This document shows, piece by piece, positions 1 to 44,223 of a DNA stretch of 44,223 bases. Origin of the DNA: a virus; IMG/VR virus record IMGVR_UViG_3300005264_000109, positions 1 to 44,223 of that record. One strand, given 5' to 3'. The position numbers and the translations under genes were made by a program. The first letter of the stretch is position 1. Each line of letters begins with the position of its first letter. A model generated the notes under the pieces. It had not been told where the DNA came from. It worked only from the letters and a program-made list of their open reading frames with translations, and ran no database searches.

Positions 1-9
1 CCCCCCCCC
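1..9. other. Left terminal run of nine C
   Basis: The window opens with nine C residues, and the + strand also ends with nine C (44215-44223). The two ends are therefore a 9-nt direct repeat made of one base, in a genome that is otherwise AT-rich. It could be a cohesive-end sequence, a terminal redundancy, or a longer C tract at which a circular assembly was broken. Tailing of 3' ends in library work would give G at the left end, so it does not explain C at both. Confidence 0.6.
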
Positions 10-62
10 TCCCTTTACACCATTCCTATCAATTTACCTTAATTGTCAACTTCCCTTAACCC

Positions 63-99
63 AAAAAGGCGAACTAACTGCTTACATTAGTTCGCCTTT
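63..99 (-). terminator. Hairpin terminator after leftmost gene
   Basis: A perfect 13-bp stem (65-77 with 87-99, core GGCGAACTAA) encloses a 9-nt loop. On the minus strand it is followed by five T (67-63). It lies just downstream of the stop codon of the leftward gene at 125-546, so it is a good intrinsic terminator for that short unit. The opposite strand has only TTTA after the stem. Confidence 0.85.
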
Positions 100-124
100 A
101 ACCTTAACAATAATTATCGTTTCG

Positions 125-546
125 TTATTTCATCATTTCTTTAAGCATTTTGTCGGTAATATTAGGAAATTTATTTTTCAATGCTCTCAATATCGTCTCT
201 TCGCTAGCATTATCAATCACTTTTTGTTCCTTTTCTTCCTTACTCAACCCGTTTTTACCCTTTTGTGCTAGCAATTCTTTAACATTAATAATCATTACAC
301 CGTTTTTGATTGTAAACCTACTGTCAACTAACTCCTCTTCACCCTTGACCAGCTTTTTCAACTTTTCATCACTCAAGTTTCGAAGAAACGTGTTTTGCAA
401 ATAAACCGTTAAACTCTGTGCTTCGCTGCACAACTTACACAACGTATCAATATCTATTCCTTTTTGATTGCTTGCTTATCCTTATTGATTGCTTGCTTAT
501 CCTTATTGATTGCTTGCTTATCCTTATTGATTGCTTGCTTATCCAT
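125..546 (-). CDS. Hypothetical protein with 7-residue repeats; frame change near 465-475
   Basis: The function is not recognised. An ATG at 546 with an AAAGGAAA ribosome-binding site starts a reading frame that encodes four copies of DKQAINK. It stops after KKE at about 457. The following 100 or so codons, which are clearly coding, lie in the -1 frame: CKLCSEAQS, then a lysine- and glutamate-rich helical C-terminus ending KEMMK. Joining the frames at the AAAAAG run (minus strand, about 465-460) gives one protein of about 140 residues. The alternative is a separate 105-residue protein starting with TTG at 442. The gene is a lone leftward unit closed by the terminator at 63-99. Confidence 0.6.
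464..544 (-). repeat. Four tandem 21-bp repeats in coding sequence
   Basis: Nearly four perfect 21-bp units (464-481 partial, 482-502, 503-523, 524-544) encode the heptapeptide DKQAINK at the N-terminus of the leftward gene. Because the unit is a multiple of three, copy number can change without altering the frame. Confidence 0.9.
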
Positions 547-627
547 AATGTGTTTCCTTTCGTTATATTAAGTAATTGATATTGTACTATACAATATCCA
601 TCATATAACATAACAAAAGTACTTTAT

Positions 628-654
628 AGTTGTGTAAGATTTTCTTACATATCT
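628..654 (-). repeat. 27-bp palindromic element, copy 1
   Basis: Near-palindrome with core arms GTAAGA and TCTTAC. Read on the minus strand it matches the directional form (AGATATG flank first, ACAACT flank last). It lies 82 nt upstream of the leftward gene start at 546. Confidence 0.9.
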
Positions 655-762
655 ACATTATATATCTTTATCTCATTTCTAACAATCTTAATCTTTTCTC
701 AAGTACTATTGATTTTTTTTAAGTATCTTAAACTCTTTAGGATAATTTATATATGTTTCTTC

Positions 763-786
763 CAGTCTTACTTTGTAAGCTTGCAA
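763..786 (+). repeat. 24-bp repeat shared with right end (left copy)
   Basis: Identical to 43121-43144 in the same orientation. The core CTTAC-TTT-GTAAG can form a short hairpin. A third copy (43298-43321) has the flanks reversed and complemented but keeps the TTT centre. Confidence 0.85.
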
Positions 787-930
787 TTCTTCCATTTTGT
801 TTCCTTTTATGTTTATGTTAATAAACGTTTCGTTAGTTCACTTTATATGTATGCAATATGTATGCCAAAACCTGCAACTGGCACAAATTTTTATCCCACT
901 AATCAAAACATTAAACTTACATCATGTAAC

Positions 931-978
931 ACTAGCGCTAGTTGCACCATGTTGGTACAAGTGTATCACAATGATACA
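931..978. promoter_or_regulatory. Three adjacent dyads
   Basis: A perfect 12-bp palindrome ACTAGCGCTAGT (931-942) is followed by an interrupted dyad (942-960, arms TTG/ACCA and TGGT/CAA). Next is TGTATCA-CAA-TGATACA (962-978, 7-bp arms). Such close packing outside genes suggests protein-binding sites. Confidence 0.6.
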
Positions 979-988
979 GCTATTGTAT

Positions 989-1057
989 GTGCGATTATTG
1001 ACCAGTGGTTAATAATCATCCGCACAACTTTCGACCAGTGGTTGATAATTAACCACT
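989..1057. promoter_or_regulatory. Two 17-bp iterons within dyads
   Basis: The sequence GACCAGTGGTT(A/G)ATAAT occurs at 1000-1016 and 1033-1049, 33 bp apart. The first copy lies inside an inverted repeat with outer arms GTGCG/CGCAC (989-1024). The second forms AGTGGTT-7 nt-AACCACT (1037-1057). The GGTTGATAAT part recurs at 41307-41316. They could be operators or replication iterons. Confidence 0.55.
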
Positions 1058-1355
1058 AGCCTACAGTACACTTTTATATAAACGCTAGTGTATATTTGTT
1101 CACTAATCTATACCTTATACTATACATATATACCCTAGTTCTTATCTCACAACTTTGGCATAGTATCTGCTACAGTGTATATAGTACACCACCCGCCCTA
1201 GGGGAAAAATGCAACTGTTCCGTAGTTTACTATCAATCTCACAAAAATTTTTCCTCCGAAAGTTGGTATACTATTTCTACGAAAAATAAAATTCTATTTT
1301 GCGGTAAATAGTAAATTAACAATATTGTCAAAATGAATGGAAGTCTAAATTTTAC

Positions 1356-1393
1356 TTGACTTTGATGAATATGTTGTGTAAGTTATATATAAT
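1356..1393 (+). promoter_or_regulatory. Candidate promoter for the structural arm
   Basis: TTGACT (1356-1361) and TTGATG (1362-1367) precede TATATATAAT (1384-1393). TTGATG to TATATA has a 16-nt spacer. Between them lies GTTGTGTAAG (1373-1382), which matches one arm of the 27-bp element. This is the only promoter-like sequence close to the first rightward gene. The assignment rests on pattern alone. Confidence 0.35.
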
Positions 1394-1433
1394 GAGACGA
1401 ACGAAAAGCAAATTAACAATAAGGTTAAATGAG

Positions 1434-1448
1434 GTGTTCGTAGAACAC
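1434..1448. promoter_or_regulatory. Palindrome GTGTTC-GTA-GAACAC
   Basis: A perfect dyad with 6-bp arms and a 3-nt centre lies immediately before the ribosome-binding site of the first rightward gene. The same 15 nt occur at 42540-42554 inside a coding sequence. It could be an operator or an mRNA hairpin over the translation start. Confidence 0.4.
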
Positions 1449-1462
1449 TAAGGATTAACACT

Positions 1463-2059
1463 ATGGGCAGGCATCCAACGAGTAGTAGGAAGTATGAGAT
1501 TCAACATCTATGGGATAAGCACTTTGAGATAGCGAGACTCGCAGTCATGGGGTATCATCCAAGTGAGATAGCGCCAGTGGTGAACATGACCAAAGAACAT
1601 ATTAGCTCAGTGTTTAATTCAGATGTGTTTAAAGCTCATGTGGTAGCGTTGAGAAATTCTCGTGATGAAGGAGCTACCGATGTGAATAAGAGAATTATCG
1701 AGATGGCTCCTGTTGCGATGCAAAGACTGCGAGAGGTAGCAGAAGAGCCCCTGTTTATTGAGGATCCAGAGTTGGGAAAGATTGCTAACCCACATGCAAA
1801 TGCACAACTAAGTGTTAAGGTAAGTCAGGACCTACTTGATCGAGCTGGTTATGGAGCTATAGAACGTAAAGAAACTATGAACTATCAAGTGAGTGATTTG
1901 ATTAAATTAAAAGATGCTGCGATTGCAGCAGGGATAGAAAGTGGTCAGGTTGTGGTTGAGGATGCAGAAGTTGTGAGTGAAGAAACAATCCGTGAAGAGG
2001 ACTGCGATCGGAGTCACGATAATCATGAAGAAGACAATACTATGAACGATACTAACTAA
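1463..2059 (+). CDS. Probable terminase small subunit
   Basis: 198 residues. The N-terminal part (about residues 20-60) looks like a helix-turn-helix: IARLAVMGYHPSEIAPV followed by a second helix and SSVFNSDVFKAHV. This resembles the DNA-recognition domain of small terminases and related phage HTH proteins. The middle is helical and the C-terminus is very acidic. It is the first gene of the rightward arm, starts with ATG after AAGGATTAACACT, and overlaps the next gene (TAATG). terL lies 4.8 kb downstream. A small terminase would bind the packaging site and load the large subunit. The assignment rests on the HTH, size and position, so another HTH protein is possible. Confidence 0.55.
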   Translation: MGRHPTSSRKYEIQHLWDKHFEIARLAVMGYHPSEIAPVVNMTKEHISSVFNSDVFKAHVVALRNSRDEGATDVNKRIIEMAPVAMQRLREVAEEPLFIEDPELGKIANPHANAQLSVKVSQDLLDRAGYGAIERKETMNYQVSDLIKLKDAAIAAGIESGQVVVEDAEVVSEETIREEDCDRSHDNHEEDNTMNDTN

Positions 2060-2349
2060 TGCCTAAAGCTGCAAAGGGTGACATAGAACCAAGAACCCAG
2101 GTTCGAAAGAAAACATTATATGATACTAATATAGGCGATGGCAGTTATTATATAACACTAGCCAAGAATCAAGATTATATTTGTGCTACTACAGGAACTA
2201 GGTTTGATTCAAGTTATGATGTTTATTATAATCCTGACTATGATCATTTAACAATTCAGTATGCTAGTGATAATAGATTTAAGGTCGAGATAGAAGAAGT
2301 TTCAACTATAAACTCTATTGTGGAGGATACGTTTAATTATGAAAACTAA
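2059..2349 (+). CDS. Hypothetical protein
   Basis: 96 residues, not recognised. The start overlaps the preceding stop (TAATG), so translation is probably coupled. The protein is rich in Tyr and Asp, with beta-type segments (YYITLAKNQDYICATTG, HLTIQYASDNRFKVEIEEV) and no membrane segment. It sits between the probable small terminase and the exported cassette and may be a small virion or accessory protein. Confidence 0.65.
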   Translation: MPKAAKGDIEPRTQVRKKTLYDTNIGDGSYYITLAKNQDYICATTGTRFDSSYDVYYNPDYDHLTIQYASDNRFKVEIEEVSTINSIVEDTFNYEN

Positions 2350-2629
2350 AAACTTTATTTTAAATACAAGTAGTGGACGTGGTTCACTTGTTTGTTTGGT
2401 GTTGATGTTGGTGTTAGTTCTCTTATGCCCAAGTGATGGGAGTTGTCAAATACTTGGCAACTCTTACACTTGGCAAGATACGATAGTAATTTCAGGGACT
2501 GCGATAGATACAAGTTGGAGTTCACGGATTCCTACACTGATTAATGCTGGAGATATTTTTGTTATCGACGATGGGAAGAAGTTACGTAGGGCAAAGTTCT
2601 GGACTGAGAAGAAGACTTCACAATATTAA
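2339..2629 (+). CDS. Small exported protein
   Basis: 96 residues from the ATG at 2339, chosen because GGAGG lies 12 nt upstream; an upstream in-frame start at 2318 lacks this. Residues 1-36 form a signal peptide: basic start, hydrophobic core CLVLMLVLVLLC and a polar cleavage region GSCQ. The mature part is about 60 residues and beta-rich (TWQDTIVISGT, AGDIFVIDDGKKLRRAKFW). No clear lipobox is present. It is the first of four consecutive genes with export signals, placed between the packaging genes. The function is unknown. Confidence 0.65.
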   Translation: MKTKNFILNTSSGRGSLVCLVLMLVLVLLCPSDGSCQILGNSYTWQDTIVISGTAIDTSWSSRIPTLINAGDIFVIDDGKKLRRAKFWTEKKTSQY

Positions 2630-2683
2630 GTAGTGCAGTAAATCTCTGATTTGAATCCAAACAAATGTTTTAATAATATCGTT

Positions 2684-2710
2684 AGATCTGTAAGAAAATC
2701 TTACACAACT
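2684..2710 (+). repeat. 27-bp palindromic element, copy 2
   Basis: Directional form, with the ACAACT flank followed directly by AAAAGG, the ribosome-binding site of the signal-peptide gene starting at 2727. Confidence 0.9.
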
Positions 2711-2726
2711 AAAAGGTAATTTCGCT

Positions 2727-2855
2727 ATGAAAAATAAAATATGGTTTATACTATGGATGGTGTTATCGTTGAGTTGGTTAGTTGCAGTCATGACACTACA
2801 TGCACAAACTGTCAAAAAAGGTTCTCAAGCTAACACCTACAACATAACCAACTAG
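2727..2855 (+). CDS. Signal-peptide leader of the beta-helix protein (frame change at its end)
   Basis: The ATG at 2727, with AAAAGG upstream, starts a 42-codon frame. It has a basic N-terminus, a hydrophobic core (IWFILWMVLSLSWLVAVM) and a cleavage-like HAQTVKKG, and stops at TAG 2853-2855. The +1 frame, open from 2848, continues with protein-like sequence (SKLALKSTYNIASD) straight into the beta-helix protein. The leader and the 814-residue frame therefore very probably form one polypeptide of about 884 residues. The junction AAC-TAG-C could be a +1 recoding site at a stop codon, or the record could carry one extra base. Confidence 0.6.
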   Translation: MKNKIWFILWMVLSLSWLVAVMTLHAQTVKKGSQANTYNITN

Positions 2856-2937
2856 CAAACTTGCTCTCAAGTCTACCTATAATATTGCCTCTGACACGAC
2901 TGTACTGAAAGCTTTCGATCCTCTCAACGGTCAAACT

Positions 2938-5382
2938 GTGTATGTGCCAGGAGATAGTTGGTATATGCTTGCAGATAGTATTTTTGATGAGACAAGTTCT
3001 AAGGTATTTTCTTCTACAACAGCTGGAAAACAATGGATAAGTGAAGATCTTGTTTTAAATGAGAACAGAAAAATATTTTATGTAAATCCTCTAATGACTC
3101 AAACTCAACTCCAAACTGTATTTAATTTAGCTTCTGCAGAATCAAAAAGTCAAGTTACTTTTATGGGAGGTAGCTATACCTTTAATGATAGTATTTATAT
3201 AGATGGAACAAGTGATATAATTATAGAAGGAAATAATTCTACTGTTACTCTTGATACTTCGTATTTTATTATAACTACTAATGCAAGTTATAAAACTTTT
3301 TCAGACTTTGATTTTACTATGACAGAGGCAATGTTTGATGGGGAGATACTAAAAGACTCCTCTTGGGTTCTAATTAATGATAGTACAGATTTTGCTCCTT
3401 TGTCTAGAGGAGATGCTTTAGTACTTGCAGATTCTACGGAAGATATTTACTTTTCAAATCAACAATTTTATAGAGGAGATATATTATACTTCGATAGATT
3501 TAGTGTTGATGGAGCTCAACAAAAGATGCACTTTGAGAAACCCTCTCTTGTAGCTATAAATGTTAATAGTGATCTTTATGAAGATCTTCAAAAAGCTAAC
3601 TTAGCAGAAAAAAGAGTTACAGTAAGAAATTTACAACTTTATAATACTCGATTACAGTTTAGTGGATTTGAGAATGTACTTATAGATAATGTACATATAG
3701 TTGGGCCTTTTACTGAAACTACTGCTCCTGGAGGACTTCCTATTGATACTATTAGAAGAGGCTTTTCTACTCATCAATGTAGATTTGTTTCCTTAATAAA
3801 TTCATCTGCTGTAGATTGGGCATTAACAGCAGAAGGTTATGGTTTAATGGCTTACGCTTTTGATAAGCTCTATGTTAATAATTGTTTCTTTCGAAATTGT
3901 AGACACGCAATAACTACTATCTCATACGGACACGCATTATCTCATGATGCTTATGTAGGAAATTCTACTGCAATATCTACTATACCTAAAGATGAATTTA
4001 ATGTTTCTTTGTTTGATACTCACCCTCAAACTTATAGTATGGTATATGAAAATTGTATTGCTCGTGGAGGTTATTCAAGTTTTAATGATAGATCAAAAAA
4101 TGTAACTTTAATCAATTGTGAAGCTTATGATACTTATAGAGGATTGCGTGTAGCTATAACGAAAGATTCTACTCGAAACAATGTAATAGTAGATGGATTT
4201 AAAGTAAGAAATACTACAAGTGTGATAAAATTTGCTAATAATATAAATACAAAATTTGTAAGTTTATCGGGGTTAGAGGTTGATAATACTGATTTGATTA
4301 TAAATATTGGCACAGATTCTTTTACTGTAGATAAATTTGAGATAAAAGATTCAAGAATAAATTTTGGAGGAACTGGTACTGTAATGACTTCAGGTCTTAC
4401 TCCTAAGTCTCCAGTAGAATATTTAATAACTGAACTTGAATTAGATAATGTCAAGTTAGATTCTATGTCACAGTTAATAGTTAATCCTTCAGTTAATATA
4501 CGAAATCTTAAAGCAAAAAATTGTGAATTTAATTTAGCTAATGATTGGTTTATTCAGCATACTGCTACAGATACAGCAGCAACAGATGCCTATGTTTCTT
4601 TTGTTAATTGTGATTTTTATAATATTAATAGATCTGCTGGAGCACATATAGGAGCTGCTACAGGTATAATTAGATATAATAAATTTATCTTTGATAGAAA
4701 TACTATTCATAGTGGAAAGTCTATTCTGGATTTTAAAAGGATATATATAGATACTGTTATTATAACTAATAATAATTATACTTCTGAATTTGAACGAGGG
4801 TTTGTATTTTTTGATGATCCTTATGTAGCTCGAGAAATATATATTCAAGATAATAATTTATTTGGTTTACCTGGAATATCAAGTAAATTTATAGATGCTT
4901 CTGATTCTACTTTAACAGGTAAAGCTCGGTATCATATAAATGGTAATAAGATGAATACTGAAACTTCTGAAGTAGCTCATTTATTTTATAATGATTTCTA
5001 TGTAATAGATAATATATTTAATTTTTCTCATGTAGATGCGGTATCGAATACTATGTTACTAGAATTTAAATATGGAGCTACGGGATTTGTTTTTGATAAT
5101 AGATTTATTATTAATGTAGATTCTGGAGTTACTGATTGTATTAGAATTCGTAGTGCTGAAGATACTCTTATTATAGATAACAACACCTTTATACAAACAA
5201 GTAGTACAGCGTCTCAGGCTATAGATCAAGACGCTGGATTATTAACTATAGGTAGAAATAGTACTTACGGATTTAGTGCTCCAAGTTTTGCAGGAGATCA
5301 AGATTGGCTTGATATGATATTAAGTATAAATGTTATAGATACAGTAGTAGTTGATGCAGATACAATTAACTGGGTTAAATAA
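2938..5382 (+). CDS. Parallel beta-helix tailspike-like protein (pectate-lyase fold)
   Basis: 814 residues from a GTG at 2938; coding sequence in this frame begins by 2848 and probably belongs to the signal-peptide leader at 2727. The body is a long series of short beta-strand and turn repeats with Asn/Asp ladders (VTLINCEAYD, VRNLQLYNTRL, NVIVDGFKVRN). The stretch FDTHPQTYSMVYENCIARGG is typical of right-handed beta-helix tailspikes and pectate-lyase-superfamily proteins. Such proteins bind or cut surface polysaccharides. Catalytic residues cannot be assigned by eye. The N-terminus lacks an obvious virion-anchoring head domain and instead follows an export signal, which is unusual for a tailspike. 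Confidence 0.75.
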   Translation: MYVPGDSWYMLADSIFDETSSKVFSSTTAGKQWISEDLVLNENRKIFYVNPLMTQTQLQTVFNLASAESKSQVTFMGGSYTFNDSIYIDGTSDIIIEGNNSTVTLDTSYFIITTNASYKTFSDFDFTMTEAMFDGEILKDSSWVLINDSTDFAPLSRGDALVLADSTEDIYFSNQQFYRGDILYFDRFSVDGAQQKMHFEKPSLVAINVNSDLYEDLQKANLAEKRVTVRNLQLYNTRLQFSGFENVLIDNVHIVGPFTETTAPGGLPIDTIRRGFSTHQCRFVSLINSSAVDWALTAEGYGLMAYAFDKLYVNNCFFRNCRHAITTISYGHALSHDAYVGNSTAISTIPKDEFNVSLFDTHPQTYSMVYENCIARGGYSSFNDRSKNVTLINCEAYDTYRGLRVAITKDSTRNNVIVDGFKVRNTTSVIKFANNINTKFVSLSGLEVDNTDLIINIGTDSFTVDKFEIKDSRINFGGTGTVMTSGLTPKSPVEYLITELELDNVKLDSMSQLIVNPSVNIRNLKAKNCEFNLANDWFIQHTATDTAATDAYVSFVNCDFYNINRSAGAHIGAATGIIRYNKFIFDRNTIHSGKSILDFKRIYIDTVIITNNNYTSEFERGFVFFDDPYVAREIYIQDNNLFGLPGISSKFIDASDSTLTGKARYHINGNKMNTETSEVAHLFYNDFYVIDNIFNFSHVDAVSNTMLLEFKYGATGFVFDNRFIINVDSGVTDCIRIRSAEDTLIIDNNTFIQTSSTASQAIDQDAGLLTIGRNSTYGFSAPSFAGDQDWLDMILSINVIDTVVVDADTINWVK

Positions 5383-5396
5383 ATTGGAGAAATACT

Positions 5397-5930
5397 ATGT
5401 ATAAGAAATTATCTTTACTAATCTTTATGCTATTACTTGCATCAGTAAGTATAGCTCAAACCTTTATTGAGTGTCCACACTATATGATACAGGATTCATT
5501 GTTTGCAGACACTACTGTGACTAGAGACTTTTGGTTTAATACTGCTGATGATAGTTCAAAAATAGTTTATAATAATGGAAATATAGATCTTGATATATAT
5601 CCAAGATGTGTAGGTGGAGATGCAGACGATGATACTCTTACGATAGAGGTTTATGGTTTAAAACTTAAAACTCTTTTTGCTGATAAAAGTAAAAGCGTAG
5701 CTCAAGAAAGATATACTGTGTTTGCTATTGATTGTGTTCGAGTTACAAGTACTCTTGCAGCAGATACTCTTTTACACTCTTATGCGTTGGATAGTTTCTG
5801 GGGCTCGGATATACCTCTTTTAGATGGAGTTAGAACTGTAATTAAAAATCAAGGTGCATCTGATGGAGATAGTGTGCTAGTAGATAGTAATATTAGAATA
5901 TATCACAAGGCTACTAAGCGTTGGTGGTAG
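5397..5930 (+). CDS. Exported hypothetical protein
   Basis: 177 residues, ATG preceded by TTGGAG. Residues 1-20 are a textbook signal peptide: YKK, then LSLLIFMLLLASVSIAQ with likely cleavage before or at QTF. The mature region is beta-rich and acidic (TVTRDFWFNTADDSS, DDDTLTIEVYGLKLKTL) and contains SKSVAQERYTVFAIDCVRV, suggesting a single beta-sandwich domain. It follows the beta-helix gene by 14 nt and may bind it or share its location. Function unknown. Confidence 0.7.
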   Translation: MYKKLSLLIFMLLLASVSIAQTFIECPHYMIQDSLFADTTVTRDFWFNTADDSSKIVYNNGNIDLDIYPRCVGGDADDDTLTIEVYGLKLKTLFADKSKSVAQERYTVFAIDCVRVTSTLAADTLLHSYALDSFWGSDIPLLDGVRTVIKNQGASDGDSVLVDSNIRIYHKATKRWW

Positions 5931-5955
5931 ATATGTAAGAATTTCTTACACAACT
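5929..5955 (+). repeat. 27-bp palindromic element, copy 3
   Basis: Overlaps the last bases of the previous stop codon and ends 13 nt before the ATG at 5969, running into AAAAGG. On its own strand it is identical to copy 11 (minus strand, 37375-37401). Confidence 0.9.
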
Positions 5956-5968
5956 AAAAGGATTTATT

Positions 5969-6799
5969 ATGAAAAAGAAAATATTTTTGAGTATAGTTTT
6001 ATTTATGTTGTTTATAACTTCAGTGTTTGTATTTCCTGGAGAATATCGAAGTGTTGTTAGTACTTTAACTAATCTTACTTCTGCTGGTTATGGAAGCGTA
6101 GTATGGAATTTTGATACGAGTGTTTGGACTCTGTCAAATGTAGGTATAGGTACAAGTTCTTCATTAAAAGCATTACATATAGATAAGACTACAGAAACAA
6201 GTTCTCAGATGATGTTTGGACCAGGAATTACAAATGTAAATTTAGCAATACCGGGTATTACTTTTAGCGCTAGTTCTGGAAATACTGGATTTATAATGGG
6301 GGTAGATGATAATAATTATGGAACGTTTGTATGGAATGCTGATGCTACTCCTGATTACTGGGGAATAGATGCAACAAGTGGAATTGATTTAGTATTACAA
6401 CATACAAATGGAGCTAATGTTGGAGTAGGTACAATTACACCAAGTACTAAATTTGAGGTTAATGGTACTTCTACTCTAACAGGAGGATTTAATCTTGGAG
6501 CTGGAGCAAGTTACACTCTGGCATCTAATGCTATAACCCTAACAGCTCCGGGTAGATTGAGAGTAGCTACAGAAGGAAATGTAGCATTAGACACTTTATC
6601 TACAATTAGTGGTGGAATAGATGGGGATATAATAATTATTACCACTATTTTAAACAATAAGGATGTAACTTTTACGACTGCTGGAAATATTATGTTAGGT
6701 ACTTCTTCTCGAGGTTTAGATGAAAGGGGTGATATAATAATGTTTATGTATCAATCAGCTATTACAAAATGGTGTGAAATAAGTTTCGTGAATAATTAA
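5969..6799 (+). CDS. Exported fibre-like protein
   Basis: 276 residues, ATG after AAAAGG. Residues 1-22 look like a signal peptide (MKKKIFLSIVLFMLFITSVF). The rest resembles tail-fibre or head-fibre proteins. Two copies of the pattern VGIGT or VGVGT followed by a K-L/F-H/E-V type strand occur (about residues 67-80 and 150-165); this motif precedes fibre shafts in many phage and bacterial adhesins. The C-terminus ends in a beta domain (DIIIITTILNNKDVTF, MFMYQSAITKWCEI) similar in style to the proteins at 8614 and 13318. A signal peptide on a virion fibre is not expected. Confidence 0.65.
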   Translation: MKKKIFLSIVLFMLFITSVFVFPGEYRSVVSTLTNLTSAGYGSVVWNFDTSVWTLSNVGIGTSSSLKALHIDKTTETSSQMMFGPGITNVNLAIPGITFSASSGNTGFIMGVDDNNYGTFVWNADATPDYWGIDATSGIDLVLQHTNGANVGVGTITPSTKFEVNGTSTLTGGFNLGAGASYTLASNAITLTAPGRLRVATEGNVALDTLSTISGGIDGDIIIITTILNNKDVTFTTAGNIMLGTSSRGLDERGDIIMFMYQSAITKWCEISFVNN

Positions 6800-6846
6800 T
6801 CTCAATACTAACACCACAAAGAATATATGAATAATCAGGAGACGAT

Positions 6847-6903
6847 ATGCCACCAGATACAGAACTAATAGAACGTATGGTTAAGGTAATTATTAATGAA
6901 TAA
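6847..6903 (+). CDS. 18-residue leader peptide overlapping terL
   Basis: A short frame, MPPDTELIERMVKVIINE, starts at ATG 6847 with a strong AGGAGACGAT site. It ends 8 nt inside the terL frame (TAA 6901-6903; terL ATG at 6896). The arrangement fits translational coupling of terL. Whether the peptide itself has a role is unknown. Confidence 0.45.
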   Translation: MPPDTELIERMVKVIINE

Positions 6904-8575
6904 ATCTATTAACATAAATGGTTTAGTTAATTCTCTTGAATTAGCTAAACAGAAAGAAGCTCTCGAACTAAAGAAACTTCGAGATAAAATCTTTCAGGAC
7001 TGTTGGTTAGACTCAAGCAAGTATGCTAAATATTATTATAAAGATAGATTTAATTTACCTTTTGCTCCTGGACATCAAAATATATTTAATGTTATAGATG
7101 CTAAGATTAAGATGCCCAATGGAGAAATAGTTCCTAAACATAATAAAATAGTAATACTATCTTGGCGTGGTTGTGGAAAAACCTCTATCGCAAAGACTAT
7201 TTTTGCAAAACGACTTCGTACAATAGATGCTAGATTCGCAGTGTATGCAGCAAAGAGTCATGATTTTGCAGCTCTGCAGACAGAGAATATCAAACGTGGT
7301 ATGATATCTAATAAAAGAGAGATTGAACATTTCGGTAGTATTAAAGCTAGTTCTAATGCACTACTTAAAGATACATTCTCCTCAAAGAGTTGGATGACTA
7401 ATTATGGAAGTTTAGTCTGGCCACGTGGTTGTGGTCAGCCAGTACGAGGACTGAACTTTGATTTTGAAGGAAAGACTCATCGAGTAGATCTAGCAGTAGT
7501 AGATGATCTCGAAGATAAAGACGAGATCGGAAGTGCTATATATAGAAAGAAAACTAAAGACTGGATCCTGACTGACTTATGCGAAGCAGTCCCACCACCA
7601 GGTGTGAGTTTGAATTGGCAGATAATATATATTGATACTCTCAAACATCATGATTCAGCAATTCAAATGTTAATAGATCGCCCTGATTGGAAGGCGTTAG
7701 TGTTACCATTGTGTGATGATAACTTTAATTCTAAGTTTCCTATGTTCTATACTGACAAGCAATGTCTCGAAAAGTATCAATCCTTTGCTAGTTCTGGTGA
7801 TGCTGATTTGTTCTTTCAAGAGTTTATGTGTAAGACTATGGACGATAAGAAAGCTCCGTTTAGGCAAGAGTTATTTAATCACTATCTAGAACATGATCCA
7901 AGTTTTCAAGAGGAACTACGTTTAGGTGAGATAGTTAATGTAGTTCTTGTAGATCCTGCTAAAACTATGAATCCTAAAAGTGCTGAAAGTGCTATAGTTG
8001 GAGTAGGTATTAATTCAAAACGAAATAAACTATACGTTCGAGATGTTGATGTAGATAAGTATGCACCAGATGAGCTATATGATCATATATTTAGAATGGC
8101 TGAAAAACTACGACCGTGTAGTGTAATAGGGATAGAGACTAACTCATTAGAAAGTTTTATTATCCAACCGTTTAAGAATGAGATGTTACGTAGAGGTTTG
8201 TTTTATCAAGTAGTTAATTTAGATCCTAAACGAGCTCCTGCAGAATCTGCAGATAAGACTCATGGTAAAGCAGGTCGTGTTAAGGGTCTGACAGGGTATT
8301 ATGCTGCAGGCTGTGTATGGCATAATAAAGCAGTCTGTGCTCCGTTAGAAACACAGCTGTTACAATTTCCTACTCCACGTCGTTGGGATGTTATGGATTG
8401 TTTTGCGTATATAGTACAGTTGTTAAACAAGGGTAATGTGTTTTTTCATTATAATCCTGAGAGTTTAAATGACAAGGCAACTGCCTATCGCAGGCGTGGA
8501 GACAATACAGAACAACAGTTTGAAGAACTCGAAGCTAGTTATGAACCAGCATTTAAATATAATCGAATTTGTTAG
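6896..8575 (+). CDS. terL: Terminase large subunit
   Basis: 559 residues. It is the ATP-driven packaging motor and headful or cos nuclease. The N-terminal ATPase has a Walker A-like SWRGCGKTS (about residues 88-96) and Walker B LAVVDDLED (about 198-206). The C-terminal RNase H-like nuclease shows VVLVDPAK with the first catalytic Asp near 352, GIETN with Glu near 413, and WDVMDC with the third acidic residue near 500. The length is normal for large terminases. The start at 6896 is coupled to the leader peptide, and a weaker AAGG lies upstream. The stop codon overlaps the next 27-bp element. Confidence 0.93.
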   Translation: MNKSININGLVNSLELAKQKEALELKKLRDKIFQDCWLDSSKYAKYYYKDRFNLPFAPGHQNIFNVIDAKIKMPNGEIVPKHNKIVILSWRGCGKTSIAKTIFAKRLRTIDARFAVYAAKSHDFAALQTENIKRGMISNKREIEHFGSIKASSNALLKDTFSSKSWMTNYGSLVWPRGCGQPVRGLNFDFEGKTHRVDLAVVDDLEDKDEIGSAIYRKKTKDWILTDLCEAVPPPGVSLNWQIIYIDTLKHHDSAIQMLIDRPDWKALVLPLCDDNFNSKFPMFYTDKQCLEKYQSFASSGDADLFFQEFMCKTMDDKKAPFRQELFNHYLEHDPSFQEELRLGEIVNVVLVDPAKTMNPKSAESAIVGVGINSKRNKLYVRDVDVDKYAPDELYDHIFRMAEKLRPCSVIGIETNSLESFIIQPFKNEMLRRGLFYQVVNLDPKRAPAESADKTHGKAGRVKGLTGYYAAGCVWHNKAVCAPLETQLLQFPTPRRWDVMDCFAYIVQLLNKGNVFFHYNPESLNDKATAYRRRGDNTEQQFEELEASYEPAFKYNRIC

Positions 8576-8600
8576 ATGTGTAAGAAATTCTTACAAAACT
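8574..8600 (+). repeat. 27-bp palindromic element, copy 4
   Basis: Begins inside the terL stop codon and ends 13 nt before the GTG start at 8614. TAAGGA follows as the ribosome-binding site. Confidence 0.9.
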
Positions 8601-8613
8601 ATAAGGACTTCTT

Positions 8614-9192
8614 GTGGCTAGAAAACGTTATTGGTTAGGTTCTCGAGGACCGTTCTTCTTTGATGATGCTGGAGATCGTGCGTATGGAGTAGAGACTGAA
8701 GGTCAAATCAAAGTAGATACTGCTCCATCAGCACAAGAAGAAGTTCTACGACTTGCAGATCTAGGAACTTTGTTTGCTCCTGCAGATGCTGAGTACGTAG
8801 TACTAACCTTGCATGCAAGTTTACCTAACGAACGAAGATTACAGGTTTCTGGAAACTTATCTCTTACTGATAATGGAGCTAATGCTGATGTTATAATAGC
8901 TACAACCTCAGGAGTTATATTAACTACAGATCGATATACAAGTAATCAAACTCTTGATGCTGATAATCATATAGTCTTGGGTGATACTGATGGAGGAGTT
9001 TTTAATATAACTCTTCCTGCAGGTATAGATGGTACTAACTATCGTATAACAAATGTAGGAAGTTCTGGAAACGATTTGACTATAATTCCTAATGGAGCAG
9101 AACTACTTGTAGGTACGAATGTTAACTTTGCACTAGCAGATAATGAAACTTTAGATTTAGTTTATGAAACTACAGAAGGATGGATAGCATGA
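8614..9192 (+). CDS. Virion fibre or decoration protein
   Basis: 192 residues, GTG start after AAGGACTTCTT. The second half is a beta-rich domain with the pattern FNITLPAGIDGTNYRITNVG, then DLTIIPNGAELLVG, ending ETLDLVYETTEGW. This order of strands (ITLP, an ILR/VNVG strand, LTI, TLVY, GW) is common in small phage capsid-fibre and decoration domains. A related pattern occurs at 13318. It sits between terL and portal, and its stop overlaps the next start (ATGA). Confidence 0.55.
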   Translation: MARKRYWLGSRGPFFFDDAGDRAYGVETEGQIKVDTAPSAQEEVLRLADLGTLFAPADAEYVVLTLHASLPNERRLQVSGNLSLTDNGANADVIIATTSGVILTTDRYTSNQTLDADNHIVLGDTDGGVFNITLPAGIDGTNYRITNVGSSGNDLTIIPNGAELLVGTNVNFALADNETLDLVYETTEGWIA

Positions 9193-9974
9193 GTTTAATA
9201 CGAGAAGTAGAAATTATATCTCCTCTTGAATCTAATGGTGCTATACCAGTTAATATTCAAGATCAGCATAGTCTTGCATTAGATTTAAATTTTATACAGG
9301 CTCAAGGAGCTCCTACAACTCTATCTGTTCAAGCTGATCCTGAAGATACTACTATAACATTAACAAGTGCTGTAGGATTTGTTGATACGAATGTTGTTGC
9401 TCTTGTTAGTAGTACAGGTATATTTTATTTTGGTAAACAAGTTGGAGCAGCTGCAGGAAATGTAATAACTCTTGATACTCCTATAGATAAAACTTTTGCT
9501 ACAGCTACTACAGTTCTTAGAGCTATTAGAAATATGAATGTAGATGGTTCTGTAGCTACTCAGATATTTCAAGTTGGTCCTGTAGGAGGAGGAACATCAA
9601 TAGAACTTGATATAACTAGAATAATGGGTTATATTCAAGATGGTACAGCTATGGATGATGCTAAATTTGGAGGTATTACAGCTTTAACTAATGGTGTAGT
9701 ATTAAGACAAAATAATAGTACAATTAATAATATTTGGAATGCTAAATCTAATGGAGAACTTGGATTATTATGTTATGATACTGCTTATACTACAAAACCT
9801 CCAGCAGGAACTTCTCATGGATTTAGATTTAGAAATACTTACGCAGGACCATCTAAACATGGAGTAACTATAAGACTTGATCCAGGAGATATTTTAGAAG
9901 TACTTATACAGGATGACTTAACAGATTTAGAAACATTTAATATGATGGCTCAAGGTCATATAGTAACTGATTAA
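9189..9974 (+). CDS. Putative virion structural protein
   Basis: 261 residues from the ATG at 9189; AAGGA lies 8 nt upstream, whereas the ATG at 9180 has no site. It overlaps the previous stop (ATGA). The composition is beta-rich, with TTLSVQADPEDTTITLTSAV and TKPPAGTSHGFRFRNTYAG, ending with an LDPGDILEVLIQDDL segment. It has no membrane segment. Position just before the portal suggests a head or tail accessory protein. The family is not recognised. Confidence 0.6.
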   Translation: MSLIREVEIISPLESNGAIPVNIQDQHSLALDLNFIQAQGAPTTLSVQADPEDTTITLTSAVGFVDTNVVALVSSTGIFYFGKQVGAAAGNVITLDTPIDKTFATATTVLRAIRNMNVDGSVATQIFQVGPVGGGTSIELDITRIMGYIQDGTAMDDAKFGGITALTNGVVLRQNNSTINNIWNAKSNGELGLLCYDTAYTTKPPAGTSHGFRFRNTYAGPSKHGVTIRLDPGDILEVLIQDDLTDLETFNMMAQGHIVTD

Positions 9975-9991
9975 TAAAAGGAACTATTTTT

Positions 9992-11950
9992 ATGCCAAAT
10001 TTAATAACTGGTGCATCAGGAAGTCAATTGAATATAGATCATGATGTATCGAAAGATTTCTACAAAGACAAATACGAAGGTAGAGACTTACATCCTACTA
10101 GCGAGTATCACAGAGAAATAATATCAAAAATTACTCATCGGGCTACAGAGTCTTATAATGAGATATCTCGTAAGTATCACTTGTGGAGAGAAATCGATGA
10201 GAGCCTGAATGTTTATATTCGGATAGATGAAGACGAGCAAGATACTAAAACTATGGATGATAGACGACCAGTGAGTATGGTTATTCCACTGGAGTATGGA
10301 GTACTAGAGACGTATCTAACCTTCATGGGTTCGATATTCTTTGATGATCCTATGTTTAGATATAAACAACAGGAACCTCAGGACGTGAAGAAGGCAGCTC
10401 TTTTAGAACATTTAGTTCAATTTCAATCTCATAGAGCTAAGATGTTATTAAATTTACATACTATCTTTAGAGATAGTTTTGCTTATGGATTTGGGATAGG
10501 AGCTCCAGCTTGGATGAGAACTTGGGGATATAAGACCAGACGAGAACCGATAAAAGAACTGTCGAATTTAGATGGAGAAGAAAAGATAGTAGGTTATGAT
10601 GAGTCTCGTGAGCGAGTAGTCAAATATGAAGGTAATGTACTGAATAATATTGATCCCTATTTGTGTCTACCAGATCCTAATGTTGGCATACATGAGATAC
10701 AAAAAGGTAGTTACTTCTCTTGGGTAGAGAAGACAGACTATGAAACACTGCTCGAAGAAGAACGTGATGATGATCAGATGTTTAATGTTCGTTATATGAG
10801 TAAAGTTATGGATGGTAGAACGAGTATTGTTAAAGAACAAACTGGACGTGATGCTAAATTTGGTAAGTTTGGAGATGAAAGAAAGACTTCTACTAATAGA
10901 CCATTTGATGTAATACATATGATAGTTAAGTTGATTCCGAAGGAATGGAACTTAGGCACAGAAGACTATCCAGAAAAATGGTACTTTAAAGTTGCAGCAG
11001 ATAGTTATGTCTTGAAGGCTGCGCCACTTGGTCTAAATCATGATATGTTTCCAGTTGCTAGTTGTGCTCCTAAATATGATGGATATAAAATTACACCACT
11101 ATCAGATGCAGAGTTGCTTTATCCTATGCAAGAAGCAGTTAACTGGTTTATTAACTCTCACATAGCAAATGTAAGAAAAACTATCAACGATATAATTATT
11201 GTAGATCCCTCAATGGTTAATCTTCCAGACTTGCAGACTTCTGAACCTGGTAAGATAGTACGGTTGAAGCAGTCAGCTTGGGGACGTAGTGTCAAGGATG
11301 CAGTCATGCAACTACAAATGACTGATGTAACTCGTGGTCATGTTAATGATGCTATGATGTTGTTAGGGTTAGCGAATAGTTTACTTGGAGTAGATACTAC
11401 TTCAACGGTACGTAGGAATACTTCTGAACGAGTAAGTTCTGCTGAAGCTAGAAATGATATTCTTTCGAGTAACAACAAACTAACCAAGACTGCTAAGATT
11501 GTCGGTATGCAACTAATGTATGATCTATCATATATGATAGGCAGTCATACTATTCAGCTTATGGAACAAACTCAATATGTAGATATTGTTGGTAGGTATC
11601 AAGACGTACTTGAAGCAGAGTATCCTGGAGAGAATTCAATACCAGTTACTCGTGAGGATATAGATATTAATTATGATATAGAAATCCAAGATGGTATATC
11701 TGCAGGCAGTGAGGATATACAGGCTATGACTGGATTTTTACAAACAGCTATGAGTAGTCCTGAATTAGCTCAAGACATAGACATTAATAGATTATTTAAA
11801 GCTGTGGCTAGAGCTACAGGATTTAAAAACGTACATGAGTTTGTAAAAAAAGCTAACATACAATCTCAAGTAACTGATCGAGAAACTATTGATAATCAAG
11901 TTCAGCAGGGAAATATAGTACGACTGCAAGATGCAGGAGGAGGATTTTAG
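9992..11950 (+). CDS. Portal protein
   Basis: 652 residues, ATG after AAAAGGA. It forms the dodecameric ring at the capsid vertex through which DNA passes. The support is size, position two genes after terL and directly before the scaffold, and portal-like segments: an N-terminal RKYHLWREIDESL region, the mid-protein VIPLEYGVLETYLTFM, DPYLCLPDPNVG, and the long helical C-terminal half around YPMQEAVNWFINSHIANVRK. It resembles the large portals of short-tailed phages with N4 gp59-type organisation. It overlaps the following GTG start (TAGTG). Confidence 0.8.
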   Translation: MPNLITGASGSQLNIDHDVSKDFYKDKYEGRDLHPTSEYHREIISKITHRATESYNEISRKYHLWREIDESLNVYIRIDEDEQDTKTMDDRRPVSMVIPLEYGVLETYLTFMGSIFFDDPMFRYKQQEPQDVKKAALLEHLVQFQSHRAKMLLNLHTIFRDSFAYGFGIGAPAWMRTWGYKTRREPIKELSNLDGEEKIVGYDESRERVVKYEGNVLNNIDPYLCLPDPNVGIHEIQKGSYFSWVEKTDYETLLEEERDDDQMFNVRYMSKVMDGRTSIVKEQTGRDAKFGKFGDERKTSTNRPFDVIHMIVKLIPKEWNLGTEDYPEKWYFKVAADSYVLKAAPLGLNHDMFPVASCAPKYDGYKITPLSDAELLYPMQEAVNWFINSHIANVRKTINDIIIVDPSMVNLPDLQTSEPGKIVRLKQSAWGRSVKDAVMQLQMTDVTRGHVNDAMMLLGLANSLLGVDTTSTVRRNTSERVSSAEARNDILSSNNKLTKTAKIVGMQLMYDLSYMIGSHTIQLMEQTQYVDIVGRYQDVLEAEYPGENSIPVTREDIDINYDIEIQDGISAGSEDIQAMTGFLQTAMSSPELAQDIDINRLFKAVARATGFKNVHEFVKKANIQSQVTDRETIDNQVQQGNIVRLQDAGGGF

Positions 11951-12168
11951 TGAAGAGTAATAAAACAGAAATAATAAATTTTACTAAGACTGCTTTGTGG
12001 TCTGATATACAAGAACAGATAGATCATAATATAACTAGTTGTTTTCACAGAATGGAAATTCAAGATGATATAACTATGGAGGAATTTCACAGACTACGAG
12101 GTGAGATCAAATCGTATAGAAAATTACTTGATCTTCCTCAAACATTAATAGAAGCTATGGAGAACTAA
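11950..12168 (+). CDS. Small hypothetical protein
   Basis: 72 residues, GTG start overlapping the portal stop. It is helical and charged (CFHRMEIQDDITMEEFHRLR, then GEIKSYRKLLDLP). Small proteins between portal and scaffold with a final helix like this are common in podoviruses, but the function is not known. The next gene follows after 1 nt. Confidence 0.6.
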   Translation: MKSNKTEIINFTKTALWSDIQEQIDHNITSCFHRMEIQDDITMEEFHRLRGEIKSYRKLLDLPQTLIEAMEN

Positions 12169-12169
12169 T

Positions 12170-13258
12170 ATGCCAAAAAAACAAGAAGCTAGAAACAAAG
12201 AAGCTTTAGTTCAAGAAGAGAACGAGATCAGTTCTCAAGTAGGAGATATCTTAGATGAAATATTAACTACTCCTGGAGTAGTTGATAAGATAGAAGAAGA
12301 TAAATCTTCTACAGATAAAAAAGTCTTTCGTAAATTTGAAGAAGAGGAAAGTGATGATTACAGAAAGATTGAAACTAAAGACGAGGAACAGGGAGAAGAG
12401 TTATCTTCAGAAGATGAGAATCAAGAGGATCCTGAAGAAGGAGAAGAAGTTTCTACTCCTGATGAGTCTGAAGAACCAGAAGACGAACTGATGGAACTGT
12501 CAAGAAAAGGTTTAGAGAAATTAGTTGAGAAGGAAAAATATGAACTCGAAGTTAAACCTGATATGACAGATGAAGATTTAAGAAAATCTATCAGAGATAT
12601 TAAGAGTGGTATCGAAAATGATCCTGAATTAAATCTTGCTGCTATGCGTGACTGGATGAATGAACAAGCAGAAGAAGCACTGAAACAAGGTCAGCAAGTC
12701 CCAGCAGCTGTTAAACCTGAAGAAACTCCTAAACCTCCTGAAGTTAAACCTGTTGTTGATGCTAGTGTAACTCAGATAACTCTTTCAGAAGAAGACTATA
12801 ACAGTGCATTACAGGATAAATCTTCATTTAATAAAGTTATGAATGATGTAGCTAGTGTAGCACAACAACAAACAGTACAGAAACTAATTCCAGCGATTAA
12901 TCAATTAGTTACACAACAAATATCTCTAAACAATACTGTAAATGATTTCTATGCAGATAATCCTGACTTGAAACCATTTAAACAAATGGTAAGTCTTGTA
13001 GCTCAGAGTATTCAGTCTAAGAATCCTGATCGAGGATTTGTAGAGATATTGAAAGAAACTGAAACTGTTCTTCGAGATAAAATGAAACTAAAGAAGGATG
13101 AAACTAAAGTAGTTAATAACAAGAATAAAGTAAAAGCTAACTTTGCTGGAAGTAAGAATACTAACTCCCGCAAAGGTACTCATATAAAAGAACCTAAGCT
13201 CAATTCTGTTGAGCAGGAAATCTGGAATTTAGTAAATGATCCAGAAGTTGTACGTTAA
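12170..13258 (+). CDS. Probable capsid scaffolding protein
   Basis: 362 residues. The first 130 residues are extremely acidic and low in complexity (for example EDENQEDPEEGEEVSTPDES). A helical middle with Gln-rich coiled-coil segments (SVAQQQTVQKLIPAINQLV) follows, with a basic C-terminus (KKDETKVVNNKNKVKANFAG). An acidic rod with a basic tail that contacts the capsid protein is the usual scaffold design. Its place between portal and capsid fits. It would act inside the procapsid and then leave or be degraded. Confidence 0.75.
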   Translation: MPKKQEARNKEALVQEENEISSQVGDILDEILTTPGVVDKIEEDKSSTDKKVFRKFEEEESDDYRKIETKDEEQGEELSSEDENQEDPEEGEEVSTPDESEEPEDELMELSRKGLEKLVEKEKYELEVKPDMTDEDLRKSIRDIKSGIENDPELNLAAMRDWMNEQAEEALKQGQQVPAAVKPEETPKPPEVKPVVDASVTQITLSEEDYNSALQDKSSFNKVMNDVASVAQQQTVQKLIPAINQLVTQQISLNNTVNDFYADNPDLKPFKQMVSLVAQSIQSKNPDRGFVEILKETETVLRDKMKLKKDETKVVNNKNKVKANFAGSKNTNSRKGTHIKEPKLNSVEQEIWNLVNDPEVVR

Positions 13259-13261
13259 ATC

Positions 13262-13288
13262 ACATGTGTAAGAATATCTTACATATCT
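13262..13288 (+). repeat. 27-bp palindromic element, copy 5
   Basis: Core GTAAGAATATCTTAC. The flanks are nearly symmetric (ACATGTG and CATATCT), so direction is unclear in this copy. It lies 30 nt before the ATG at 13318. Confidence 0.85.
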
Positions 13289-13317
13289 AATTAATTATTA
13301 AATATAAGGTGTTCACT

Positions 13318-13662
13318 ATGAATTTAGTTAATCCGCAAACTGCACTACATGGTAGTATGGATGAGCGTGGACATTTGCAAAAACTTTCAGCTGACGTTAC
13401 TTTAAAAAGAGGTAATGCTATTGTTCATGGAGCAGCTAATACTGCTTCAGATAGCTGGACAATAACTCTTCCTCCTGTAACAGAAGCTGCTGGTATGTTT
13501 GTTTATATCTATGCAACAATTGCAAATTCCAAGACTATCACCGTGCAGGACAATTATGATGATGCTGGACTGACAGATATTACTCTTGATGGTGATACAG
13601 AGTATGTTGGTTTGTTCTCTGATGGGGAACGTTGGCAAGAATGGATGACTGGTTATGCCTAA
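13318..13662 (+). CDS. Putative capsid decoration protein
   Basis: 114 residues from the ATG at 13318; AAGGTG lies 7 nt upstream, which is better than the GTG at 13309. It is one compact beta domain: DSWTITLPPVTEAAGMFVYI, then NSKTITVQDNYDDAG, ITLDGDTEYVGLFSDGERW. This strand pattern parallels the C-terminal halves of the proteins at 5969 and 8614. Its place between scaffold and capsid suggests a capsid-surface or stabilising protein. Confidence 0.6.
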   Translation: MNLVNPQTALHGSMDERGHLQKLSADVTLKRGNAIVHGAANTASDSWTITLPPVTEAAGMFVYIYATIANSKTITVQDNYDDAGLTDITLDGDTEYVGLFSDGERWQEWMTGYA

Positions 13663-13680
13663 TCTAAGGGAGGCTTTTTT

Positions 13681-14673
13681 ATGGAATTTGGAGTAATGAA
13701 AAAAGTAGATGCTTTCTTTAGAGATAACGTATTTACCTTTGGTAGTCCAGTTAGCTTTGAAGGTGGCATGACTCAAATGCAGGGTAAGGGAAATAGTTTC
13801 TGGTTAGACGGAGTTAATGGAAGTGCTAACAATGACGGTAGAAGTCCTCGTAAACCGTTCTTGAATCTGACCCAAGCTCTTGCAGCTATGACCGCAAAAC
13901 AACACGATACGTTGTATTGGATCGGTGGAGATACAAGTGTTACAGACACTGCGCAAGTAGATTGGAATAAAGACTATTGTCACATAGTTGGTATTGCAAC
14001 CCCAACGACTAATGCTAGATGTAAACACACAGCAACATCATTGACTACGCTAGCAGGGTTTAAAGTATCAGCTAAGGGTTGTAGCTTTAGTAATATTCGT
14101 TTCTGGCAAGGTACTAATTTAGCTCATTGTGGGGCGGTAGAGGTAACTGGTAGTCAGAATTTCTTCTACGGATGTTCGTTTTTTGGACAGGTAACTACGT
14201 TAGCTAAAGCTGGTGCTAATTCTTATTCACTGTTCTTGAATGGTGCTGAGGAATGTAAGTTTGTTGCGTGTACTGTTGGGGCTGATACTGTAGTTCGATC
14301 TGATGGAGCTCCATTGAAACTTGATGGTAGTTGTGTCAGAAACATATTTAAAGAATGTCTTATTAATTCTGCATGTGAAACTGCAGCTAAGTCATTAGTT
14401 AAGTTTGTAGATACTGCAGCGATAGACAGATATTTAATGTTTGATAACTGTACGTTTCTTAATTTTTCTGTCAATCACGCTAATGTTATAAATGAAGTTT
14501 TTACAATTCCTGCTAGTGCTGCTACACATGATATTATTTTAAAACATTGTGCGTCAGTTGGTATTACTCAGTGGGCTGCTAATGATCGAGGATCGATCTG
14601 GGTTATTGGTGGAACACCTGCAGCAGGAATCGCAGGTGTCGGTTCAACTGGAATTGCTGTTGAACCTACTTAA
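13681..14673 (+). CDS. Beta-helix-like head protein
   Basis: 330 residues, ATG after a strong AAGGGAGG. After a short N-terminus it contains NSFWLDGVNGSANNDGRSP, which is close to the start of many parallel beta-helix domains (DGxNGxDxxDGxSP). Repeated strands with Cys and Asn turns follow (GCSFSNIRFWQG, FFYGCSFFG, CKFVACTVG, DNCTFLNFS). Its position directly before the major capsid gene suggests a head fibre or decoration protein rather than a tail depolymerase. A hairpin (14614-14639) lies near its 3' end. Confidence 0.65.
   Translation: MEFGVMKKVDAFFRDNVFTFGSPVSFEGGMTQMQGKGNSFWLDGVNGSANNDGRSPRKPFLNLTQALAAMTAKQHDTLYWIGGDTSVTDTAQVDWNKDYCHIVGIATPTTNARCKHTATSLTTLAGFKVSAKGCSFSNIRFWQGTNLAHCGAVEVTGSQNFFYGCSFFGQVTTLAKAGANSYSLFLNGAEECKFVACTVGADTVVRSDGAPLKLDGSCVRNIFKECLINSACETAAKSLVKFVDTAAIDRYLMFDNCTFLNFSVNHANVINEVFTIPASAATHDIILKHCASVGITQWAANDRGSIWVIGGTPAAGIAGVGSTGIAVEPT
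14614..14639 (+). other. Hairpin at the end of the gene before capsid
   Basis: ACACCTGC (14614-14621) pairs with GCAGGTGT (14632-14639), a perfect 8-bp GC-rich stem with a 10-nt loop. No T-run follows, so it is not a standard terminator. It could slow or process transcripts just ahead of the capsid gene, or be chance. Confidence 0.35.
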
Positions 14674-14717
14674 GTCACAAACAATTAATTTTTAATTTAT
14701 TTGGAGGATAAATCTCT

Positions 14718-16046
14718 ATGAGTGCTTTTTTAGGAATGTCAAAAGTTTCTGACTGGGCTACTGGTGCGAGACCAAAGAACTATCGTGAGATGATTCTCTG
14801 GTTATACCCTAATGGTCGTGCTCAGTTAACTGCATTGACATCACTGATGAAAAAAGAAGTGTTAAGCGATTATGAATATAATTGGTATACGCAGACTTTT
14901 CCAACTCAAACAGCAACTTATACAGCTGGTGAAATTTACACAGGTCCTGGAATTACTAATGCTTATACAGGTTCTGGTGTAGAAGGACAAACACTGAATG
15001 TTAAAATGGCTGAAGCTTTTGCTGATGAGTTCCGTGTTGGTCATGAGGTAGTCATTATTGATGAAGATAACTTTGTTACGAGAGCAGTAGCTAAAGTAGT
15101 TAATGTTATCAAAAATGGTGCATCAAGTTATATAGCTTGTAAGTTACTTGAAGATGATGATAATGGTAGTGGTGGAACTAATAGTGATTTACGTGATTGT
15201 GATACAGTTGCAATTATTGGTAATGTGAATCCTCAAGGTGGAGTTACGCCTGCGGCGATTAGTTACCAGCCAACAAAGTATTTCAACTATACTCAAATTT
15301 TCCGAACACCTCTTGAGTTAGCTAGAACTACAATGAAGATTAAAAGTAGAACTGGTAATACTTATAACAATCTTAAACGTGTTGCAGCAGAACTGCATGC
15401 TTTCGAACAGGAAAAAGCCTGGCATCTCGGAGTTCCAACTGAAAACACAGGTGAAAATGGTCAGCCTGAAACTACTACTGAAGGTCTGATTACCTTTATG
15501 CAGAGAACTCTTAGTTCTCATGTACGAGACTATCGAAAACTTACTGCATATGCTGGTAAAACCTGGCTTGAAGGTGGAGATGATTTCTTGTTAGATTCAT
15601 TTGAGTTGTTAACTCGTTACAACAACGAAGGTGGAGATGATAATTATATGATCTATGCTGGTTCAGGTGCGATTAAATATCTTGAACAACTTGCAAGACA
15701 GACAGGTCAGTTGAGATTACTACCGAAAGAAAAGATCGGTTATGGAATTAAGGTTAATACACTGGTTAACTCTTTCGGTGACTGGAATCTCAATGTACAT
15801 CCGTGGTATAGTACTGAAGCATTTATGCGTAATTCTATGTTGATTCTTAAACCACAGAACATTCGTTATCGTTTTATTGATGATACAAAGTTCTATGGTC
15901 AGAGTGGTAAAGACTATGCGTATACTGCTAGTGGTAAAAAGATTGATGGACTCAATGAAGAGTTTCTAACTGAAGCTGGACTTGAGTATCACCATCCACA
16001 AACATGTATGTTCTTGTATAATTTAGGACAGACAAACACTGCTTAA
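14718..16046 (+). CDS. Major capsid protein
   Basis: 442 residues, ATG after TTGGAGG. The protein forms the icosahedral shell. Evidence is position after scaffold, strong initiation site, length, and capsid-like content: an N-terminal TALTSLMKKEVLSDYEYNWY region, the middle NYTQIFRTPLELARTTMKIK, AFEQEKAWHLGVPTE, and a C-terminal AYTASGKKIDGLNEEF stretch with a LEYHHPQTCMFLYNLG end. This resembles HK97-fold capsids of short-tailed phages of the T7/N4-type. Exact family not proven by eye. Confidence 0.82.
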   Translation: MSAFLGMSKVSDWATGARPKNYREMILWLYPNGRAQLTALTSLMKKEVLSDYEYNWYTQTFPTQTATYTAGEIYTGPGITNAYTGSGVEGQTLNVKMAEAFADEFRVGHEVVIIDEDNFVTRAVAKVVNVIKNGASSYIACKLLEDDDNGSGGTNSDLRDCDTVAIIGNVNPQGGVTPAAISYQPTKYFNYTQIFRTPLELARTTMKIKSRTGNTYNNLKRVAAELHAFEQEKAWHLGVPTENTGENGQPETTTEGLITFMQRTLSSHVRDYRKLTAYAGKTWLEGGDDFLLDSFELLTRYNNEGGDDNYMIYAGSGAIKYLEQLARQTGQLRLLPKEKIGYGIKVNTLVNSFGDWNLNVHPWYSTEAFMRNSMLILKPQNIRYRFIDDTKFYGQSGKDYAYTASGKKIDGLNEEFLTEAGLEYHHPQTCMFLYNLGQTNTA

Positions 16047-16054
16047 TATTAATC

Positions 16055-16081
16055 AGATGTGTAAGAAATTCTTACATAACT
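16055..16081 (+). repeat. 27-bp palindromic element, copy 6
   Basis: Eight nt after the capsid stop and 20 nt before the ATG at 16102, with TTGGAG between them as the ribosome-binding site. Confidence 0.9.
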
Positions 16082-16101
16082 AACCTATCTTGGAGTCTTA
16101 A

Positions 16102-16881
16102 ATGAGTACTACTTTAACTCAAATAAGACAGCAATTTGTAAAGCTGTCTGGTAGAAAAGATTTACTAAATGATACTGCAATTACTTCTATGTATTACCAA
16201 AAGGAAGCTGACTTCTTTATTCAAGAGGCTTCTAAATGGTTAGATAATCATGTGTTTATAGATCGTACCAGACAGCATTACAGTATAGATATTGCGTCAG
16301 GGAATAGTAGAATTATTATCCCTGACGTAGAGGTTATTGAGAAAGTATATGCACAGAAAAACAATACACAGATACATGAATTAGAACATAAAGACTATAC
16401 TTGGGTAAGAGATAGATACAGACAACTAATATCAAGTATAAGTAATAATATTCCTATGTATTGGAGTAAGGGTATAGCAGAGTTAGGACCTAATCAAGAT
16501 GCTTTAACGACTGCGAATTATACTGATCAATATACTTATGAGTGGGGAGATACTATATTTAGTGGTGAAACAATACCAGGTACTGTTGGTAGATATAGAG
16601 CTACTAGTATAGTAATCTTACCTCCTGTTAATCAAACTTATACTATTACTTTTGTAGGAAGTTTCTATTCAAAAGTATTGTATGAAGATACAGATGAAAA
16701 TATATGGAGTTCTCGTTATCCAGGATTGTTAATCAAGGCTGCGTTAATGCAGTTAGAGGGTTTCTATCGAAACTTCGAAGGCATGAAAGACTGGGATGCC
16801 TTTTTAGGTAGTGACATTCAAGGACTGCATTTTAAACAAGCCGAGCAGGAGATTGTTGGAGTAACTCAAATAAAAGGATAA
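16102..16881 (+). CDS. Head-tail connector / tail tubular protein A-like
   Basis: 259 residues, ATG after TTGGAG. The N-terminal helical part (TLTQIRQQFVKLSGRKDLLN, FFIQEASKWLDNHVF) and later strand-rich part, ending YRNFEGMKDWDAFLGSDIQG, match the design of adaptor proteins that sit under the portal in short-tailed phages. It comes directly after the capsid, where that gene normally lies. It would seal the portal and anchor the tail. Confidence is moderate because no short diagnostic motif exists. Confidence 0.6.
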   Translation: MSTTLTQIRQQFVKLSGRKDLLNDTAITSMYYQKEADFFIQEASKWLDNHVFIDRTRQHYSIDIASGNSRIIIPDVEVIEKVYAQKNNTQIHELEHKDYTWVRDRYRQLISSISNNIPMYWSKGIAELGPNQDALTTANYTDQYTYEWGDTIFSGETIPGTVGRYRATSIVILPPVNQTYTITFVGSFYSKVLYEDTDENIWSSRYPGLLIKAALMQLEGFYRNFEGMKDWDAFLGSDIQGLHFKQAEQEIVGVTQIKG

Positions 16882-16885
16882 TGTT

Positions 16886-17263
16886 ATGGCTAAACCTACA
16901 CATGCTAAAGCTAATGTAAAAGCTGAAAAACTACGTATACCAGAAAGTATTTATCTTAAAGATTTAAGACCTAATGTAATTTATAGAATGGTAATGACAA
17001 CTAATTGTACTTTAGAAAAACTATTCGTTAATTTATATTGTGATAAAGCTTTTGATAATGAAGCTACTTTAGGTGTACATATAGAACAAGGTACTCAAGT
17101 AACATATAATATTAAACTTAAGTCAGGATTAAATAATCCTACTAAAGTTTTAGAAATAAAAAAGAATAGTGTTATTTGGTTAACCTTTGATAGTAATAGT
17201 TCTGATAAAGATATTAAAAAATCTGACTTTCAACTTCTGTTAGGATATAATAAGAGAGTATAA
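16886..17263 (+). CDS. Hypothetical virion protein
   Basis: 125 residues, not recognised. Basic N-terminus (MAKPTHAKANVKAEKLRIPE) then a beta-type domain (NVIYRMVMTTNCTLEKLFVN, LGVHIEQGTQVTYNIKLK). It sits 4 nt after the connector gene and 3 nt before the large tail gene, so it is probably part of the same tail-assembly unit. Confidence 0.6.
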   Translation: MAKPTHAKANVKAEKLRIPESIYLKDLRPNVIYRMVMTTNCTLEKLFVNLYCDKAFDNEATLGVHIEQGTQVTYNIKLKSGLNNPTKVLEIKKNSVIWLTFDSNSSDKDIKKSDFQLLLGYNKRV

Positions 17264-17266
17264 CAT

Positions 17267-18841
17267 ATGCGAGAATATGAAGTACTAATAACTAATGACA
17301 TGCTAAAGACTGGATTGCGTCCTAGTTATCGTAATCCTAGAAACTTATTCCGTTGGGTAGAGTGTCAGAATGTAGTTTGTGGAGTATATGGTTTAGCTAC
17401 ATATAACCAGATACCATTTTATATATCTATAGATCAACTAATAGGTCATGGGATAGATAGTTTGAACTGGCCTAATCCGCAGATATTTCAGGGAAAGATA
17501 ACTACTATAGTAACCTTTGGAAATAGGCTGTTCTTTGTAGATTATGAATCTGGAAATCTTCTTGAGATGAGTGATATACGTAGTACTGAGAATGTAAATA
17601 CTGAACTTAATCCTATTGTCGGAGGTCTTTGGCAGTTTGCTGATATGGATGATAGTTGGATGATGACTAATGGAAGAAGTGTAGTTATGTTCTATCGTAA
17701 AGAGAATATAATCTCAGGTGATGATTATGTTAGATGTACTAATAATGTGTATATAGAAACTATGTGTCAATTTATGGGAAGAACTGTTATAGGTGGTATG
17801 GAGAGATATAAGTTCTGGCATGAAGATATTATTAGTTATATGAACTCATTTGGAGATAATATATATTCAGATATGAATACTGATATACAAACTGTTAATG
17901 ATAATTACATTATGTGGAGTAATGTAGGAATAGGTTTATGGTGGTTGTTCTTTCCTAATCTCTGGAAGACTGGTTATGTTAGTGCAGGGTATAGTGAAGC
18001 ATCGAGACCATATTTGTTTGAGCTAATAAATCGTGGAGATTTAGGTTGGAAACATGCTGGAGTTGGAAGAGTACTACAAATCAAACCATTAGGTGAGTTG
18101 TTAGTTGTTTATGGTACTAAGGGAGTTAGCTTATTTAAACATACAATAGACCCTGTACCTAGTATGTTAAGTGTAGGACCAAGTATTAGAATAGCTATAA
18201 ATAACAAAGGTGCAGTCGGTGGAGATGATTCTGGTCATGTGTTTCTATCACAAGAGGGAACTCTTTGGAGTCTTGACGGTAGTGGAAAGTTAGAACGTTT
18301 AAACTATCAGGAATATTTTGTTGATGATTTAGATACAGATTGGGTTATTAGTTTTGATAGTTATGAAAATTATTATTATATTTGTAATGGAGTGACTAGT
18401 TATGTTCTAACTAAACAAGGACTATCAAGTACAAAACAATTAGTATCTTCTGTTATTAGATCTGGTGATTTATATTGTACAGGTTCAGAATTGTTAGACC
18501 AAACTATGTTATTAATCACAGATGAATTTGATAATAATAGAAATGAAATTGATACCTTACAGTGGATTAAGGTTAGAGCTAATGAAACAGACTTATATAC
18601 AGTTGCAATAGATTATAAATACAAGAGTAATGATACTTGGAGTAGAAGTGATTTTGTATCTCTTAATGGTGAGGGAGCAGTGTTTGTAGGTATATCAGGG
18701 ATTAGTTTTAGAATAGTACTTAAAGTTAGTGAAAGTTCTATGGACGACGATAGTGATTTCGAACCACCTGATAGTGTAACTTACACATTTAAACAAACAG
18801 ACAAACGATACACAAGAGGAATTAACGTGAGAAATATATGA
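17267..18841 (+). CDS. Tail protein, beta-propeller-like
   Basis: 524 residues. The sequence is a series of four-strand repeats of the type seen in phage tail nozzle and tail-tubular proteins: QGKITTIVTFGNRLFFVDYE, FADMDDSWMMTNGRSVVM, LQIKPLGELLVVYGTKGVSL, DSGHVFLSQEGTLWSLDG. These look like propeller blades. The protein is likely the tail nozzle of the short tail. The end overlaps the next start by 4 nt (ATGA). Related to tail tubular B in role rather than by any motif I can prove. Confidence 0.65.
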   Translation: MREYEVLITNDMLKTGLRPSYRNPRNLFRWVECQNVVCGVYGLATYNQIPFYISIDQLIGHGIDSLNWPNPQIFQGKITTIVTFGNRLFFVDYESGNLLEMSDIRSTENVNTELNPIVGGLWQFADMDDSWMMTNGRSVVMFYRKENIISGDDYVRCTNNVYIETMCQFMGRTVIGGMERYKFWHEDIISYMNSFGDNIYSDMNTDIQTVNDNYIMWSNVGIGLWWLFFPNLWKTGYVSAGYSEASRPYLFELINRGDLGWKHAGVGRVLQIKPLGELLVVYGTKGVSLFKHTIDPVPSMLSVGPSIRIAINNKGAVGGDDSGHVFLSQEGTLWSLDGSGKLERLNYQEYFVDDLDTDWVISFDSYENYYYICNGVTSYVLTKQGLSSTKQLVSSVIRSGDLYCTGSELLDQTMLLITDEFDNNRNEIDTLQWIKVRANETDLYTVAIDYKYKSNDTWSRSDFVSLNGEGAVFVGISGISFRIVLKVSESSMDDDSDFEPPDSVTYTFKQTDKRYTRGINVRNI

Positions 18842-19290
18842 TAACGAAACTTATATCACAAGATGTAACTACTAACTGGAATAGAATAAAACATGCTTTA
18901 AGTGAGTCTATTCCACAACACATACCTAGAACCGAACAAGTGTTTAGTTCAATTATGAATTCTATTATAACTAATAAAGCTCATATTTGGGTAGAACACT
19001 TACCAGATGCTAAGTTACAAGTATCTAATATTAGAGCTTTAGCTATGACTAATTTTATTTATGATCAAGTATCTGATACTAAGTCATTATTAATATATGC
19101 TTTATATGGAAATTTCATGTCAGAAGAAAAACGATCCTGGGTAGAAGGTTATAATAGTTTAAGGATATTTGCTAAAGCAAATGATTGTATTAGTATAGTA
19201 GCATACACAAATTTAAGACAGGTAGTTAAACTCGTAAATAGTCTCGGAGGAGACACAACTACAACTTTTATACAATTACCTTTGGAGTAA
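18838..19290 (+). CDS. Hypothetical tail-associated protein
   Basis: 150 residues, start overlapping the preceding stop (ATGA). It is mostly helical with conserved-looking WVEHLPDAKLQVSNIRALAM and DCISIVAYTNLRQVVKLVNS. The alternation of helix and strand, with an ending on VKLVNSLGG, resembles small acetyltransferase-like or adaptor proteins seen in phage tail operons, but I cannot name a family. Four nt separate it from the next gene. Confidence 0.6.
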   Translation: MITKLISQDVTTNWNRIKHALSESIPQHIPRTEQVFSSIMNSIITNKAHIWVEHLPDAKLQVSNIRALAMTNFIYDQVSDTKSLLIYALYGNFMSEEKRSWVEGYNSLRIFAKANDCISIVAYTNLRQVVKLVNSLGGDTTTTFIQLPLE

Positions 19291-19293
19291 CTA

Positions 19294-20484
19294 ATGATAA
19301 GGTTATTAGAGAATGGAACTCTTCCAGGAGTATTTTATTCTGGCGGAGGTGGTGGAAGTTCAGGTGAAGTAACGTATCCTAATTATATCGAGAGTGCGTT
19401 TCAGGAAATTTGGGGAATGGCAGTTGCAGATACTAGTGATGCTATTACAGTGGATTTGGTAGATGTGATCAATGCTAGTATGGATGCAGGTGGAGGAAAT
19501 CCTTATAGTGGAGAAAATGCTTTTGATCCTAATGCAGCACTAACATTAATTTCTGGTTCACCATTAGAAGAGATGCAAAGTATTCATGATGCTTATGAGA
19601 CAGTTGTAACTGCGTTGAGTGAGACTACTGACTGGGATACGATAGTAACTAAAGCAGTAGCTGAACTTGATAGTGGAGTGATTAGTGAGACCGATATTAC
19701 ATCAACGATAGCAAGTATAGTAACAACTGCGTTGAGTGACTCAACTGCAATGGTAGCAGCGGCAGTTGCAGCAGCAACAAGTGCTGTAGATGATTCATCT
19801 ATTAGTGATGCAGTGACTGCGTTTGAGGGTGAGCAAGAAAATCAACACTTACGAAGTATTGGTAGATTAGCTTCAAGCCTAGCACAAAATGTAAATTCAT
19901 CTGCGTATGTGTTTGCTATGGCTCAAGCAGAGTACGAGTTTAATAAACAAGTAGACACGTATAGGACTCAGTTGAAACTAAAGACTTATGATGGTACACT
20001 TCAGGCTTTTGTACAGAGTTATGTGAATAAGATTCGAGTTCATACTGATGCTTATATTCGTAATCATCTTAGTTATGAACAGTTTAGAACTAGTCTGATA
20101 GATGGTTCTGTTAGAGTTATGATGCAGATGTTAATCAATAGAGTTGATAGTTATAAGACTACTACTATAACACAATCAGAAATATCTCGTGCTGCTATTA
20201 TAGCACTGAAAGAACAAACTGATAAAGATTTAGAAGTAGATGTAAATGATGCTAAATGGGATATGGGAATATTAACTACTGGCAGTAATATACTTGCAAG
20301 TATTGCAGGTGGAACTGCAGCACCAACACAACCTCAACCATCAACTGCAAGTAGTGCTATAGGTGGAGCTATGAGTGGTGCAGCTACAGGAGCTATGTTA
20401 GGTAGTGCAATACCTGGAATAGGTACTGGAGTTGGTGCTATTGCTGGAGGTGTAGTAGGTGGGTTAGCAGGACTTTTAAATTAA
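19294..20484 (+). CDS. Putative ejection (internal virion) protein with glycine zipper
   Basis: 396 residues. The N-terminal third is Ala/Asp/Ser-rich. The middle is long helix (EYEFNKQVDTYRTQLKLKTY, YVNKIRVHTDAYIRNHL). The last 40 residues are a glycine-zipper membrane segment with repeated GxxxG: AIGGAMSGAATGAMLGSAIP followed by more small residues. Helical body plus zipper end is typical of podovirus proteins that are ejected and pass or line the host membrane channel. Located right after the tail genes. Confidence 0.65.
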   Translation: MIRLLENGTLPGVFYSGGGGGSSGEVTYPNYIESAFQEIWGMAVADTSDAITVDLVDVINASMDAGGGNPYSGENAFDPNAALTLISGSPLEEMQSIHDAYETVVTALSETTDWDTIVTKAVAELDSGVISETDITSTIASIVTTALSDSTAMVAAAVAAATSAVDDSSISDAVTAFEGEQENQHLRSIGRLASSLAQNVNSSAYVFAMAQAEYEFNKQVDTYRTQLKLKTYDGTLQAFVQSYVNKIRVHTDAYIRNHLSYEQFRTSLIDGSVRVMMQMLINRVDSYKTTTITQSEISRAAIIALKEQTDKDLEVDVNDAKWDMGILTTGSNILASIAGGTAAPTQPQPSTASSAIGGAMSGAATGAMLGSAIPGIGTGVGAIAGGVVGGLAGLLN

Positions 20485-20487
20485 TTT

Positions 20488-20514
20488 AGATGTGTAAGAA
20501 ATTCTTACAAAACT
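20488..20514 (+). repeat. 27-bp palindromic element, copy 7
   Basis: Same sequence as copy 4. It ends 13 nt before the ATG at 20528 and runs into AAGGAG. Confidence 0.9.
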
Positions 20515-20527
20515 AAGGAGAAATATT

Positions 20528-20941
20528 ATGGCTATAGATAACACAAGAACTCTCGATACAATATCAATTCCAGGAATGATTGATTTAATGACTGCGCTAA
20601 CAGGAGGTATGAGACGACCAGAAGCAGTAGCTCCTCCACCAACTACACTTGCAGGTGCTCAAGCAGGTTCACAGCAATTAGCTACTACACCACAAAAAGT
20701 GACTACAACTCCTGGAAGTAATCAAACTGGAACTCCTCAAGGATTAGATCCTAATACTTTAGGACTTATAAACTTTGCTGCTCAATTAGGTTCAGCACTT
20801 TCAGGACCTAATAGTGTAGGAAAAGCTACTGGAGATGTTACTTCAGGATTTGCACAGAATGCTATATTCTCACAATTCCTACAGGGTCTGCAACAACCTC
20901 AAGGCGGAGCACAGCCAGCAAATTTTCAGCTCCCCCTGTAG
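20528..20941 (+). CDS. N-terminal part of a probable 420-residue ejection-type protein (frame change at 20932-20936)
   Basis: 137 codons, ATG after AAGGAG. Pro/Thr/Gln/Gly-rich (GMRRPEAVAPPPTTLAGAQA). The frame ends at TAG 20939 just after a CCCCC run. The -1 frame goes on immediately with similar Gly/Ala/Gln-rich sequence (APPVVPGGFGTLAAGSVPGQ) to 21168. A second -1 step then joins the gene at 21180. The summed length with two -1 steps is exactly divisible into 420 codons. Either two recoding events or two missing bases in the record explain it. Confidence 0.6.
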   Translation: MAIDNTRTLDTISIPGMIDLMTALTGGMRRPEAVAPPPTTLAGAQAGSQQLATTPQKVTTTPGSNQTGTPQGLDPNTLGLINFAAQLGSALSGPNSVGKATGDVTSGFAQNAIFSQFLQGLQQPQGGAQPANFQLPL

Positions 20942-21168
20942 TTCCTGGTGGATTTGGAACACTTGCAGCAGGTAGTGTTCCAGGTCAATTACAGGGTCAA
21001 GCTGTACAAGAAAACTTTCAGCGTGCATTAGCAACAGCAGGGTTTCCAGTTGAGAGTGCATTAAAGGTTGCAGAGACAGAACGTGCATTGAGAACTCCTA
21101 CGTTTGAACAGAATGTAGGTTTGACTTTACTTGATAGTATGCTTAGACATACAAAACCGAGAAGTTAA
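20930..21168 (+). pseudogene. Out-of-frame middle segment of the same protein
   Basis: About 79 codons with no start of their own, in the -1 frame relative to the segment before: SVPGQLQGQAVQENFQRAL, then ATAGFPVESALKVAETERAL, ending SMLRHTKPRS. The composition and codon use match the neighbours, so it is coding. Around ACA-AAA-CCG (21151-21159) the -1 frame opens into TEKLTLSG and the following ATG at 21180. Confidence 0.55.
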
Positions 21169-21179
21169 CTCTATCAGGG

Positions 21180-21788
21180 ATGTTTACTCCTGAGAGCCTT
21201 AAAACTTTTACTGATGATTTAGAAAAAAATAAAGGTGTTTATGATCTTAGTAAACTTAACTTTAGTGAGAAGATAGACAAAGATCCTCAACGAATGACTG
21301 CAGATCAAGTAGAAACTGCAATTCAAATAGGTATAACTAGACTACAGGAAGATGATATACGTGAGACAGCAGGTGAGTTTGATAAATCTAGTGCTTGGTT
21401 TTCTGGAGATGAAGAAGATGCTAAACGAACTTGGATTAAATTACAATCACTTAGTCCAGAAGAATTAAATAGTATAGATAATTTAGATCCTGTTGTTAAA
21501 GAAATGGTAACTAAGGTTCAGAATTACACTAGGCAATATGATGAGGTAGAAGAAAAGAAAGTTGTTGAAGAAGATACTACGCCTCCAGCTATAGAATTTC
21601 CTAAACGAACTGGTGATATATCTATTAATGATTTAAGAACCAACATAAAAGATATAGAAAAAATAACTGGTATAAAAGATCCTAAACTAGAAGAAAAAAT
21701 TCTAACTTATATGAAGGATCAAAATATTCCTTTAACTCCTAACAACATAAGAATTTATATGATTAAGATATATAAACCAGAGGAGTAA
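21180..21788 (+). CDS. C-terminal part of the same probable ejection-type protein
   Basis: 202 codons from ATG 21180. No ribosome-binding site is spaced correctly, and the frame is open upstream to 21147 (TYKTEKLTLSG), so it is probably the continuation of the preceding segments rather than a separate gene. Acidic and helical (DDLEKNKGVYDLSKLNFSEK, LDPVVKEMVTKVQNYTRQYD). It ends 6 nt before the large 1102-residue gene, with GAGGAG overlapping its last codons. Confidence 0.6.
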   Translation: MFTPESLKTFTDDLEKNKGVYDLSKLNFSEKIDKDPQRMTADQVETAIQIGITRLQEDDIRETAGEFDKSSAWFSGDEEDAKRTWIKLQSLSPEELNSIDNLDPVVKEMVTKVQNYTRQYDEVEEKKVVEEDTTPPAIEFPKRTGDISINDLRTNIKDIEKITGIKDPKLEEKILTYMKDQNIPLTPNNIRIYMIKIYKPEE

Positions 21789-21794
21789 TATATA

Positions 21795-24700
21795 ATGGCT
21801 ATTATGCCTGGAGTAGGTGTTGCAGCAGCAATCAAAAGAAAACTTTTTGATAAAGAGTTGAAGAAAGTTCAGTCTGGTGAAGATAAACAAGTAGAAGAAA
21901 TAATAGAACCTGAACTAAAATTTGAAACTTTTGATGATATAGAAAAACCTATATTATCAGAAGAATTAGAGTTTGAAACTTTTGATGATATAAAAAGTAA
22001 ATTAGCTACTGATGATGATTTATCTTTCGAAACCTTTACTGATGTAAAAAATAAAGAATTACAGGATAGTTATTTAAATACTGTTGCTAGTAACTTTGCT
22101 TTCTCAACTGCTGGTTTAGGTAAGACTCTTTTAAAGCCTGCTGAAACTGCTAGTGCTTGGGTTATGGAAGAGTTCATGGGAGTTGAAGGTGCTAAAGAAG
22201 CTATGAAAAATATCCATGAGGATTATGCTAGATATGAAGAAGCTGCTAGAGAAAAACTTCATGCCCTCCCCTGGTATTATGAGATACCTACTGAAATATT
22301 AACTGATATAGTTCCTTTATTGTTAGCTGGTAAGGGAGCTAGTGCAGTCTTGAAAGGTGGTAAAGCAGCAGGCACCTATGGATTATCAAGACTAATATTA
22401 AAAAATCCTCAAGCTACTGCAAAGCTAAGCCGACAGTTACTTCATAACGGTACTCATGGAGCATTGTTCTCAGTGTTTTATGATTTAGTTAAGGGTGAAA
22501 AAGTATCTCCTACACAAGCGTTAGTCTTTATGGGACTTGAAGCTACAGGTCCATTAGGTAAGAAGTTTCTAAAATACATCAAGCCTAAAACCCCCTGGGC
22601 TAAGTCAGCAGTTAAAAGAGAGCTTATAGCTAAAGAAAATGCTGACCTTATAGCTAAAGAATTACAAGCTATGGAAGCTTGGAAGACTAGGGTTAATAAA
22701 TCTATAGATGAGATTCAGGGTGAGTTATTTAATCCTGGCGAAACTTTTGCTCCAGTAAGAAAAGTTAAACGTAAGTTAGGTGAAACTCTTACAGAAACTA
22801 CAACAGATATTCGAGGCAGAAAAGTTATAAGTAAAGTTAAACCTAAAGATAAAAAACAAATAGATTTATTTCATGAAGAAGAGTTAGGTAAACTACCTAT
22901 ACAAGAAGAGTCACTTCGTCCTGGAGAAACATTAGCTCCAGTAACAGAAACTACTAGTCGATTAGGTGAATATGATATAGTAGAAAAAGTAAAAGTTCTA
23001 GGTAAAGAAATACTTGAAGAGTATGAAACTAAAGGACAAACAGGTACATTAGATTTATTTTTTGATCATGACCTAAAGGATAAGACTGTAGGTTTAATTA
23101 TAAAACGACCTAGAAAAGTTATGAATGATAAAGGTAAATTTGATACTGAAGCTGCACACTTGCTTAGAAAAATTACTAATGCTGGAAGGAGGTTAGGATT
23201 AATAGATGATACAGGTAAAGTAGATATAGACTTTGTTAAAGTAGTTAGACAAACTGGAGTTGATTTTTTAAAGAATAGGGGAGTTAATTCTATAACTAAA
23301 AAACAAGGTAAATTATTACTTAAACATTTAGAGAATTTTCCTAAAACATTTAAAGAAACTGCTAAGGCATTAGAAAATACTTATGATACAGCAACTATTT
23401 GGAGTAAAATAACTCCTAGTCTTAGATATGTTTATTCATTAAATGCTCAGGACTTATTACTTCCAGGAACTAATGCTAGGTTAGCTATGGAAAATGTAGC
23501 TAAAGATAATTTAGAATTTTTATATGCTAATATAAGGCAATGGAGAAAGACATCTAAACTATCAGGCAAGTCTGCAGATAGAGAACTTTGGGAAATGTTA
23601 GATAAGTTTCCTACTGCAGAAGCTGCTGGTCTTACAGGTGAGATGGCTCAGGTATTTAAAACACTTAGAGACTATACTGAAGCTATGTTAAGTAGAGTTA
23701 ATCAGGCTAGATCAGAAGTAGGACTTCCAAATATTAATAGAGTATCTAGTTATATAACTCATATATTTGATGCTATAACAAAGAAAGAGTTAAAGAAAAA
23801 GAATCCTATATCAACAGCAGTTGAATTAGCCTTAGATAAAACTACACCTAATAAAATATTTAATCCAACAGCAGAGACCAGAAGAAATCTCATGGAGGGG
23901 GTTCTTAAAGATCCTATGCAAGCTTTACGAACAATGACTCATTATGATTTAAAAGAAATATATTTAAATCAACCTAATAAAGTATTTAAAGAACAATTTA
24001 AATATTTAGTTGATAATGATAAACTACCAGCAAGTACAGCTAAATGGATACAGGCTTATTGGAATCAAAATATATTAGGTTTTCCAACAGAATTAGATAA
24101 CATAACTGCTGCTACTTGGGAAAAAATGGGATTTAGTAATATTTTTAATACTTTTAATAGATCTATTGGGATAGATAGTTTTAATACTTTCTCTAATAAA
24201 CTTCGTGAGTTAGTTCATCTAGGAACTATTTGGGGAAGTATTAGGCAACCGATTAGAAATATGACACAGAAATTTCAAACTTTAGCACTCTACGGTCCTA
24301 GAACATTTAAAGATAGTTTACGTAAAACTTCACCTGAATTAGAAAAAATCATGGCTGAGAATACTTTTCTAAAAAATGCTACTGGGAAGTTTTTAGACCT
24401 TAGTATGGAAGGATACAAGAAATTAACTCAAATAGGTTTTATGCCATATAAGTGGAGTCATATTAGTAATACTAAAAATAGTTTTAAGGCTGGGTATATA
24501 GCAGCAAAGAAACTTGGTTGGACTGAAGCTGAAGCTATAGCAGAGGCAGAATTTTCTGTTATGACTAGTCAATATTTTTATAATAAGATTGGTATGCCAG
24601 AATTATTTAGGAGCCAGTTAGGTAAGAATCTACTTGTACTACAATCTTGGTGGATGAATTATACTATGGGATATTGGAGAGAGATGCTAACTAGAATGTT

Positions 24701-25103
24701 TACTGGTAAAACAGGTTATGGTAAAAGTATACCAGTACAATGGCGAAGTGCAGCACTTCGTCATGTAGCAACATCATTAATATTTATGAAAGCAGTTAAA
24801 GAGGGTTTTGGAGTTAGTTATGATAGAATAGCATTGTTTGGAGCACTACCTTCAGGACTATCACCAGTAGGTCAGGTTATTCAAGGTACTATGGAATATA
24901 TGGGATCAGGTGGAGATAAGAGAGGTCAAATAGCAGCAAAGAAAAAATTAGCTATGGCTCTTAAAGCATTTATTCCTGGTAGGGCTGCGGTTAGAGATAT
25001 AAATAATATTCTTGATGGAGATTTAAAAAGGGGTTTATTTTATCCTGAGTATAAACCACCTGATATGTATGATAAGATGATGGAGAAGAATACTAATTTT
25101 TAA
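21795..25103 (+). CDS. Large internal virion / ejection protein
   Basis: 1102 residues, the largest protein here. Near the N-terminus the motif L-x-FETF-x-D-(I/V) occurs three times (residues 41-49, 58-66, 76-84). A hydrophobic stretch (TEILTDIVPLLLAGKGASAV) follows. A duplicated block then repeats PGET-F/L-APV (about 313 and 374) and a D-L-F element (about 354 and 419, one as QIDLF). The C-terminal half is helical and Trp/Lys-rich (KNLLVLQSWWMNYTMGYW). The last gene of the tail block and of this size is normally an ejected protein that helps DNA cross the envelope. The family is not certain. Confidence 0.65.
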   Translation: MAIMPGVGVAAAIKRKLFDKELKKVQSGEDKQVEEIIEPELKFETFDDIEKPILSEELEFETFDDIKSKLATDDDLSFETFTDVKNKELQDSYLNTVASNFAFSTAGLGKTLLKPAETASAWVMEEFMGVEGAKEAMKNIHEDYARYEEAAREKLHALPWYYEIPTEILTDIVPLLLAGKGASAVLKGGKAAGTYGLSRLILKNPQATAKLSRQLLHNGTHGALFSVFYDLVKGEKVSPTQALVFMGLEATGPLGKKFLKYIKPKTPWAKSAVKRELIAKENADLIAKELQAMEAWKTRVNKSIDEIQGELFNPGETFAPVRKVKRKLGETLTETTTDIRGRKVISKVKPKDKKQIDLFHEEELGKLPIQEESLRPGETLAPVTETTSRLGEYDIVEKVKVLGKEILEEYETKGQTGTLDLFFDHDLKDKTVGLIIKRPRKVMNDKGKFDTEAAHLLRKITNAGRRLGLIDDTGKVDIDFVKVVRQTGVDFLKNRGVNSITKKQGKLLLKHLENFPKTFKETAKALENTYDTATIWSKITPSLRYVYSLNAQDLLLPGTNARLAMENVAKDNLEFLYANIRQWRKTSKLSGKSADRELWEMLDKFPTAEAAGLTGEMAQVFKTLRDYTEAMLSRVNQARSEVGLPNINRVSSYITHIFDAITKKELKKKNPISTAVELALDKTTPNKIFNPTAETRRNLMEGVLKDPMQALRTMTHYDLKEIYLNQPNKVFKEQFKYLVDNDKLPASTAKWIQAYWNQNILGFPTELDNITAATWEKMGFSNIFNTFNRSIGIDSFNTFSNKLRELVHLGTIWGSIRQPIRNMTQKFQTLALYGPRTFKDSLRKTSPELEKIMAENTFLKNATGKFLDLSMEGYKKLTQIGFMPYKWSHISNTKNSFKAGYIAAKKLGWTEAEAIAEAEFSVMTSQYFYNKIGMPELFRSQLGKNLLVLQSWWMNYTMGYWREMLTRMFTGKTGYGKSIPVQWRSAALRHVATSLIFMKAVKEGFGVSYDRIALFGALPSGLSPVGQVIQGTMEYMGSGGDKRGQIAAKKKLAMALKAFIPGRAAVRDINNILDGDLKRGLFYPEYKPPDMYDKMMEKNTNF

Positions 25104-25108
25104 TCAAT

Positions 25109-25135
25109 AGTTGTGTAAGAATTTCTTACACATCT
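25109..25135 (+). repeat. 27-bp palindromic element, copy 8
   Basis: Arms AGTTGTGTAAG and CTTACACATCT. The flanks are nearly symmetric. It lies 25 nt before the ATG at 25160. Confidence 0.9.
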
Positions 25136-25159
25136 GAACTAAAAACAAAGGGGAAAGAT

Positions 25160-25516
25160 ATGACAGAAGATAAATTCGGAACTAACGAGATCAAAGATTT
25201 TTTAACATTTGGTTTTGTGTTAGCAGACGCAGTCATCAAGATCACTGAAGACGGTGATTATGATTGGATAGACGATTCAATTACTGCGATCAAAGCTTTG
25301 ATCAAAGCTCCAGAAGCTTTTAATGAAACTAAGTTACTAATCAAACAATTAGGAGAAATATCAGAAGAAGAGAAGCTTGATCTGATTTTTTGGGCAGGAA
25401 AAGAATTCGATATAGCTGATGATGGAATAGAAGATATTATCGAAGATGCTATTAGTATGGTGATTTCATTTTTGTCTATGATAAATAAAGTATTTAGAAT
25501 CTCATACAAAGAATGA
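25160..25516 (+). CDS. Hypothetical acidic protein
   Basis: 118 residues, ATG after AAAGGGGAAAG. Helical and acidic, with repeated amphipathic segments (WIDDSITAIKALIKAPEAFN, FDIADDGIEDIIEDAISMVI) and a more hydrophobic end VISFLSMINKVF. Last full gene of the rightward arm. It may be structural or related to lysis, but no family is recognised. A coiled-coil frame begins in the +1 frame at its end (see 25527). Confidence 0.6.
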   Translation: MTEDKFGTNEIKDFLTFGFVLADAVIKITEDGDYDWIDDSITAIKALIKAPEAFNETKLLIKQLGEISEEEKLDLIFWAGKEFDIADDGIEDIIEDAISMVISFLSMINKVFRISYKE

Positions 25517-25526
25517 AGATATTCAT

Positions 25527-25655
25527 TTGAGTAAACATGAAGTAGTGTTTACTGAGAAAGAAAAGATAGACTTGATGGTAGCTATTAAAAGTTTAACAAA
25601 GGAGGTAGCGCAGTTAAGTACTGAGGTAAAAGAGTTAAGAAGTAGATTGAAGTAA
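25527..25655 (+). CDS. Small coiled-coil protein or C-terminal extension
   Basis: 42 codons from a TTG at 25527, ending at the convergent terminator. The C-terminal 25 residues make regular heptads (AIKSLTKEVAQLSTEVKELR). The frame is open back to about 25500 and is +1 to the preceding gene. It may be a separate small gene with a TTG start or the end of a longer preceding protein (about 164 residues after one +1 step). Confidence 0.45.
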   Translation: MSKHEVVFTEKEKIDLMVAIKSLTKEVAQLSTEVKELRSRLK

Positions 25656-25696
25656 AAAAAATCCCAAGAGAAGAATGATGCTCTTGGGATTTTTTT
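25654..25696. terminator. Bidirectional terminator between the two arms
   Basis: ATCCCAAGAG (25661-25670) pairs perfectly with CTCTTGGGAT (25681-25690) around a 10-nt loop. Seven A stand before it and seven T after it, so it works as an intrinsic terminator on both strands. It lies exactly where the rightward and leftward arms converge. Confidence 0.95.
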
Positions 25697-25703
25697 GGTT
25701 TAG

Positions 25704-25997
25704 TTAGAATGGTAGGTCATCCTTGATATTATCCATGTGAGTATCAAATATTTTTTCTTGCAACAAATATCCCTCAAGTTCCCACAGTTTATTTTTAATT
25801 CGTTCTATACAAATATCTCTACCTACTTCCATATCAAAGTTATCTTCATCTACACAAGATGAACTTTCTACAATAACAAATCCGTTAGGTAAAGTACAGG
25901 ATAATACTGTGGTTTTGAAACCTAGTTTTTGATACTCAATTTTAGATTGATCTACTAGGTTGTTAATGTGTTCTTCAGTGATTGTATTTTGTGACAT
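25704..25997 (-). CDS. Phage gp49/gp66-like family protein
   Basis: 97 residues. It contains LPNGFVIVESSSCVDEDNFD followed by an E-x-G-R-D-I-C core and a helix KNKLWELEGYLLQ. This pattern (a strand NGF-x-x-ES-x-x-C-V-D, then NFD, GR, and the helix with WELEGYLL) belongs to the family named after N4 gp49 and Sf6 gene 66 products. The role of the family is unknown. It is the last gene of the leftward arm. Confidence 0.75.
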   Translation of the reverse strand: MSQNTITEEHINNLVDQSKIEYQKLGFKTTVLSCTLPNGFVIVESSSCVDEDNFDMEVGRDICIERIKNKLWELEGYLLQEKIFDTHMDNIKDDLPF

Positions 25998-26020
25998 AGG
26001 TGTTACTCTTTTTGGTTAGG

Positions 26021-27187
26021 TTACTTTCCTTCTGGCAGATACTCTATCGTACCTGCCATAGAATCAAATTTAATATATTTCATTACTTCTAACTGTTTAA
26101 TAATATTACGCAACGTGAACTCATCTGCATTATGAATAAACTTCTTGTTAATTGCTGCGAGATCAGTCCTTTGATGTGCAGCAACAAATTTCATAACCTC
26201 GACTACAACAGTAGCGTTTTTATTCTCTCCCATACCTTCAAATGTTTTAGGCATGTTGATTTCGGTCTGTTCAAGTAAGTGAATAGACTTCGAAAGATCT
26301 TCCATAGATATTATCATGTCGCTAGTTCTACATGCACTAATATTCATAGACATCTTAAGAACATGTAGTGGTCTACGAGAATTATACCCATCGAGAAACT
26401 GTTGACTAAATGGAGGTTTAGTTCTAGCCTTCATATACCAGGATGTCCATAGTTGAATGAAACCGTCGGTGAGTTTGAACTCTCCTTTCATAGCTTTTAT
26501 TTCTTCTAGGTCATGTAGTAAGTCATCAAATAACTTGATTTCTTCTTTAGTAAGAAAATGTATAGGAATCAGTCGTGATGGTTTCTCTTCATACACACAT
26601 ACCATGCGAGATGTTAGTCCTCCACCGATAGCTTCAGATGGTAAACGAGAACGAAATGTAGTCGGAGTGATTCCTCCGAGTATGTTTAGATATGGTTTGA
26701 TGATTTCATCTGAACCTCCCTCACCTTTGGTTTTATAGTCCCACTTGTCTTCGCAGTCATAGAGATCACATAGATCATCAACGAGAGTCTGGTTTTGATG
26801 ACGGATGAGGACTGCAAGTTCGCTAGAAAATATTGTAAGGGACGAGTGAATCTTCATTACTCCATCGTCCATGTTGTCAGAGAATGATTGTTGTAAATCT
26901 CGAATCAAAGCTTCGTTAGTTAGTTTCTGTGCTGCAAGTTTAATTCCAGATTTTACTAAAAACTTCTTAGCAGGATTAATAGCACGAGATTTACCTGCAC
27001 CACTAGGTCCAACTAGGACTACGAACATGTTAGGAAATGTTTCATTCATACCTATTTGAAGAGAGCATTTGCGTTGGAGAACTGCAGCGATAGCTGATAG
27101 TCCAGACCAGGTTTTGAATAGGGTAGGAGGCTCAGTGTTATTAACGTAGGTTAGGTATGAGTCTAACCAGTTATCAAGTTTTCTCAT
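26021..27187 (-). CDS. DUF3987-like P-loop ATPase (putative replication helicase)
   Basis: 388 residues. A Walker A motif GPSGAGKSR lies at about residues 59-67, after WSGLSAIAAVLQRKCSL. Later come IFSSELAVLIRHQ and GGITPTTFRSRLP with an Arg-rich GGGLTSRMVCVYEE segment. This layout matches the DUF3987 group of phage ATPases found beside DNA polymerases, thought to act as replicative helicase-like enzymes. The C-terminus looks like a winged helix (TLRNIIKQLEVMKYIKFDS). It starts on TAATG overlap with the gene before and lies next to the polymerase. Its exact activity is inferred. Confidence 0.65.
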   Translation of the reverse strand: MRKLDNWLDSYLTYVNNTEPPTLFKTWSGLSAIAAVLQRKCSLQIGMNETFPNMFVVLVGPSGAGKSRAINPAKKFLVKSGIKLAAQKLTNEALIRDLQQSFSDNMDDGVMKIHSSLTIFSSELAVLIRHQNQTLVDDLCDLYDCEDKWDYKTKGEGGSDEIIKPYLNILGGITPTTFRSRLPSEAIGGGLTSRMVCVYEEKPSRLIPIHFLTKEEIKLFDDLLHDLEEIKAMKGEFKLTDGFIQLWTSWYMKARTKPPFSQQFLDGYNSRRPLHVLKMSMNISACRTSDMIISMEDLSKSIHLLEQTEINMPKTFEGMGENKNATVVVEVMKFVAAHQRTDLAAINKKFIHNADEFTLRNIIKQLEVMKYIKFDSMAGTIEYLPEGK

Positions 27188-27591
27188 TAGTAATCAATCT
27201 TAATATATTTAAGTGTAGGTGAATTAGAATCCTTACGAATTAGTACAGGTGTAGGGTTAGTAGTACTGTTAGACCACAGAATACCAGATTTGTTTCCTGC
27301 ATTGTCGCTAGCACTAAGACCTAGACGGTAGATACCGTCAGGATATGTAGTCATGTTTATGTTGATAAAGGTGTCAGAGATAGTAGTATATGTGAATATT
27401 TTAGATGAATCTAAATAACATATGATTAGGTCATAGGTTATTATTTCTTCTGGATAGTCAGGTGGAGAAGAGTTCCAGTAGACATGTATACTATCGCTAG
27501 GGATTAGGATAGATACAGTTTGAGAGTGGACTTGTCCACATAGGACTAGACAGGTGAATAGAATAATTATTATTTTGATTAGTTTTATCAT
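27187..27591 (-). CDS. Exported FN3-like protein
   Basis: 134 residues. Residues 1-23 form a signal peptide (MIKLIKIIIILFTCLVLCGQ, then VHS|QT as a likely cleavage). The mature part is one beta-sandwich, with DGIYRLGLSASDNAGNKSG typical of fibronectin type III or bacterial Ig-like domains. An exported protein in the replication arm is unexpected. It overlaps the zinc-ribbon gene upstream (ATGA) and the ATPase gene downstream (TAATG). It could act at the cell surface, for example in superinfection exclusion, but this is speculation. Confidence 0.6.
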   Translation of the reverse strand: MIKLIKIIIILFTCLVLCGQVHSQTVSILIPSDSIHVYWNSSPPDYPEEIITYDLIICYLDSSKIFTYTTISDTFININMTTYPDGIYRLGLSASDNAGNKSGILWSNSTTNPTPVLIRKDSNSPTLKYIKIDY

Positions 27592-27743
27592 ATAGAAGTC
27601 TCCTTTTTAGATTTATAATCTATATCAGTCCACCACTCTTGTCCACAAGATTTACATTCTCTATATCCAGGACCGACTAGATTTTTATTTACGTATTCTT
27701 TACAGTTACATTCAGGACACTGAATACATTTGTCTTCAGGCAT
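27588..27743 (-). CDS. Zinc-ribbon mini-protein
   Basis: 51 residues, ATG at 27743. Two pairs of Cys, CIQCPEC and CKSCG, frame a short loop and are followed by QEWW, giving a classic zinc-ribbon shape. The basic tail ends on KSKKETSI. The stop overlaps the start of the exported protein (ATGA). Likely a nucleic-acid-binding or zinc-stabilised adaptor protein. Confidence 0.7.
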   Translation of the reverse strand: MPEDKCIQCPECNCKEYVNKNLVGPGYRECKSCGQEWWTDIDYKSKKETSI

Positions 27744-27748
27744 ATTAG

Positions 27749-30295
27749 TTATCTTCCTTGTTTAATTATAGTTTCTATTTTACATGTTGCTTCAGTCCTA
27801 TTTAACATATCTATCTCAACCTGATTCTTTAAATCAAAACCTACACTAACCTCTGCAGGTAATACAAACGTAGTATCTTTCCACTTGATAGGTGTCTCAA
27901 GTGATAATCGAATGTTGTTTATAATGTCATATAACTTATTGATATTCAAACGCAAGGGTGCTTGTAATGTAATCGAATCATGTACTTGACCTAAAAGCTC
28001 AACATCATTAAAGTACTTGTTATAATAAGCATATATGATTCCATTGCGGTTGATACAATCGACAACAGTCGATCGGGGAATAAAACTATATGCACTGTTA
28101 AATGTGTGAGCATTGAGTTCACCAAGAAAGATTCGTTTTCTGTTGAAACAATTATAAAGAGTTCGAATTTGATATAGATCATTTCTAATCCATCTCCAAC
28201 CCTGTTCAACACCAGGATACATTTTGAGATAACCGTCTCGTATACGTTTAGCTTCGGATATAGGTATCTCCATAAGGAGTGAAAACGCTTCAGCGCCTTC
28301 GCCGTAGTTAAATGAATGATTAGACTTCTTAGCCCAAAATCTTCTACTCTTTGTACCATCGCCTACGTCACAGTTGATTCCGTTTTCGTGTTCGTAGATA
28401 ATATCTTCTATAGGCATATTAAATATACCAGTACCTGTTAGTGCATGAACATCTACTCCATCATCAAAAGCTTCCTTCATCATAGGTTCAGGACATATGT
28501 TAGCCCAGACTCTATTATCAGCCTGTTTGATATCTATGTTTATTAGGATACAATCAGGATCAGCTATCATAAAAGGTTTTGTCTCTAGCGGTTGATTCTG
28601 GGCGTTAGTGCCCTCATCGTCGAGTTCACGTTTAGAAGATGATAGTCTATCTCCACCACCACCGACAGGATTATATGATGTACGAAAACGATTATCTTTA
28701 GATAGTTTCATATCATAGTAGGTACTCTTACGTTTCGAGATGTATCTCATATCTAGGATTAGTTCTGCTTCTGCATGTCCCTTGCGAGACAAACGTTTAA
28801 GAGCCATCTTGTCTACAGTAATGACAGACTTGTAGCGTCCACCTTCTTTGACTCGGTTTTTGTACGGTGGTAGGTTTTTGGTAATATAGAAATAATGTTT
28901 CATCTGATCACTAGAGTTAGGATTCAAAGGTTCTTTAAACATAGTCCATAGTTGTTTCCATATACCTCCTACTTCATAGCCTTGTTTCTCAGCCCAGATC
29001 ACATCAGCGTATTTAGTTCCTTTACCGATAGAGGTTAGATACTCTCCTGCATCGCCTGCGATTTTAATCGCAGCGTCGACAGATGCTTTACGTAGTCCTA
29101 CATGATCCATAAGATAGCCACGTTCTGACATGTATATTAAGGGACTAACAATTAGATTCTGATATAGATATGTTATCCAGTTACCTTGAGAGTGTAGATC
29201 CTCTTGAATCCTATGCCAGCATTCATGGGTCGAGAGAGTATCCTTACCGTTGTAACGAAAGAACTGATCCCAAGAGCCACTAACACCCTTCCACATTTTA
29301 GATGATTGATCTTTAAAATATGGCATATCGGTGTAGATAGATGTTAAGAAATCTAAACCTTTCGGTAAGTCAGGACATAATATAGCTTGACCTATCATAG
29401 TATCGTGTACACGATGTGAGATCATATTGTACTTGTTAAACATTACAGCAGTGTCGAAGATTTTGTTCTGCATGATCTTAATAATTTTCTTTGAAGACAA
29501 GATTCTGTTGGTTAGTGAAAGTATCTCGAGTTCCTCATTGAATGAGAACACATGTTCACTGCCACGACTAAGAGCTATGCACATAGTTTCTTCAGGTGAT
29601 AATGAGAATCCAAAACAGTTGAGTTGGGCTAGGACTAGTTCAATGTCAAAGGAGGTTTCTTTGATAGAGTTTAGTATGTGTAAGAGATATTCTTTAGCCT
29701 CTTTAAATGTAGGATTGATGTGAATAGTTCTAGGTTTGAATTTTAGTTCGGGAAAATTACTTTCTTTAAGTGCTTTGGATAGGTCGAAGTTGATGAGATA
29801 TCGGTTAGTATACTTTCCTTCATAGGTACAGCTGCTAGGATGTAAACATGCAACTACCTTTTTACCTGGAAGTAATGTTGATTCATAGATAGAACCTCGA
29901 CGAGTAGTGATTCCTTTCTGACGTGTAAGTGCCCAAAGTGGGACTGCGCCTAGAGCCACGAATACATTAGCTTTGGATTGGGATAGTTCAAGACGTAAGG
30001 CTTCCTCGTGTTCGAGATAGTTGTTAAAATATTGAGGTTCTTTTTTGGATAGATCTATGAACTCTTTAACATTGTTACGAGACTTGGGCTGGTATTTGAT
30101 TACATTAGTAACATGACAGTCTCTAAAGTTAATCCCTACACTAGCGCAGAGTTCACGAAGTATACGTCCTGCAGGACCTATAAAACATTCCTTGTGATAG
30201 GCTTCTTTGTCACCAGGAGCTTCTCCGATTAGACAGATCTTAGCATCTTTGCGGATAGTAGGTGGACAGTAGTATGGTGAGCTAGTGTTTAGCAT
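27749..30295 (-). CDS. Uracil-DNA glycosylase / DNA polymerase I fusion
   Basis: 848 residues in three parts. (1) Residues about 20-175 match a family 4/5-type uracil-DNA glycosylase: LIGEAPGDKE (near 24), FIGPAGRIL, VTNVIKYQPK, VFVALGA, RRGSIY and HPSSC (near 151). The Cys residues that usually hold an iron-sulfur cluster appear partly replaced. (2) A 3'-5' exonuclease shows DIEL (near 219), NKIFDTAV and YNGKDTLSTHE. (3) A family A polymerase shows motif A INIDIKQADNR (near 588), motif B RRFWAKKSNHSFNYG and motif C QVHDSI (near 772), with HDS instead of the usual HDE. It is the phage replicase. The attached glycosylase domain suggests uracil sensing or repair during synthesis. Confidence 0.92.
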   Translation of the reverse strand: MLNTSSPYYCPPTIRKDAKICLIGEAPGDKEAYHKECFIGPAGRILRELCASVGINFRDCHVTNVIKYQPKSRNNVKEFIDLSKKEPQYFNNYLEHEEALRLELSQSKANVFVALGAVPLWALTRQKGITTRRGSIYESTLLPGKKVVACLHPSSCTYEGKYTNRYLINFDLSKALKESNFPELKFKPRTIHINPTFKEAKEYLLHILNSIKETSFDIELVLAQLNCFGFSLSPEETMCIALSRGSEHVFSFNEELEILSLTNRILSSKKIIKIMQNKIFDTAVMFNKYNMISHRVHDTMIGQAILCPDLPKGLDFLTSIYTDMPYFKDQSSKMWKGVSGSWDQFFRYNGKDTLSTHECWHRIQEDLHSQGNWITYLYQNLIVSPLIYMSERGYLMDHVGLRKASVDAAIKIAGDAGEYLTSIGKGTKYADVIWAEKQGYEVGGIWKQLWTMFKEPLNPNSSDQMKHYFYITKNLPPYKNRVKEGGRYKSVITVDKMALKRLSRKGHAEAELILDMRYISKRKSTYYDMKLSKDNRFRTSYNPVGGGGDRLSSSKRELDDEGTNAQNQPLETKPFMIADPDCILINIDIKQADNRVWANICPEPMMKEAFDDGVDVHALTGTGIFNMPIEDIIYEHENGINCDVGDGTKSRRFWAKKSNHSFNYGEGAEAFSLLMEIPISEAKRIRDGYLKMYPGVEQGWRWIRNDLYQIRTLYNCFNRKRIFLGELNAHTFNSAYSFIPRSTVVDCINRNGIIYAYYNKYFNDVELLGQVHDSITLQAPLRLNINKLYDIINNIRLSLETPIKWKDTTFVLPAEVSVGFDLKNQVEIDMLNRTEATCKIETIIKQGR

Positions 30296-30539
30296 TAGAC
30301 TTAACCTTTGTTATTATTGCAAGTTTAGATTTGAGTTTATTAAAAGCATCTGGATCTAAGTCATCACAATTAACTTTTATAACTGGATTCATTAGTGCTT
30401 CTAAATTTTTATGAATCAGTTCTATTTTTCCACAGATTTTAGATACTCTATGTTCAAGATCAGTTACTCTTCGTTCTATAGAATATCCGTTTTTATACAG
30501 AACTGCAAACTTATTACTCATTGTTGGATCGTTGTTCAT
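30282..30539 (-). CDS. Small coiled-coil protein
   Basis: 85 residues. A central heptad region (YSIERRVTDLEHRVSKICGK, IELIHKNLEALM) predicts a coiled coil. The basic C-terminus is KSKLAIITKVKSNAKH. It overlaps the polymerase start by 14 nt, so the two are probably co-translated. Not recognised otherwise. Confidence 0.6.
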   Translation of the reverse strand: MNNDPTMSNKFAVLYKNGYSIERRVTDLEHRVSKICGKIELIHKNLEALMNPVIKVNCDDLDPDAFNKLKSKLAIITKVKSNAKH

Positions 30540-30684
30540 AGTTAGTCCTCTTTTCTTTACATTGATAAATAGTTATAGTACCCTTAGTTTCTATAATAGT
30601 TTTACCAAGAGGCAAAGCTTTTTCTATAGTTGCTTCTACCCATTCAGGATCACCATTGTATTTTATTATTCTAGTTACTATCAT
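30514..30684 (-). CDS. Small hypothetical protein
   Basis: 56 residues, ATG at 30684 with AAGGAACTAACT before it. Two beta-strand and helix segments: VTRIIKYNGDPEWVEATIEK, then ALPLGKTIIETKGTITIYQC. The order (strand, GDP/GP-x-E-W, helix, P-x-GKT, strand) is similar to the protein at 35626, so the two may be distant paralogues. It follows element copy 9 by 18 nt. Confidence 0.6.
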   Translation of the reverse strand: MIVTRIIKYNGDPEWVEATIEKALPLGKTIIETKGTITIYQCKEKRTNYEQRSNNE

Positions 30685-30701
30685 AGTTAGTTCCTTATGT
30701 T

Positions 30702-30728
30702 AGGTGTGTAAGAATTTCTTACATATCT
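30702..30728 (-). repeat. 27-bp palindromic element, copy 9
   Basis: Read on the minus strand: AGATATG flank, GTAAGAAATTCTTAC core, ACACCT flank. It lies 18 nt before the ATG at 30684. Confidence 0.9.
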
Positions 30729-30742
30729 AATTAATACTCATC

Positions 30743-31058
30743 TTAATAGCCATTATAGTAATCCTCTATATTTGGCTCGTCAGAGTTTTTGTTGTCTTCT
30801 TTATAATCAGGATCATCAGGTACAGATGGAAAATCTCCATTTTGGATCGTTATAATAATAATATCCTGATTGTTTTCCCTTAAACTCCCAGCCTTTTTTT
30901 CTAAGATCGACAGATAATTTCCCATCATAGTCATAATCAATATGATAAGGGTCATCAAGTTTAGTTTCCTTAGCTGGAGACTTTGAGTGTTCTGATTTTT
31001 GATTAGCTATCCTATTTGTCATTTCAATATTTTGTTTAATTTTACTAAACAATCTCAT
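30743..31058 (-). CDS. Hypothetical protein with a frame change at 30830-30833
   Basis: The first 80 codons (start 31058, stop 30816) encode MRLFSKIKQNIEM followed by a lysine-rich linker and GKQSGYYYYNDPKWRF. After a four-T run (minus strand, 30833-30830) the +1 frame continues with PSVPDDPDYKEDNKNSDE to 30743. The total of 316 nt minus one gives exactly 105 codons, so one 104-residue protein with an acidic tail is likely. A +1 slip on TTT-T or one extra base in the record would both explain it. Its neighbour (31082) also has an acidic tail. Confidence 0.5.
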
Positions 31059-31081
31059 TTTTATACCTCCTTTATATAGTA

Positions 31082-31267
31082 TTAATCATCTAATGAATCG
31101 CCGTTATTATTATCTGGTGCTTCTGTTGGTTCATCAGGCACTTCGTCTTCTGGCATATCACCAGAACCATTGCCTGAATCATTCTCATCTTGTTTATCAT
31201 CATCTGTCCACCAGGAGAACATCATATGAGTATGTGGTGATGTGAATATATCACTTAATATGTTCAT
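31082..31267 (-). CDS. Small acidic protein
   Basis: 61 residues. After MNILSDIFTSPHTHMMFSWW the rest is almost all Asp, Glu, Asn, Pro and Gly (DMPEDEVPDEPTEAPDNNNG). No fold can be named. Acidic mini-proteins of phages can mimic DNA or bind host polymerase, but nothing here proves this. It sits between the sigma-like gene and another acidic-tailed gene. Confidence 0.6.
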   Translation of the reverse strand: MNILSDIFTSPHTHMMFSWWTDDDKQDENDSGNGSGDMPEDEVPDEPTEAPDNNNGDSLDD

Positions 31268-31268
31268 A

Positions 31269-31757
31269 TTAATACCTCATCTTTTTTATTATAGTTTTAA
31301 TTATTTGACTAATTCTACCAGGAGTTAGGTTTAGCTTTTTACCTATATCAATCATAGTATATCCACTAACATACATAGCCATAATGTTTCTATCGTCGTA
31401 GGAAAATAATCTATCTTTATATATGTTATATGTGATTAGGTTTATTATAGTTTCTTCTTGATCTATAGAATAACATTCATCATATAATACATCATCTAAA
31501 AAATCAAGATGTATTATGTGACCATAGTTTCTTGTTTTTAAATGTTTTCTTATAAAGTCTATTAGTCTATAATAAACATTAGCACAAATATACTTGTTAA
31601 AATCTTGTTTAGACTTATTATGTTTATGTTTTATGTTTAGATAGACTAGATTTGCTTCTTGAATTAGATCATCTTCCTGTAATAAAGAGTAATTTTTAAT
31701 TTGTTTGTTAGCTCTTTTTATTACAGGAAGCATTTGATTGTCAAGTAGTTTTATCAT
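31269..31757 (-). CDS. RNA polymerase sigma-70-like factor
   Basis: 162 residues. Residues about 22-75 resemble sigma region 2: LLQEDDLIQEANLVYLNIKH then FNKYICANVYYRLIDFIRKH. Residues about 122-160 resemble region 4 with a helix-turn-helix: IMAMYVSGYTMIDIGKKLN followed by LTPGRISQIIKTIIKKM. The middle is acidic. Such two-domain factors redirect host RNA polymerase to phage promoters. It is the only candidate transcription initiation factor in the genome and could act with the 14 repeated elements, which is inference. Confidence 0.75.
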   Translation of the reverse strand: MIKLLDNQMLPVIKRANKQIKNYSLLQEDDLIQEANLVYLNIKHKHNKSKQDFNKYICANVYYRLIDFIRKHLKTRNYGHIIHLDFLDDVLYDECYSIDQEETIINLITYNIYKDRLFSYDDRNIMAMYVSGYTMIDIGKKLNLTPGRISQIIKTIIKKMRY

Positions 31758-31765
31758 AATAGTTG

Positions 31766-33118
31766 TTATTTAAACTGTTCATGAACTTTAACTGTAAATC
31801 TATCCTTATACACTGGACTTATATCACTACCAAAAGCAGACATCTGTACATTGTGTGCTGAGATAATACCATTACCAGAACCTAAGAATGGAATCCAGAT
31901 CTTACTACCAGGTCCACAGAAGGTAGAATAGATTAACTCCATCAAGAGTACAGGTTTTTCTGTACGATGTTCTTTGTTGTATACAGGAGGTACTTGAAAG
32001 ATATTTGATCGTCCTTCTTTAAATATACGTGAGTCAGGTTTACGACCTATGAAGAAGTATTCACAAGAGTTGGCTAAGTGAAGATGAGGATTATTACATT
32101 GTCCTCCAGGTTTGACCCAAAGACCAGGTACTCGTAGACCTAAGAAACCAGCCCCTATCATAGCTTGATAGGTGAACTCGAACCAGGGTTCAGGTGCAAA
32201 CCATAGTATGAACCATCCATTAGGTTTTAGTTTACTGTAAGATAGTTGACAGATTTTTTTCATATTAGTTTTATAGTCTGTCTTTCCCCACTCGTTATAG
32301 ACTGCAGATTCGGAGGTGTCACTTCGATCACCTTTGGTTTGGTTTCGTAGGTCTATACCAAAAGGTGAGTCACATTCGACTAGGTCAAGAGTCTCATTGT
32401 CAATGTTAGTACCTATTTTAAATGTATCACCAGTCACATAACGAGAGTCAAGAAGTTTAGCTAAGTCGTTAGTAGTTTTTTTACTCTCTTCTTGTTTGAT
32501 AGCAGCAACTTTGACTACAGTTTCTGCAGTCTTAAGAGTTTTATCTAACATCTTAACAGCTTCATTTTTATTCTTAGCCTTTTTTAACTGTGGCATATCG
32601 TCAGCCATAGCAGAAAGCTTGATGTCATCAGATAGTTGTGTATGTGAGAGACCTAGTTTAGCTGCAGACTGTCGTATAGACCAGGATTGTTTACCACCTT
32701 TGATGCCAGTCTTGGCTATGTGATCTTCTACAAGAGCTTTGTGTATGTCAGCTCGAGCCTGCGCCATTTCGATGGTATTCATATCCTCACGACTGACATT
32801 TTCCATTAGTTCTATAATTCTCATATCATTAGTATTGACTTCATCATCCATAAAGGTAGCAGGGATCATGTTGTTAGGATAGATAGATTCAAGTTTGTTA
32901 TCTTTTCGTAGTGAACGAAGAGCTTGAACTCTTCGACCACCAGTTACAAGGGTGAACCTGTTGTCTCTACGACGTAAGACTGTGATAGGGTTTATCAACC
33001 CACCAATTTTTAGTATGTCTTCTTTCATTTGAGTAATGTTTTTATAGTCTTGTCGGTAGCGATTCATTACGTCGATAGACTCTAGTGGGATTAGTTCGAA
33101 TTCAGTATTACTTTTCAT
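31766..33118 (-). CDS. ParB-like domain fused to DNA methyltransferase
   Basis: 450 residues. The N-terminal 100 residues are a ParB/sulfiredoxin-like domain (IGGLINPITVLRRRDNRFTL, LVTGGRRVQALRSLR). Next comes a helix-turn-helix (SIRQSAAKLGLSHTQLSDDI). The C-terminal part is an amino-methyltransferase of the beta order: catalytic tetrapeptide DSPF near 247, EYFFIGRKP, HRTEKPVLLMELI, and the SAM-binding IPFLGSGNGI near 409. Adenine or N4-cytosine methylation is expected. DSPF is a departure from DPPY or SPPY. A likely role is protection from host restriction or marking of phage DNA. Confidence 0.85.
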   Translation of the reverse strand: MKSNTEFELIPLESIDVMNRYRQDYKNITQMKEDILKIGGLINPITVLRRRDNRFTLVTGGRRVQALRSLRKDNKLESIYPNNMIPATFMDDEVNTNDMRIIELMENVSREDMNTIEMAQARADIHKALVEDHIAKTGIKGGKQSWSIRQSAAKLGLSHTQLSDDIKLSAMADDMPQLKKAKNKNEAVKMLDKTLKTAETVVKVAAIKQEESKKTTNDLAKLLDSRYVTGDTFKIGTNIDNETLDLVECDSPFGIDLRNQTKGDRSDTSESAVYNEWGKTDYKTNMKKICQLSYSKLKPNGWFILWFAPEPWFEFTYQAMIGAGFLGLRVPGLWVKPGGQCNNPHLHLANSCEYFFIGRKPDSRIFKEGRSNIFQVPPVYNKEHRTEKPVLLMELIYSTFCGPGSKIWIPFLGSGNGIISAHNVQMSAFGSDISPVYKDRFTVKVHEQFK

Positions 33119-33351
33119 TTCCTTATTTTCCTCTCCAAAGTAGATAATAATTTATCTTGCAATGCTTTAGGTAGTGAATGAAACTCACTTAACATTTGCT
33201 TAGATTGTTTTTGTTTTGTAGCTACACTACGAGGTCTAGCTTTAGGTTGAGTTGCTAGTTCGTAGCGTCTCTGTCGATACGATTTGATTAGATTTATTTT
33301 ATGCTCACGAGTTAGAGTTGAGAAACTATTCTCTAGTTGATATAGATTCAT
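33115..33351 (-). CDS. Small basic protein, possible DNA-binding
   Basis: 78 residues, overlapping the ParB-methyltransferase start by 4 nt and the preceding gene by 26 nt. Basic and helical: INLIKSYRQRRYELATQPKA, a KARPRSVATKQKQSKQML linker and a helical end. It is not recognised. Position suggests a regulatory or accessory role with the methyltransferase. Confidence 0.55.
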   Translation of the reverse strand: MNLYQLENSFSTLTREHKINLIKSYRQRRYELATQPKARPRSVATKQKQSKQMLSEFHSLPKALQDKLLSTLERKIRK

Positions 33352-33589
33352 TAGAATCTCCTAAGATCTTAGTTATATCTTGTAGTTTTACTTTACGTTC
33401 TATATAGGTATAGTAGATTTTCATAGCAGAATCTCTGTCTTTCATAAGATCGAGAAGGTCAGCAGTTATCTGACGATACAAAGGAGTAATATCTCCCCAG
33501 GAGAATAGCTTTTGTAACTTTTCTTTTTGTTCTGGTTCGAGGAGAATTACTAATCGACCAGGCGGATTAGTTAGTTTAGATTTAGACAT
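33326..33589 (-). CDS. Hypothetical regulator-like protein
   Basis: 87 residues, ATG after CTTAAGGAAAACTCTC. The N-terminus PPGRLVILLEPEQKEKLQKL resembles ribbon-helix-helix proteins (a strand then helix), followed by a helix ITPLYRQITADLLDLMKDR. This would suit a small dimeric DNA-binding protein. The evidence is structural resemblance only. Its 3' end overlaps the next gene. It lies just downstream of the tRNA-like RNA. Confidence 0.55.
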   Translation of the reverse strand: MSKSKLTNPPGRLVILLEPEQKEKLQKLFSWGDITPLYRQITADLLDLMKDRDSAMKIYYTYIERKVKLQDITKILGDSNESISTRE

Positions 33590-33628
33590 GAGAGTTTTCC
33601 TTAAGGTTAGGGTTAATATAAATGTTAG

Positions 33629-33772
33629 TAGCTACAGCAGGATTCGAACCTGCAAGTGATCCATGACATTACTCACAATGGGTTAGGATGCTTTCATGCT
33701 GAGGAGTTGAACCTCTTCACTCTTAATATAAGACCCCCTTATATCAGGTATGTTCCAACATACTATGTAGCC
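33629..33772 (-). tRNA. tRNA-like RNA with large structured insertion
   Basis: Read on the minus strand, GGCTACA (33772-33766) pairs over 7 bp with TGTAGCT (33636-33630). TA follows as positions 8-9, then a D-arm (GTAT-GTTGGAAC-ATAC) with the expected GG. The 3' side has a perfect T-arm, GCAGG-TTCGAAT-CCTGC. Instead of a normal anticodon arm there is a 7-bp hairpin (ATATAAG-GGGGT-CTTATAT). After it comes a stem AGTGA/TCACT that encloses two hairpins, one with a second T-loop-like GAGG-TTCAACT-CCTC. The total is 144 nt, about twice a tRNA. No CCA is encoded and no anticodon can be assigned. It may be a tRNA with an insertion, or a tRNA mimic. Confidence 0.6.
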
Positions 33773-33842
33773 AACCAGAACGTTTAATCTTTTTTAAACA
33801 ACAGGTCTGAACGTCCCTAAAAGAAGACCTTTCCCTTATTCA

Positions 33843-34259
33843 CTATGCTTTAAACACCTGATTGATCACTGCACGTTCTTGTCCACCATAAGAATCCATC
33901 TTAGTGTTGGCTGAGAACTCTAATCCAACCCATTCGGTCAGATCAATCTCGCCTGCATCAGGATCAAGATCAATTTTTTCCATAAAGTCTGCAATGTTGT
34001 TCAGTTTTTTAGCAGCTGATTTTTCGCTATCGCCTGTATGAGGAATAAAAATTTGGTGATATACGTCATCAGACATAGGATTGTCAATGCTCTCGCAACG
34101 TAAAGAAATTCTACGACCCTTGTAGTCGGAATCGTTAGCATCTTTGTCATCTTTAGCAAGAATAAAATCTGCTGACAAAATACGAAATGTGTATTCACCA
34201 GTTGTGAGTGTTGTAATTTCTGCACGTTTACTTAGGTTTAGATCTAATATACTTGGCAT
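33843..34259 (-). CDS. DUF669-like single-strand DNA-binding candidate
   Basis: 138 residues. An OB-like strand pattern EYTFRILSADFILAKD, then GRRISLRCESIDNPMSDDVY, a helix SAAKKLNNIADFMEKIDLD, and an end EWVGLEFSANTKMDSYGGQE. This matches the phage DUF669 group, which often lies beside Sak4-like ATPases and is proposed to act as a single-strand-binding protein. Here the Sak4-like gene is two genes upstream. Function is inferred from that pairing and fold pattern. Confidence 0.65.
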   Translation of the reverse strand: MPSILDLNLSKRAEITTLTTGEYTFRILSADFILAKDDKDANDSDYKGRRISLRCESIDNPMSDDVYHQIFIPHTGDSEKSAAKKLNNIADFMEKIDLDPDAGEIDLTEWVGLEFSANTKMDSYGGQERAVINQVFKA

Positions 34260-34287
34260 GTGATAGCCTCCTGTTGAGTTATTATTT

Positions 34288-34314
34288 AGATGTGTAAGAA
34301 TTTCTTACATACCT
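34288..34314 (-). repeat. 27-bp palindromic element, copy 10
   Basis: Minus-strand reading has an AGGTATG flank and ends ACATCT. It lies 29 nt before the ATG at 34259, with CAGGAGGC between them. Confidence 0.9.
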
Positions 34315-34319
34315 GTGGG

Positions 34320-34658
34320 TTATAATTTAGTTATAGAAACTATTTCTATATTTTCGGTCTTGAATTCTACACGAAACAAACGTATTAAGTCATCGAGATC
34401 AGATTGATGTTTGAATGTTCCGTTGTCGATGGTTACTATTTTAGACATGAAACAAGAGTTATCGACGAAGACTGAGACAAAGTATTTGTTTGAGATAGAT
34501 AGTTCTTCGATGTGTTGTTTGATGTCTGAGAAATCTTTTCTAGCATTTGTTAAATACTTACCAATTTCTGCAACACCATTAATACTAATAGTATTATCAA
34601 TAAACTTATCAATATAAGATAGTTTGTCTTTTATAGTTTTATCCATTGTTTTTCTCAT
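34320..34658 (-). CDS. Hypothetical protein
   Basis: 112 residues from ATG 34658 (an ATG at 34646 is an alternative; a TTG at 34661 is less likely). Helical N-terminus (LSYIDKFIDNTISINGVAEI) and an alpha/beta C-terminus (NKYFVSVFVDNSCFMSKIVT). It overlaps the end of the Sak4-like gene by about 20 nt. Not recognised. Confidence 0.55.
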   Translation of the reverse strand: MRKTMDKTIKDKLSYIDKFIDNTISINGVAEIGKYLTNARKDFSDIKQHIEELSISNKYFVSVFVDNSCFMSKIVTIDNGTFKHQSDLDDLIRLFRVEFKTENIEIVSITKL

Positions 34659-35481
34659 CAAGTAAGTTTATTTTATTCTGTGATTTAAAATTAGCCTTGT
34701 TAAGTAGATACTTTATATCAGGCTTCTCTTCGATTTCGAAGTTCTTACCTATCTGAGTCGATGCTCGATCACGACCTTTGGGAGAGGTAAGTAGTTTAGC
34801 TTCTTTTCCCTTGCGAGTGATGACGTATTTTTCAGTGAACAAAGCAGGAACATCTACTTTAAGTTTACCTGGTAGTGTAGGTTCAGTAGAGATAGCTCCA
34901 GTGATTTCGTCCTTCATAGTTTCCAAATGACAGGTCATAACAAAATCACAACTAAAATCACTCATCATACGGATGTAGGTTTTTAGAGTGTTGCCTAGAG
35001 GTTTATAATCTCCAAGAGTTATGTCGCCTTCAGCGATGTTAACTCTTTGTTGAGGATTTTTAGCTCTCATAGATTTTGATATGGCATAGATAGCAGAGTT
35101 ACACCAAAAGGTAGAACTGTCGATGGCATAGGTTCCGAGTGTGTTGAAAGCCCCACTACGAGAAAGTTGCTCCCAGTCTTTCTCCCATTGACTAAAAGCT
35201 TTAGGATTTTTATGGTTATCGTTCCAGTATGTACGAATCATGATCTCACCAGAAGCAATTTGTTTAGCATAGTTAGCTTCGATTACAGCAGTTCCGTTAG
35301 GATCGAATGAGTCTATAAGTATTGGTGTTCGACCAGTACAGATCATAGAGGTCTTTCCACTGCCATACAGTCCCATTAGAAATATTCCTATGTTGTTAAA
35401 CTCTCGAGCAGCTTTATACATCTGTTGGATTTCAGCAAATGTAGTTTTGATATCGATAGTGTTGGGTTTAGTTTCGTTCAT
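34639..35481 (-). CDS. Sak4-like RecA-fold ATPase
   Basis: 280 residues. Walker A GLYGSGKTS at about residues 36-44, then LIDSFDPNGTAV, a Walker B-like TYAIDSSTFW, and CDFVMTCHLE. Late in the protein come TEKYVITRKGKEAKLLTSPK and RDRAS. This pattern is that of phage AAA_24/Sak4 proteins, which act in single-strand annealing and recombination with a partner SSB. The DUF669-like gene nearby would be the partner. Likely role: phage recombination and replication. Confidence 0.8.
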   Translation of the reverse strand: MNETKPNTIDIKTTFAEIQQMYKAAREFNNIGIFLMGLYGSGKTSMICTGRTPILIDSFDPNGTAVIEANYAKQIASGEIMIRTYWNDNHKNPKAFSQWEKDWEQLSRSGAFNTLGTYAIDSSTFWCNSAIYAISKSMRAKNPQQRVNIAEGDITLGDYKPLGNTLKTYIRMMSDFSCDFVMTCHLETMKDEITGAISTEPTLPGKLKVDVPALFTEKYVITRKGKEAKLLTSPKGRDRASTQIGKNFEIEEKPDIKYLLNKANFKSQNKINLLDEKNNG

Positions 35482-35629
35482 TAAGTTTGTTCTCCATTTT
35501 AGTTATAAATAATTTGATGTTACGACAGTTCTTTGGTAAAGATAGGTATAGTTTCTTTACCTTTCGTAACAAGAGTCCTTTATGTTTAGTACATAGTTTG
35601 CGAATAGGTTTAGATACTTTTTGTCTCAT
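35468..35629 (-). CDS. Small basic protein
   Basis: 53 residues, ATG at 35629. Very basic (MRQKVSKPIRKLCTKHKGLL, LRKVKKLYLSLPKNC). It overlaps the Sak4-like start by 14 nt and the gene before by 4 nt, so translation is probably linked. Function unknown; nucleic-acid binding would fit the charge. Confidence 0.55.
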   Translation of the reverse strand: MRQKVSKPIRKLCTKHKGLLLRKVKKLYLSLPKNCRNIKLFITKMENKLNERN

Positions 35630-35820
35630 GAAATTTTCCGATCAAGTATGAGTTGAAACTGTTCAAGATCAACCATAGTTTTACCAATAGGTTTAGGTCC
35701 TCCACGAACTATTTGAGTGTCGTTGTCACAGTATTTACGAAGAGTGCTATCGTATTCAGACATAGGACCTGTGATAGTTAAACGTTGGATGACTGTTTTA
35801 CGAACTTTAATTAGTGCCAT
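35626..35820 (-). CDS. Small hypothetical protein
   Basis: 64 residues, ATG after AAAGGGACTAACTATC. Strand VIQRLTITGPMSEYDSTLRK, then GGPKPIGKTMVDLEQFQLIL. The order of elements is like the 56-residue protein at 30514. The T-x-TGP start and P-I-GKT middle suggest one small family. It has no known role. Confidence 0.6.
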   Translation of the reverse strand: MALIKVRKTVIQRLTITGPMSEYDSTLRKYCDNDTQIVRGGPKPIGKTMVDLEQFQLILDRKIS

Positions 35821-35825
35821 GATAG

Positions 35826-36071
35826 TTAGTCCCTTTTATCATAAATAATTAATTTAGACTCAATTGGAATTACATCTAAGTTAGTATTGTTATTCCAGAT
35901 TCTGTGATTATTAATCTGCATACATGTATATAGCGATAGTCTTTGTTGATCTGTCTGTGGTATTCGCATGTAGTAATTAGTACCGCCAGTACGTTTAAAT
36001 ACCTGACCAATTTGGATAGAGCTTAGTTTACAGGTATTAGTAGGTTTTTTCTTTTTAATTTTATGATTCAT
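35826..36071 (-). CDS. Hypothetical protein
   Basis: 81 residues with a very basic start (MNHKIKKKKPTNTCKLSSIQ), then VFKRTGGTNYYMRIPQTDQQ and strands LYTCMQINNHRIW. It is probably a single small beta barrel or mixed domain. Not recognised. It lies between the helicase and small genes in the same operon. Confidence 0.55.
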   Translation of the reverse strand: MNHKIKKKKPTNTCKLSSIQIGQVFKRTGGTNYYMRIPQTDQQRLSLYTCMQINNHRIWNNNTNLDVIPIESKLIIYDKRD

Positions 36072-36088
36072 AATGTTAGTTCCTTATG

Positions 36089-37348
36089 TTAACTTACTAT
36101 ATATAATTCTTTTTGAGCTCTAGTTATCGCTGTATACAACCAACGCCTACGCATAGACGAGTCTCCAAATCCATTACCGAAGACTACTACTATCGGAGCT
36201 TCTGAGCCCTGTGATTTATGACAGGTTATTACATAACCGTAATCGAATGAGTCACCTCGTTCATAATAAGGTATATTGTTTGATACGAAACCTTTAGGAT
36301 TGTTGAATAGTGACCTAAACGCATTAACCGTGTGAGTAGTACCTTCATCGGAGGTAAAAGTAAAACAATAGTTATTATCAGGGAAGAATGTACATAGAAG
36401 TATCTTGTCTATAGTACCAGTCATACCATTGTATAGACCTTCTTTGTGATTGTTTTTTAGACAGATAATTCTATCGCCTGCGACTGGAGGTTCATTAGTT
36501 TTATTTAAACTATGTTTTCGTAACTGTTTATTAAACGATACTCGTTCAGCATTAGTCGCAACAATAGTCATTACAGAACTGTTAGTAAGAGCAACTTTGT
36601 CTTCGACAGAAGAGTTATTAAAGTCACGTTTAGATATCTTTCTTACTGTTGAAGAATACTCTCCATAGGTGATAGGCTTTCCTTCACGTGCCATAGTAGC
36701 AAGTCGAATGATAGGAGAGTCTGCAGCTTGGCGAAGGATAGTTTCTAATCGTATGTCAGGTGATTGCATCAAACTAAAGTTTGATTTCACTGGAGGTAAC
36801 TGTCCATGATCTCCGATACAGAGAATAGGTTTGTTGTAGCGTTTAAGGTCATTCATAAGAGATTCAGGAGTCATTGAGGCTTCGTCCATGATGAAGAGGT
36901 CTACATAGGGAGCAAATTGTTTACTACTAATATGTGGATTAAAATCCATATCTTCATTATCTGATGCTATCATAGGTTTAAAGTTCCAATCAACTACTTT
37001 ACCCTTCTCAACGACTGGTCTATACATAAAAGAATGAATAGTAGATATGTAATCATTGTTGAGAGCAGTTTCACTTTCATAGAGTTTCTTTTTCATAACC
37101 GAGACTGCTTTACCAGTGAATGAAATGAATGCAACTGAGATTTCATCTCCGAGATCCTCTCGAATATGAGAAATTAGAGTAGTTTTTCCTGTACCTGCGT
37201 AACCTCCGAGGGTCAAGACTAAGGATTGAATACTATCCTGAGCAGCAAGTTGTTTTGAATTTAGCTTAGGTGAAACTTTTTTAAATCTTCTAAACCAAGA
37301 CAGGATAGAATCTCGTGCATGTGTTTGGTCTGGAGTTAGTGTTAACAT
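36089..37348 (-). CDS. SF1 helicase (RecD/Dda-like)
   Basis: 419 residues. Motifs in order: Walker A GYAGTGKTTL (about 49-58), Walker B FIMDEASM (about 150), motif III GDHGQLPPV, a RecD-like SH3 region near DRIICLKNNHKEGLYNGMTG, motif V-like TCHKSQGSEAPIVVV (about 375), and LYTAITRAQKELYIV at the end. These are hallmarks of 5'-3' SF1B helicases such as T4 Dda and RecD. Likely role: replication start and recombination. It starts 27 nt after element copy 11. Confidence 0.92.
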   Translation of the reverse strand: MLTLTPDQTHARDSILSWFRRFKKVSPKLNSKQLAAQDSIQSLVLTLGGYAGTGKTTLISHIREDLGDEISVAFISFTGKAVSVMKKKLYESETALNNDYISTIHSFMYRPVVEKGKVVDWNFKPMIASDNEDMDFNPHISSKQFAPYVDLFIMDEASMTPESLMNDLKRYNKPILCIGDHGQLPPVKSNFSLMQSPDIRLETILRQAADSPIIRLATMAREGKPITYGEYSSTVRKISKRDFNNSSVEDKVALTNSSVMTIVATNAERVSFNKQLRKHSLNKTNEPPVAGDRIICLKNNHKEGLYNGMTGTIDKILLCTFFPDNNYCFTFTSDEGTTHTVNAFRSLFNNPKGFVSNNIPYYERGDSFDYGYVITCHKSQGSEAPIVVVFGNGFGDSSMRRRWLYTAITRAQKELYIVS

Positions 37349-37374
37349 AGTTAGTTCTTTCTTGTTTGGGTGTT

Positions 37375-37401
37375 AGTTGTGTAAGAAATTCTTACATATC
37401 T
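37375..37401 (-). repeat. 27-bp palindromic element, copy 11
   Basis: On the minus strand it is identical to copy 3 on the plus strand. It overlaps the stop codon of the small gene at 37392 and lies 27 nt before the helicase ATG. Confidence 0.9.
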
Positions 37402-37631
37402 GAATTGTCAACAAATCTGTCTGGAAATTTATGTTTCATAAAGTTATAAAAATTATCGTAGTGTAATAAGATTATGTAAGACTTTCCAGTTTTAGTTTCG
37501 ACAGTAGTTCCTTCTTTACTATCAAACCAGTTGTCAATAGTATCAAGGTCGATAGTTAGTTTAGACGGTCTAAGAGAGTTAGAATTTTTAGGGTCTAATA
37601 CGTCTATGTCGAATTCACAGTAATTTATAAT
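37392..37631 (-). CDS. Hypothetical protein with a non-standard start
   Basis: A 79-codon frame with protein-like content (SKLTIDLDTIDNWFDSKEGT, TVETKTGKSYIILLHYDNFY) ends at TAA within element copy 11. No ATG, GTG or TTG exists near its beginning. An ATT at 37631 lies 4 nt after GAGG, and an ATA follows at 37628. It overlaps the nuclease gene's last codons. A rare ATT/ATA start is the simplest reading; an internal ATG near the end would leave only a fragment. Confidence 0.5.
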   Translation of the reverse strand: MINYCEFDIDVLDPKNSNSLRPSKLTIDLDTIDNWFDSKEGTTVETKTGKSYIILLHYDNFYNFMKHKFPDRFVDNSDM

Positions 37632-38704
37632 ATCACCTCATTACCATCGAACTTCTCAATAGGATCCCAACGAGATATTCTATATCCCATAGGTAGTTCA
37701 TGTTGCATTGCGAGCGGGTTAGTCCAGTCGCAGCACTGCTCGAAGTATTGACATGTGCGGAATTTGGTGCAGAACTCAGGGTTTTTGCGAAAACAGGACA
37801 TGATAATATCAGATTCTTTAGATTCTTTCAACTCGTTCATATCATTTTCTAACATATCATACCAGTGACAGATATCTATTCGCCACTCTTCCATAAAGTT
37901 AGAATTCTTCATAACATAAACGTCATGGAAATCTACACAACCGAACTCACGATCTTTAGAGTTAGCTTTGTATGTAAAGATTCCTCTGATGTTAAAATGT
38001 TTAACACGATTTCCGTAGAGACATTTAGCAGCATGTAAGTAAGTACCTATTTGAAATGACGTGTAGAACTTATCTTCCCAGGGCTGAGACTTTCGTGAGC
38101 CAGTTTTATAATCACGAATGATTATGTTTCCGTCACGATCTTCTATAATCACATCCATTTTAAAGTGTAGCTTTCGACCAAGTTCATCAATGATTACAGA
38201 GCCACCAGTTTCAGGGTGGAGAATAATTTCTGATGTATCATTAACATCATATTTTTGTAAATACGAGACTAGTGCATGGTTAGCAGTTGCAGGATCCTTA
38301 GGACGATAGTCATTATCGAACTCTTTAGGATGTTCTTTGCGATATTCGATCAGGAATTCTACAAATGCCTCTTTGAGAACAGCTTCATTCCCTATGAGTG
38401 GTTGATGTAGATTAGCTTGTCTCCACTGATTGAACACGAGCATAGATTCGTGAATAGCAGTACCGAAGTTTAGATCATGATGAGTGCCGAGTTTAGTCCA
38501 GCCGAGAATGTATTTGTAGAAGAACTGGCGAGGGCACTGACAATAGGTAGAGAGTTTTGAACTGTCTATAATATCAAAGGTGTAGTGAAATGGTACTGGA
38601 TAAGAATTGTTAGGTGATCCTATTGGATCAGTTTTATCAGAGTAATATACTTCGTTAGAAGTAGGTTTGACTCGGTTTTTTAGATCAAGGTTTAGTGTTG
38701 TCAT
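37625..38704 (-). CDS. PD-(D/E)XK nuclease, RecB/Cas4-like
   Basis: 359 residues. An N-terminal YCQCPRQFFYKYILGW, then LNFGTAIHESMLVFNQW, the catalytic HFKMDVII (Asp near 182) and IIRDYKTGS (Asp-x-Lys near 197), and QIGTYLHAAKCLYG. The C-terminal C-x8-C-x5-C type cluster ending CQYFEQCCDW suggests an iron-sulfur site, as in AddB and Cas4. It would process DNA ends in recombination or replication, in the same operon as the SF1 helicase and Sak4-like ATPase. Confidence 0.88.
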   Translation of the reverse strand: MTTLNLDLKNRVKPTSNEVYYSDKTDPIGSPNNSYPVPFHYTFDIIDSSKLSTYCQCPRQFFYKYILGWTKLGTHHDLNFGTAIHESMLVFNQWRQANLHQPLIGNEAVLKEAFVEFLIEYRKEHPKEFDNDYRPKDPATANHALVSYLQKYDVNDTSEIILHPETGGSVIIDELGRKLHFKMDVIIEDRDGNIIIRDYKTGSRKSQPWEDKFYTSFQIGTYLHAAKCLYGNRVKHFNIRGIFTYKANSKDREFGCVDFHDVYVMKNSNFMEEWRIDICHWYDMLENDMNELKESKESDIIMSCFRKNPEFCTKFRTCQYFEQCCDWTNPLAMQHELPMGYRISRWDPIEKFDGNEVIL

Positions 38705-38723
38705 AGTATTGGTTCTCTTTATG

Positions 38724-38945
38724 TTAATTAACTTCTATTAATCCTCGAGGAAAGTATTTCATACTATTCATATCGAATCTATCTTCAGGATATTCGAAGC
38801 AGAATTTTTCTTCAAAGAATTTGAAGGCTAGTACTCGTCCCTCGTGAGGTTCATTATGATTGATGACTGCAACGCAGTTGTGGTCGAGGGTTTTACCTGC
38901 TATAGTGTGAGTATGATCTTGACCAAAAGTTACATAGGTTTTCAT
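38724..38945 (-). CDS. Small conserved-looking phage protein
   Basis: 73 residues from ATG 38945 with TTGGAGAATTAACT before it; the longer frame from 38996 would overlap the preceding gene without a site. Content: MKTYVTFGQDHTHTIAGKTL, DHNCVAVINHNEPHEGRVLA, then FKFFEEKFCFEYPE. The opening strand with GQDHTH is a pattern I associate with short phage proteins of unknown role. Confidence 0.65.
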   Translation of the reverse strand: MKTYVTFGQDHTHTIAGKTLDHNCVAVINHNEPHEGRVLAFKFFEEKFCFEYPEDRFDMNSMKYFPRGLIEVN

Positions 38946-38947
38946 AG

Positions 38948-39169
38948 TTAATTCTCCAAAAATAATATAACCATAGCTACTACCTGACGTGAACAAAGGT
39001 TGCCACCTGCGTGTGATATAAGAGTGTTTAGACGATATAATTTGAGTGTGATGTCTTTAGGAATATCATCGACAGATGGTAGTTCTAATATCTCAGCAGC
39101 GATGGTTAGATATTGAGGTGGTTTAGGATTATTGTTTAGTGTTGAGTGCGATACTTGATTTTTATTCAT
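38948..39169 (-). CDS. Hypothetical protein
   Basis: 73 residues. Polar start (MNKNQVSHSTLNNNPKPPQY) then helices LTIAAEILELPSVDDIPKDI and RLNTLISHAGGNLCSRQVVA. The stop codon lies 3 nt before the next start codon. Not recognised. Confidence 0.55.
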   Translation of the reverse strand: MNKNQVSHSTLNNNPKPPQYLTIAAEILELPSVDDIPKDITLKLYRLNTLISHAGGNLCSRQVVAMVILFLEN

Positions 39170-39193
39170 AATAGAGTTTCCTTTCTAAAGTAT

Positions 39194-39239
39194 AATAATT
39201 AAAAGACTGCGAATAAAATAACTCTGAATATTCGCAGTC
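39194..39239 (-). terminator. Intrinsic terminator
   Basis: On the minus strand GACTGCGAAT (39239-39230) pairs with ATTCGCAGTC (39214-39205) around a 15-nt loop and is followed by TTTTAATTATT. It stands between the gene at 39285-39683 and the one at 39169, so part of the leftward transcription should end or be trimmed here. Confidence 0.8.
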
Positions 39240-39284
39240 CTTATGGATATGTTACACCTCACTACGTCACATCACAGGTATTGA

Positions 39285-39683
39285 TTACTCAGCAGATTTA
39301 AGTTTTCTGATGTATTCAATAGCTTCTTCTTCAGTCATGTTGTCAAAGTACTTAGCAATCTTTTCAGACTTAGTCTTACGTTCTGGTGCTATACCAGGAG
39401 CCCAAGCAGTGATAGGAGCTGCATCATTACCAAAGTTAACGTTCTCGATATGAGACTGAATATCGTCAGTTGGAATGCCAGAGGTTAGTTTACGTCGCAT
39501 AAAAGCCTGACAGTCAACCTTGACAGCTGATATAATTTTACTCAAACAGACATCTTCTCCCCAGAGTTCAGATGCTTCTTCGACAGTTTCTGGAAAGTCG
39601 ATAAGAACTTCTGTGTAAGCAGCTTCTTCGAGTTTGTTCTTTTCGTTAGGATTAATAGTTGCGGATAGAGTGATCTCTTTCAT
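39285..39683 (-). CDS. Hypothetical protein
   Basis: 132 residues, ATG after AAAGGAACTCTTA. Strand at the start (MKEITLSATINPNEKNKLEE), a helical middle (CLSKIISAVKVDCQAFMRRK), a Pro-rich stretch PITAWAPGIAPERKTKSEK and a last helix DNMTEEEAIEYIRKLKSAE. It looks like a helical DNA-binding or virion accessory protein. Not recognised. The terminator at 39194-39239 follows it. Confidence 0.6.
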   Translation of the reverse strand: MKEITLSATINPNEKNKLEEAAYTEVLIDFPETVEEASELWGEDVCLSKIISAVKVDCQAFMRRKLTSGIPTDDIQSHIENVNFGNDAAPITAWAPGIAPERKTKSEKIAKYFDNMTEEEAIEYIRKLKSAE

Positions 39684-39743
39684 TAAGAGTTCCTTTCATT
39701 AAGTAAATAGTTAAACAACAAAAAATAGTTGTTGTGTGATTAG

Positions 39744-39953
39744 TTAAAACGCTTTATCATATATACGGTCAATGATTTCTTTTTGTTTATCGAAGTATAA
39801 ACCTAAACCTTGTGAGTGTAAATCGTTAACAAAGTCTATCTCCCAAGAAGTCATGTTGTATGTGTTGTCTATTAGATCGTCTAATAGTTGATAGTAGTAT
39901 TCGTCTTGTGGAGAAGGTTTAGCTTGAGTTAGGTCTAGGTTTAGTTTTTTCAT
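39744..39953 (-). CDS. Small hypothetical protein
   Basis: 69 residues, helical (YQLLDDLIDNTYNMTSWEID, FVNDLHSQGLGLYFDKQKEI). It follows the gene at 39959 by 5 nt. Not recognised. Confidence 0.55.
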   Translation of the reverse strand: MKKLNLDLTQAKPSPQDEYYYQLLDDLIDNTYNMTSWEIDFVNDLHSQGLGLYFDKQKEIIDRIYDKAF

Positions 39954-39958
39954 AATAA

Positions 39959-40321
39959 TTATTCTTTAATATCACTACTTAAAGATGCTATATGGTCTGC
40001 AATAGAATCTATCCCATCTTGATCTAGAATCCTTTTATCCATGATAGGGAGAGAATTCTCTCGAATGTTTTCGGTTATAGAGTCTTTAGTGCGAAGTTTA
40101 GGCATAAGACCGTAGGATAAGATAGTTTCCTTTGCAATATTTTCGTTAGTGATTTTAGTGACTGCGGATGAAACATCTGCACCCTCGCACAGAATTATAA
40201 GTGCAGTCGATACGAGGTGTGACATAGATTTGATATGAATTCCATAGTGTTTGTTAATTAAATTAGCAACAGTTGCTAACGTTGGGAGATCAATACGAAA
40301 TTCTATGGTATGTGGAGTCAT
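39959..40321 (-). CDS. Hypothetical protein
   Basis: 120 residues. It starts with a strand (MTPHTIEFRIDLPTLATVAN) and a helix (LINKHYGIHIKSMSHLVSTA), a pattern close to ribbon-helix-helix proteins, then helices to the end (GIDSIADHIASLSSDIKE). A small DNA-binding role is possible. Not confirmed. Confidence 0.55.
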   Translation of the reverse strand: MTPHTIEFRIDLPTLATVANLINKHYGIHIKSMSHLVSTALIILCEGADVSSAVTKITNENIAKETILSYGLMPKLRTKDSITENIRENSLPIMDKRILDQDGIDSIADHIASLSSDIKE

Positions 40322-40345
40322 GAGATAGTAATCCTTAATAAGAGA

Positions 40346-40531
40346 TTATAATGAATTAATAATTGCATTTTTTCTATGCTTACTTGCAACTAATGAGCGT
40401 AACTTTGGATTAGCGTACTTTTTAGTACAAGAAAGATTATCAGATTTATGTTTATTAGAACTTTTTTGTTTAGCTTCAGTATTAAGTTTATTACGAAGTA
40501 GGTTCTTTTCTGCTCTGTTATTTGTTTTCAT
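40346..40531 (-). CDS. Small basic protein
   Basis: 61 residues, Lys/Asn/Arg-rich throughout (MKTNNRAEKNLLRNKLNTEA, NPKLRSLVASKHRKNAIINS). ATG after AAGGAAAATAAATC, 23 nt downstream of element copy 12. Such charge suggests nucleic-acid binding; the role is unknown. Confidence 0.55.
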   Translation of the reverse strand: MKTNNRAEKNLLRNKLNTEAKQKSSNKHKSDNLSCTKKYANPKLRSLVASKHRKNAIINSL

Positions 40532-40553
40532 GATTTATTTTCCTTAATAAATT

Positions 40554-40580
40554 AGTTGTGTAAGAAATTCTTACAAACCT
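40554..40580 (-). repeat. 27-bp palindromic element, copy 12
   Basis: Minus-strand reading has an AGGTTTG flank and ends ACAACT. It overlaps the last codons and stop of the NUDIX gene and lies 23 nt before the ATG at 40531. Confidence 0.9.
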
Positions 40581-41068
40581 ATACATTTTAATAATAATTG
40601 AGTTTTCATATCAGAGATACTATATTCATAGTTACGTAGTATATGAAACTCAATATGTTCATATTTGTCTTGTTGAGGTGTAATATGTAGACTCTTTAAG
40701 CTTACAAACCTTTGTGAATATAAATGTATACGTTCGGATAGTCCACCAGGTGAGGGATAAAATACTCCATGATATTTGGGAGCGGTTAGTTTAACGCTGA
40801 GTTCTTCATAGATCTCTCGAATAACAGCTTGTACAGCAGTTTCATTAGGATCTATCATACCTGCAGGTACTTCGTAGAAGTTCTCATGATCATTATGATA
40901 AAGAGGTCCTACACGTTGTTGAACTGTTAATAATATATGATCATTGTCGTGAAGTAAACATGCAACAGCATCAGGTCGAACACAGACTTCTCTATCACCA
41001 AGATCTGTATCGGTAGATTGGATTTTTAAAAATCCATCGTAAAGTAATTTGTTTGGTTTAGTGTTCAT
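40571..41068 (-). CDS. NUDIX hydrolase
   Basis: 165 residues. The NUDIX box is at about residues 69-92: GMIDPNETAVQAVIREIYEE, fitting G-x5-E-x7-RE-x2-EE. The residues before it (HENFYEVPA) suit ADP-ribose or sugar-nucleotide pyrophosphatases, which fits the length. It would hydrolyse nucleoside diphosphate derivatives. A hairpin with a T-run (41098-41156) stands just in front of the start. Confidence 0.88.
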   Translation of the reverse strand: MNTKPNKLLYDGFLKIQSTDTDLGDREVCVRPDAVACLLHDNDHILLTVQQRVGPLYHNDHENFYEVPAGMIDPNETAVQAVIREIYEELSVKLTAPKYHGVFYPSPGGLSERIHLYSQRFVSLKSLHITPQQDKYEHIEFHILRNYEYSISDMKTQLLLKCIGL

Positions 41069-41097
41069 TTTGGTCTCTTATGGTTAGTGTTAAAGCT

Positions 41098-41156
41098 AAA
41101 ATAAAACAAGTACGATAGTGTAGTAATTGGGATATTAGTTTTAACTATCGTACTTG
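41098..41156 (-). terminator. Terminator or attenuator before the NUDIX gene
   Basis: A perfect 13-bp stem (41107-41119 with 41144-41156, arms CAAGTACGATAGT and its complement) with a 24-nt loop is followed on the minus strand by TTTTATTTTAG. It ends about 30 nt before the NUDIX start, so there is little room for a promoter between them. It may attenuate read-through from the gene at 41324-41554. Confidence 0.7.
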
Positions 41157-41298
41157 CGCTTCGCTGACATAAAAAGTGTGTCGCTTTTTATACCATTATA
41201 TTGTTACAAATATTGTGCCAAATGATAATGTGATGTAAATGTATAATAATGTGAATAAACGTTATTTAAGGTGATTGATAATTTACCATGTGGACGAA

Positions 41299-41328
41299 AA
41301 CCGATCGGTTGATAATCAGCCACTTAAC
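41299..41328. promoter_or_regulatory. Palindrome AACCGATCGGTT with iteron-like tail
   Basis: A perfect 12-bp palindrome (41299-41310) runs into GGTTGATAATCAGCCACTTA (41307-41326). That sequence resembles the second left-end iteron (GGTTGATAATTAACCACT). The AACCGAT core also relates to the 8-bp-arm palindrome at 43413-43429. It may be a binding site of the same regulator. Confidence 0.5.
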
Positions 41329-41554
41329 AAACAACATCATTTAGATTCTTAATACATCTCTGACGTTTAAGTTCTGCTAGCTCAACTAACAATTCTTTGT
41401 GCTTAGATATAACTTGAGTCAGTCGATTAAAATAGTTATTAAGCATAGCTTCTTGTTTAGTACTAGCAATTTTATTTGCTAAGAATATAATCCGACCAGC
41501 ATTTAGTTCAACTGTATCAGATAGGTTTTTGATAGGGTATTTATGTGATGGCAT
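41324..41554 (-). CDS. Small helical protein
   Basis: 76 residues, ATG after AAAGGAAACTATCTCT. Helical: NAGRIIFLANKIASTKQEAM, NNYFNRLTQVISKHKELLVE, LAELKRQRC. It is predicted to be a coiled coil. Not recognised. Confidence 0.55.
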   Translation of the reverse strand: MPSHKYPIKNLSDTVELNAGRIIFLANKIASTKQEAMLNNYFNRLTQVISKHKELLVELAELKRQRCIKNLNDVVC

Positions 41555-41576
41555 AGAGATAGTTTCCTTTCGATAG

Positions 41577-41756
41577 TTAAATTATATAATCTCCACTATC
41601 AATTTCGCTACGCTCTACCCACTTACACATATCGTAAGTGGGCGAACCGAAGTTTAGACAAAACAAATCATCACGAGTGTCGATTAGATAACACACAGTG
41701 TTATGATATTTGACCTTGATAGAGGTTAGTTTAAATGTAGTGTGAATTATTTTCAT
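41577..41756 (-). CDS. Small hypothetical protein
   Basis: 59 residues, ATG at 41756. Beta-type: MKIIHTTFKLTSIKVKYHNT, VCYLIDTRDDLFCLNFGSPT, then YDMCKWVERSEIDSGDYII. The strands suggest a compact fold. It stops 23 nt before the next start. There is no strong ribosome-binding site, so confidence is moderate. Confidence 0.5.
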   Translation of the reverse strand: MKIIHTTFKLTSIKVKYHNTVCYLIDTRDDLFCLNFGSPTYDMCKWVERSEIDSGDYII

Positions 41757-41762
41757 GATGAG

Positions 41763-41843
41763 TTAGATTAGTGCTGCGATAAAAACACATATAGCACACA
41801 TAGTGATAGTAATAGCATATAAAACATTGATTATAGTTTTCAT
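41763..41843 (-). CDS. Tiny membrane peptide
   Basis: 26 residues, ATG at 41843 with AAGGAATAACTTCGTT before it. One membrane helix: NVLYAITITMCAICVFIAAL. It is one of four similar one-helix peptides in the right-end early region. Confidence 0.5.
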   Translation of the reverse strand: MKTIINVLYAITITMCAICVFIAALI

Positions 41844-41877
41844 AACGAAGTTATTCCTTTCTGTGAATATAGTTCAT

Positions 41878-41976
41878 TTAGTTAATAATGTTAACGACTG
41901 CGCTAGCAACATAACATATAATTATAATTATGAATAAAATAATAGTTATTATTAATGGTATAGAGTTATTTCTCAT
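41878..41976 (-). CDS. Tiny membrane peptide
   Basis: 32 residues, ATG at 41976 overlapping the stop of the zinc-finger gene. It has one membrane helix (IPLIITIILFIIIIICYVAS) and a polar tail. Confidence 0.5.
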   Translation of the reverse strand: MRNNSIPLIITIILFIIIIICYVASAVVNIIN

Positions 41977-42154
41977 GATAGAACCTATATCCCTCACCTA
42001 CATCAGGTTCTGACAATATACATTCACAGGGTCTTACTCGAATAGTTAAAAATCCCTCTTCTGAAATACCTGGAGAAGAATTAACTATCTCTAATATTTT
42101 ATGACAATTGTCACAATGAAGTTCTAAGTCGATTGGATTAGGATTTATTATCAT
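41966..42154 (-). CDS. Zinc-finger mini-protein
   Basis: 62 residues, ATG after AAAGGAATAACTTCGTT. The Cys pairs CDNC (with a preceding His) and C-x-C in RVRPCECIL suggest a small zinc site. The N-terminus MIINPNPIDLELHCDNCHKI resembles zinc-ribbon starts. It lies 72 nt downstream of element copy 13. Confidence 0.55.
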   Translation of the reverse strand: MIINPNPIDLELHCDNCHKILEIVNSSPGISEEGFLTIRVRPCECILSEPDVGEGYRFYHEK

Positions 42155-42225
42155 AACGAAGTTATTCCTTTAGTTAATAATGATATCTGTTTCAATCGCA
42201 GTCTTTCTGCAAAAGATAAGAATAT

Positions 42226-42252
42226 AGTTGTGTAAGAAAATCTTACATATCT
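42226..42252 (-). repeat. 27-bp palindromic element, copy 13
   Basis: Minus-strand reading has an AGATATG flank and ends ACAACT, the same flanks as copies 3 and 11. The next leftward start (42154) is 72 nt away. Confidence 0.9.
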
Positions 42253-42258
42253 AACTAC

Positions 42259-42318
42259 TTATTTACGTTCTCCGCAACACGTATAATCACAGTTATAACA
42301 TCCTCCAACAGTAAGCAT
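42259..42318 (-). CDS. C-terminal Cys-rich segment or 19-residue peptide
   Basis: ATG at 42318 opens MLTVGGCYNCDYTCCGERK. It lies in the +1 frame of the zinc-ribbon gene that begins at 42424 and overlaps its end. Joining both with one +1 step gives exactly 54 residues with an extended Cys-rich ribbon, so it is more likely the true C-terminus than a separate peptide. Confidence 0.4.
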   Translation of the reverse strand: MLTVGGCYNCDYTCCGERK

Positions 42319-42424
42319 CACATTTAGGACAACTTACAGGACACGATCCTATAGGATATGTATTGTTATCTGAATGTTTCCAAGAGTGTTTACATTTGTA
42401 ACAGGTTATTGTATTTTTTACAAT
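42293..42424 (-). CDS. Zinc-ribbon mini-protein with ATT start
   Basis: 43 codons. The strong site AGGAGG lies 6 nt before an ATT at 42424; no ATG, GTG or TTG is available near the start. The product has CYKC (near residue 8), then CPVSCPKC, a zinc-ribbon layout. The frame ends at 42293, but the +1 frame continues with GGCYNCDYTCC to 42259 (see 42259-42318). A rare ATT start is known for some bacterial genes such as infC. Confidence 0.45.
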   Translation of the reverse strand: MVKNTITCYKCKHSWKHSDNNTYPIGSCPVSCPKCDAYCWRML

Positions 42425-42427
42425 AAA

Positions 42428-42502
42428 TTACCTCCTCTTAAACATTATAACTATCGTCACAATAAATATAACGATAGTTATAACTATTGATATAGGATTC
42501 AT
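42428..42502 (-). CDS. Tiny membrane peptide
   Basis: 24 residues, ATG at 42502 directly after the stop of the gene before (TAAATG). Membrane helix PISIVITIVIFIVTIVIMF ends in KRR. The codons of KRR contain the ribosome-binding site of the next gene. Confidence 0.5.
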   Translation of the reverse strand: MNPISIVITIVIFIVTIVIMFKRR

Positions 42503-42727
42503 TTACACTACTCCCATAAGAACTAAACCACTTACTACTGTGTTCGTAGAACACTCTTCACACCAGCCTTGAGTTTGATCTGGCTCATAGTCATATGTAG
42601 CATCACAATCACTATTCATACAGATTCCAGGTACTACACTGTCACTTATCCATTCAGTTCCAGCTTTGATATCGTTCTCGAATCCTTCAAGATTGAGTAG
42701 AGTTTCTAATTTTGTTTGTTTAGACAT
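42503..42727 (-). CDS. Zinc-ribbon phage protein
   Basis: 74 residues from ATG 42727 (AGAGGTGCAAC before it; the longer frame from 42766 overlaps the preceding gene). Cys layout C-x4-C (GICMNSDCDATYDYEPDQTQ) then GWCEEC and TNTVVSGLVLMGVV. The pattern VPGICMN-x-x-C, E-x-DQ-x-x-GWCEEC is seen in a widespread small zinc-ribbon family of phages. Its role is unknown. Confidence 0.7.
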   Translation of the reverse strand: MSKQTKLETLLNLEGFENDIKAGTEWISDSVVPGICMNSDCDATYDYEPDQTQGWCEECSTNTVVSGLVLMGVV

Positions 42728-42983
42728 GTTGCACCTCTGAATCCCAAAGAACACTAATTCTTTCATCTACAAAGTCTTTAGCTACTTTTAATGAGCAGTT
42801 TTTATAAGCTTTAAATAACTTAATAGCTTTAACAGGCTGACCATCTTTAACATAGATATCAATTTCTTTGTAGACTGTGTCTTTAAGTTCTACCAAAACT
42901 TTATCTACTACAGCTTTAATATCTCCATACAATCCTGCACTACCAGAATAAAACAATCCTTCTAACTGTTCTACTTTTGTCAT
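42720..42983 (-). CDS. Ribosomal protein L7/L12 C-terminal-like protein
   Basis: 87 residues, ATG after AGAGGTATTAAA. The C-terminal half GQPVKAIKLFKAYKNCSLK followed by VAKDFVDE matches the L7/L12 C-terminal signature (K-x-x-AIK-x-x-R/K-x-x-x-x-x-x-L-x-x-AK-x-x-V-x). In ribosomes this domain recruits translation factors. Phage genes with such domains have been described. The N-terminal half is helical and unrelated. First ordinary gene of the leftward arm; it may tune host translation or simply reuse the fold. Confidence 0.6.
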   Translation of the reverse strand: MTKVEQLEGLFYSGSAGLYGDIKAVVDKVLVELKDTVYKEIDIYVKDGQPVKAIKLFKAYKNCSLKVAKDFVDERISVLWDSEVQHV

Positions 42984-43035
42984 TTTAATACCTCTTAGTT
43001 TTGTAATTAGTTATAAACTCTCGTGATTTATGGTT

Positions 43036-43101
43036 CTAATCGCAGTCCTCTAGCACAGATTGAGCAAAGCTCAAAGGTTTATCTTTACGGATTGTGCTCA
43101 T
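43036..43101 (-). CDS. Possible 21-residue peptide
   Basis: ATG at 43101 opens MSTIRKDKPLSFAQSVLEDC to TAG at 43036. The upstream AAAGA is weak. It lies between the L7/L12-like gene and the tiny membrane peptide at 43155, so it may be an early mini-gene or chance. Confidence 0.3.
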   Translation of the reverse strand: MSTIRKDKPLSFAQSVLEDCD

Positions 43102-43120
43102 ACTTGCACACGTATCTTTT

Positions 43121-43144
43121 CAGTCTTACTTTGTAAGCTTGCAA
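43121..43144 (+). repeat. 24-bp repeat shared with left end (right copy)
   Basis: Identical to 763-786 in the same orientation. It is a hairpin-like core CTTAC-TTT-GTAAG with unequal flanks. Confidence 0.85.
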
Positions 43145-43154
43145 CTATACCTCT

Positions 43155-43232
43155 CTACATAATTTGCATTACTATCTGAACTATTACTATCAACAACAAT
43201 AGGTCTAGTATTATATAATGTTTTAGTTTCAT
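43155..43232 (-). CDS. Tiny membrane peptide
   Basis: 25 residues, ATG at 43232. Membrane helix YIILDLLLLIVIVQIVMQIM after a basic MKLKH. AAGAAAG upstream is a weak site. It would be the first gene of the leftward arm. Confidence 0.4.
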   Translation of the reverse strand: MKLKHYIILDLLLLIVIVQIVMQIM

Positions 43233-43297
43233 AACGATAGTTATCTTTCTTATGTTATAGTTTAAATTGTATAGTCTATTATTTTGATTATGTTTAT

Positions 43298-43321
43298 TTG
43301 CAAGCTTACTTTGTAAGACTG
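43298..43321 (-). repeat. 24-bp repeat, reversed copy with unchanged centre
   Basis: The reverse complement of 763-786 and 43121-43144, except that the central TTT is still TTT. The two flanks are thus exchanged around a fixed hairpin loop. Confidence 0.8.
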
Positions 43322-43412
43322 TAAAGTCTTAAGGACTGCGCTTAAAACCTTGTTTATTACTATATTGATTTATGGCGTAGTTACATGTACATAATATGTA
43401 ACAACCATTAAG

Positions 43413-43429
43413 TGACCGATTATCGGTCA
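43413..43429. promoter_or_regulatory. Palindrome TGACCGAT-T-ATCGGTCA
   Basis: Perfect 8-bp arms around one T. The direct repeat TGTACATAAT flanks it (43386-43395 and 43431-43440 approximately). The core ACCGAT is shared with the palindrome at 41299-41310. Confidence 0.55.
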
Positions 43430-43552
43430 ATGTACATAATTGTTAATTTATATTGCAACAATCATGCCAAAGTTACACTTCAATTTATTACTTGTGATAA
43501 CTCTAACATTCTCATAGTGTTACAACTTTCCCTACAACCCGTCACCCAATGT

Positions 43553-43595
43553 CCATAATGTCCGTTATGTAACGTACGTAACGTATTGTATGTTC
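43553..43595. repeat. Large inverted repeat, left arm
   Basis: Matches 43873-43920 in reverse complement: CCATAA and GTTATGTA at one end, and 17 identical nt TAACGTATTGTATGTTC at the other. The inner part differs by short insertions. Confidence 0.75.
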
Positions 43596-43639
43596 ATGTT
43601 ATCCCATTCTTTATTTTTAACATTTCTAACCTATTCCTT

Positions 43640-43666
43640 AGTTGTGTAAGAAAATCTTACACATCT
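43640..43666 (-). repeat. 27-bp palindromic element, copy 14
   Basis: On the minus strand: AGATGTG flank, core with GATTTTC, then ACAACT. It lies inside the large inverted repeat and about 400 nt upstream of the first leftward mini-gene. Confidence 0.9.
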
Positions 43667-43734
43667 ATACATTTTATCATTTCTCTGTGTCTTTATTTAT
43701 TAGTTATGTTTCTTGTGTAGTTTTCTTTCTCTTT

Positions 43735-43772
43735 GTTTCTCTTTTTTTATTTTTTTTTTTTTAAAGAGAAAC
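43735..43772. other. Hairpin with T-rich loop
   Basis: GTTTCTCTTT (43735-43744) pairs perfectly with AAAGAGAAAC (43763-43772) around an 18-nt loop that is nearly all T. The strand composition switches here from pyrimidine-rich to purine-rich. It sits close to the centre of the 43553-43920 inverted repeat. It could be an unwinding or origin hairpin, or a terminator-like structure. Confidence 0.6.
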
Positions 43773-43872
43773 AACACAAGAACACACTACACACAAAGAA
43801 CAACTAAAACAACACAAGAAATATAGTGAACAAAGTAAACAGGAATCTTAAAAATAAAATATCCCAAAGGTC

Positions 43873-43920
43873 GAACATACAATACGTTAAGGCAATCATG
43901 TTACGTACATAACGTTATGG
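43873..43920. repeat. Large inverted repeat, right arm
   Basis: Reverse-complement partner of 43553-43595. It includes GTTACGTACATAACG. Another GTAACGTTACGTAC stands at 44037-44050. Confidence 0.75.
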
Positions 43921-44114
43921 TATTTGACAATAATTAAGTGTAATAAAATTAATATGTTATACTTTTCACCTATCAATCGTTGACTTCCATTATGTTACAA
44001 CTTTGTCAATTCTAATGTGTCATTTCCTGCACACTCGTAACGTTACGTACTTTTTATTACGCCAATGTAACACCAACATGTAAACTTGCTTACTTACTTA
44101 ACCGTTTAAATTTC

Positions 44115-44163
44115 AACGATCACATTTCACCCATACTTTGGTATGTCTTGACCTTTGATCGTT
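44115..44163. other. Two-level inverted repeat near right end
   Basis: AACGATCA (44115-44122) pairs with TGATCGTT (44156-44163). Inside, CATAC (44132-44136) pairs with GTATG (44141-44145). It lies 52 nt from the terminal C run and could be a packaging or replication signal. Confidence 0.55.
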
Positions 44164-44214
44164 CAACCATGTGCTTCCTTGTGTAAAATTTACCCATTCA
44201 ACCATCATACATTA

Positions 44215-44223
44215 CCCCCCCCC
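44215..44223. other. Right terminal run of nine C
   Basis: The window ends with nine C, the same as its first nine bases. See 1-9. Confidence 0.6.

Follow-up and report, generated by a model that had tools for sequence, protein, structure and literature searches.

The terminase interval of the window

The window, that is, the whole stretch of DNA analysed here, is a 44,223-base virus record of a T7-like podovirus. The plus strand carries a T7-like structural block, and the minus strand the replication genes, among them those for DNA polymerase and primase. The portal (9992) and capsid (14718) genes each have a PHROG match. Among annotated records, Desulfofustis phage LS06-2018-MD01 has the closest capsid (40.6%); PaMx41, whose record is classed under Fredfastierviridae, and its kin match more weakly. 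Positions ~1-1460 are without a convincing gene and include four copies of a 21-bp tandem repeat (458-544), and the GC skew of the first 1,000 bases is opposite. A phage-encoded sigma-factor-like protein was found on the minus strand (31269-31757; phrog_351, E 3.6e-11).

The interval studied here is bordered on the left by the gene for the terminase small subunit, TerS (1463-2059, plus strand), identified by a weak PHROG match and a tblastn match to the TerS of relatives, and on the right by that for the large subunit, TerL (6896-8575, plus strand; phrog_38, E 7e-46). As proposed in the first-pass annotation, a cassette lies between these two genes: the ORFs 2339-2629, 2727-2855, 5397-5930, and 5969-6799, all on the plus strand, are inside the interval. 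They are preceded by a 96-aa gene without a leader (2059-2349, plus strand), for which no family was found in PHROG or Pfam searches. TerL is followed by a 192-aa protein, also without a leader (8614-9192, plus strand), a candidate virion fibre whose N-terminus is common to relatives and whose C-terminus is variable.

Signal peptides were scored with a home-made Sec/SPI rule based on a basic n-region, a core hydropathy of at least 2.3, and small residues at -1 and -3. Only 23 of 5,808 shuffled N-termini pass this rule (0.4%), as do 114 of 1,936 real N-termini. The signal-peptide check that had been recommended for the cassette gave a positive result for all four ORFs, with scores of 48 (2339), 34 (2727), 41 (5397), and 38 (5969), and RBS-like sequences are found shortly 5' of each ATG (GGAGG, AAGG, GGAG within GGAGA, and AAGG, respectively). 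The first ORF (within 2318-2629) encodes a 96-aa protein that is predicted to be exported or membrane-anchored, with a long basic n-region, a strong hydrophobic core, and a poor cleavage site (GSC/QIL or SDG/SC, the slash marking the cut); a holin-like topology is possible. The second is a 42-aa ORF, with the signal peptide LHA/QTVKKGSQANTYNITN and then TAG. The third encodes a 177-aa predicted exported protein, an orphan (VSIA/QTFI), and the fourth a 276-aa fibre-like protein with VGIGT-type repeats. The start of the latter (ITSVFVFPGEY) is hydrophobic but offers no good site for cleavage; it may therefore remain as an uncleaved anchor. The earlier description of four successive exported proteins thus stands in that the four ORFs exist and pass the rule, but the 2727 leader is out of frame with the beta-helix assigned to it and 5969 lacks a good cleavage site. 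The cuts given there as SIAQ/T and HAQ/T were misplaced, as signal peptidase I likely cuts between A and Q (SIA/QT and HA/QT).

Among the 46 ORFs of at least 80 aa in the window, the rule is passed only by 2339, 5397, 5969, and a fifth predicted exported protein of 134 aa (27187-27591, minus strand; VHS/QTVS), encoded between the primase and DNA polymerase genes. Relatives also encode exported proteins of about this small size, one of them with a weak fn3 match (L083, 2029-2409). Glutamine is at position +1 in 2727, 5397, and 27187, in 2339 only if the cut is C/Q, and not in 5969; in relatives, it is at +1 in 10 of 82 leaders. In Bacteroidota, cleavage by signal peptidase I exposes a glutamine (the Q-rule; PMC5837995), and the leaders of 2727, 5397, and 27187 fit this pattern. 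They are a hint, not a proof, that the host of the window may belong to the Bacteroidota. No lipobox or C-terminal anchor was seen in the cassette proteins, and none matched an NCBIfam model of the type IX C-terminal sorting domain at E 0.1, which leaves release past the outer membrane before lysis unexplained.

The putative beta-helix or tailspike-like protein corresponds to an 844-aa open frame (2848-5382, plus strand). The leader frame of 2727 stops at a TAG (2853-2855), and the helix frame is one frame on, closed by a TAA (2845-2847) and open from 2848 to 5382. Its first start codon is a GTG (2938) mid-way in coding-looking sequence, and the codon-usage signal favours the leader frame to ~2820 and the helix frame from ~2850. 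The 2727 ORF probably encodes the leader that belongs to the helix gene, offset by one frame. Most simply, this is a single gene that near 2848-2853 either has a one-base error in the assembly or is truly disrupted; with codon usage switching at ~2820-2850, an assembly indel, a real frameshift, and recoding are all possible. Programmed +1 frameshifting at AAC TAG was considered and set aside, as it is supported only by the frame switch and an assembly error is as likely. For the beta-helix claimed earlier for the 2727 product, the support is weak: Klebsiella tailspikes are matched by tblastn at E 8e-4, but the protein has no Pfam match and its alignment-free AlphaFold model is unusable (pLDDT 35). 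A pectin-lyase entry motif was recognised by eye, within a non-significant profile alignment.

More generally, Pfam, PHROG, and NCBIfam searches gave nothing useful for the cassette proteins. A pattern scan of viral contigs retrieved no homologues of the window helix, 5397, or 5969, and 5397 and 5969 have no homologue among phage records. In one relative (L008), the ORF that immediately precedes TerL shares 36% identity with the C-terminal domain of 5969, and an iterative search of the relatives with the window proteins found nothing beyond this match, 2339 being without a homologue. The window proteins are near-orphans, and we infer their function.

A 28-bp repeat with an internal palindrome (TGTAAGAAwwTCTTACACAACTAAAAGG) is present in five copies in the window, versus 0 expected: 622-649 (-), 2689-2716 (+), 5934-5961 (+), 8579-8606 (+), and 37369-37396 (-). 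Four of them sit 7-20 nt 5' of the start codons of 2727, 5969, 8614, and the helicase gene at 37348 (-). It is possible that the repeat is a shared regulatory or leader element.

Leader-bearing genes around TerL in relatives

Relatives were collected through TerL searches (15 and 80 loci), and the removal of loci with TerL more than 90% alike left 68 non-redundant loci. In many of these relatives, the gene immediately 5' of TerL is a 720-960 aa ORF whose product starts with a clean leader, and the stretch from TerL to the portal gene contains additional leader-bearing ORFs. Over the 68 loci, leader-bearing ORFs make up 58 of 358 around TerL and 8 of 538 elsewhere (p 7e-17), and for those of at least 400 aa the counts are 26 of 49 and 0 of 31 (p 8e-8), p-values that are only a guide because ORFs are non-independent observations. 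An exported ORF of at least 200 aa, as called by the rule, is found around TerL in 22 of the 68 loci. The near-complete contigs G012 and G016 each have one rule-passing protein, the helix. Using the window portal and capsid as queries added two more loci: L126, with exported ORFs of 898 aa (497-3193) upstream of TerL and 1,439 aa (5607-9926) before the portal gene, and L128, where the TerL-portal stretch has a tandem array of four leader-bearing ORFs (4186-7946). The initial proposal that the proteins are exported, with the site between the terminase genes being special in this respect, is well supported by the relatives. On the TerL tree, which has long branches, the exported trait requires 16 changes versus a shuffled mean of 20. 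A single origin was thus rejected, and the trait is patchy.

The 720-960 aa proteins form a family, of which 26 members were aligned. A leader is followed by a conserved head of ~220 residues (YFxDIIVTSPDGIWTDxRAYSTL...) and then by a variable, tailspike-like C-terminal part. The leaders vary in sequence and keep their form. Every ORF properly matching the head profile has one, that of L065 alone being just under the threshold. Sequence matches of the C-terminal half are to pectin lyase, the Sf6 tailspike, and epimerases. The model of one member, L057, has a pLDDT of 62 overall and is confident only over residues 40-340 (~90). Its helix resembles those of phage tailspikes (GVE2 ORF18, Z 18.8; Sf6, 18.5; Pam1, 18.0) and of exported polysaccharide enzymes (WceF and RbmB, both Z 17.4). 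The head, which was modelled within L057 and not alone, has no fold match among those listed.

Searches of 50,697 phage records with L044 or the head as query retrieved no close relative of this family, and L057 matched only a short pectate-lyase motif. In bacterial genomes, the head gave three matches, all in MAG contigs with no usable host. The ordinary phage spikes with similar helices that were checked, those of cr126_1, Rudgehvirus jaberico, and Vibrio phage 1.158.O, are without a leader. Membership of the window helix in the family was also considered and rejected: with an hhalign probability of 0.4%, there is no detectable sequence homology, and by sequence the window helix is outside the family.

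A Gly-rich motif (IGSGGPIGGG and variants) was observed right after the predicted cut in exported proteins of several relatives (L082, 8202-9023; L033, 4646-6583; L090, 8856-9881; L051, 11150-12357). The same motif directly follows MKK, without a leader, in L043 (4777-7047) and L046 (937-3111).

The TerS-TerL interval of the relatives also contains genes for GT2 glycosyltransferases and a radical-SAM/B12/GT fusion, along with M15-type endolysin-like genes, recognised by eye, and small membrane-protein genes. Endolysin-like and membrane-protein genes are found there in the nearest TerL relatives of the window (L018, L019, and L020). In T7, the lysis genes gp18.5/18.7 are likewise placed between the small and large terminase genes. 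These neighbours suggest that the exported proteins belong to a late, envelope-directed region, the timing being read from gene position. Glycosyltransferases, radical-SAM/B12/GT fusions, and sulfotransferase-like ORFs of this interval, the last recognised by eye, were seen in L087 (3439-5535), L059 (3431-4939), L056 (5232-6863), and L083 (2646-3720). The T7 tail-fibre domain PF03906 had no match in 22 records, in a search where the control matched nowhere either.

One relative, L024, departs from the family layout. Its 789-aa protein (4493-6862) has the third head repeat and the family helix (E 1.7e-20), with most of the head missing and without a leader. In place of these, the N-terminal ~145 residues form a domain that is otherwise stand-alone (150-155 aa) and that, wherever this region of a leader-bearing relative is covered, is encoded after the portal gene. 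This adapter domain (TKPTDQxLVSELPxYIRExRxAIN) is also at the head of a fibre-like protein in L012 (5511-7412) and of the 656-aa 'hydrolase' of Desulfofustis phage OP947158. Fusions to a beta-helix, hydrolase-like, or fibre-like part were seen in L024, L012, L120 (37139-39109), and L011 (2139-3614). PHROG and PDB sequence searches with the stand-alone adapter gave nothing. Together, these observations could mean that there are two versions of the spike, one for the virion and one exported, or that an exported spike meets the adapter later. They are suggestive only, as the stand-alone adapter is also present in phages without an exported spike (L022, L025, L039, and others).

Possible roles of the exported proteins

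We favour, with a probability of about one half, the explanation that the cassette encodes Sec-exported, tailspike-like proteins that bind or cut glycans, are made late, and act on the surface of the phage's own host, in the manner of WceF. The cassette would be expressed late, judging from gene position. The host Sec machinery would move the tailspike-like beta-helix protein to the periplasm together with its small companions, and there, then outside once the cell opens, they might bind or cut the host surface or an exported polysaccharide. Such an activity could help progeny to leave by removing capsule or slime, and it could also prevent the dying cell from being bound again by progeny or by other phages. 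The first-pass suggestion that the cassette coats, remodels, or digests the host surface agrees with the tailspike- and WceF-like fold and the adjacent glycosyltransferases of the relatives; it stays a suggestion as to function. However, the window helix has no detectable homology to the family of the relatives and its leader is out of frame, and lysis would free a cytoplasmic protein too.

The exported spike could otherwise be a virion part that reaches the particle by a second route, through periplasmic storage and binding to the adapter on the particle at lysis. We consider this unlikely. The conserved head and variable helix do form a tailspike-like layout, the near-complete contigs G012 and G016 have no further recognisable beta-helix or fibre gene, and the leaderless L024 helix is fused to the very domain that stands alone after the portal gene in leader-bearing relatives, a domain that also heads the fibre-like protein of L012 and the OP947158 'hydrolase'. 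P22 tailspikes bind finished heads in vitro, which lends support to a late attachment. However, the stand-alone domain also occurs where no exported spike does, and, with no family or structure known for it, a place in the virion is only putative. The head always comes with a leader and is mostly missing in L024, and the structural genes after the portal include many proteins that could be the fibre. A fuller version appears improbable, in which the secretory pathway produces the tailspike, folding and perhaps activity take place in the periplasm, and the adapter mounts the spike on the virion only at or after lysis; if true, the final step of virion assembly would occur outside the cytoplasm.

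Surface display, or a coat that excludes superinfecting phages, a role also raised in the first-pass annotation, is rather unlikely for the cassette. Exported phage proteins with such a role exist, as in the case of Llp of T5 and Cor, and the adjacent glycosyltransferase genes suggest that the surface is altered. The 16 changes on the TerL tree are also what would be expected of an arms-race cassette. Nevertheless, the cassette proteins show neither a lipobox nor a C-terminal anchor, and a late position suits exclusion less well.

A lysis function for the small members (2339, possibly also 2727 or 5969), for example as a one-segment holin or a spanin-like protein, with the helix as the only effector, is quite improbable. 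The three nearest TerL relatives do carry endolysin-like and membrane-protein genes at the T7-like lysis position, and the remaining gene ORFs of the window (at least 45 aa) contain no strongly hydrophobic segment, which argues that some lysis protein, possibly a holin, is among the small exported proteins. Against this, the cassette proteins have no PHROG or Pfam family match, 2339 has one hydrophobic segment only, no endolysin lies beside the cassette ORFs, and 5397 and the helix resemble secreted domains rather than lysis proteins. Finally, that the hydrophobic N-termini are parts of virion proteins or chance rather than signals is very improbable, for although 5969 lacks a good cleavage site, the rule is home-made, and the window proteins are near-orphans, the chance rate is 0.4%, the enrichment near TerL is strong, and the form of the leaders is kept while their sequence varies.

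Tailed-phage spikes are taught as virion parts assembled in the cytoplasm. A recurrent leader-bearing family with a spike fold, encoded beside the packaging genes in a group of uncultured podoviruses, would mean either that a phage acts on the surface of its host from inside, late in infection, or that there is an extracytoplasmic assembly step. Acting from inside late would serve release, or the removal of receptors, sparing progeny. The family is also a source of unstudied candidates for glycan binding or cutting, and it calls for caution: phage beta-helix genes should not be named tailspikes before checking for a leader.

Comparison with known systems

The cassette shares its position with the T7-like lysis genes, whose products also act on the envelope, and relatives keep endolysin-like and holin-like genes there. 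The proteins described here differ in being large secreted domains without spanin or endolysin signatures. Compared with the tailspikes GVE2 ORF18, Sf6, and Pam1, the relatives' proteins have a similar beta-helix (Z 18.0-18.8) and combine a conserved head with a variable helix. However, the similar phage spikes that were checked have no signal peptide, whereas the head of the relatives always follows a leader and has no fold match among those listed.

Phage-encoded Sec proteins that obey the Q-rule, with a cut that exposes glutamine, have been described in Porphyromonas phages (PMC10367356). Those proteins have no assigned function and come from another phage group, whereas here they form a cassette between TerS and TerL with a tailspike-like member. 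We found no report in the open-access literature of a leader-bearing tailspike-like family beside terminase genes, which suggests that, while exported Q-rule phage proteins were known before, this family is apparently unreported.

The closest parallel to the role proposed here is WceF of Pantoea (PDB 6tgf), which follows an export signal and modifies stewartan, the exopolysaccharide of its own cell (PMC7949094). It combines an export leader with a tailspike-like trimeric beta-helix that acts on own-cell polysaccharide, as is proposed for the phage proteins, and the model of the relatives' protein matches it with a Z of 17.4. The pairing of a leader with a tailspike-like fold is present in the relatives; in the window, leader and helix are in different frames and the fold is weakly supported. 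WceF differs in being bacterial, in having a Tat leader, and in being encoded in an EPS gene cluster, whereas the phage proteins have Sec-type leaders, are encoded between terminase genes, and have a putative activity.
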